From contig JAIKWN010000116.1 in the NCBI GenBank assembly GCA_024684665.1, positions 1 to 34,620 of the forward strand: 34,620 nt of DNA. Reading direction: 5' to 3'. Position 1 is the stretch's first letter; the number at the start of each line of letters is the position of its first letter. This stretch comes from Clostridiales bacterium. Its GTDB lineage: Bacteria; Bacillota_A; Clostridia; Christensenellales; Aristaeellaceae. Both the position numbers and the translations under genes were made by a program. The notes beneath the pieces were generated by a model, which saw nothing but the letters and a program-made list of their open reading frames with translations, was not told where the DNA came from and ran no database searches. Below are positions 1 through 34,620 of this stretch, in pieces.

Positions 1-175
1 CTTTCTATGATTTCCCTTGCTTTTCGCCCCTTCTGTATGACTAACTTCCAGTCTAAACCTTTTATCCAGCCTTTTTGTATGACTTATTTCCAGTTCCTTT
101 TCTTGCTTTTACGGTCTGGAAGTTACCTTTGCACTTCACGCCGAAATAAAGCGGAACACTTGCGCTTATGCGTGC
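1..175. repeat. Non-coding edge segment with imperfect direct repeats
   Basis: No gene is seen here. Two similar 25-base units, at about 28-52 and 69-94, share the pattern CCTTYTGTATGACTWAYTTCCAGT with a period of about 41-42 bases, and a further loosely similar stretch sits at the very edge. A perfect 10-base inverted repeat (TAACTTCCAG at 42-51 and CTGGAAGTTA at 116-125) is superimposed. The segment lies just beyond the 3' end of the leftward acyltransferase gene, so it may be the start of a longer intergenic repeat family cut by the window edge. Function unknown. Confidence 0.35.
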
Positions 176-1276
176 TTATGAAATTCCGAAATAAGAAAGA
201 ATCTGCCTTTGCAGAGATTCCCATGCCTTCGGGATCAGAAGCGGCAGCAGCAGTCCCGCGGTCAGGTACAGCACAGCATACGCCGCGGGCTCGCCTGGTG
301 CGAAGACATAACCGCTCTGCGTTCGAAAAGAAGCGACGGAAAACTCCGCTGCACCAATCCCTGTCTGGTTCAGCAGGAGAAAGATGCAGTTCACCACGAA
401 GAATCCCATATAATGATGCAGCATTACGTCTCGCGTATGCTGCGCTAAGTAAAGAGCCAAGGGACTATTCTGAACTGCCGGGGCCAAGATACGCGCCACT
501 CGCAGCCAAAAAGCGATCGCGAGAAATCCGCCCGCATATACACCCAGTGGACCTGCACCGAAGTAGGTACCGTTCGAAAGGAGATAATTGGGCCTGCCCA
601 CCATAAGAATTAGCAGTGTTCGCAGCAGAAAAATGATCATAAAATAAGGAAGAGACGGCATCGTATCACGCTGCCGAATCCACTCCGTATATAGTGCACC
701 ACCCGCATAGCCGGGCAGGAGAACCAGAGTGCGCAGGAGCCACAGGGGCTGGTTTTCTCCCGCTCGCAGCCGGAAAACAGCAAAGCAGCCCATAAGCAGG
801 CAGAGGACAAAAAGCAGTCGGCCATCTCCACCCACCCATCGGGACAAACGGAAGAGACCCGCATAGATGACCTGAACCAGAAAAAGAGGAAAGAGGAACC
901 ATGCGCCGAGGTTCCATACAAAATGCTGCCCATCCAACACGGGGGCTAGAAACAGCGTATACGGGGATAACGATTCCCCAAGAGTAAAACCGGCAAAATG
1001 CCTGAGCGCCATGGAGAGCAGACCGTATGCCATGTTCCAAGCATAGAGCGGGAGCAGGGTTCGCCGCGCCCGATGAAGAATATCTTGTGAAAGTGTTCCA
1101 TGCAGGCGGAAGAGGCAACCAGAGCCAAAGGTGAAGAGCAGAAGATGAAACGAGTAATACCCAAAAAGCCCTCCAAGATCAAAAAGATCCTGTAGAGGGA
1201 TATGCCCGTCCACCACAAAAACGATTGCAAGCAGATAAAGCGCCCGCATCGTCATATCCTCTCGTTTTGTTTCCAT
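176..1276 (-). CDS. Acyltransferase family 3-like integral membrane protein
   Basis: A 366-residue, very hydrophobic protein with about ten predicted membrane segments. The first segment carries an Arg followed about 13 residues later by Asp-Gly-His (RALYLLAIVFVVDGH), which resembles the R-x10-H motif of acyltransferase-3 proteins (OafA/YrhL/WecH type). These enzymes O-acylate surface polysaccharides or other extracytoplasmic sugars at the membrane. The ATG at 1276 follows a GGGAGGG ribosome binding site; a later in-frame ATG (MTMRAL) is possible. It stands alone on the minus strand, back to back with the XRE regulator. The natural acceptor cannot be told from sequence. Family assignment is by overall pattern and motif only; a distant membrane protein family is the alternative. 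Confidence 0.7.
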   Translation of the reverse strand: METKREDMTMRALYLLAIVFVVDGHIPLQDLFDLGGLFGYYSFHLLLFTFGSGCLFRLHGTLSQDILHRARRTLLPLYAWNMAYGLLSMALRHFAGFTLGESLSPYTLFLAPVLDGQHFVWNLGAWFLFPLFLVQVIYAGLFRLSRWVGGDGRLLFVLCLLMGCFAVFRLRAGENQPLWLLRTLVLLPGYAGGALYTEWIRQRDTMPSLPYFMIIFLLRTLLILMVGRPNYLLSNGTYFGAGPLGVYAGGFLAIAFWLRVARILAPAVQNSPLALYLAQHTRDVMLHHYMGFFVVNCIFLLLNQTGIGAAEFSVASFRTQSGYVFAPGEPAAYAVLYLTAGLLLPLLIPKAWESLQRQILSYFGIS

Positions 1277-1314
1277 CTGTAATGCCCTCCCGTCGAGCTC
1301 TCTTGCTATTTCGG

Positions 1315-1320
1315 ATTATA
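1315..1320 (-). promoter_or_regulatory. Candidate -10 element for the acyltransferase gene
   Basis: The minus strand reads TATAAT here, 39 bases before the acyltransferase start codon. No convincing -35 hexamer lies at 16-18 bases, so the call rests on the -10 alone. Confidence 0.35.
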
Positions 1321-1430
1321 CCATCTTTCCATCACTCAGAACAGGGACCGGAGCTCTTTTTCTTCTGCATAAAACCTGATTATAAGGATGAATTGGATTA
1401 AAAAATAAAAAAATACATTATTTTTGTCTG

Positions 1431-1458
1431 TAGACGAAAGAGGTTTAAACCGTATACT
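1431..1458 (+). promoter_or_regulatory. Promoter with palindromic operator candidate for the XRE regulator
   Basis: A weak -35 (TAGACG, 1431-1436) and a good -10 (TATACT, 1453-1458) are 16 bases apart. Between them lies a perfect 10-base palindrome, GGTTTAAACC (1442-1451), placed where a small HTH protein could block RNA polymerase. Part of the half-site (GGTTTAA) recurs just after the regulator gene at about 1807. Autorepression by the downstream regulator is an inference. Confidence 0.45.
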
Positions 1459-1513
1459 TAAAGCAATCGTTAGAGTCGGTTGAAGGGAGCGGCCGACCGC
1501 AGGAGGTGTTGTC

Positions 1514-1804
1514 ATGGTCAAGTTTGGCGAGCGGCTGAAAACCGCGAGAACCGCCAGGCATCTCAGTCAGCAGGCGCTGGCAGACATCATTGGCAAGAGC
1601 CTCAACACCGTCGGACTCTACGAGCGCGGCCTTCGTCAGCCGAAGCTCGAAACCCTGTGCCTTCTGGCCGATACGCTCGGGGTGTCCTGCGACTACCTAC
1701 TCGCAAGGACAGAGATGAAACAGACGGCGTTGATGCCCGAACCCGCAGATGAAGCGCTTGCAGAGCGCGTCTCCCGGATTGAAAACCATCTTGGTTTGGA
1801 CTGA
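1514..1804 (+). CDS. XRE family helix-turn-helix regulator
   Basis: A 96-residue cytoplasmic DNA-binding protein. Residues about 4-62 form a Cro/C1-type HTH domain: FGERLKTARTARHLSQQALA, then the recognition helix region with SLNTVGLYERG and QPKLETLCLLADTLGVSCDYLL, which are the classic conserved positions. The remaining 30 residues are an acidic tail without a recognisable ligand domain. The ATG is preceded by a perfect AGGAGGTG at 1501-1508. It is monocistronic: a strong hairpin follows at 1848. The target is unknown; the palindrome in its own promoter suggests autoregulation. Homologous small XRE proteins occur both as chromosomal regulators and in mobile elements, but no other mobile gene lies nearby. 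Confidence 0.9.
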   Translation: MVKFGERLKTARTARHLSQQALADIIGKSLNTVGLYERGLRQPKLETLCLLADTLGVSCDYLLARTEMKQTALMPEPADEALAERVSRIENHLGLD

Positions 1805-1847
1805 AGGTTTAAGTCCGGTCGTTCCGGTTAAGGCAGATCATAAACTT

Positions 1848-1884
1848 GGCTCTCCCCCATCGTGGGGAGAGCCGCGTGCTTTTC
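1848..1884 (+). terminator. Intrinsic terminator after the XRE gene
   Basis: A perfect 10-base-pair stem (GGCTCTCCCC at 1848-1857, GGGGAGAGCC at 1864-1873) with a six-base loop, followed after GCGTGC by a short T run. It ends the XRE transcript. Confidence 0.6.
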
Positions 1885-1903
1885 TGATGTTTTATCAGAA
1901 AAG
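1879..1903. terminator. Second hairpin directly abutting the terminator
   Basis: CTTTTCTGAT (1879-1888) and ATCAGAAAAG (1894-1903) form a perfect 10-base-pair stem with a five-base loop. It shares its first bases with the T run of the preceding hairpin. It may be a back-up terminator or a transcript-end stabiliser. Confidence 0.4.
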
Positions 1904-2039
1904 ATATCGATTAATTTTTGAAAAAGATATTATTTTGAAAATCCTTTTTTTCCCCTTTGACGCAACCGATAGTAGCCACCAAAATTAAGAACCACCATCC
2001 GCTGGAACTGAAAGCCCGAAGCCGCCTCTTTTCTTGTCC

Positions 2040-2059
2040 TGTAACATTAATGTAACATT
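2040..2059 (+). promoter_or_regulatory. 11-base-phased direct repeat upstream of the M23 gene
   Basis: TGTAACATT occurs at 2040-2048 and again at 2051-2059, exactly one helical turn apart. TGTAACA recurs at 2093-2099 inside the promoter spacer, there as part of the near-palindrome TAACAATGTTA. The 11-base phasing is like PhoB/PhoP-type response-regulator boxes, which are direct repeats with this period. Which regulator binds is not shown by the sequence. Confidence 0.35.
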
Positions 2060-2080
2060 TTTTTCCATAAAATAAAGCTC

Positions 2081-2109
2081 TTGACGTCTTTCTGTAACAA
2101 TGTTAAAAT
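2081..2109 (+). promoter_or_regulatory. Sigma-A-type promoter of the M23-like gene
   Basis: TTGACG (2081-2086), a 17-base spacer and TAAAAT (2104-2109). This is close to consensus, 43 bases before the start codon. Confidence 0.7.
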
Positions 2110-2152
2110 GGTCTTGTAATCATCGAAATTGACCGATTTCGGAGGGACGGTT

Positions 2153-3484
2153 ATGAAAAAGCTTGCAGCAATCTTTTTGCTTCTCTGCCTGACAGCGCTT
2201 GTCTTCGGAGCGTTTGCCGAGATTACACCCGCGACTACGCCTGCTCCCGCTGCGGAGAGCGGATCCAAGACAGCGCAGGAAATGACGGGACTTCTTGTGA
2301 CCCCGGGAACGACCGCAGCTTCCGCGGCGCTTCCTACCCCGAAGCCCGAGGGCCTCATTGAGACCACGACGAGCCGGCTGACCTTTGTAAGCCTTTCCCG
2401 CTACCGCCGGGACCGCAAGGTCACGTATTACGATAACGTGTACGCCAACAACCACGGCACCTATCTGCTGCAGCCCTTCGCGGCCGGCGTTCCCGTTGAG
2501 TATTTCGTTAAGGACGAGGACGGCACCTTGGCTCTGGCGCCCATCGTGCTCGATGTCACCGACGCCATGCGCGAGCGTCTTTACGGCGCGGACGTTGGCG
2601 AAACCGCCATGTACTATGGGCAGTACTGCGAAAAGATCCGCGATATGCGCAAGCTTCTTAAGCAGATTGTGTATACGGATAAGGTCACCACGACGGATTG
2701 GGACGTAGTCGAGCATTATACCTACAAGTGGGTGGATGCCCGCAGGAAGCTGCCGGACGGCGTTGGCGAAACGGGCAAGACCCGCTATGGCTCCAGCACC
2801 TACGGCTTCTCCGGCATCCACGAAGGCATCGACTTCGTGTATGAGATGGGCGCGCCGCTGCATGCCATCCTGGGCGGCGTCGTCACCCGCGCCGGCGACA
2901 GCAATGGCACGGTCGGCATCTACAGCGAAGATCTGGACATCACCCTTCTCTATCTACACTGCAAGGACATCGCTGTGAAGCGCGGCCAGACGGTTATGGC
3001 TTCCGACGTCATCGGTTACGAGGGCGGCAAGGGAATCGTGGCCGGCATCTACAACAACGCGCAGTATAAGAAGAAGGGCATCAAGCATACCACCGGTTCC
3101 CATTACGTGCATGTGGAGCTGCGCAAGGGCAGGCACACCACCAGCAACAAGTATACGAACGCGAGACTGGAAAGCGACTGCCCCTATGAGTATATGCGCC
3201 AAGCGCTGAATATCCCGGAGAGCGGACGCCAGCCCGTTACCCAGGCGGCGGTAAGCCAGGCGCAACGGATGCGCGAAGAGGCGGAAGCCAAGGCGCGTGC
3301 GGAAGCGGCTGCAGCGGCAGCTGCCGCAGCGGCGGCACAGTCGACGCCGGAACCGGAAATTGAAATTGTAGAAGAACCGGAAACGGATTCCGGCTACGGA
3401 TTCGGCAAAGCTGAGGAAACCACCGAGCTGAAACCGGAAGCCACCGAAATGCCGGAAGCGACGCTTCCTCCCGCCGGCATATAA
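2153..3484 (+). CDS. Secreted M23 (LytM-like) peptidase family protein, altered active site
   Basis: A 443-residue exported protein. Residues 1-22 are a Sec signal peptide (MKKLAAIFLLLCLTALVFG..), followed by a Pro/Ala/Thr-rich linker. The M23 domain spans roughly 205-325. It keeps the zinc ligands H223 and D227 (HEGID), the conserved H269 (YLHC) and H320, but where the family has HxH the sequence is Y318-V-H320, with a histidine one place earlier (H317). M23 enzymes cut peptidoglycan cross-bridges; non-catalytic members activate other hydrolases. The C-terminal 75 residues are a charged stretch with a 13-alanine run and Pro/Glu-rich repeats. Start chosen at 2153 because GGAGGG lies just upstream and the signal peptide begins there. 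It is transcribed from its own promoter and ends in a terminator. Confidence 0.85.
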   Translation: MKKLAAIFLLLCLTALVFGAFAEITPATTPAPAAESGSKTAQEMTGLLVTPGTTAASAALPTPKPEGLIETTTSRLTFVSLSRYRRDRKVTYYDNVYANNHGTYLLQPFAAGVPVEYFVKDEDGTLALAPIVLDVTDAMRERLYGADVGETAMYYGQYCEKIRDMRKLLKQIVYTDKVTTTDWDVVEHYTYKWVDARRKLPDGVGETGKTRYGSSTYGFSGIHEGIDFVYEMGAPLHAILGGVVTRAGDSNGTVGIYSEDLDITLLYLHCKDIAVKRGQTVMASDVIGYEGGKGIVAGIYNNAQYKKKGIKHTTGSHYVHVELRKGRHTTSNKYTNARLESDCPYEYMRQALNIPESGRQPVTQAAVSQAQRMREEAEAKARAEAAAAAAAAAAAQSTPEPEIEIVEEPETDSGYGFGKAEETTELKPEATEMPEATLPPAGI

Positions 3485-3509
3485 CCGCTTAACATTTAAG
3501 GATTCCAGG

Positions 3510-3536
3510 ACGCCTCTCCCTGCGAGGGGCGTTTTT
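3510..3536 (+). terminator. Intrinsic terminator after the M23-like gene
   Basis: A nine-pair stem (ACGCCTCTC 3510-3518, GAGGGGCGT 3524-3532, one G-U pair) with loop CCTGC, followed by TTTT. It lies only 20 bases before the next start codon, so partial read-through into the YhcH gene is likely. Confidence 0.65.
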
Positions 3537-3556
3537 AAACGAGAGAGAGGTATTTC

Positions 3557-4000
3557 ATGATCATCGACCGCGTATCTGAGGCCGAGCGCTACGTCTCCCT
3601 GCATCCCCTGTTTGAAGAAGCTTTTGCCTTTTTAGCGGAGGCGCACGATCTAGAACCGGGTCTGTACGACCTTGACGACGGCCTCTATGCCTCCGTGAAG
3701 GAATTCGAAACAAAGCCCATCTCGGAAGTGGAATTAGAGTCCCATGAGCGCTATATCGATCTGCACTGTTGCCTGGCGGGCGGAGAACGCATCTCTTGGG
3801 CGCACACATCGGAGCTAAATCGGCTCCGGGAAGAAAAAGACGGCGACAATTCTTTCTGGCAGGGACGTTCCACCTCTGTCAGCGTGCGGCCCGGGATGTT
3901 CTATATCCTTTTCCCGACGGACGCCCATCGCACGGGAACCCATCACGAGTTTCCGAAGCAGTGCCGGAAAGTGGTCGTCAAGATCCCGGTTCGCCCATGA
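3557..4000 (+). CDS. YhcH/YjgK/YiaL (EbgC-like) family protein
   Basis: A 147-residue cytoplasmic protein with the family hallmarks: SHERYIDLHCCLAGGERISW (residues about 62-81) corresponds to the conserved HxxYIDxHxxxxGxE block, and PGMFYILFPTDAHRTGTH (about 113-130) to the PGxFxIFFPxDxHxP block, which contribute metal-binding His/Glu residues in a cupin-like barrel. Known members (YhcH/NanQ of the sialic acid operon, EbgC of the evolved beta-galactosidase) act as sugar anomerases or accessory subunits. The ATG follows GAGAGAGG. A sialic-acid-lyase-like aldolase occurs at 21.7 kb in this window but is not linked in an operon, so a joint role is speculative. Length matches the family (about 150). 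Confidence 0.85.
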   Translation: MIIDRVSEAERYVSLHPLFEEAFAFLAEAHDLEPGLYDLDDGLYASVKEFETKPISEVELESHERYIDLHCCLAGGERISWAHTSELNRLREEKDGDNSFWQGRSTSVSVRPGMFYILFPTDAHRTGTHHEFPKQCRKVVVKIPVRP

Positions 4001-4125
4001 TCCATGTCCTATCTGAAGAACCGCCGCAAGGTGGTTCTTTTCGTTTCTGCACACGGTATCCCCCGGTAACCGCAACGTCAGTGCAGCCTAAAAACGCATC
4101 GGCGCGCAGGCGCGGGAAGCGCATC

Positions 4126-4154
4126 TTGTCAGATTTCGCTCCGGCGTGTATAAT
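4126..4154 (+). promoter_or_regulatory. Sigma-A-type promoter of murA
   Basis: TTGTCA (4126-4131), a 17-base spacer and a perfect TATAAT (4149-4154), 47 bases before the murA start codon. The preceding 125 bases contain nothing else recognisable. Confidence 0.75.
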
Positions 4155-4201
4155 AATAGAACGCACTTCCGTGAAAAACGATCGTCGAAGGGAGGGAGAC
4201 C

Positions 4202-5470
4202 ATGGCGGAGGAACGAATGCTGATTACGGGAGGAGAGCGCTTAACCGGCACCGTACGGGTTAGCGGTGGAAAGAATACCGCCGTCGCCATCATCCCTGCG
4301 ACGCTGCTCAGCGAGGTACCCTGCGTCGTGGAAAACCTCCCGGATATCGAAGACGTGCACGTTTCCATTGAAACGCTCCGACACCTCGGCGCCGGGGTGC
4401 AGTGGGATCCGAAGGAAGGAATCCTCATCGTCGATCCCTCCACGGTAAACCGGACGGACGTTCCCCTGGAACTCTGCCGCAGAATGCGGGCTTCTTATTA
4501 TTATATCGGCGCGCTGCTGGCCCGATACGGCCAGGCAGCGGTTCCCCTCCCCGGGGGATGCGACATAGGCAGACGCCCAATTGACCAGCATATCAAGGGC
4601 ATGCGAGCCCTGGGGGCAAAGGTGGAGATCGTAGGCGGCACGGTGTACGCCCGGACAAAGGGTCTCGCCGGCGCCGATATCTTCATGGATATGGTGACCG
4701 TGGGCGGCACGGTTAACGTCATGCTCGCCGCCACCCGTGCGGAAGGCCTGACTACGATTTACAACGCAGCCAAGGAACCGCATATCGTCGATCTCGCCAA
4801 CTTCCTCGTCTCCATGGGATGCCGTGTCAAAGGCGCAGGCACAGATGTCATCCGCGTCTATGGAACGAACCGCCTCGCGTCCAGGCGGCCATACGCCGTC
4901 ATCCCCGATCAGATCGAAACCGGTACCCTGATGATCGCGGCGGCGGCCACTCACGGCGATATAACTATCACCGGCTGTATTCCCACGCATATGGAAGCGC
5001 TGACCGCGAAGCTTCTGGAGATGGGGGCAAAAGTAACGGAGCGGGACGATTCCATCCGCGTGCGCTCGCTTGGCGCCCACCGTGGAATTTCCTTCAAGAC
5101 GCAAGTATACCCCGGCTTCCCCACCGATCTGCAGCAGCCTATGAGCGCGCTCCTGTGCACGGCCCTTGGAACCTCCACCGTCGTGGAAAACATCTTTGAG
5201 TCTCGCTTCCGCCATCTTTCGGAGATGGAGCGCATGGGCGCGAACGTGCGTATTTTCGAGCAAACCGCCGTCATTGAGGGCATTCCCCAGCTCCACGCCG
5301 CAGCGGTGGAAGCTTCCGACCTCAGGGCCGGCGCGGCCCTCGTCATCGCGGGTCTCATGGCTCAAGGCACCACGGAAATTTACAACACGCATTTTATCGA
5401 CCGTGGCTATGAGCACCTGGAGAAAAAGCTCTGCAGCCTCGGCGCAAAGATCGAGCGGATCTGCGAATAA
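4202..5470 (+). CDS. murA: UDP-N-acetylglucosamine 1-carboxyvinyltransferase
   Basis: Catalyses the first committed step of peptidoglycan synthesis: transfer of enolpyruvate from phosphoenolpyruvate to UDP-GlcNAc, in the cytoplasm. The 422 residues match the family length and the EPSP-synthase-like double inverse barrel. K24-N25 (SGGKN) are the PEP/UDP-GlcNAc-binding pair, and C120 in the loop PLPGGCDIGRRPIDQH is the catalytic cysteine, so the enzyme should be sensitive to fosfomycin-type alkylation like other Cys MurA proteins. PGFPTDLQQP and the C-terminal FIDRGYEHLEKKL are also typical. The ATG follows AAGGGAGGGAG and the gene has its own near-perfect promoter. It is converging with the flavin reductase gene downstream. 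Many Bacillota have two MurA paralogues; which one this is cannot be told from the window. Confidence 0.97.
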   Translation: MAEERMLITGGERLTGTVRVSGGKNTAVAIIPATLLSEVPCVVENLPDIEDVHVSIETLRHLGAGVQWDPKEGILIVDPSTVNRTDVPLELCRRMRASYYYIGALLARYGQAAVPLPGGCDIGRRPIDQHIKGMRALGAKVEIVGGTVYARTKGLAGADIFMDMVTVGGTVNVMLAATRAEGLTTIYNAAKEPHIVDLANFLVSMGCRVKGAGTDVIRVYGTNRLASRRPYAVIPDQIETGTLMIAAAATHGDITITGCIPTHMEALTAKLLEMGAKVTERDDSIRVRSLGAHRGISFKTQVYPGFPTDLQQPMSALLCTALGTSTVVENIFESRFRHLSEMERMGANVRIFEQTAVIEGIPQLHAAAVEASDLRAGAALVIAGLMAQGTTEIYNTHFIDRGYEHLEKKLCSLGAKIERICE

Positions 5471-5495
5471 TATAATCTGTCCTGCAAAACCGGAA

Positions 5496-5520
5496 CCCGG
5501 GCGACTGCCCGGGCTCCTTT
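5496..5520. terminator. Candidate terminator between convergent genes
   Basis: A GC-rich perfect seven-pair stem (CCCGGGC 5496-5502, GCCCGGG 5507-5513, loop GACT). It is followed by CTCCTTTG on the + strand and by TTCCGGTTTT on the - strand, so it could serve both murA and the opposing flavin reductase gene, though neither T run is strong. Confidence 0.45.
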
Positions 5521-5536
5521 GTCAAAATACGTTTTA

Positions 5537-7717
5537 TTATTCCGCTTTCATGGAATCGATGACACTCCCAGCGGCGATGTAACCGCTGGTAACCGCCCAG
5601 CCCTGCGTGAGGGCGTTGGTATGCGCGGTCTGATAGTACAGCGGGCCCCAGACGGAGCCGGCATCATAACCGCCCATGTACAGCCCCTCAATGGGCCTGT
5701 AATCCACGTTCAGCGCCTGCATGCTGGAGTTCACGGCAACGCCGTTCAGCGTTCCGTCCATGGCCGGATAGATGCGCACGGCGTAGAATGGACCTTCATC
5801 CATCGGGAAGAGCATTTCCGGACGCTTGCCGAACTGCTCATCCACACCGCTTGCGATGTATCCCTTATAGGAATCACAGGTCTTTTTCCAGACGGCGGGA
5901 TCAAAGCCGATCGCGGCGCCAAGGTCTTCCAGCGTATCCGCTTTCCAGCCCTCGCCAGCGTCGATAGCGTTCTGCATCTCTGTTTTGATCGTGTAGTAGG
6001 GAACGCAGGCCCGGGCGCGGTAGTTGATGCAGTCCGCGCGGACTTCCTCGCTAAGGAGGCCGCCGGCGCCTTCCGCCTCGAGCTTGTCCAGATCGTTCTG
6101 GCTGAACACGGCATAGGCGAATCCGACTGCTCCCAACGCGGAAGTGCCCTTCGCCAGCGGATCCACAGCGCCCATTTCTTCGTTATAGAAACGGTTGCCT
6201 TCCGGATCCACCTGCAGGACGCCCACGTAGTTGATGAACTTCATATAGCCTGCATAGAAGTCTACATTGATGTTGGAGCAGAACTCGGCAAAATGCGGGC
6301 TCATCTGGATGTTCAGACCAGCGCCGGCGTCCAGCGCCATCCGGAGGCCGTCGCCGGTATTCGTAGAGAGTCCGTAGAGATAGAAGTTCGCAGAATGGAG
6401 ATACTGCTTCAGCATCTCTTTGTTGCCGGCATATCCGCCGGTCGCGAGCAGCACGTTCTTCGCGTGCACGATGACCTCGGTGCCATCCTGCTTTTTCGCT
6501 TTGACGCCGGCGACTTTGTCCCCGTCCATGATGAGCTCATAGGCGGTGGTTTCCAGCATCAGCTTCGCGCCCTCCGGGATGATGAAATCCTTGTAGAGGA
6601 CGTTGTACTTGTCGGTGCCCTTGCCGGTATCCATGCCGTTCTTGGCCGGAGCCATACGGGTGAATCCGGGATTCGTGGTCTTTTTCCAGTGCTCTGCGAG
6701 GTTGTCCGCCGCGGGGCCGTTGTTCTGGAGATACGCCATGACCACGCTTGCGCTAGCCTTGTACTGGGCATATTCCATCATCTCGTTGAAGACTTCCTCG
6801 AGGGGCGTCGGCTCCTGCCCGGACTGCTCCTGCAGGGTCTTTGAACCCCAGGTCAGCATGCCTGTCGAAACGACGGACTCGCCGCCGACCTTGCCGGTCT
6901 TTTCGATCACGATGACGTCGAGCCCCGCCTCCACCGCGCGGAGCGCTGCAGACGAACCCGCGCCGCCCGCGCCGACGATCGCGAAATCGCAGGTGTACTC
7001 TTCCGTCGCATTGACCTTCGGCGTGGGTTTGTTGAAGCCCGCGAGATTCGCGCCTGCCTCGGTCAGGGCCTGAGTCACGCCGGAAAGAACCGCCTGGCTG
7101 GTCATGGTAGCGCCGGTCACGACGTCCACCGCAATGGACTGCTGCGCCACGATAGCGGCGGGAACACGCTCCATAACGGGCTCGATAAAGCCCTCGTTGT
7201 CGCTGGTCTCCAGCACTTCCACAGACAGGATGGAGGTTTCATCGACAGTCACAGCCACTTTGGTGGGCGTGATGATGGCGGGGCTTCCGAAGCGCTCGCC
7301 CTCGATGGTGCCTTCCTTCCATTTGCCGAACGCCTCACCGTAGTAGGTGCCCGGCTTCATGTTCTGTGTGATTTCTACCTCTTTTGCGATCAGCTCAACG
7401 CCAAGCTCTGCAAGAGCCTCTTTTGCCGCCGAGAGAATCGCCGAACTGGTGACCGTTGCGCCAGCCACGCCGTCTACATCGATCGAGTTTTCGGCGAGCA
7501 TGGTATCGTCCATCAGTTCCACCGCGCGGGAGCCGACACCGGGGGTCTCGTTTGCGCCCTCAATGGCTACCCCGGTCAACACGCCGTCTTCCACCGTCAG
7601 GGTGACGGTAACGTCACCGCCGAAACCCTTCGACGTTACCGTCGCGGTTTCCGCAGATGCCATGCCCGCAAGCAGGCAGAGCGAGAGCAGAAGGGAAATC
7701 CAGATGCTTCTTTTCAT
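5537..7717 (-). CDS. Secreted FMN/FAD flavin reductase, fumarate reductase-like
   Basis: A 726-residue exported flavoprotein. Residues 1-22 are a Sec signal peptide ending ASA, with no lipobox. Two FMN-binding domains follow (about 30-110 and 125-228), each with an ApbE flavinylation motif D-x3-G-A-T-x-T (D82..T90 and D198..T206), so two covalently bound FMNs are expected. From about 243 comes an FAD-binding-2 domain of the fumarate reductase/urocanate reductase type (GAGGAGSS 249-256; LATGGYAGN 424-432). This layout matches extracytoplasmic flavinylated reductases that use an external electron acceptor in anaerobic respiration. Residues needed for C4-dicarboxylate reduction are replaced: the region after RFYNE (509-513) lacks the proton-donor Arg, and the usual HTMGG and GANRLGG segments read PAMDGTLNG and YYQTAHTNA. 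The substrate is therefore unknown. Start at 7717 is set by GGAGG and the signal peptide. Confidence 0.88.
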   Translation of the reverse strand: MKRSIWISLLLSLCLLAGMASAETATVTSKGFGGDVTVTLTVEDGVLTGVAIEGANETPGVGSRAVELMDDTMLAENSIDVDGVAGATVTSSAILSAAKEALAELGVELIAKEVEITQNMKPGTYYGEAFGKWKEGTIEGERFGSPAIITPTKVAVTVDETSILSVEVLETSDNEGFIEPVMERVPAAIVAQQSIAVDVVTGATMTSQAVLSGVTQALTEAGANLAGFNKPTPKVNATEEYTCDFAIVGAGGAGSSAALRAVEAGLDVIVIEKTGKVGGESVVSTGMLTWGSKTLQEQSGQEPTPLEEVFNEMMEYAQYKASASVVMAYLQNNGPAADNLAEHWKKTTNPGFTRMAPAKNGMDTGKGTDKYNVLYKDFIIPEGAKLMLETTAYELIMDGDKVAGVKAKKQDGTEVIVHAKNVLLATGGYAGNKEMLKQYLHSANFYLYGLSTNTGDGLRMALDAGAGLNIQMSPHFAEFCSNINVDFYAGYMKFINYVGVLQVDPEGNRFYNEEMGAVDPLAKGTSALGAVGFAYAVFSQNDLDKLEAEGAGGLLSEEVRADCINYRARACVPYYTIKTEMQNAIDAGEGWKADTLEDLGAAIGFDPAVWKKTCDSYKGYIASGVDEQFGKRPEMLFPMDEGPFYAVRIYPAMDGTLNGVAVNSSMQALNVDYRPIEGLYMGGYDAGSVWGPLYYQTAHTNALTQGWAVTSGYIAAGSVIDSMKAE

Positions 7718-7785
7718 ATCCGTTTCCTCCTTTTCCATCCATCTTCCATTCATTACAGGGATCCATCAGCCCTGCATCCACAGAA

Positions 7786-7815
7786 ATAATAACATATGAG
7801 CAACGTCGGACACAA
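7786..7815 (-). promoter_or_regulatory. Candidate promoter of the flavin reductase gene
   Basis: On the minus strand TTGTGT (7815-7810), an 18-base spacer and TATTAT (7791-7786) lie about 70 bases before the start codon. Moderate match to consensus. Confidence 0.4.
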
Positions 7816-7828
7816 GATTTGTTTTGAT

Positions 7829-8125
7829 TCATCCGTATCCACGCACTTCAAAGCGCCGGTCATAAGGAACCGGGGATATGTTTTCGATTTCCATGCGTTC
7901 GATGTGAATGTGCGCCTGCGATTTCAGTTTCAGTATGAACTTCCGGATTTGGGAAGCCGGACCCTGAACCTCGAGTTCAACACGCCCGTCCGGCAGATTA
8001 TCGACCCAGCCCGTAAGGTACAGTTCCTTTGCGAGGTAAAAAGCTGTATACCGGAAGCCGATGTGCTGTACCCGTCCGGAAAAAAAGATCTTCCAGCGTA
8101 CCGTTTCAGTAGACACGCCGTTCAT
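7829..8125 (-). CDS. acyP: Acylphosphatase
   Basis: A 98-residue cytoplasmic enzyme that hydrolyses acyl phosphates such as acetyl or carbamoyl phosphate. The signature SGRVQHIGFRYTAFYLAKEL holds the active-site Arg of the phosphate-binding loop (GxVQxVGFR in the family), and LTGWVDNLPDGRVELEVQG supplies the catalytic Asn (WVxNxxDG). The start at 8125 is chosen because it gives the normal family length (about 90) and overlaps the preceding GNAT stop as ATGA (8125-8122), with GAAGGGAAG upstream, which implies translational coupling. It is the second gene of a two-gene minus-strand unit. Confidence 0.9.
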   Translation of the reverse strand: MNGVSTETVRWKIFFSGRVQHIGFRYTAFYLAKELYLTGWVDNLPDGRVELEVQGPASQIRKFILKLKSQAHIHIERMEIENISPVPYDRRFEVRGYG

Positions 8126-8652
8126 TCTTCCCTTCTGTCCTTCCGAAGGATGCGGCGGATCATTCCGCCGTACTTTACTTTTGTCGCAACCGCGCGGTAG
8201 CCAATCCGCTCCGCGCTCTTCAGGCTGGCCGGGTTGCCCGGCGAGATGGTACAGAGCATATGCGTATAAGGCGTGCCTTTCAGGCATTCTTCAGCAAAGA
8301 GCAGCATCCTCTGTTCCAGCCGGTGTCCCCGGTGCTCCGGCAACACGGCCGAGGTATCCATGTGAATGACCCGCGGAAGCTCTTCCTCCGGCAGTCTTAT
8401 ATCGTAGCCAAGATTATGTTCTTCTTCATCCGGTTCAACGACGATCAGGATCCCGGCTGCGTTTCCCTTTTCATCCCTTGCCAAGACGCCGAATCCCGGT
8501 GCGCGCATATGCCGCTCATACCAGTCCGGCCCCATGGTCTGCACTGAAAATGTGTTTTTATCCTCCACGCCTTCCCAGACGGAGCGCACCAGTTTATAAA
8601 AGAGATCTGCCGTACTCTCGTCTGTTTTTTCCAGCGTATATCCGTCTTCCAT
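8122..8652 (-). CDS. GNAT family N-acetyltransferase
   Basis: A 176-residue cytoplasmic acetyl-CoA-dependent acetyltransferase. The central strand-loop-helix MDTSAVLPEHRGHRLEQRML (about 98-117) is the acetyl-CoA pyrophosphate-binding motif A (Q/R-x-x-G-x-G/A, here HRGHRL), and NPASLKSAERIGYRAVAT near residue 145-160 is the typical motif B. The natural acceptor is not evident. It is the first gene of a minus-strand pair with acylphosphatase, overlapping it by four bases. An AGGGAG-like binding site precedes the ATG. Divergent from the PLP enzyme gene; the 155 bases between them are T-rich and hold no promoter I can call with confidence. Confidence 0.85.
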   Translation of the reverse strand: MEDGYTLEKTDESTADLFYKLVRSVWEGVEDKNTFSVQTMGPDWYERHMRAPGFGVLARDEKGNAAGILIVVEPDEEEHNLGYDIRLPEEELPRVIHMDTSAVLPEHRGHRLEQRMLLFAEECLKGTPYTHMLCTISPGNPASLKSAERIGYRAVATKVKYGGMIRRILRKDRREE

Positions 8653-8807
8653 GCTTTACTCCCTTTCCGTTTTCCGTTTTTTATGATTTTAACATGCCAG
8701 CGCGCTTTCCGCATCCTTTTTTTCGTAAGCAGGATTTTTTTCTTTTACGTCGAACTACCAGATTGGATTTGATCCTGATATTATTCTTAAAAAACGAGGT
8801 GCCAGGT

Positions 8808-9752
8808 ATGACGGGATTGAACTGTTTTCCGAAAGTGCCGCTTGGCATTTTCCCGACGCCTGTTCAAAAACTGGAGAACATCAGTGCAAAACTGCATACG
8901 AACGTTTATATCAAACGGGACGACCTGACCGGCCTGGGCCTCGGCGGCAACAAGATCAGGAAACTTGAATACCTCCTCGCGGACGCAAAAGAAAAAGGCG
9001 CGGAGGTCGTCTTTACCACGGGCGGCGCGCAGTCCAACCACGCCATGCTAACCGCGGCGGCGGCCGGAAAGCTCGGCATGAAACCCATTCTCATCCTAAA
9101 GAAGCGGGGCGTGACGGAGCGGCAGGGTAACCAACTTCTGGAATACCTGATGGGTACGGAAGTTATCTTCATGGATACGGATGCGTATTCGGATATCTAC
9201 AAAGAAATGGACAGGATCGGAAGACAGCTCGGCGTTCCGTATTACAAGATCCCCTGCGGTGGATCCAACGCGCTCGGCTCTCTTGGCTATGTGGACTGCG
9301 CCAAAGAGATTCAGGAACAGGGCCTGCATTTTGACTACATCGTCTGCGCCGAAGGCAGCGGCGGAACGATGGCCGGCATGGCGCTTGGGACAAAGCTGTT
9401 TCTGCCGGGAACAAAGGTCTATGGCATGATGGTCGATACCGATCCGTTCGATCGGATCACGCCCGCGCTTATGCGGGAATCCGCGGAGCTTCTCGGTGCG
9501 GACGTCGAGATATCCGCGGAGGATTATCATCTTATGGATCTTTGCGGTCCGGGCTATGCCATTCCTTCCCCGGAGGGGAACGAAGCCATCTCTCTGATGG
9601 CCAGGGAAGAAGGTCTGTTTCTGGACCCTGTCTATACCGGAAAAGCTTTTGCCGGGCTCATGAAGATGGCGCATGAAGGAGTTTTCCGAGAAACGGACCG
9701 AGTCCTGTTCCTCCATACGGGCGGTGCCGGCGGGCTGTTTGCCGTGCTATGA
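8808..9752 (+). CDS. D-cysteine desulfhydrase/ACC deaminase family PLP enzyme
   Basis: A 314-residue fold-type II pyridoxal-phosphate enzyme. K49 in GLGGNKIRKLEYL is the Schiff-base lysine; GGAQSNHAML (about 76-85) holds the serine that contacts substrate, and EGSGGTMAGMALG is the PLP phosphate loop. Near the C terminus the sequence is DPVYTGKAFAGL and FLHTGGAGGLF, as in D-cysteine desulfhydrases; the Glu that true 1-aminocyclopropane-1-carboxylate deaminases carry after the Tyr is Thr here. The expected reaction is D-cysteine to pyruvate, sulfide and ammonia, giving D-cysteine resistance or sulfur supply. The start at 8808 follows GAGGTG and gives the family length; upstream in-frame starts would add an unrelated extension. 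It ends before two hairpins. Confidence 0.85.
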   Translation: MTGLNCFPKVPLGIFPTPVQKLENISAKLHTNVYIKRDDLTGLGLGGNKIRKLEYLLADAKEKGAEVVFTTGGAQSNHAMLTAAAAGKLGMKPILILKKRGVTERQGNQLLEYLMGTEVIFMDTDAYSDIYKEMDRIGRQLGVPYYKIPCGGSNALGSLGYVDCAKEIQEQGLHFDYIVCAEGSGGTMAGMALGTKLFLPGTKVYGMMVDTDPFDRITPALMRESAELLGADVEISAEDYHLMDLCGPGYAIPSPEGNEAISLMAREEGLFLDPVYTGKAFAGLMKMAHEGVFRETDRVLFLHTGGAGGLFAVL

Positions 9753-9762
9753 CCGTATAAAC

Positions 9763-9781
9763 AACCGGGAAGCCGGTTTCA
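9763..9781 (+). terminator. Short hairpin after the PLP enzyme gene
   Basis: AACCGG (9763-9768) and CCGGTT (9773-9778) pair around a GAAG tetraloop, followed by TTC. A weak first terminator, backed by the hairpin at 9816. Confidence 0.4.
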
Positions 9782-9815
9782 CGGATGGACCCGTTCAATC
9801 AATATATGCAAAAAG

Positions 9816-9843
9816 ACGACCGCCCGGATGGAGCGGTTGTTTA
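9816..9843 (+). terminator. Intrinsic terminator
   Basis: ACGACCGC (9816-9823) pairs with GCGGTTGT (9833-9840), with one G-U pair, preceded by an A run and followed by TTAATAT. It ends transcription from the PLP enzyme gene. Confidence 0.5.
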
Positions 9844-9903
9844 ATATAACCGTATCATATTGTTACTAATATATCAATAAAAGAAAAGAGTGATGGCAAA
9901 TCA

Positions 9904-9932
9904 TTGCAACCTTTTCCGTTCTCGGGTATAAT
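9904..9932 (+). promoter_or_regulatory. Sigma-A-type promoter of the 9978-13691 gene group
   Basis: TTGCAA (9904-9909), a 17-base spacer and a perfect TATAAT (9927-9932), 45 bases before the first start codon. Confidence 0.75.
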
Positions 9933-9977
9933 TTTATCAGGATTCCAGAACACGATTAACGTTTTGCAGGAGCAAGC

Positions 9978-11504
9978 ATGCAGAAATCTTCTTCCCTTCC
10001 GAAAACCCTTCTGCTTCTCGGCATGGCCTTCGTGCTGCCCACGTATCTTTTTACCGTGGGCAATGTTCTTCTGTGCCCCTGGCCGCTGTATGCCCGCAGC
10101 CGGGCGCTTCTTCTCGCTCTGACGCCCTGCTGCTTCCTGCTGCTCCTCGCGCTGAACCGTCTTTCCGGCCCGCTTTCCCGCCTGCTGGAACGGAGGGAAA
10201 AAACGGTCCTCATTCTCTTTGCCGCCGTGTTCTTCTTCATTCAGTTTTTTCTCGCCCTTTCGCTTCGCCACATTCCGATCACTGACCCGGAACAGTGCGT
10301 GACCGCCGCGGAAAAACTCGCGGATACGGGCCGGTTTGCGGACTCGGAGCGCTCCTATATCTACTTTTCCCGCTATCCCTTCAATCTCGGTTATGTCTAT
10401 TTTCTTTCCTTCCTGTACCGGTTCTTTTCCTTCTTCGGGCTTGCAGACCGGTACGCGCAGACTGCGCTTGCCGCATGCCTGCTATTTTCCTGCGGTGCCG
10501 TTTCCTGCGCCCGCCTCATACGAAGGCTGTCCGGCCCGCGGGCAGAAGCACACCTCCTCTTTCTGATTCTCCTGACCCTCCCTTTCTGGACAGCGGCGGC
10601 GGAGGGATATACGGACGTCTTCGCGGTTTCCTTTGCACCGATGATCCTGCTCTCCTTCCTGCGCTCAAGGGAGGAAAAGACCCGGAAAGGGCGCGTCTTT
10701 TTTGCGACCATCTTTGCGCTGTTTTCCTTTTTCGGCATGCAGATGCGCATCACGGTGCTCATTGTCTCCATCGCCTGCCTGCTTCAGGCCCTCTTCGAAG
10801 GGCATATACGGAGTTTCTTTCTCTTGCTGGCCTGCCTGTTTGCTGTATGCCTGCCCGGGCACGTCCTTGTAGAGCAGGAAAATGCCAGGCATCTCGGTGC
10901 GGAGAATCTGCGGCAACACCGCCTCTCTGTCTGGCATTATCTCGCCATGGGCCTGCCCGTACATGAGGATGAGGGATACGGACAATACGGTTACGGGGGA
11001 TGGCTGATCTTTTCCACTTCTTTTGAAGATCCGCAGGAACGCAACGCCGCCCTGAAAAGCGAAATCAAGGACCGCGTGTATTCTCTCCGCTATCCATCCC
11101 GCCTTCTCAATATGCTCTCCCGGAAAAATCTCTCCACCTTTGGGGACGGTAGCTTTCAGCTGAACGAACTGATCGAGGGGGATGCGCACGAGCCGGACAA
11201 TCCGGTAAAACAGGTCTTATTCTACCGCGGTCGGCTGCGCTTCGCTTATCAGCACATCTGCACCGCCCTCTTTCTTTCCCAGATGCTCCTTGCCTGTCTG
11301 TCCTGCCTCATGGCACTGAAAAACAGGGAAACTGCCGGAGCGTCGCTGTTTTTGACCCTCGTTGGCGCATTCCTGTATCTCTCCTGTTGGGAGACGAGGG
11401 CGCGCTATTTCTTCATGTTTCAGTTCGTTCTGCTGGCGGCTGGGGCTCTGTACTTTGCACCCGGCTGCTCCGGCGTACGGCAAACGACCAGAAAGGAAGG
11501 CTGA
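9978..11504 (+). CDS. Polytopic membrane protein, GT-C glycosyltransferase-like
   Basis: A 508-residue protein with roughly ten membrane segments. After the third segment a long loop begins with PITDPEQCVTAAEKLADTG, where the acidic residue after the first segments and the following aromatic-rich stretch (YSRYPFNLGYVYFLSFLYRF-like) resemble GT-C enzymes of the GT39/PMT_2 or ArnT type, which use polyprenyl-phosphate sugars outside the membrane. A large soluble loop at about 310-415 lies between membrane bundles. Start: AGGAGC ten bases before the ATG. It is the first gene after a strong promoter and lies three bases before the thioredoxin-reductase-like gene. The glycosyltransferase call is by architecture only; a flippase-like or unknown membrane protein cannot be excluded. 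Confidence 0.65.
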   Translation: MQKSSSLPKTLLLLGMAFVLPTYLFTVGNVLLCPWPLYARSRALLLALTPCCFLLLLALNRLSGPLSRLLERREKTVLILFAAVFFFIQFFLALSLRHIPITDPEQCVTAAEKLADTGRFADSERSYIYFSRYPFNLGYVYFLSFLYRFFSFFGLADRYAQTALAACLLFSCGAVSCARLIRRLSGPRAEAHLLFLILLTLPFWTAAAEGYTDVFAVSFAPMILLSFLRSREEKTRKGRVFFATIFALFSFFGMQMRITVLIVSIACLLQALFEGHIRSFFLLLACLFAVCLPGHVLVEQENARHLGAENLRQHRLSVWHYLAMGLPVHEDEGYGQYGYGGWLIFSTSFEDPQERNAALKSEIKDRVYSLRYPSRLLNMLSRKNLSTFGDGSFQLNELIEGDAHEPDNPVKQVLFYRGRLRFAYQHICTALFLSQMLLACLSCLMALKNRETAGASLFLTLVGAFLYLSCWETRARYFFMFQFVLLAAGALYFAPGCSGVRQTTRKEG

Positions 11505-11507
11505 TTT

Positions 11508-12335
11508 ATGTACGACATTGCGGCAGTCGGCGCAGGCCCGGCGGGTTACAGCGCGGCTATCAACGCGAGAAAACGGGACAAGAGCGTCGTCGTCCTTGGG
11601 CGTGAGGGTGGCTGGCTTACAAAGGCCCACAGCATCATGAACTATCCCGGCTTTCCGGATATTCCTGGCGCGGAGCTCCTTTCAAGAATGCGGGAACAGG
11701 CGATTTCCATGGGCGTGGAAATTCGGGAAGGCACCGTGCATCAGATTCTTCCCATGGGGGACAGCTTTGCTCTTTCCCTGGGAGGGGACTTTATCGAGGC
11801 GCGCCGCGTCATTCTCTGCACCGGCGCGCGTCAGCCGCGGCTCCTTCCCGGCGAGGCGGAACTTCTCGGACGAGGCGTAAGTTACTGTGGAACCTGCGAC
11901 GGCATGCTGTACCGGGGAAAGCGCGTCGCTGTCCTGGCGGAAGGAGAGGAAGCGCTTTCTGAAGCAAATTTTCTTTCAGGTCTCTGTCAGGAGGTAACCT
12001 GGTTCGGCGCGCCAAAAGAAGATATGGATCCCCGCATCATCATAAATTCTGCAAAGCCGGAAGCCATTCTAGGCGAAAAGAAGGCCACGGGCCTCTGCGC
12101 AGACGGAGAGGAACTCCCCTTTGACGGCATCTTCATCTTCCGGGAGACCACTTCCCTCTCCGCGCTTTTACCCGGCATTGAGACGGACGGCGCCTTTATC
12201 CGCGTAAACCGGAAGATGGAGACCAGCGTGCCCGGCGTATATGCCGCAGGCGACTGCACCGGAAAACCGCTGCAGGTCGCAAAAGCCGCAGGCGAGGGCT
12301 GCATTGCCGCTCTCTCCGCGGCGGAAACGCTGTAA
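11508..12335 (+). CDS. Thioredoxin reductase-like FAD protein lacking the NADPH motif
   Basis: A 275-residue flavoprotein of the low-molecular-weight thioredoxin reductase family. FAD motifs are GAGPAG (8-13) and GVYAAGDC (243-250); the redox-active pair is C127-G-T-C130 (YCGTCDG). The NADPH domain (about 115-235) is shortened, and its nucleotide loop, GGGDSA in NADPH enzymes, reads AEGEEA (144-149). The HRRxxxR phosphate-binding segment is also absent (VTWFGAPKEDMD). Clostridial ferredoxin-dependent flavin thioredoxin reductases show the same kind of loss, so ferredoxin or another donor is more likely than NADPH. It probably reduces a thioredoxin-like partner, none of which is encoded here. 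The ATG follows AAGGAAGG and lies three bases after the upstream stop, so the two genes are co-transcribed. Confidence 0.85.
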   Translation: MYDIAAVGAGPAGYSAAINARKRDKSVVVLGREGGWLTKAHSIMNYPGFPDIPGAELLSRMREQAISMGVEIREGTVHQILPMGDSFALSLGGDFIEARRVILCTGARQPRLLPGEAELLGRGVSYCGTCDGMLYRGKRVAVLAEGEEALSEANFLSGLCQEVTWFGAPKEDMDPRIIINSAKPEAILGEKKATGLCADGEELPFDGIFIFRETTSLSALLPGIETDGAFIRVNRKMETSVPGVYAAGDCTGKPLQVAKAAGEGCIAALSAAETL

Positions 12336-12362
12336 GACCGGATGACGAAAGTAGGATTCGCT

Positions 12363-13691
12363 ATGAAAAGAATTCTTGTCCTTCTAACGATCGCCTGCCT
12401 ATTCGCTTCCGCAGCAGCTGCGTCGGACGCAAAGCTGGTCAATGAAGGCAGACGCGGAGGCGAAGACGCTGCGACAGATTTTCTGGAAATCCGTTCTCCC
12501 CTGGATGGAGCGGTTCTGCAGGGAAGCGCAGACGACACCGTCACCCTCGCTTGGCGCTTTCTGAAGGGACCCGTGCGGTCCGGAACTGTCAAATACGAGG
12601 TGAAAGACGCCGAAACTGGAAGAGTTTATCTTTCCGACAGCAACAACATGCGGGAATACTACTGGAAAGAATGGGGATATTACGACGAGTTTGATTTTTC
12701 CCGTAAGGTCAGCCTATCGAAACTTGGCGGTCCGGGCCAGAGGCTGGTTCTTTCCGTACGCTACAGCAATCAGGAATCCTCCGTCCAGTTTACAACGCGG
12801 AGCGGGGAAGCGGGAAACGCGGTCCCTGCCGTGCAGGCCCCCGCGACCGTCCGTTCCTTAATTCGCGATGCCCGCGGCATTATGGACCGTCTGGAGTGGC
12901 GCAACTGGATCCGCGTCTGGCGGCGCGAAAAAGAAGCACGACGCATCTGGCATTATTCCGTCAATTCCGGTTCTGAGGAAACGATCCGCTATGCGAGCCT
13001 CCTCTCTTTCCAAAGCGGACGGCATGAGGCGGACGCGATAGACGACGCTGAGATTCTCCGGATCATGCATTTCTTCGAGTGCGAACACACCACCAGTGCG
13101 TCCATCCGCTTTTACCACGACCAGCTTCCCGCAAAATGGAAGGATATCGACGTGAAGTTCCAGTCCGTAGCCTCCACTGAGGGACAGCCGGATTTTGACG
13201 CCTGCGGATGGAAATTCTCGGCGGTCGTGACGGAAATGTCCTATGATAGATGGCTGAAGGACGAGGTGCTGCTTTTGGCGCAGGCGCCGTATATCCGGGA
13301 AGCCGGATTCGAGGACAGCCTCGATTATCCGGGCGAACACCGCATCGCCATCCTCATCTCGGACCAGGATACCGTGAAACGCATGACGGCGGAGCTGACC
13401 CGGGCGGGCTACCTCAGCCTGCCGGAATCCGTCCGCGCGAAACTGTTCGACGGCAAAGACTACCCCGGCGGCATCATCCGCGGCGGCGGGGTAGAAGGGC
13501 GAAAATCGGTCACCATCCACGACGACGGGGACGTCATGGTCCGCAACAAGCCCAAGAAAGGCGCACACAAGATCGGGAAAGCGAAGGCGGGCGAGTCCTA
13601 TCCTCTTTTGGAGGATACCGGAAAAGGATGGCTTCTCATCGAACTGCCGGACGGCAAAAAAGGATATATTTCCGATAAATATCTCAAATAA
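12363..13691 (+). CDS. Secreted protein with Ig-like and SH3b domains
   Basis: A 442-residue exported protein of unknown function. Residues 1-21 are a signal peptide (MKRILVLLTIACLFASAAAA). Residues about 38-145 look like a beta-sandwich (EIRSPLDGAVL, then TVTLAWRF and QRLVLSVRYSNQE), the middle 150 residues have no recognised family, and the last 60 (VTIHDDGDVMVRNKPKKG.. to the end YISDKYLK) form a bacterial SH3 domain of the kind that binds peptidoglycan. Together these point to a cell-wall-associated protein. The start at 12363 is preferred to 12342 because the signal peptide begins there and GTAGGA lies upstream. It lies 27 bases after the flavoprotein gene, likely co-transcribed, and immediately left of the DnaA-box region. 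No terminator was seen after it. Confidence 0.75.
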   Translation: MKRILVLLTIACLFASAAAASDAKLVNEGRRGGEDAATDFLEIRSPLDGAVLQGSADDTVTLAWRFLKGPVRSGTVKYEVKDAETGRVYLSDSNNMREYYWKEWGYYDEFDFSRKVSLSKLGGPGQRLVLSVRYSNQESSVQFTTRSGEAGNAVPAVQAPATVRSLIRDARGIMDRLEWRNWIRVWRREKEARRIWHYSVNSGSEETIRYASLLSFQSGRHEADAIDDAEILRIMHFFECEHTTSASIRFYHDQLPAKWKDIDVKFQSVASTEGQPDFDACGWKFSAVVTEMSYDRWLKDEVLLLAQAPYIREAGFEDSLDYPGEHRIAILISDQDTVKRMTAELTRAGYLSLPESVRAKLFDGKDYPGGIIRGGGVEGRKSVTIHDDGDVMVRNKPKKGAHKIGKAKAGESYPLLEDTGKGWLLIELPDGKKGYISDKYLK

Positions 13692-13725
13692 TCCGCAACG
13701 GGGAAGTGAATGAAGGACAGGAATC

Positions 13726-13755
13726 TTGTCTTTCCGTCTCTGCCTATGCTATAAT
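13726..13755 (+). promoter_or_regulatory. Promoter upstream of dnaN, within the origin region
   Basis: TTGTCT (13726-13731), an 18-base spacer and a perfect TATAAT (13750-13755). The transcript would cross the DnaA boxes as a roughly 200-base leader before dnaN, so DnaA binding could repress it. Confidence 0.6.
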
Positions 13756-13811
13756 CTTTGGAATGGGGCGGAAAAAACCGGTTCCGCCGGAGACCGTCTT
13801 TAAACGGAATC

Positions 13812-13930
13812 TGTGAAAAACTGTGGATAACCGTATCTTTTCCTGTGAAACGAATTTTTCTATTATTTTCCGCTTTTCGCTCCTTTTCCACAGTTCCAAC
13901 AGCTCTAATACTACTTCTTCTAATTTCTTA
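13812..13930 (+). other. oriC: Putative oriC unwinding region (DnaA boxes plus DnaA-trio run)
   Basis: A perfect DnaA box in reverse orientation (TGTGGATAA, 13822-13830) is preceded by a two-mismatch copy (13812-13820). A one-mismatch forward box (TTTTCCACA) lies at 13884-13892. Twelve bases after it the top strand reads CTA-ATA-CTA-CTT-CTT-CTA (13905-13922), whose complement is a run of 3'-GAT-like triplets as in the DnaA-trio element of Bacillus-type origins. The stretch 13831-13935 is AT-rich, suited to strand opening. The order box, short spacer, trios, dnaN matches the dnaA-dnaN intergenic part of bipartite origins. Boxes and trios are read directly; origin function is inferred. Confidence 0.65.
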
Positions 13931-13961
13931 TACTTCCTGAACCAATTTGAGGAGGAAACCC

Positions 13962-15065
13962 ATGATCTTTTCCTGTGAGTCGCAGCTGCTGAACAATGCC
14001 CTCTCCATCGTCAGCCACTCTCTTGCTGTGCGCTCTCCCAATCCGATTCTGGAGGGCGTCCTTCTGGAGAGCTGCGAGGAAGGGATTCACCTCACCTGTA
14101 CGGACGGAACTCTCGGCATTGAAACCACCATACCGGCGGAAGTCGCTGAAGAGGGCCGCTGCGTACTGCCCGGAAAGCTCTTCTGTGAAGCCATCCGGAA
14201 AATGCCAGGCGGAAAACTAAATTTTTCCATGACGCCGAATCTGCAGGTGACTGTTAGCTGCATGTCTTTCCGGATGACGATGACAGGTATGGACGCCATG
14301 GAGTATCCAGAACTTCCGGAAGTTGAAGGCGAGCGGTTTACGATCTCTCAGGGGCTTCTGCGCGAGATGATCGGAGGAACTCTGTTCGCCACCGCTGTGG
14401 ACGAAAGCCGCCCGATCCTGACCGGATGTCTGCTTGAGATGACGGAAGAATCCATCAGTCTCGTCGCACTAGACGGTTTCCGTCTCGCAATCCGCCGAGA
14501 ACCGATCCACGGACCGGAACATAACGTGCAGACGGTTCTTGGCGGCCGTGCGCTGACCGAGATTTCCCGCGTTCTCTCGGACGGAGACGAGGAACTGACG
14601 CTGAATGTCGGCAAGAGCCATACGGAATTCATTCTCGGAGAAACGCGGATCATCGCGCGTTCCCTGGAGGGAGAATTCATCCGTTACCGGCAGATTCTGC
14701 CAACGGAGTGGAAAACACAAACGATCGTGAACCGCCGCGACCTAGAAAGCGCCATCGACCGGGCGAGCCTCATCGCGCGGGAAGGCAAAAGCAACTTGGT
14801 CCGCTTCCGCATCGAGGGGGAAGAGCTCATCGTCACCTCCAATTCCGAAACTAGCGACACGGAGGAGTGCATCACCGGAGAGACGATGGGCAGCGGCCTG
14901 ACCATCGCGTTTAATATCCGCTATATCACCGACGTGCTCAAGGTGCTGAACGAAGACCGGGTCGTGATGCGTTTCAATTCGAACGTCAGCCCCTGCGTGA
15001 TCACGCCGGAGCAGGGAGAAAAGTATCTCTATCTCGTCCTGCCAGTGCGCGTTTTCGGCGCGTGA
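13962..15065 (+). CDS. dnaN: DNA polymerase III beta sliding clamp
   Basis: The 367-residue clamp forms a ring dimer that holds the replicative polymerase on DNA. Three repeats of the clamp fold (about 1-120, 128-245, 246-367) are recognisable: IFSCESQLLNNALSIVSHSL at the start, LPGKLFCEAIRKMPGG near 73-88, FATAVDESRPILTGCLLE at the start of the second repeat, and the C-terminal YLYLVLPVR, which is the normal clamp ending where partner peptides dock. ATG 13962 follows GAGGAGG; an ATG 15 bases upstream adds five unlikely residues. It is followed by recF after six bases, the usual bacterial order, but dnaA is not upstream and the small S4-domain gene often found between dnaN and recF is absent. 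Confidence 0.97.
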   Translation: MIFSCESQLLNNALSIVSHSLAVRSPNPILEGVLLESCEEGIHLTCTDGTLGIETTIPAEVAEEGRCVLPGKLFCEAIRKMPGGKLNFSMTPNLQVTVSCMSFRMTMTGMDAMEYPELPEVEGERFTISQGLLREMIGGTLFATAVDESRPILTGCLLEMTEESISLVALDGFRLAIRREPIHGPEHNVQTVLGGRALTEISRVLSDGDEELTLNVGKSHTEFILGETRIIARSLEGEFIRYRQILPTEWKTQTIVNRRDLESAIDRASLIAREGKSNLVRFRIEGEELIVTSNSETSDTEECITGETMGSGLTIAFNIRYITDVLKVLNEDRVVMRFNSNVSPCVITPEQGEKYLYLVLPVRVFGA

Positions 15066-15071
15066 GGAGAC

Positions 15072-16169
15072 ATGCGCGTCAAATCGCTGATCCTGCGGGA
15101 TTTCCGCAGCTATGAACGTGCGGAGATCCATCCCGCGCCAGGGATGACTGTCTTTGCCGGGAGGAACGCCCAGGGGAAGACCAATCTGCTAGAAGCCATT
15201 CACCTGTGTTGCACCGGCAGGAGTCACCGGACTTCGCGGGACGAGGAGCTGATCCGCTTCGGGTGCTCCGCGGCAAAGGCAACCGTTTTTGCAGAACAGA
15301 AGGACGGAACCCACGAGGTTTCCGTGGTGCTGCTACGGGGCCAGAAGAAGAAGAAAAACGTCCTGATCGGCATGAGGCAAGCGGAGCGCATCGGCGAGCT
15401 TTTCGGACACGTTTGTTGCGTGCTCTTTTCCCCGGAAGATCTCTCAATTGTGAAGGGCGGACCGGGCGAGCGGCGGCGCTTCCTGGATATGCAGCTTTCC
15501 CAGCTGCGTCCTCAGTATTTTTACAACCTGCAGCGCAGCGCGCATGCGCTTATGCAGCGCAACGCGCTCCTGCGCGAGATCGGGGAACGACCCGGTCTCG
15601 CCGACACGCTGGATATGTGGGACGAGCAACTGGCCAAGGCGGGGGATGCCGTTGTCCGGGGCCGCAGAGAAGTGACAGAGGCTCTGTCCCGCCTGGCGGC
15701 GGAGGAACACGCAAAGCTGACGGACGGAGCGGAGAAACTGTCTCTCCGGCTTTCCTGCGAGGCAGCGAAGGAGGAGAACCCAGGTGAAATTCTTCTCCGG
15801 CGTCTGCGTGAGACGCGTCAGGAGGATATAAGAAGGGGAACGACCACAACCGGCATTCACCGGGATGATCTTCTGATTTCCATAAACGGAAAAGATACCA
15901 GGATTTACGCCTCGCAGGGACAGCAGCGTACCGCCGTCCTTTCTCTCAAACTGGCGCAGACTAGTTTTGCGGAGCAGGAGCGGGGAGAACCCCCGGTTCT
16001 TATGTTGGACGATGTGATGAGCGAGCTGGATCCCATGCGCCGCCGCCTTCTGGCCAGGCGTATCGACCGGCTGCAGACCTTTATCACCTGCACCGATCCC
16101 ACGGATCTTTCCGGCGCGCCGGAAGGCATGCTTTACCGCGTGGAAGACGGAAAAGTGACGGAAACCTGA
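15072..16169 (+). CDS. recF: DNA replication and repair ATPase RecF
   Basis: A 365-residue SMC-like ATPase that, with RecO and RecR, loads RecA on gapped DNA at stalled forks. The N terminus has the family sequence KSLILRDFRSYERAEIHPAPG and Walker A G30-R-N-A-Q-G-K-T37; the signature segment is IYASQGQQRTAVLSLKLAQ, and Walker B with D-loop is VLMLDDVMSELDPMRR near residues 309-324. FSPEDLSIVKGGPGERRRFLD is the conserved RecF central motif. Length is normal. GAGGAG lies before the ATG, six bases after dnaN, so the two form one transcription unit that ends at the hairpin at 16182. Confidence 0.97.
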   Translation: MRVKSLILRDFRSYERAEIHPAPGMTVFAGRNAQGKTNLLEAIHLCCTGRSHRTSRDEELIRFGCSAAKATVFAEQKDGTHEVSVVLLRGQKKKKNVLIGMRQAERIGELFGHVCCVLFSPEDLSIVKGGPGERRRFLDMQLSQLRPQYFYNLQRSAHALMQRNALLREIGERPGLADTLDMWDEQLAKAGDAVVRGRREVTEALSRLAAEEHAKLTDGAEKLSLRLSCEAAKEENPGEILLRRLRETRQEDIRRGTTTTGIHRDDLLISINGKDTRIYASQGQQRTAVLSLKLAQTSFAEQERGEPPVLMLDDVMSELDPMRRRLLARRIDRLQTFITCTDPTDLSGAPEGMLYRVEDGKVTET

Positions 16170-16174
16170 ACAGG

Positions 16175-16352
16175 TTTTCCACAAGTTTCGGAAAAACTTG
16201 CAGTTTTATCCACAATTATGTGGAAAACTATGGGGATAACCGATAGTATTTCAAAAACGGATTTGAAGAAAATCGCGGAACGGTGCGGTTATAAGCGGGG
16301 ATGACTTTTCACATAAAACCGCACGCTTCCAAAAGTGGATAAATGGGGATAA
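16175..16352. other. Second DnaA-box cluster downstream of recF
   Basis: Six boxes lie in 180 non-coding bases: TTTTCCACA (16175-16183, one mismatch), TTATCCACA (16206-16214, perfect), and in reverse TGTGGAAAA (16219-16227), TGGGGATAA (16231-16239 and 16344-16352) and AGTGGATAA (16334-16342), each with one mismatch. The second and third form a dyad around AATTA-like spacer bases. Between the box groups an 8-base perfect inverted repeat, GTGCGGTT (16283-16290) and AACCGCAC (16317-16324), encloses 26 bases. This may be the second half of a bipartite origin or a DnaA-titration site. Confidence 0.6.
16182..16207 (+). terminator. Intrinsic terminator after recF
   Basis: CAAGTTT (16182-16188) and AAACTTG (16194-16200) form a seven-pair stem with a five-base loop, followed by CAGTTTT. 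It overlaps one DnaA box and touches the next. Confidence 0.5.
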
Positions 16353-16368
16353 TCGGAAAGGATGGAGG

Positions 16369-17553
16369 ATGAACCGCAAGCGAACGAATGGATGGTATAT
16401 GGCCGGGTCTGAGGGATCAGACGGAAAAAAAGGCCGGCGGGGCGGACGGCTGCGCCGCCGCTTCTTCGCATTGCTAGTTCTTCTGATCGCGGGTTTTGCG
16501 GCTTTCTTTCTGTACAGGCAGCTTTCAGAGGACCGTGGGCGGACCGAAATAGGCCGCGTGACGCGGGTAGCCACGACGCTGAAGCAGCAGATCCGTCTGA
16601 CGAATGACCGTATCCTCTTCTATGACGGTGCGACGCTTCACTGCGTTTCTGCTACGGGAAACGCGGAATGGAGCTATCAGGTGGGCGCAAATGCGGATTA
16701 CTCGGTGAATGGAAACCGCATCGCCGCCTGGTCCGGCAACGACATCTACATTATGAATGATCGAGGCCGTCTCATCTATAACAACAGCATGGAAGACGTG
16801 ATCCAATTTGCTTCCGTCGGCGAAGAATTCGCGGCGGTGTTCACCGGTGAAATCGACAGCGGCATCGTGACGGTCATCAACTCAGACGGGCAGACTGTCG
16901 ACAAGATTTCCATAGACAACTTGACGCTGCTGAACATTGGATTTTTCAAAGCGGCGACCTCCGCCTCCGGAACGCAGAAGACGGAGATCATGTGGGTTCT
17001 CGGCATCAATACCACAGGGACGGTCATTGAGACGGAGCTTCAGACGTATCAGCCGGGACGACTTTCCATCGGGCGCACCAACTTGGGCGAGCATCTCGCC
17101 TACCGAGTCTTCGACGATGGAAATGGGAATCTCTCCGTAGTCACCACCCGGGAAATCCAGCATTACAACTACCGGGGCGTATTGCAGGGGGATTCCACGC
17201 TCATCTACGGCTACATCGCGGAGGACGTGAAGTGGGATGGATTCCGGCAGATGACGCTTCTTCTTCCGGAATCGGATATCGAACGGGGCATGCGCATCGG
17301 TAGCGTGCGCTTCCTTTCCGGAACGCTGGACCGGATGCTCCGCCTGCCGGGAGAATGCATGGATGCCAGACTGGGTTCCCGCTGCGTATACGCTTTCGGT
17401 CCCCGCGAGGTTTATGCCTGCCGCTTTGAGGATACGACCTTCACGCCCTTTGCAGTTCCAATCACCATCACCGGCGTCATCGGTATGCTTTCCGGAAACC
17501 GGGCCGTCGTCACATCGGACAACGACATCTACGTGATCGAGATGCCGATGTAG
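16369..17553 (+). CDS. DUF5711-type membrane-anchored beta-propeller protein
   Basis: A 394-residue protein with a basic cytoplasmic N terminus, one membrane segment (about 32-49) and a large outside domain. The outer part has repeated beta-strand pairs such as RILFYDGATLHCVSATGNAEW, NDIYIMNDRGRLIYNN, RAVVTSDNDIYVIEMPM, as in PQQ-like or WD-like propellers; the overall pattern is that of the DUF5711 proteins of Clostridia, whose function is unknown. AAAGGATGGAGG precedes the ATG. It is the first gene of a long + strand series and starts 17 bases after the second DnaA-box cluster, so its expression could respond to DnaA. The family name is from recollection of the architecture. Confidence 0.7.
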   Translation: MNRKRTNGWYMAGSEGSDGKKGRRGGRLRRRFFALLVLLIAGFAAFFLYRQLSEDRGRTEIGRVTRVATTLKQQIRLTNDRILFYDGATLHCVSATGNAEWSYQVGANADYSVNGNRIAAWSGNDIYIMNDRGRLIYNNSMEDVIQFASVGEEFAAVFTGEIDSGIVTVINSDGQTVDKISIDNLTLLNIGFFKAATSASGTQKTEIMWVLGINTTGTVIETELQTYQPGRLSIGRTNLGEHLAYRVFDDGNGNLSVVTTREIQHYNYRGVLQGDSTLIYGYIAEDVKWDGFRQMTLLLPESDIERGMRIGSVRFLSGTLDRMLRLPGECMDARLGSRCVYAFGPREVYACRFEDTTFTPFAVPITITGVIGMLSGNRAVVTSDNDIYVIEMPM

Positions 17554-17572
17554 AAAAGAAGGTGCCGGAAAC

Positions 17573-18151
17573 ATGAAAATCGACGTTTTTGACTTCGACG
17601 GAACGATCTACGACGGCGATTCCACTGTGGATTTTCTGCTGTTCTGTTTCGGAAAAAAACCTGTACTCGCACTATTCTGCCTACCGCCGCTGCTGCGGGC
17701 GCTGGGCGGAAAGTTTACGGGACATTTCAGCTTAACTTCGTTCAAAAGCGATTTCTTTTCGGTATTCGCAAGGCGGCTGTCCCTCGGCGATACGGCGGAA
17801 GAATTCTGGCGCCGGGAGAAGACGAAAAAGAAGCTTGGAAAATGGTTTCTTTCAAGGAAGCGGACGCTGCCCGTCGTCATTGCCTCTGCCTCTCCGGATT
17901 TTGAGCTGACCCCCGCGGCGCGCCTCCTTCGGGCGGATGCCCTCATCTGCACCCGCTGCGATCCCGGGACGGGCCGCGTGATCGGAAAAAACTGCAAGAG
18001 CGCGGAGAAGATAGAACGGATCCGGAAAACTTTCGGGGAGGTCCAGGTGCGTTCCATGTACACGGACGACCCGAAGGCGGACGGTCCGCTGCTCTCCATC
18101 GCGGAGGAACGGTACCTGGTCCGGCATGGCACGGTAGAGAGGATTTCATAA
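17573..18151 (+). CDS. HAD-superfamily (subfamily IB-like) phosphatase
   Basis: A 192-residue cytoplasmic phosphohydrolase. Motif I is D7-F-D9-G-T-I (nucleophile and acid Asp), motif II is IASASPDFE (about 102-110), motif III is the Lys in KNCKSAEKIERI, and motif IV is YTDDPKADGPLL. The cap inserted after motif I is helical, as in SerB-like HAD-IB enzymes. Similar proteins act on phosphoserine, phosphocholine-type or lipid-linked phosphates; the substrate is not indicated. GAAGGTG precedes the ATG, 19 bases after the DUF5711 gene, and the next gene follows after 13 bases, so it is mid-operon. Confidence 0.85.
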   Translation: MKIDVFDFDGTIYDGDSTVDFLLFCFGKKPVLALFCLPPLLRALGGKFTGHFSLTSFKSDFFSVFARRLSLGDTAEEFWRREKTKKKLGKWFLSRKRTLPVVIASASPDFELTPAARLLRADALICTRCDPGTGRVIGKNCKSAEKIERIRKTFGEVQVRSMYTDDPKADGPLLSIAEERYLVRHGTVERIS

Positions 18152-18164
18152 ATCGGAGGCGCCT

Positions 18165-18770
18165 ATGAGCGAGAAAAAAAGCACAGCGCCCATCCGGCTG
18201 ACGAGCCGCACGGCGGTTTCCCTACGCAGAAGCGCGGGAAAAGTGCGCGTTGCGTGTCTTTCTGCCGGCATCATTACGACTGCTGGGCTGTTTGCCCTAG
18301 CTGTTTTTGCCGGGCTGCGCTGGCTTCCCGCCGTGCCTCTCATTGTGGCCTTTACGGCCTTTTTCGACGTGATCCTCTATGTTCACGCAGAGCGTGTGAT
18401 GCTCTCCCTGGACAGCCTATCTCTTTCCGCCGAGCAGGCGAGCCGTGCCCTTAAGAAAGAAGCCGGGGAAAATGCCCGGAAGAAAATGCGGGAGGAGGAC
18501 GAGGAGGAAATACGCCGGGATCTCACGAACCGCCTTTCTGCCGCGGACGATGCGAAAAGAGGAGTCCCATCGAAGACCCTTTCCGCTACCCGGGTCGCCG
18601 TAAAAGACCAGAGAACGGCGTCCGCGCGGCGCACCCGCCCTGTTCTGGAACCTGAACTTGTCCACGAGCCGGAACCGCAGGAAAACGCGGAAACCAGTGG
18701 AGAAACCCATCGCCGGCGCCGGAATCCGAAATCCGGTTTCACCCTGATTGAAGGGAACAAAAAAGGATAA
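18165..18770 (+). CDS. Small membrane protein with charged cytoplasmic tail, unknown function
   Basis: A 201-residue protein I do not recognise. Two closely spaced membrane segments (about 28-50 and 54-74) form a hairpin near the N terminus. The rest is hydrophilic: a probable coiled coil with many Glu, Arg and Lys (about 90-125), then a Pro/Glu and Arg-rich tail. A GGAGG site precedes the ATG. It lies between a HAD phosphatase and a large membrane protein, with one base between its stop and the next start codon, so it is translated as part of the same operon. A role as a scaffold or partner of the neighbouring membrane protein is possible but not shown. Confidence 0.65.
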   Translation: MSEKKSTAPIRLTSRTAVSLRRSAGKVRVACLSAGIITTAGLFALAVFAGLRWLPAVPLIVAFTAFFDVILYVHAERVMLSLDSLSLSAEQASRALKKEAGENARKKMREEDEEEIRRDLTNRLSAADDAKRGVPSKTLSATRVAVKDQRTASARRTRPVLEPELVHEPEPQENAETSGETHRRRRNPKSGFTLIEGNKKG

Positions 18771-18771
18771 C

Positions 18772-20706
18772 ATGGCCTCCATTCTGTATTTTCTTCTGTT
18801 TCTTTCCTCCGGCTGCGTCATGGTCCGCTTCCTCCTGCCAGAGAAGCGGATCCTCGTGCGGGTGTGGCTGGGGCTTTCTTTGGGCACGCTGTTCATGATG
18901 TGGCTGCCCGTCCTCTCTGCTTATGCCTTCGGCTTCACGCCGCGCGCGCACGTATTTGCGGGTTTTATACTTTTGCTGCTTACGGGCGTCGCATATTTCC
19001 TGCGCGCGAAGCGTCCGGAAAAAGCTTTTGACGAGGAAGAAAAGAAACTCCTGTTCTGCGTGCTTGCCGTATGCTTTCCGCTCACCGTCTTTTCCTGCTA
19101 TCTGCAGCTGACCCATATGATCCTCCCCAAAGCGGACGGTTCCTTCTGGTGCGGACAGTCCACTTACGGCGACCTTTGCATGCACTTGGCGTTTACGACG
19201 TCGATTGAAAACGCAAAGTTCCCTCCTGCCTATACGCTGCTGTACGGGACGGAGCTGTCCTATCCATACCTGACGGATTCCCTGAGCGCCACCTTTCACA
19301 TGCTGGGCCTGTCTCTGAATCTCGCTCTGGCCGTTCCGGGAACCTTCCTCATGTTTCTCTGCTATTTCGGATTCATGCTGCTTTCGACGCGGCATCTTGG
19401 AGACCGCAGGAAGGCGATTGCCGTGGCGGCGCTGCTTTTCTTTCTGAACGGAGGTCTCGGTTTTCTCTACGACTTCGACATGGCTTTCCGGGACGGCTTT
19501 GAAAAGGTGCGGGACATCTTTACAGGCTATTACCATACCCCGGCGAACCAGCCGGAACTAAACCTTCGCTTTTCGAACGTTATCTGCGACCTCATGATTC
19601 CGCAGCGCTCCCTGCTCGGGGGCTGGGCCATGGTCTTGCCGTGCCTGTACCTTCTACCGGACGCCTTCACCCACGGCTCCCGGCGGGAGACGATCCTCTT
19701 GGGACTTTGGGCGGGGGCGCTGCCCCTTGTGCATACGCACACTTTCTTGGCGCTTGGGCTCTTCTCCGGAGGGTACGTCCTTGGACGGCTTTTCCTAAAA
19801 CCGGGGAAGAGGAAAAAAACGCTGCTCCTGTCGCTCCTGTATCTCATGATCGTCCTGGTTCTCGCCCTGCCGCAGCTCGTTTTCCACGCGGTCAGACAGA
19901 CGCTGGAGGGCGGGGCGCTCCGCTTCCAGTTCAACTGGGTGAACAACAGCGGCGGAAGAGGACTGATCGACGGATACTTCTGGTTTTGGATCAAAAACGC
20001 AGGACTACCCTTCGTCCTCTTCCTGATTGCCCTGCCGGACCTATTCCAGCGGGGAAAGGGAGAAACCTTTTTTGGCATGACGGCCATTTTCGCGGTAGCT
20101 GAGTTCGTCATTTTTCAGCCCAACGAGTACGACAACAATAAGCTTTTTTACATCTGGTACATGTTTGTCTGCATCCTTGCAGCGGACGCGGGCAGCGTTT
20201 TGATGCAGCGCCTCGCGGGACTTCGGGGGCGCGCGGTGCTTGCGGCATTCTTCCTCTTCAGCAGCATCTTTTCCGGATGCCTTTCCCTGGGACGGGAAGC
20301 GGTATCCTCTTATCAGCTCTTCTCCGCTACGGCTGTCCGGGCGGGAGACTGGATACTCGCGAATACGGACAAGAACGCCGTCTTTCTGACGGGGCAGCAG
20401 CACATCAACCCCGTCGCTTCCCTAGCTGGGCGGCAGATCCTCTGCGGTAGCGACCTATACGTGTTCTTCCACGGCCTCAATTACCGGGAGGAACAGGCCG
20501 CCTGCCGGCTCTTTTACGAGGATCCGGAGGGATGCCGGGACGTGCTGGACCGGTATCAGGTGGATTACATCTATGTGAGCGATTACGAGAGGGCGGACTT
20601 CGACGTGGACACGGAGGCCATCGAAATGAACTGGCCCCTGGTGTATGAAAACCGGGACGTCCGCATTTATGACGCGCGAAAAACTTTGGAAAGGACGTCG
20701 CCTTGA
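18772..20706 (+). CDS. Large polytopic membrane protein, GT-C glycosyltransferase-like
   Basis: A 644-residue protein with about 12 membrane segments. After the third segment the outside loop contains YGDLCMHLAFTTSIENAKF followed by LSYPYLTDSLSA; this D-x3-H plus YPY pattern is common in large GT-C type membrane glycosyltransferases that use polyprenyl-phosphate donors. The last 120 residues form a soluble domain (ILANTDKNAVFLTGQQHINP to VRIYDAR) resembling the periplasmic tails of such enzymes. The ATG at 18772 has AAAAGGA upstream; the in-frame TTG at 18748 lies inside the previous gene and is less likely. Its stop overlaps the TTG start of the next small gene. The sugar and acceptor are unknown. 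Confidence 0.7.
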   Translation: MASILYFLLFLSSGCVMVRFLLPEKRILVRVWLGLSLGTLFMMWLPVLSAYAFGFTPRAHVFAGFILLLLTGVAYFLRAKRPEKAFDEEEKKLLFCVLAVCFPLTVFSCYLQLTHMILPKADGSFWCGQSTYGDLCMHLAFTTSIENAKFPPAYTLLYGTELSYPYLTDSLSATFHMLGLSLNLALAVPGTFLMFLCYFGFMLLSTRHLGDRRKAIAVAALLFFLNGGLGFLYDFDMAFRDGFEKVRDIFTGYYHTPANQPELNLRFSNVICDLMIPQRSLLGGWAMVLPCLYLLPDAFTHGSRRETILLGLWAGALPLVHTHTFLALGLFSGGYVLGRLFLKPGKRKKTLLLSLLYLMIVLVLALPQLVFHAVRQTLEGGALRFQFNWVNNSGGRGLIDGYFWFWIKNAGLPFVLFLIALPDLFQRGKGETFFGMTAIFAVAEFVIFQPNEYDNNKLFYIWYMFVCILAADAGSVLMQRLAGLRGRAVLAAFFLFSSIFSGCLSLGREAVSSYQLFSATAVRAGDWILANTDKNAVFLTGQQHINPVASLAGRQILCGSDLYVFFHGLNYREEQAACRLFYEDPEGCRDVLDRYQVDYIYVSDYERADFDVDTEAIEMNWPLVYENRDVRIYDARKTLERTSP

Positions 20707-20930
20707 TACTGTACTTTCTCAGGTATTCCGTGAAGAACGGATGCAAAATCGCCGTCGTCTTTCTGAGAGAAGGAAAGATGGAGAGGAAAACCCTGACGGT
20801 GCGTTCTTTGGATGAAAATCACGGGACCTTTCTTGCCGTCCCAGCGGGAAGAAAGAAAAAAATGGAATTCTCCCTCGAGGATGTGCTTACCTGCGACTAC
20901 GCCCGGGGGGATCACGGCGAATTGGAATGA
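20703..20930 (+). CDS. Small conserved-looking protein with TTG start
   Basis: A 75-residue basic, soluble protein with alternating beta-strand pattern (KIAVVFLREGKMERKTLTVR, then TFLAVPAGRKKKMEFSLEDV), reminiscent of the small beta-rich WYL or SH3-like folds, though I cannot assign a family. The TTG start overlaps the preceding stop (TTGA) and has AAAGGACG upstream. The reading frame fills the gap between two well-supported genes exactly, which is the main support. An alternative is that only the part from the internal ATG (MERKTL) is translated. Confidence 0.6.
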   Translation: MILYFLRYSVKNGCKIAVVFLREGKMERKTLTVRSLDENHGTFLAVPAGRKKKMEFSLEDVLTCDYARGDHGELE

Positions 20931-20954
20931 ATGCCACTCTTTGGAGGGATCGAA

Positions 20955-21662
20955 TTGGAATTGATTGCCGGATGGAATATCGTGGACTGGATCTGCGCCG
21001 GGGTGCTGGCGCTTTCCGTGCTGTACGGACTGTACCGCGGGTTCATTAACGGGGTGCTGAGCCTTGCCGCCCTGGTGGGAGCTATCGCGGGCAGCTTCTT
21101 CTTCTATCCGAAGCTGGCGGAGGTTCTCTCCGCAAACGAGACGCTGGTGGCAACGCTGATGTATTATACGGATGCAGCGAGCCGTATAGGGCGGCTGGAC
21201 CTGACCCTTATGACCGTATCCGAAACGACGGGGAGTGCGCTTGCCGCTATGCTGGAAAACGCGAAGTTGCCGGAGGCCTTCCGCCGTGCGTTCCTCGCAA
21301 ACTTTGAGAACGCCGCAGGAGGACAGCGGGTTTCCGACGTGCTCAGCCGCACCATTGTAAACGCCTCCATTTCGATTTTGAGTTTCCTGATCTGTTTCTT
21401 TGTCTGTTATCTGGTCGCCCTGTTTCTCATCCATCTCATTTCCTACGTCTTCGAGCTCCCGGTGCTTCGGCATTTGGATTCCCTGGTGGGCGGCGCCTTC
21501 GGCTTCATCCGGGGCTGGCTGCTGCTCATGGTTCTCTTCATCCTCGTTCCCATTGTTCTCGCGGTGGCCCCGGTGGATTCCATCACAAACCTCCTCGAAA
21601 CCTCGAAGCTGGCCCCTTATTTTGACAGCCGGCTGATCCTCACGGTATTGGGTGTGGGCTAA
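20955..21662 (+). CDS. CvpA family membrane protein
   Basis: A 235-residue protein with four or five membrane segments. The N terminus NIVDWICAGVLALSVLYGLYRGFINGVLSLAALVGAIAG matches the colicin V production protein family hallmark (D-x4-3-hydrophobic-GxxxGxxxG), here without quoting it further; the last segments (LDSLVGGAFGFIRGWLLLMV) also fit. Family members affect envelope integrity and biofilm phenotypes; biochemical function is not settled. Start: a GGAGGGA site at 20943-20949 points to TTG 20955; the in-frame ATG at 20931, directly after the previous stop, lacks a good site and would add eight residues. It is 15 bases before the aldolase gene. Confidence 0.82.
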   Translation: MELIAGWNIVDWICAGVLALSVLYGLYRGFINGVLSLAALVGAIAGSFFFYPKLAEVLSANETLVATLMYYTDAASRIGRLDLTLMTVSETTGSALAAMLENAKLPEAFRRAFLANFENAAGGQRVSDVLSRTIVNASISILSFLICFFVCYLVALFLIHLISYVFELPVLRHLDSLVGGAFGFIRGWLLLMVLFILVPIVLAVAPVDSITNLLETSKLAPYFDSRLILTVLGVG

Positions 21663-21677
21663 AGAAAGGACGAAACC

Positions 21678-22568
21678 ATGAAAAAGCTTTCAGGTATGGT
21701 GGGTTTTTATGCTGCGTCGGTGACGCCTTATGGCAAAGACGGAAAAGTCGCGCCGGAGATGCTTTTGCGCCTCATGGACAGAAACCTCGACGAAGGTGCG
21801 GCGGGCTTTCTGATTGGCGGAAGCAGCGCGGAGTGCGCGCTGCTTTCCCGGGATGAGAAAGAACTCCTCCTGCGGACAGCCGCGGACCATCCCCGGCGGA
21901 AAGAGATGAAACTGATCGGCGCCTGTTCCTCCGTGTCCCAGGCGGAAGCAGTCGAATTTGCAAAACTCTGCGCGGAACTCCATTATGACGCTGCGATCAC
22001 CACCGCGCCGTATTACTACAAATTCGGCATGAAAGCGCTTGCCGAATACCTTTCCGCGATCCGGGAAGCGGCGGATATCCCCCTGTTCTTCTATAACTTC
22101 CCCGGCAACACGGGCGTGGAAATCGATATTTACGATCCGGACATACGCCGTGTGCTGACGGACGGGACGATCTCGGGTGTCAAGCATACGAGCCTCAACC
22201 TCTCCCAGCTGGAGCGCTTCCGGGATATGAATCCGGAACTCGTGCTCTTCGGCGGATACGACGAAGTTTATCTGGGCGCTAGAATCTTGGGCGCGGACGG
22301 CGCCATCGGTTCCACCTTCAATTTCACGCTGCCGCTCTTTACAAAGATCGAAGCGGCTTATGCAAAACGGGACCTGGAAGAGGCGCTGACCCTGCAGCAC
22401 CGGGCGAACCGGATCATGGAAGCGCTGGTGCGCGCAGGCCTGTTCCCGTCCATCAAGCATATGCTCCGCGTATTGGGAACCGACTGTGGCGACTGCCGCG
22501 CGCCCTTCGCGAAGCTGACGGAAGCCCAGAAGGCGTCGGTAGAAAAGACGGTGGCGGAGAATCTGTGA
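21678..22568 (+). CDS. DapA/NanA family aldolase, N-acetylneuraminate lyase-like
   Basis: A 296-residue class I aldolase. The Schiff-base lysine is K169 (SGVKHTSLN) and the catalytic tyrosine Y139 (FFYNFPGNTGVEI). Several segments resemble sialic acid lyases more than dihydrodipicolinate synthases: GVKHTSLNLSQLERF, and FGGYDEVYLGARILGADGAI, where NanA has GYDE and ADGxIGSTYN. The pyruvate carboxylate loop, GSTGE in NanA, is GSSAE (48-52). Expected reaction: cleavage of a 2-keto-3-deoxy sugar acid such as N-acetylneuraminate to pyruvate and an aldehyde sugar. No other sialic acid genes are adjacent, so the true substrate may differ. AAAGGACG precedes the ATG. Confidence 0.82.
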   Translation: MKKLSGMVGFYAASVTPYGKDGKVAPEMLLRLMDRNLDEGAAGFLIGGSSAECALLSRDEKELLLRTAADHPRRKEMKLIGACSSVSQAEAVEFAKLCAELHYDAAITTAPYYYKFGMKALAEYLSAIREAADIPLFFYNFPGNTGVEIDIYDPDIRRVLTDGTISGVKHTSLNLSQLERFRDMNPELVLFGGYDEVYLGARILGADGAIGSTFNFTLPLFTKIEAAYAKRDLEEALTLQHRANRIMEALVRAGLFPSIKHMLRVLGTDCGDCRAPFAKLTEAQKASVEKTVAENL

Positions 22569-22598
22569 TTCTCTGCCTGATGAAGGAAGAACGAATTC

Positions 22599-23666
22599 AT
22601 GACGAACAACGATCGACTTCGGGGACTGCGGGGGCTGCTTCCGCCCGGCGGGGGGAGTTTCGTGGTCTTCGACCTCGAATGGAATCAGAACGCCTACGTT
22701 CCGAATCCGATGATGCCTCATGAGATCATCGAGATCGGTGCCTGCCGCCTCTCCCCGGAGGGGGAAGAGGAGGCCACTTTCAGCATGCTGGTGAAGCCGA
22801 AACTGTACCGGAAGATCGACCGGCACATCAAGAAAGTCACGGGCATCACGGAGGAAGAACTGTCGGAAGGAGTTTCTTTTTCGGAGGCGTTCCAGGCCTT
22901 CTCGGATTTTTGCGGGAAAAAACCGTGTCTCATTACCTGGGGCCGGGACGATTATCCCGTTCTCAGGCGGAACCTCGGCTTTCACCGAATCCCACTTGCC
23001 CTGGACGCCCCGGTGGACGCGCAGCTAATTTTTGGTTTCTGCCACTTCGGGGACGCGCACCGGCAGATGAACCTTCACGCGGCCATGGAGGAAACGGGAA
23101 CGGAAAAAGAAGTTCCTGCTCACCGGGCGATCTTCGACGCGGAATGCACCGCGGCGCTTCTGCCTTTCATCTCGAAGGAAGCGGAGGCCATACCGGAAAA
23201 GAAGCGGAAAGAACTGATGTCCATTCTGGACCGGGAGCGCCGACTTGCCTGCGCCGTTCAGCGCAGCCGGCTGACCAGGTTTACGAAAAAGGAAGAAGCT
23301 CTGACGGACCGCGCGATTACCGCCATGCCTTGTCCCGTCTGCGGCTGTGAAACCGAGTTCCAGACGGGATGGTTCGACTGCGGAAAGGGCGACCGTTATG
23401 ATGCGGTGGGGCTCTGCAGGGAACACGGTCTATGCGGAGGACAGCTGCATCTTCGCCATTCCGCCGCGGGAACGCTTTCCATGACGCAGCGGGTCTATCC
23501 ATGCTATCCGTCGGAGGCGGAGGAAATCGCGGAAGCCTGCCGGCGTTTTCTCGCGATCCCGCCCGCAAAACGGCATCGCCGCATTTCGATGGATGAAGCG
23601 CTGGCGGCCGCAAGGAAGGCAAAGGAGGAGAAACGACGTCCGCGGGAAACGGGGGCGGACGCATGA
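22599..23666 (+). CDS. DEDD-type 3'-5' exonuclease with C-terminal Cys/His cluster
   Basis: A 355-residue protein whose first 190 residues are an RNase T/DnaQ-like exonuclease: D25 and E27 in FVVFDLEWNQ (Exo I), D117/D118 in WGRDDYPVL (Exo II), and H175/D180 in AHRAIFDAECTA (Exo III, DEDDh). The similarity is nearest to KapD/ERI1-type exonucleases, which trim RNA or DNA ends. Residues 245-279 hold C245, C248, C250, C261, C273, H276 and C279, a likely zinc site that is not part of the plain family. The tail is basic and helical. The ATG follows GAAGGAAG; its stop overlaps the next start as ATGA. The substrate is unknown. Confidence 0.85.
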   Translation: MTNNDRLRGLRGLLPPGGGSFVVFDLEWNQNAYVPNPMMPHEIIEIGACRLSPEGEEEATFSMLVKPKLYRKIDRHIKKVTGITEEELSEGVSFSEAFQAFSDFCGKKPCLITWGRDDYPVLRRNLGFHRIPLALDAPVDAQLIFGFCHFGDAHRQMNLHAAMEETGTEKEVPAHRAIFDAECTAALLPFISKEAEAIPEKKRKELMSILDRERRLACAVQRSRLTRFTKKEEALTDRAITAMPCPVCGCETEFQTGWFDCGKGDRYDAVGLCREHGLCGGQLHLRHSAAGTLSMTQRVYPCYPSEAEEIAEACRRFLAIPPAKRHRRISMDEALAAARKAKEEKRRPRETGADA

Positions 23667-24871
23667 GCCAGAGAAGAAGCCGACGCGCCGCCCATGAGGA
23701 CTGGTTTGTCCGTACGCCCCTCCGGGATCCGGAGCAGTCGCCGGAAGAACAGCCGCTTAAGGAAGAGGCTCCCGTCCGTATCGAAAAGCGCTATTTCGAA
23801 CTGCCTCCGCCCCCCGGAAAAGGGGCGCGGACCCGGGGTGTCCGCACTGTGTTTTCGCTTCTGCTCGCTCTTCTGATCGTGCGGGGCAGCGCACCATGGG
23901 GCGAGGTCCCAAACGCAGATTCTCGCTTCCGGGAATGGGCGGCGAGGAAAAACGAGCAGATTGTGCAGCAGCTTCCCGGCGACACGCCCGCCCCCGGCAC
24001 GGCACTGTACGAGGCGATAGCGGCCTCTGATCCGGAGACGGAAGCGGAGCGCGTCCGCAAAGCGCAGGAAGTCGCCCGGGCGACAGCGGCCCCGCAGGCA
24101 GGATCGGTGCTCAAGCATTACAAGCCTGGTCAGCTCGCCTATCATAGCGATAAGATGGATGTTTCCGTCGAGCAGAAGAAAAAGGACGGCATGACCTACT
24201 TCGTTTGCGACATCCGCCTCTCCGACATATCCCAGCTGCGCAGCGCCTTTGCGGGAGACGATTTCAAAAGCGGTATCTACGAAGCGGTCTCCGACATCGC
24301 TGCGCGCTACAGTCCCGTACTGGCCATCAACGCGGACTTCTGCCGCTATCACAGAAACGGCGTCATCATCCGCAACGGAGAGCTTTTGCGCAAGCAGAAC
24401 ATCACGAGGCACCATCTGCTGATCATCGATGAAAACGGGAATATGTCCGCTCTGACGGACCGCAGCGGAAAGCAGGGACAGGTGGCGGAACGTCTCATGC
24501 GGGAAAACACGTGGCAGACTTTCGAATTCGGACCCGTCCTGGTGGAAAACGGAGAAGCCACGGCGCTTCCGGGGCGGTTTTACGTAAACTGCCACGACGG
24601 CTATTACGAGCCCCGCACGGCCATTGGCCAGATGGGTCCTCTGCACTATATCGTGATCGTGGTGGACGGGCGGCGGGACGGATATTCCACGGGCGCAAGC
24701 ATTCCGCAGCTGCAGAAGCTGTTCCTCGACGAGGGCGCGGAATTCGCCTTCAATCTGGACGGCGGCGGAAGCACCTCCCTGTATTTCCTTGGAAATGTGG
24801 TAAATATGCCATCCGGCGGAAAAGAACGTTCCGTCAGCGATATTATTCTGTTTATGGCCAATCCGAGATAA
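23663..24871 (+). CDS. Membrane-anchored phosphodiester glycosidase (NAGPA domain), first copy
   Basis: A 402-residue type II membrane protein. The N-terminal 57 residues are charged and Pro-rich, a membrane segment lies at about 60-76, and a linker follows. The NAGPA domain covers about 165-400, with the motifs VLAINADFCRYHRNGVIIRN, EPRTAIGQMG and FNLDGGGSTSLYF, and the ending ERSVSDIILFM. Family enzymes remove N-acetylglucosamine from phosphodiesters in animals, and bacterial members act on envelope sugar phosphodiesters. The gene overlaps the exonuclease by four bases and is followed 13 bases later by a second, shorter copy. Activity and substrate are inferred from family membership. Confidence 0.87.
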   Translation: MSQRRSRRAAHEDWFVRTPLRDPEQSPEEQPLKEEAPVRIEKRYFELPPPPGKGARTRGVRTVFSLLLALLIVRGSAPWGEVPNADSRFREWAARKNEQIVQQLPGDTPAPGTALYEAIAASDPETEAERVRKAQEVARATAAPQAGSVLKHYKPGQLAYHSDKMDVSVEQKKKDGMTYFVCDIRLSDISQLRSAFAGDDFKSGIYEAVSDIAARYSPVLAINADFCRYHRNGVIIRNGELLRKQNITRHHLLIIDENGNMSALTDRSGKQGQVAERLMRENTWQTFEFGPVLVENGEATALPGRFYVNCHDGYYEPRTAIGQMGPLHYIVIVVDGRRDGYSTGASIPQLQKLFLDEGAEFAFNLDGGGSTSLYFLGNVVNMPSGGKERSVSDIILFMANPR

Positions 24872-24883
24872 GGAGCCGATCCT

Positions 24884-25750
24884 ATGAAAAGACAGATTCT
24901 TCCCTTTTTCCTGATGGTTCTCCTGATGATTTCCCTTGTGTTTTCCTGCGTCTCAGTTTCTGCGGAGCTTGCAGTCCCAAAACGGAAAGTGGTGGAGGAA
25001 ACGACCACCTACGAGGCAAGCACCGTAAGGATAAAAGTGGAGCAATGGCTCTACGATTTCAACAAATCGGATCTCCGCTTCTTTGTGGCGGAGGTCTGGG
25101 TGAAGGATCCGTCCCAGTTTAAGACCGCCTTCGCCCGGGACGAATACTCCAAGAACCGGACGGAGGCTACTTCCGCCATCGCGGAGCGGCACGGCGCCGT
25201 GCTGGCCTGCAACGGGGATTATTACAACTACAAGGACAAGATTGGCTTGGTCATCCGAAACGGCGAACTGTACCGCGACAAGACGAATAAAAACCGGGAC
25301 ATACTCCTCGTGATGAAGGACGGTTCTCTAGTCGCGATTCCGCGGAACGAATACGAAGCCGGGCATGGAAAGGAATACGTGGACGAGGGCGTCGTGCACA
25401 GCTTCACCTTCGGTCCCATCCTGGTGAAGGACGGACAGCCGTACGATTTTCCCAAGTCTCACGACCCCATCTATACTTCTGAAACCGTTCGGGAACCCCG
25501 TACGGGCATCGGCTGGGTGGAGGAAGGGCATTACGTCTTCCTCGTGGCGGACGGACGGCGGGACAACTGGAGTGACAAAGGCATGGCGCTGCAGGAAATG
25601 CGCGAAGTCTTTTATGAAAAGGGCTGCCAGGTCGCCTATAACCTAGACGGCGGCGGTAGCGCGACGCTGTATATCAACGGCCAGCGGGTGAACAAGACCA
25701 GCGGCTCCCGGGAGCGCGAGGTCAGCGACATCATCTGTATCGTGCCATGA
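24884..25750 (+). CDS. Secreted phosphodiester glycosidase (NAGPA domain), second copy
   Basis: A 288-residue exported paralogue of the preceding gene. Residues 1-26 are a signal peptide (MKRQILPFFLMVLLMISLVF.. ending VSAE), then the NAGPA domain: VLACNGDYYNYKDKIGLVIR, EPRTGIGWVEEGHYVFLVAD, YNLDGGGSATLYINGQ and REREVSDIICIV. It lacks the long N-terminal anchor and linker of the first copy, so the pair probably acts at two locations, one membrane-held and one released or loosely bound. AAGGAG precedes the ATG. Its stop overlaps the next start as ATGA. Tandem duplication within one operon is the simplest origin. Confidence 0.87.
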   Translation: MKRQILPFFLMVLLMISLVFSCVSVSAELAVPKRKVVEETTTYEASTVRIKVEQWLYDFNKSDLRFFVAEVWVKDPSQFKTAFARDEYSKNRTEATSAIAERHGAVLACNGDYYNYKDKIGLVIRNGELYRDKTNKNRDILLVMKDGSLVAIPRNEYEAGHGKEYVDEGVVHSFTFGPILVKDGQPYDFPKSHDPIYTSETVREPRTGIGWVEEGHYVFLVADGRRDNWSDKGMALQEMREVFYEKGCQVAYNLDGGGSATLYINGQRVNKTSGSREREVSDIICIVP

Positions 25751-26469
25751 GAAGGAGACTGTGCGCGGCGGCGGTGCTCCTGCTCTTATGGCTGCTGTTT
25801 CTGCCGGCGGTAGGATTCTCCGCGGAGGGTGGCGCCATGCTCTCCCAGGACGACCTTTCCTCCCTGGCGGGGAGCTATGAGGCGTTTCTAACGGAACTTC
25901 GCGATCTGCTGCTCTCCCGCGGGTTTCTCTCCGAGGGGGAGAAAGATGCGTGGATGACGGCGCAGCTGGGCGATTATTATGCAAACGGCGGCTACGGCTC
26001 CTTTCTCATCACCTACCAGCCGGGAGCGCTCGGCTATGTTCGGGAAGAGGATATGGCGGCGCAGCTTTCCTGCCGGATGGGGGAGGGCGCGCTTTCCCTG
26101 TCCACGATGCGGCGTTATACGCCGGGCTATGGAGAAGAGGGGCTGCGGCTGTCCTTTTCGCTCTCCGACGGGCAGGGGATGCCGGTTTCCTTTTCTTTGC
26201 AGCTGACCGCTTCGGACGGCATGTTTTCCCGCTGGGATTCGCTTACGGATCAGTACGTCTCCGTCGGGACTTCTGCTGTAACGGAAGGGGAAACCCTGCT
26301 CTGGATCGCGGGGAGCCCCGCGCCGGGGACGAAGGATCCGGAAATCGCGATCCGCGCCTACGACGCCGAAACGGGTGTGGAACTGGGCGCGGCGGTTCTG
26401 ATCCTGAGGGCGGAGGACGGAAGCTACCTGATGCAGGAAGACGGGCTCTCCGAAATGGGCGGGCTCTGA
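25747..26469 (+). CDS. Secreted protein of unknown function
   Basis: A 240-residue exported protein that I do not recognise. Residues 1-26 are a signal peptide (MRRRLCAAAVLLLLWLLFLP.. ending GFSAE). Residues about 33-55 are helical (SQDDLSSLAGSYEAFLTELR) and the rest alternates polar and hydrophobic residues like a beta-sandwich, with repeated Gly, Ser and Tyr. It overlaps the second phosphodiester glycosidase by four bases and so is translationally coupled, which suggests a shared role outside the membrane. No catalytic motif is visible. Confidence 0.7.
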   Translation: MRRRLCAAAVLLLLWLLFLPAVGFSAEGGAMLSQDDLSSLAGSYEAFLTELRDLLLSRGFLSEGEKDAWMTAQLGDYYANGGYGSFLITYQPGALGYVREEDMAAQLSCRMGEGALSLSTMRRYTPGYGEEGLRLSFSLSDGQGMPVSFSLQLTASDGMFSRWDSLTDQYVSVGTSAVTEGETLLWIAGSPAPGTKDPEIAIRAYDAETGVELGAAVLILRAEDGSYLMQEDGLSEMGGL

Positions 26470-26488
26470 GAGGAAAGAAGGAACGACG

Positions 26489-27604
26489 ATGTACCGGAAG
26501 AACTTCTGCGAAATCGACCTTGAAGCGATCCGCCACAATGTGCGGGTGATGCGGGGACATCTGGCCCCGGGAGTGAAGTTTCTGGCCGTAGTGAAGGCGA
26601 ACGCCTACGGGCACGGGGACGTACAGGTGGCAAAAGCCGCGCTGTCCGCCGGGGCGGAGTTCCTGGCCGTGGCGATTCCGGAGGAGGGCGAGCATCTCAG
26701 AAACGCGGGGATCACCGCTCCCATCTTGGTACTCGGAGGCATCGTCTCCCCGAAAGCCGCGGAGGCGGATGTGCGGCTTGGCCTCGTTCAGGTGGTTTTC
26801 GACGAAGAGAGGATTCGCCTGCTCTCCTCGGCCGGCGTCGCCGCTGGCAAGGAAGCGGAGGTGCACCTGGGGCTGGATACCGGCATGTGCCGCATCGGCG
26901 TGCGGGAACCGGAGGAAGCGGCGGAGCTGGCAAAGCTCATCGATTCCCTGCCCGGAATCCGCCTCACAGGCTGTTTTACCCACATGGCGACGGCGGACGA
27001 GGAAGACGTTTCCGGGACGCGGCGGCAGGAAAAGCGCTACCGGGAACTGACGAAGGCCATCCGTGAAGCGCATGAGGGCGAGCTGCTCTGTCACGCGGCA
27101 AACACCGCTTCCCTCTTCCGTTATCCGGAGTTTCACGACGGAATGGCCCGGGGCGGCATCGCCCTCTACGGCTGCCCGCCGGTGCCGGAGGCGGAAGATC
27201 TCATGCCCGCCATGCGCTGGATCACCGAAGCGGTGTATGTAAAGACGATTCATCCGGGTGACCGGGTCAGCTATGGAGGAACTTTCGAAGCCAAAAAAGA
27301 CACCCGGGTCATGACGGTTCCCGTGGGATACGCGGACGGATACCGCCGGGGCATTTCCGGCAAAGGGTGCGTTCTCGTCTGCGGGAAGCGGGCGCCGATC
27401 CTCGGTAGGATCTGCATGGATCAGCTAATGGCGGACGTGACGGATATCCCAGGCGTCGCGGTTGGGGATGAAGTCGTGCTTCTGGGCGTGCAGGGAGACG
27501 AGTGCATTTCCGCCCAGGAAATGGCTTCCTGGATTGGCACGATCGACTATGAGGTGCTCTGTTCGCCTTCCGCCCGGGTGCCCCGGGTATGGCTGAACGA
27601 ATGA
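26489..27604 (+). CDS. alr: Alanine racemase
   Basis: A 371-residue PLP enzyme that interconverts L- and D-alanine to supply peptidoglycan. K36 in VVKANAYGHG is the Schiff-base lysine, and Y262 in RVSYGGTFEAKKDTRV is the opposing catalytic tyrosine. HLGLDTGMCRIGV, GCFTHMATAD, CHAANTASLF and RVMTVPVGYADGYRRG are other family blocks, in a TIM-barrel followed by a beta domain. The ATG follows AAGGAAC. Its stop overlaps the next start as ATGA, coupling it to the folate enzyme. Some Bacillota have two racemases; here it lies near other envelope genes. Confidence 0.96.
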   Translation: MYRKNFCEIDLEAIRHNVRVMRGHLAPGVKFLAVVKANAYGHGDVQVAKAALSAGAEFLAVAIPEEGEHLRNAGITAPILVLGGIVSPKAAEADVRLGLVQVVFDEERIRLLSSAGVAAGKEAEVHLGLDTGMCRIGVREPEEAAELAKLIDSLPGIRLTGCFTHMATADEEDVSGTRRQEKRYRELTKAIREAHEGELLCHAANTASLFRYPEFHDGMARGGIALYGCPPVPEAEDLMPAMRWITEAVYVKTIHPGDRVSYGGTFEAKKDTRVMTVPVGYADGYRRGISGKGCVLVCGKRAPILGRICMDQLMADVTDIPGVAVGDEVVLLGVQGDECISAQEMASWIGTIDYEVLCSPSARVPRVWLNE

Positions 27605-28179
27605 GCGGCAGCGCCGGGGAAAAGAAGCGCCTGCGCCTTAAGATCCGAATGGCGCGCAAAGCGTTGCCGGAGTCGTTTTTCCGCCGGGAAGCGGAATCCC
27701 TGCTTGCCCACCTGACCGCGATGCCGGAATGGAAGGCGGCCGGGACGGTCATGGCCTACGCCGCCCTGCCGGGGGAGCCGGATCTTGTGCGGATCCTTTC
27801 GGAGATATGGTCCTCCGGCCGGCGGATGATCCTGCCCCGGTGCGGGGAAAAGGAGGGCCTTCCCTGTCTTGTTCCCTGCCTCGTGTCCGGCCCGGACGAG
27901 CTTTCCCCCGGCAAATGGGGCATCCCGGAACCGGGAAATAGCTGCCCCGCCGTAGACCCAGAGGAAATCGGACTTATCCTTGTTCCCGGCATCGCGTTCG
28001 ACCGGGCAGGATTTCGCCTGGGGCAGGGCGGAGGCTATTACGACAGCTTTCTTCCGGAAACCCGCGGATTCCGTCTCGGCGTCTGCCACAGCTGGGAGCT
28101 GCTTCCCGGAATCCCGAAGGAACCACATGACGCCCGGGTGGATGCCGTGCTGACGGAAAGAGGGATCCTCCGCATTTGA
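27601..28179 (+). CDS. 5-formyltetrahydrofolate cyclo-ligase
   Basis: A 192-residue cytoplasmic enzyme converting 5-formyl-THF to 5,10-methenyl-THF with ATP. The N-terminal basic segment KKRLRLKIRMARKALP matches the ATP-binding K-x-x-L-R region, and FRLGQGGGYYDSFLP is the signature GxGxGYYDR-like motif (here with S-F). VPGIAFDRAG before it holds the conserved Asp. Start chosen at 27601 because it forms an ATGA overlap with alr and gives the family length; an ATG 12 bases upstream also exists. Known symbols in other species are fau/ygfA/yqgN. Confidence 0.92.
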   Translation: MSGSAGEKKRLRLKIRMARKALPESFFRREAESLLAHLTAMPEWKAAGTVMAYAALPGEPDLVRILSEIWSSGRRMILPRCGEKEGLPCLVPCLVSGPDELSPGKWGIPEPGNSCPAVDPEEIGLILVPGIAFDRAGFRLGQGGGYYDSFLPETRGFRLGVCHSWELLPGIPKEPHDARVDAVLTERGILRI

Positions 28180-28201
28180 AACCGAAAGAAGGAAAACGAA
28201 C

Positions 28202-29050
28202 ATGTCCGAAGAGAAAACGACGGAAAAAGGAAAACGCGTCCCCCTCAGACGGGCGGAGCATTGGGGCTTCGCTGTGCCAGGCACTGCGCGGCGGGCGGCG
28301 TTTATACTGCTCGTCTCCGTGATCCTCGGTATGCTGTTTTCCGGCATTTCCGGCATTGGGCAGAACGTCGTCCGTGTGCTGATTTCGATTTTCATTTCCA
28401 TCCTCACGGTTGCCCTATTCTTTTTTGAAGGTTTGGGCTGCGGAACGAAGGATGCGGTGGAGAGCCGGCGCGTCCGGAAGATCGAACGGGACGGCGGCGC
28501 AGCGAAACCGAAGGAACTTGCCGGTTGCTGGCATCCGGCAAAATGCGCCGCCGCACTGCTGATGGTCTTTTTACTGCCCCTGCTACTCGGGGCCTGGATC
28601 AGCCTGACGGCGGAACCCTATCATTACCAGCTGCAGGATCTTCCCCTTTGGCTGACGGAGAATTACGGCAAGCAAGAGGAAGTGATGACGCCCCTAGCGG
28701 CGTATACCGCAGAGCCCACAGGGGCAGACGCGAGAACCATCCTCAGAATCGGGCTTCGGGTGCTCATCATGCCATTCATCGGTTTCTTTGCCGATCCACA
28801 GACCGAGGTCTTCCGGCTCGACCGACTTTCCCCTGTGTTTTTACTCCTCTATCCGCTCGCGTTTTTCATTGGGTATCTGTTTGGCCCGCGGCGCAGCCGG
28901 AAAATTGCGAAGCAGGAGCGGCACTCCAAAAAGGTCGCGGTGAAAAAGGCGGAAAAGAGTTCTCTTGCGGAAAAACTGACCCGCGGCGGCGGAGAGGTGC
29001 ATTACGGCGGCCGCGCCGGGAAGAAAGAAGAAAAGCATAAGCTGGTTTAA
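28202..29050 (+). CDS. Membrane protein of unknown function
   Basis: A 282-residue protein with five predicted membrane segments (about 32-50, 57-78, 115-135, 180-196, 211-228), an outside loop between the third and fourth, and a strongly basic cytoplasmic tail (about 229-282, many Lys, Arg and Glu). I do not recognise a family. AAAGAAGGAAAA precedes the ATG. It is 22 bases after the cyclo-ligase gene and ends the operon, since a strong promoter for rsmD starts 11 bases beyond its stop. The basic tail could contact nucleic acid or a partner protein, which is speculation. Confidence 0.65.
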   Translation: MSEEKTTEKGKRVPLRRAEHWGFAVPGTARRAAFILLVSVILGMLFSGISGIGQNVVRVLISIFISILTVALFFFEGLGCGTKDAVESRRVRKIERDGGAAKPKELAGCWHPAKCAAALLMVFLLPLLLGAWISLTAEPYHYQLQDLPLWLTENYGKQEEVMTPLAAYTAEPTGADARTILRIGLRVLIMPFIGFFADPQTEVFRLDRLSPVFLLLYPLAFFIGYLFGPRRSRKIAKQERHSKKVAVKKAEKSSLAEKLTRGGGEVHYGGRAGKKEEKHKLV

Positions 29051-29061
29051 TCACCCTCTTC

Positions 29062-29090
29062 TTGAAAACAAAGGCTCTGTTTGTTATAAT
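29062..29090 (+). promoter_or_regulatory. Sigma-A-type promoter of rsmD-coaD
   Basis: TTGAAA (29062-29067), a 17-base spacer and a perfect TATAAT (29085-29090), 24 bases before rsmD, so the leader is only about 17 bases. It starts a new transcription unit. Confidence 0.75.
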
Positions 29091-29114
29091 CCACGAAAAG
29101 GAAGAAAAAATATC

Positions 29115-29669
29115 ATGCGGATCATCGCGGGGGAGGCCCGGGGCCGTACGCTTGTGGCGCCCCGCGGCAGCGGAACGAGACCCACACAGGATTATGTGCG
29201 GGAGTCGCTTTTTAACATCCTTTCCCCGCGCGTGCCCGGCGCGCGCGTCCTGGATCTTTTTGCAGGGACCGGGGCCCTCGCGCTGGAGGCCGTCAGCCGC
29301 GGCGCGGAATACGCCGTTCTCTGCGACCGGGACAGGGTGGCGCTCGCCTGCATCAGGAAGAACGTCGCGGCGGTCCGCGCGGAGGACAGGTGCCGCGTCT
29401 TTTCCGGGGATTACGGCGCATGCATCCGGTCCCTTTCCGGAGAGACTGGTTTTGACCTCGTCTTCCTGGACCCGCCCTACAACAACCAGAATACCGGGGA
29501 GATCTCCGGGATGCTGATGGACGCGGGGCTGCTTCTGCCAGGCTTCCTCATCGTCTGCGAGCACAGGCGGGGTGAACCGCCGAAAGCGGACGGTCGTTTC
29601 CGCGCGGGGGATACGAGACGTTACGGGGATACGGAAATCACCTTTTTATCTTCCTGCGGGGAGGAATGA
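29115..29669 (+). CDS. rsmD: 16S rRNA (guanine-N2)-methyltransferase RsmD
   Basis: A 184-residue SAM-dependent enzyme that methylates G966 of 16S rRNA. The start MRIIAGEARGRTL and the TRPTQDYVRESLFNIL block are diagnostic, as are the SAM loop VLDLFAGTGALALEAVSRGA (about 45-64) and the catalytic DPPY in FDLVFLDPPYNN. Linkage to coaD downstream (three bases apart) is widespread in bacteria and supports the assignment. The ATG follows AAGGAAGAAA with its own promoter. Confidence 0.95.
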   Translation: MRIIAGEARGRTLVAPRGSGTRPTQDYVRESLFNILSPRVPGARVLDLFAGTGALALEAVSRGAEYAVLCDRDRVALACIRKNVAAVRAEDRCRVFSGDYGACIRSLSGETGFDLVFLDPPYNNQNTGEISGMLMDAGLLLPGFLIVCEHRRGEPPKADGRFRAGDTRRYGDTEITFLSSCGEE

Positions 29670-29672
29670 AGA

Positions 29673-30161
29673 TTGGACACCCTTCTCTATGCGGGCAGTT
29701 TCGATCCCGTGACCCGGGGGCATATGGATATCATCCGCCGGGCGGCGAAGCTTTGCGATACCCTCGTGGTGGCCGTCATGGTGAATCCCGCGAAGCCGGG
29801 AAAGATTTCCCGGGAGGCGCGCGTTTCCCTGCTGGAAAAATGCTGCCGGGGGATCGGAAACGTTCAGATCGTGCGGCACGACGGGCTGCTGGCAGACTGC
29901 GCAAAGAAGGTCGGCGCACAGGCGGTGGTCCGCGGTCTCCGGCCCATCGGGGATTTCGAATCCGAATTTGAAATGGCGAGCGTCAACCGCATGATCGGCG
30001 GGGTCGAGACGATCCTTCTCGTCACCTCCCCGGACGTGGCCTCCGTCAGTTCTTCCGCGGTGCGGGAGATAGCGTCTTTCGGCGGGGACATCGCGCCCCT
30101 GGTGCCGGAGGGCATGGCGGGGGAGATCCTTGCGGCCATAACCCGCGGTGAGCAGGACTGA
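29673..30161 (+). CDS. coaD: Phosphopantetheine adenylyltransferase
   Basis: A 162-residue enzyme of coenzyme A synthesis: ATP plus 4'-phosphopantetheine to dephospho-CoA. The nucleotidyltransferase motif is TRGH in AGSFDPVTRGHMDII, VVRGLRPIGDFESEFEMA is the family core, and the second motif SVSSSAVREIASFGGD corresponds to ISSTxVR. It starts with TTG at 29673; no ATG gives the essential N-terminal strand, and GAGGAATGAAGA precedes it. It is three bases after rsmD and co-transcribed. Confidence 0.95.
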   Translation: MDTLLYAGSFDPVTRGHMDIIRRAAKLCDTLVVAVMVNPAKPGKISREARVSLLEKCCRGIGNVQIVRHDGLLADCAKKVGAQAVVRGLRPIGDFESEFEMASVNRMIGGVETILLVTSPDVASVSSSAVREIASFGGDIAPLVPEGMAGEILAAITRGEQD

Positions 30162-30224
30162 TTGCAATTTCCGGGCGTTCCCGGCGGGGAGGCCTGTGGT
30201 GAGAAACCGATAAAGGAGGAGCCT

Positions 30225-31016
30225 ATGGAAAACGAGGAGCGCATCCGTTCGCGTAGGAGCCGGGAGCAGGAAGAGCAGCCGGCGGCCGAAACACAGGCAT
30301 TTGAAATCGAGGAAGAGGCGGAGGAAATTCCCGCGGCAAAGCAGGAATCCATGCCGGCCGGCGGCGACCTGGGACATGAGATCGCAGAAGGCAAGGCCGC
30401 GCTCGAGGCCCTGTCGGAACTGTTCGCCGGCGCGACCGAGATCCCGCTGGCGCACGCGCGGCTCGTGAGCCAGAAGCGCTTTGAGGACCTTTCCGGACAG
30501 CTTCGCATGAGCCTGCCCCGCATCGTGCGGGATGCAGACCGCATCCTGAACCGCAGGACGGAGATTCTGGACGACGCGGACCAGCGTTCGAAGCGCCAGC
30601 GCGAAGAAGCGGATACCTATGCCCGGAACCGGAAGGAATCCGCCGACACCTACGACCGGCAGACCCGCACGGAGGCGGAGGAATATCGCGGCCGCGTGAT
30701 GGACGAGGCGAACCGGCAGGGGCAGGCCATCCTGCAGGACGCCGAGACCCGGGCGAAGGAGATCATCGAGGCGGCGAACCAGAGGGCGCAGCAGATGACG
30801 GAGCAGAGCGAGATCACGCGGCGCGCCCAGGCCTACGGAAACGAGATCCTGGACGACGCGAGGCGGCAGGCTTCCGCTATGCTGCAGCAGGCTACGCAGA
30901 GGACGGATCTCATGCTGAGCGGCGCGGCGGCCGCCCTTTCCCGCAGTGCGGGGGAAATGTCGAAGCTGCGCGATGATCTGCTCTCCGGCAAGGCGCAGGA
31001 GGGGCAGAAAGCGTAA
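30225..31016 (+). CDS. Coiled-coil protein (ATP-synthase-stalk or DivIVA-like)
   Basis: A 263-residue cytoplasmic protein rich in Glu, Arg, Gln and Ala. Residues about 100-240 are one long predicted coiled coil (for example RILNRRTEILDDADQRSKRQ and EAEEYRGRVMDEANRQGQA), with no membrane segment. Similar proteins follow coaD in many Clostridia and are often annotated as V-type ATPase subunit H-like or DivIVA-like; the first 60 residues are acidic and disordered. The start at 30225 has AAAGGAGG just upstream; in-frame codons before it add an unlikely extension. It follows coaD by 63 bases, with no promoter seen between. A structural role in division or polar growth is a guess. Confidence 0.75.
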   Translation: MENEERIRSRRSREQEEQPAAETQAFEIEEEAEEIPAAKQESMPAGGDLGHEIAEGKAALEALSELFAGATEIPLAHARLVSQKRFEDLSGQLRMSLPRIVRDADRILNRRTEILDDADQRSKRQREEADTYARNRKESADTYDRQTRTEAEEYRGRVMDEANRQGQAILQDAETRAKEIIEAANQRAQQMTEQSEITRRAQAYGNEILDDARRQASAMLQQATQRTDLMLSGAAAALSRSAGEMSKLRDDLLSGKAQEGQKA

Positions 31017-31040
31017 CGCAATATTCTGAAAGGAACAGCC

Positions 31041-32015
31041 ATGAACGATAAGAACACGCTGTATATCGTAGTTCCCTGTTATAAGGAGGAGGCCGTCCTG
31101 CCGGAGACGAGCCGGCAGTTGCGGGAGAAGATGACGCAGCTGATGGCGGAAGGGAAGATCAGCCGGGACAGCCGGGTGATGTTTGTGAACGACGGCTCCC
31201 AGGATCAGACCTGGCCCATCATCAGCCGCTTGCACAAAGAAGAGCCGAATCTGTTCTCCGGGGTGAATCTTTCGAGAAACCGGGGCCATCAGAACGCGCT
31301 GCTGGCCGGGCTTCTTACGGCGGTGAACTTCGCCGACATGATCATCTCTATGGACGCGGACTTGCAGGACGACATTAATGCTGTGGACGCCATGGTGGAC
31401 GCCTATCACGAGGGGTATGATATCGTCTACGGTGTGCGCTCCAAGAGGGAAAAGGACACCTTCTTCAAGCGTTTTACTGCTGAGGGTTTTTATAAGGTCA
31501 TGCGCGCCCTTGGCGTGGACATCGTCTTCAACCACGCAGATTACCGGCTGATGAGCCGCCGCGCGGTGGAAGGGCTTGAGGAATTTACCGAGGTGAACCT
31601 CTTCCTGCGGGGCATCGTACCCCAGATTGGCTACAAGTGGACGACGGTCACCTATGAGCGTGCGGAGCGCTTTGCTGGGGAGAGCAAGTATCCCCTGAAA
31701 AAGATGCTCGCCTTTGCGGCGGACGGCATCACTTCCTTCTCCGTGAAACCCATACGCCTCGTTTTCTCCTGCGGTTTCATCATCTTCCTCGTCAGCCTCA
31801 TTATGTTTATTTATGCGCTTGCGGTGAAAGCCGCCGGGCATTCCACAAATGGCTGGGCGAGCCTCATGGCTTCCATTTGGATGCTTGGCGGGATCCAGCT
31901 TCTGGGTCTCGGCATTGTTGGTGAATACATTGGAAAGATCTACAACGAAACGAAACGCCGTCCCCGCTACATCATCGAGAGCGTCCTCAACAAGAGCAAA
32001 ACGGAGGATGCATGA
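31041..32015 (+). CDS. Family 2 glycosyltransferase, polyprenyl-phosphate sugar synthase type
   Basis: A 324-residue enzyme with the GT-A core at about 1-230: VVPCYKEEAVL, FVNDGSQDQTW, NLSRNRGHQNALLAG and the metal site MDADLQDD. Two C-terminal membrane segments follow (about 236-258 and 271-297), ending EYIGKIYNETKRRPRYIIE. This layout is that of GtrB/DPM1-like enzymes that load glucose or a related sugar on undecaprenyl phosphate at the inner leaflet. The product is the donor used by GT-C enzymes, of which two candidates occur in this window. AAAGGAAC precedes the ATG. Its stop overlaps the next start as ATGA. Confidence 0.92.
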   Translation: MNDKNTLYIVVPCYKEEAVLPETSRQLREKMTQLMAEGKISRDSRVMFVNDGSQDQTWPIISRLHKEEPNLFSGVNLSRNRGHQNALLAGLLTAVNFADMIISMDADLQDDINAVDAMVDAYHEGYDIVYGVRSKREKDTFFKRFTAEGFYKVMRALGVDIVFNHADYRLMSRRAVEGLEEFTEVNLFLRGIVPQIGYKWTTVTYERAERFAGESKYPLKKMLAFAADGITSFSVKPIRLVFSCGFIIFLVSLIMFIYALAVKAAGHSTNGWASLMASIWMLGGIQLLGLGIVGEYIGKIYNETKRRPRYIIESVLNKSKTEDA

Positions 32016-33355
32016 TGGACGCAGTCCTCGTCGTAGCCTTGGGGCCGGACGACGGAAGTCTCCTTTCAGAATCCGCCCTCGCCGCAATGCGGACGGCGAA
32101 GCGCCTCATTTTGCGCACCGGGCGACACGGGGCGGCGGAGCGCCTCTGTAAAAGCGGGACTTCGTTTGAAACCTTGGATGATCTCTACGAAAACGCGGAG
32201 GACTTCGACGAACTGACCGCCGCTGCTTTAAAAAAACTGCTCGCCCTCGCGAAAGAGGGCGGGCTTTGCTATGCCGTACCGGATCCCGCCGGGGACGAAA
32301 CGGTGGCCGCGCTCAGCCGCACGCTTCCCGCCAGATGCCTGCGGGTGCTTCCGGGGGTCACGCAAGCAGAAGCGGCGGCTTGTGCTGCCCTGTCCCTAGG
32401 CATGGATGCGCGGAACTTGCGCTCTGTCAGTGCGATGTCGCTGTCCGAACTGCGTCCCGCTGCTGATGCGCCCCTCGCCGTGACGGAAATCGACGGGCGG
32501 GGGATCGCCTCGGAAGTGAAGCTCTGGCTCTCCGATCTCTTCGATGACGAGATGGATGTCTGCTTCGTTGAAAACGCTGGCGCGCCATGTCCGCAGGGCA
32601 GGCGGATCCCGCTGTGTGATCTGGACCGACAGCCGCATTACGACCACCGCACAACGGTCTTCGTGCCCGCGGTATCCTTCCTTTCCCGCCGGCGCGCGGA
32701 CTATGAGGATCTAGTTGCGGTGGTCGACCACCTGCGGGATCCAGGCGGATGCCCCTGGGACCGGGAGCAGACGCATCACACGCTGCAGCGCTATATGATT
32801 GAAGAAGCCTGCGAGGCAGCGGATGCGATGGACCGGGAAGATCCGGATGCTCTTGCGGACGAACTGGGTGACGTTTTGCTTCAGGTGGTGCTGAACAGCC
32901 GGATAGCGGCGGAGCACCGGGATTTCACCGATCGAGACGTTACCACCGCGATCGTGCGCAAGATGGTTGCGCGACACCCGCACGTCTTTGGGGAAATTCA
33001 TGCGGAAAATCCAGAGAAGGTCACAGGACTATGGGAAGAGATAAAGAAGAAAGAGCGGGGGAACGAGGAAGAAGAAACCGCCGCGGCGAGGATGCGCGCC
33101 GTCCCCGCGTCCCTGCCAGCCCTCATGAGGGCGCAAAAGGTGCAGAAGCGGCAACTTCAAGCCCTCGGAAAAACCCCGGATGCGGAAGAAGCGCTCACCA
33201 TCCTACGGAGGATTCTGGAGAAAAAGGGTCCGAACGAGGCAGAGCTGGGAGAAATCCTGGAAGCAGTCTGTCACTATGCTGAGGCGAAGGGTTGGGATGC
33301 GGAAACCGCGCTGCGCGCGGCTACGGATCGAAGAATATGCAAAGCGGGGGAGTAG
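32012..33355 (+). CDS. mazG: YabN-type MazG: methylase-like domain fused to NTP pyrophosphohydrolase
   Basis: A 447-residue fusion. Residues 1-225 correspond to a tetrapyrrole-methylase-like domain, but its SAM loops are degenerate (ALGPDDGSLL where GLGPGD is usual, and AVPDPAGDE where VPGHP is usual). Residues about 230-350 are a MazG domain: DHLRDPGGCPWDREQTHHTL, then the Mg-binding E264-E265-x2-E268 and E284/D287 (ADELGDVLLQ). The last 90 residues resemble a second MazG domain (LPALMRAQKVQKRQ) that has lost its acidic residues. MazG hydrolyses (d)NTPs to monophosphates in pool cleaning. The start overlaps the glycosyltransferase stop. It is the last gene before the insertion element. Confidence 0.92.
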   Translation: MMDAVLVVALGPDDGSLLSESALAAMRTAKRLILRTGRHGAAERLCKSGTSFETLDDLYENAEDFDELTAAALKKLLALAKEGGLCYAVPDPAGDETVAALSRTLPARCLRVLPGVTQAEAAACAALSLGMDARNLRSVSAMSLSELRPAADAPLAVTEIDGRGIASEVKLWLSDLFDDEMDVCFVENAGAPCPQGRRIPLCDLDRQPHYDHRTTVFVPAVSFLSRRRADYEDLVAVVDHLRDPGGCPWDREQTHHTLQRYMIEEACEAADAMDREDPDALADELGDVLLQVVLNSRIAAEHRDFTDRDVTTAIVRKMVARHPHVFGEIHAENPEKVTGLWEEIKKKERGNEEEETAAARMRAVPASLPALMRAQKVQKRQLQALGKTPDAEEALTILRRILEKKGPNEAELGEILEAVCHYAEAKGWDAETALRAATDRRICKAGE

Positions 33356-33399
33356 TTGCTGTAAAATCGCTTGGTGCGATATGGAAAATAAAAAGCAAG

Positions 33400-34620
33400 A
33401 GCGGAAGAACCAATTATAGGGGCTTTCGCTCTTTGTATGAATATGTAGAGTCTCCTCCGCAACACAAAAAACACAGGAAAGCCAATATCTACGCGGCCCA
33501 TATGGTATAATGGAAGTGCAAGGAAAACTGCGAAAAAGCGGCAAAAAGCTTGCACTGGAGTGAAGGCGGATGTACAGAAAAGAGATCCAGCTTAAGTTCG
33601 AGGATTTTGTTTTTCCGTTCGGAGACTTGGATCCGGAGAACGAGTGGGTGAAGCTGGCGAAGCTGGTACCGTGGGAGACGGTGGAGCGGGAGTACGCGAA
33701 GCAGTTCGTGGACAACGGGCATCCGGCACACTCAGCCCGGATTGCGCTGGGAGCGCTCATCATCAAGCAGCGGCTGAGATGCAGCGACGAATGGACGGTC
33801 CGACATGTGAGCGAGAACCCGTACCTCCAATTTTTCCTGGGCATGAAGGAATACAGCTCGAAGGCACCGTTCGGCGCGTCCACCATGGTGGAATTCCGGA
33901 GGCGGTTTCCGGAAGAAGCGGTTGCTGCGATCCTGGAAGCCAGTATCCCAAAGAAGAAGCGGGATGACGACAAATCCGGGAAGCCCGGGAACCAGGATGG
34001 AGACGGTACGCAATCGGGAAAACCGAAGAACGGCGGTACATTGCTCATGGACGCTACTTGCTGCCCGGCGGACATCGCCTTTCCGCAGGATTTCCAACTG
34101 CTGAACCATGCGCGGGAGCTGCTGGAGGACATCGTCCGGGAGATCAGCAAGGCCCACGGCTGGAAGACACCCCGGATGTACTCGAAGATTGCGCGGAAGT
34201 CTTTCCTGAACCTCTCCAAGAGCAAGAAGCGCTCCGCCAAAGCCATCCGGAAGTGTATCAAACAGCAGCTTCAGTACATCCGCCGGGACATCGGGTACAT
34301 CGCGGACTTTATCCGGAACAGGAGCATCCGGCTTGATCAGAAGGTATACGATCTGTTGAACACGCTGACGACACTCTACGAGCAGCAGCGGTTCATGCTC
34401 GAGCACCGCGTACACAGCGTACCAGATCGGATCGTCAGCATTCGGCAGCCGTGGGTGCGGCCGATCGTCCGGGGCAAGGCGCACGCCAACACGGAGTTCG
34501 GCGCGAAGCTCCATATCAGCATGGTGGACGGCTATGCCCGGATCGAGCGTCTTTCCTTCGACGCATTCAACGAAGTTACAGATTGTTTCAAGGCGGTGGA
34601 AGGCTACCGGGAACGCTATG
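33400..34620 (+). mobile_element. Insertion sequence of the IS5/IS1182 group, left part only
   Basis: The element is recognised by its transposase gene from 33570. Its left boundary is not defined: the 214 bases after mazG (33356-33569) are lower in GC than the neighbours and contain a perfect TATAAT at 33506-33511 but no clear -35, and no terminal inverted repeat can be recognised without the right end, which lies beyond the window. Confidence 0.6.
33570..34620 (+). CDS. IS5/IS1182-like transposase, cut by the window end
   Basis: At least 350 residues in an open frame that runs off the window. The N terminus VPWETVEREYAKQF and the DUF772-type block HPAHSARIALGALIIKQRL, ENPYLQFFLGMKEY and STMVEFRRRF are typical of this DDE transposase group. 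The first catalytic Asp is in LLMDATCCPADIAFPQD (about 155) and the second probably in HISMVDGYARIERLSF near residue 314; the Glu of the triad is beyond the end. A Lys-rich insertion (KKKRDDDKSGKPGNQ) follows the N-terminal domain. GAAGGCGG is close to the ATG. No frameshift is visible in the part present, so the gene may be intact. Full members are about 450-500 residues. Confidence 0.88.
   Translation, partial: MYRKEIQLKFEDFVFPFGDLDPENEWVKLAKLVPWETVEREYAKQFVDNGHPAHSARIALGALIIKQRLRCSDEWTVRHVSENPYLQFFLGMKEYSSKAPFGASTMVEFRRRFPEEAVAAILEASIPKKKRDDDKSGKPGNQDGDGTQSGKPKNGGTLLMDATCCPADIAFPQDFQLLNHARELLEDIVREISKAHGWKTPRMYSKIARKSFLNLSKSKKRSAKAIRKCIKQQLQYIRRDIGYIADFIRNRSIRLDQKVYDLLNTLTTLYEQQRFMLEHRVHSVPDRIVSIRQPWVRPIVRGKAHANTEFGAKLHISMVDGYARIERLSFDAFNEVTDCFKAVEGYRERY

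Follow-up and report, generated by a model that had tools for sequence, protein, structure and literature searches.

The window analysed here, a stretch of 34,620 b with 57.5% G+C, very probably holds a chromosomal origin of replication in front of its dnaN gene. In our reading, to which we give a probability of about 0.9, this is the origin of an uncultured Christensenellales-like clostridium, at which DnaA bound to tandem DnaA boxes would open the duplex at an adjoining run of DnaA-trios. The boxes and trios are conserved among relatives, the GC skew of related genomes switches sign at dnaN, and dnaA is absent from the dnaN-recF locus of the window. In the proposed mechanism, DnaA encoded elsewhere would bind the tandem boxes at 13884–13901, an ATP-DnaA filament would be led rightwards from there onto the minus-strand trios at 13905–13925 and stretch that strand, and the duplex would open just 5' of dnaN. 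The proposal follows work on B. subtilis, for which the sections of PMC6669920 and PMC8287927 used here describe boxes that lead an ATP-DnaA filament onto trios in cis, with opening of the duplex.

The unwinding element in front of dnaN

The genes and elements around the start of dnaN are as follows.

13726–13755, plus strand: promoter-like site TTGTCT-18-TATAAT with TG ahead of the second hexamer, a possible dnaN promoter (consensus scan only)
13812–13820, minus strand: weak DnaA box TGTGAAAAA with 2 mismatches, offset by 10 bp relative to the perfect box (box scan)
13822–13830, minus strand: perfect DnaA box TGTGGATAA (box scan), its position not conserved column by column
13884–13892, plus strand: trio-proximal DnaA box TTTTCCACA, 1 mismatch, first box of the basal unwinding system (BUS); 1.41 bits per column over 36 loci
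13893–13901, plus strand: degenerate tandem second DnaA box GTTCCAACA, 4 mismatches by inspection; 1.29 bits per column
13902–13904, plus strand: 3-bp gap GCT between second box and trios (from the sequence)
13905–13925, minus strand: DnaA-trios, top strand CTA ATA CTA CTT CTT CTA ATT (rule score, conservation and stability)
13962–15065, plus strand: dnaN, sliding clamp (TIGR00663, 272 bits)
15072–16169, plus strand: recF (TIGR00611, 362.7 bits)

The other genes of the window are ordinary chromosomal ones (EPSP synthase, dihydrodipicolinate synthase, alanine racemase, MazG and 5-FTHF cyclo-ligase). The ORF at 12342–13691, just 5' of dnaN, was ruled out as dnaA and encodes an SH3-domain protein (SH3_3).

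An earlier note on this DNA had described a perfect box at 13822–13830, a one-mismatch box at 13884–13892 and, 12 bases later, six triplets at 13905–13922, all directly upstream of dnaN and with the box-spacer-trio polarity of the known element, and had held the combination to be improbable by chance. The coordinates proved exact, with a seventh triplet in addition; the gene that follows is dnaN, and comparison with the B. subtilis BUS gives the same polarity. The note had missed the degenerate second box at 13893–13901, the box cluster after recF and the absence of dnaA from the locus.

The six-triplet run CTAATACTACTTCTTCTA at 13905–13922 is followed at once by the seventh triplet, ATT. On the minus strand the trios read 3'-GAT TAT GAT GAA GAA GAT TAA-5', and this is the strand that DnaA would hold. 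The least stable 30-bp duplex of 13801–13961 begins at 13905 and belongs to the top 0.11% of the window. Transcription from the promoter-like site at 13726–13755 would possibly cross the unwinding element; there are three such sites in 3 kb, against 1.1 (sd 1.2) in shuffles.

The BUS search rule, as given in the relevant sections of PMC8287927, asks for a box with at most 2 mismatches, a spacer of 0–16 bp and at least three 3'-NAN-5' trios; a tandem second box with up to 4 mismatches is optional and is reported there for 57% of origins. We coded the rule from that account, as NTN on the box strand, and devised the trio score ourselves. The window element has TTTTCCACA with 1 mismatch as its box, a spacer of 12 bp from 13884–13892 to the first trio, seven trios, and GTTCCAACA at 13893–13901, with 4 mismatches, as the tandem second box. 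It scores 16 at 13884, and the next best site on either strand of the window scores 7. The improbability asserted in the earlier note was borne out, an equal score being reached neither by any of 200 order-1 Markov shuffles of the whole window nor by any of 20,000 shuffled sequences that matched the 270-b intergenic stretch in composition.

A dnaN profile search gave 37 loci in named genome records, mostly metagenome-assembled Clostridia, Clostridiales and Oscillospiraceae. Several of these come from animal gut samples, one (L037) is a distant Kaiserbacteria match, and the relatives include a 'Christensenellales bacterium' with a dnaN 62% identical to that of the window. The upstream regions of 36 loci, the window included, were aligned; L028, L033, L034, L037, L130, L131 and 28 of the 30 loci L060–L089 were left out, and the omitted L060–L089 loci, some of which repeat L001–L036 and others of which are more distant genomes, were scanned by the strict rule only. 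The aligned regions are 37–53% identical to the window overall, and the box (1.41 bits per column), the second box (1.29) and the trios (1.25) are clearly above the 0.34 of the far upstream part. At the second-box position the relatives mostly have TTTCCACC or similar. An NTN triplet stands in register in 36/36, 11/36, 30/36, 33/36, 29/36 and 27/33 sequences for triplets 1 to 6; read in either of the other registers, each of the six has a middle T in just 1–3 sequences. The second triplet (13908–13910 in the window) is CGG in 18 of the 36 loci and CGA or CGT in six. The perfect box at 13822–13830 occupies a position with 0.31 bits per column, and most relatives carry a TGTGGAWAA box some 9–23 bp further upstream. 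Conservation of boxes and triplets, by which the earlier note had proposed to judge the element, is thus found for the box at 13884 and the triplet register over the 36 loci, and is lacking for the second triplet and for the position of the box at 13822–13830.

Because the second triplet is often CGG or alike, the published rule undercounts in these relatives. Among L001–L036 the strict rule finds nothing before dnaN in 11 loci and scores of 5–7 in five, and these 16 failures of 36 are largely due to that triplet; for this reason the alignment was used together with a looser BUS-like rule and controls. The looser rule was applied to 79 loci, in 22 of which dnaA lies within 2 kb upstream of dnaN (linked) and in 57 of which it does not (unlinked); 40 of the loci were added by picking 20 of each state, and the 22:57 ratio is no census. 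It fits 60 of the 79 dnaN upstream regions (47/57 unlinked, 13/22 linked); in the controls it fits 39 of 3625 random stretches drawn from these loci and, on the reverse strand, 3 of the 79 regions. Most of the 19 regions that it misses prove on inspection to hold a run of variant triplets, for example CGA. No variant run was found in the inspected upstream stretch of L028 or of L206; for the genome of L206 a run CTACTACTA lies 267 b upstream (L081).

It is noted that a CGG second triplet contradicts the supposed conserved middle adenine of the DnaA-trio. The segment after the trios (13923–13945) is conserved as well, with 1.09 bits and mostly a TATATACT-like sequence. Many relatives have a second trio-like run after TATATA at about -35 to -18 from dnaN (consensus TATATACTgCtaCTAC), just 5' of the dnaN ribosome-binding site; this run is absent from the window at 13929–13945. 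In many of L003–L027, and not in the window, a near-palindrome CCAAAA...TTTTGGCTTTTTGG lies at about -120 to -78, between two boxes upstream of dnaN.

The DnaA-box array behind recF

Six boxes lie within 178 bp behind recF, at 16175–16352, and form a denser set than the one upstream of dnaN.

16175–16214, plus strand: plus-facing boxes TTTTCCACA at 16175–16183 and TTATCCACA at 16206–16214, the latter perfect (box scan)
16219–16239, minus strand: minus-facing boxes TGTGGAAAA at 16219–16227 and TGGGGATAA at 16231–16239, at start-to-start offsets of 13 and 12 bp from the box before (box scan)
16334–16352, minus strand: minus-facing boxes AGTGGATAA and TGGGGATAA, starting 10 bp apart (16334 and 16344), before the next gene (box scan)

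Three of the five successive box offsets are 10–13 bp, and the six boxes per 180 b compare with at most 2 in 200 shuffles. For the relatives, arrays were counted in the 36 loci that have a recF followed by 500 b or more of sequence, which excludes L015, L019 and L034, where no recF was found, and L037, whose context is unrelated. At least three boxes stand behind recF in 27 of the 36, and a facing pair at an offset of 12–13 bp is present in 22; the mean box density behind recF is 4.40 per kb against 0.189 per kb elsewhere. The commonest successive offsets are 10, 13, 12 and 11 bp, and the clearest array, in L012, has four boxes followed by four facing ones at offsets of 10–13. The first box lies 4–106 b past the recF stop in 23 of the 27 array-bearing loci (exceptions L003, L005, L014 and L028), and the start of the next conserved gene, as estimated from where the alignments begin, is some 200 to 915 b past recF. 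In the window this next gene is the ORF at 16369–17553, which has no match in Pfam or NCBIfam and which the window's clade retains after recF and the array; a CvpA-type gene comes next in relatives.

On the dnaN tree the array requires three changes. Of 46 scored rows 28 have it, and these cluster in the part of the tree that holds the window; outside that part it occurs in L026, L028 and L033. Box clusters in the flanks were counted without short-flank loci and without L208, which is the same locus as L029 and was kept in the tree and in the looser-rule counts. Distal clusters on the right occur in 33 of 48 unlinked and in 2 of 17 linked loci (L028 and L033), counts that are not independent of kinship, so that Fisher values computed from them are given no weight, linkage changing only once or twice on the tree. 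Clusters 1–2.5 kb to the left of dnaN occur in none of 50 unlinked and in 13 of 20 linked loci, a partly trivial contrast, as the left-hand cluster is dnaA's own. The simple idea that the array replaces a lost dnaA-side cluster was weakened, given that 15 of the 48 unlinked loci are without a right-hand cluster and two linked loci have one; the array is therefore not simply tied to the absence of dnaA. Other unlinked lineages often have their cluster some 5 kb further right, within or after an AddA/UvrD-like gene (named by eye). Three loci of a sister clade (L131, L203 and L211) have box clusters at +4.9 to +6.0 kb from dnaN, in or behind an AddA/UvrD-like gene of about 1150 aa that follows recF.

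We propose that the array at 16175–16352 may gather DnaA and deliver it to the unwinding site, with dnaN-recF looped out in between, much as oriC1 does in C. difficile. By that analogy, there are about even odds that the array forms the other half of a bipartite origin in which dnaN-recF serves as the spacer. Two box clusters (13812–13925 and 16175–16352) are separated by a spacer, and one of them carries the unwinding element; the spacer is dnaN-recF instead of dnaA. The review PMC4285127 calls the spacer 'usually dnaA', so that dnaA is not strictly defining. It is preferable to say that the layout would work like a bipartite oriC rather than that it is one.

A different role for the array, which leaves the core of our reading unchanged, has a substantial chance of being right, somewhat short of one half: the element upstream of dnaN would be the whole, continuous origin, and the array a separate site for DnaA titration or for timing. 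The rule finds no BUS at the array on either strand, which agrees with such a role. So do the absence of a right-hand cluster from 15 of 48 unlinked loci and the further box groups that one relative (G047) has at 191 kb and 2.97 Mb, well away from dnaN. However, a pure titration site could be anywhere, and the array has a fixed place behind recF, with its first box 4–106 b past the stop in 23 of 27 loci; the facing pair, too, is kept in 22 of 36 loci.

That the boxes are operators is improbable. DnaA would in that case regulate dnaN through the upstream boxes and the gene at 16369 through the array, and the true origin would lie elsewhere. The promoter-like site upstream of the boxes would fit, as would the distance of 16 b between the end of the last two boxes and the ORF start at 16369. 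Trios in a fixed register are, however, needless for an operator, the skew of relatives switches at dnaN (see below), and the array mostly stays by recF although the spacing between recF and the next conserved gene ranges, by estimated gene starts, between about 200 and about 915 b.

GC skew and the location of dnaA

The reading of the dnaN-upstream site as the origin is supported by the skew of relatives. In three near-complete contigs (G145, G107 and G047) the sign of the GC skew switches at dnaN, with dnaA 46 kb to 1.3 Mb away. In G145 and G107, for which 30 stretches per contig were sampled, the switch from minus to plus falls at 2.556–2.635 Mb (dnaN at 2.591 Mb, dnaA at 1.306 Mb) and at 1.606–1.690 Mb (dnaN at 1.671 Mb, dnaA at 0.458 Mb), respectively. 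The skew around dnaA is -0.081 in G145 and -0.073 in G107, which places the gene in the minus arm; each minus arm has one near-zero sample (+0.001 at 2.21 Mb in G145, +0.005 at 1.12 Mb in G107). In the nearer relative G047, with a dnaN 56% identical to that of the window, the switch is at 61–63 kb, recF and dnaN lie at 62.5–64.7 kb on the minus strand, and dnaA is at 16–17 kb, inside the minus arm. Five of the 54 exact TTWTCCACA sites of the G047 genome are at 61.9–64.8 kb. More groups of exact boxes occur on the same genome (contig C3) far from dnaN, at 191277–193632 and 2968648–2968801, and are possible titration or control sites.

In six shorter contigs of relatives, the cumulative minimum lies 0.1, 1.2, 1.3, 3.4, 4.2 and 12.5 kb from the 5' end of dnaN. 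It is thus within 4.2 kb in five of the six, the exception being G022 (12.5 kb); G014 (1.3 kb) is a weak case with dnaN 6 kb from the contig end. The cumulative-skew minimum of the window is at 11.5 kb, 2.5 kb left of dnaN, over 34.6 kb only. The skew check that the earlier note had called for, run on relatives, therefore places the switch at dnaN and not at dnaA, and together with the conservation it backs that note's suggestion of a likely chromosomal origin.

A dnaA gene above the family cut-off was found in 21 of 22 relatives' genomes. Over 429 residues the DnaA of G001, the nearest genome, can be aligned with that of B. subtilis (8btg); by hand-counted positions, it keeps the arginine-finger stretch LRSRF and has a valine at the position of isoleucine 190. 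On the dnaN tree the linkage label requires two changes, or possibly just one. The rpmH gene was found in 14 of 16 genomes. It does not share a contig with dnaA there, save in the three near-complete contigs, where 200 kb or more separate it from dnaN. L028 retains rpmH, dnaA, dnaN and recF together. The tree and the scattered rpmH suggest that an old cluster broke up and that the trios mostly stayed with dnaN. We regard it as a serious possibility, at a little under even odds, that dnaA left the origin, the unwinding element stayed with dnaN, and a new second half arose on the other side of it. In the window's clade this half would be the closely spaced facing array after recF, at about +2.2 kb; in the sister clade it would lie some 5 kb to the right, in part within the AddA-like gene.

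It is very improbable that the origin is at dnaA elsewhere in the genome and that the element at dnaN is a mere relic. At least four boxes surround dnaA in 14 of 22 dnaA or DnaA-like loci, as an origin there would have it; yet dnaA lies inside the minus arm, off the switch, in G145, G107 and G047, and the best BUS-type score at the 22 loci, with boxes of at most 1 mismatch, is 9 against 16 in the window. Eleven dnaA loci (L046–L052 and L054–L057) have 5–10 boxes, most of them in the 450 b or so ahead of the relocated gene, without strong trios; the boxes perhaps serve autoregulation. Least credible is a chance pyrimidine-rich dnaN leader, since the top strand is indeed C/T-rich here but none of the 20,000 local shuffles equals the score, and five of the six triplets have a middle T in 27–36 of 33–36 sequences against 1–3 in other registers.

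Comparison with known origins

The unwinding element is an ordinary member of the known BUS kind. With the BUS in incC of B. subtilis (DnaA-box 6/7 and trios), as presented in the sections of PMC6669920 and PMC8287927 used here, it shares tandem boxes of which the first is nearer to consensus. According to the latter account it also shares a 12-bp spacer within the peak of 10–13, at least three trios, 3'-GAT-5' next to the box, and the polarity. In contrast to B. subtilis, the second triplet is CGG in half of the aligned relatives, and the gene in front is not dnaA. The distal boxes within B. subtilis incC are thought to raise local DnaA, in the part of PMC6669920 that treats them.

For C. difficile, the sections of PMC7561715 drawn on report that both origin halves are needed in vitro for opening, which takes place at the trio-bearing half. 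That bipartite oriC is like the present locus in having the trio half directly before dnaN and a second box cluster across a spacer. It differs in that its oriC1 is upstream of dnaA, whereas the second cluster here is on the other side, behind recF, with dnaN-recF as the spacer and no dnaA at the locus.

An origin at dnaN with a distant dnaA is already known in cyanobacteria. As stated in the passages cited, Synechococcus elongatus has its oriC at dnaN and dnaA 1.1 Mb away (PMC3480399), and dnaN adjoins oriC in 55 of 68 cyanobacteria (PMC4674748). The likeness lies in the origin at dnaN and, in S. elongatus, in dnaA being elsewhere; the phylum is different, and those passages describe no array behind recF. 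We found no earlier account in the open-access papers searched of an origin at dnaN without dnaA in a Clostridia clade, or of a facing array behind recF, and no paper there on oriC of Christensenellales.

The box arrays of E. coli oriC face each other. The array behind recF is alike in its two ranks of facing boxes; the E. coli arrays, as the relevant section of PMC4285127 has it, lie inside one continuous origin and are not helically phased, whereas here the array is 2.2 kb from the unwinding site. The comparison of clades with or without dnaA, and with or without the right-hand array, amounts to a natural experiment on split origins and could separate the roles of the unwinding element, the distal boxes and dnaA itself.

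In Firmicutes the gene order rnpA-rpmH-dnaA-dnaN commonly serves to identify the origin. In the relatives tested, rpmH, dnaA and dnaN are apart and the skew follows dnaN, which indicates which piece is the origin. It also serves as a warning that calling origins by dnaA fails in these uncultured clostridia. If the second half was indeed rebuilt, the bipartite layout would be held by selection, with a second half replaceable from new sequence.
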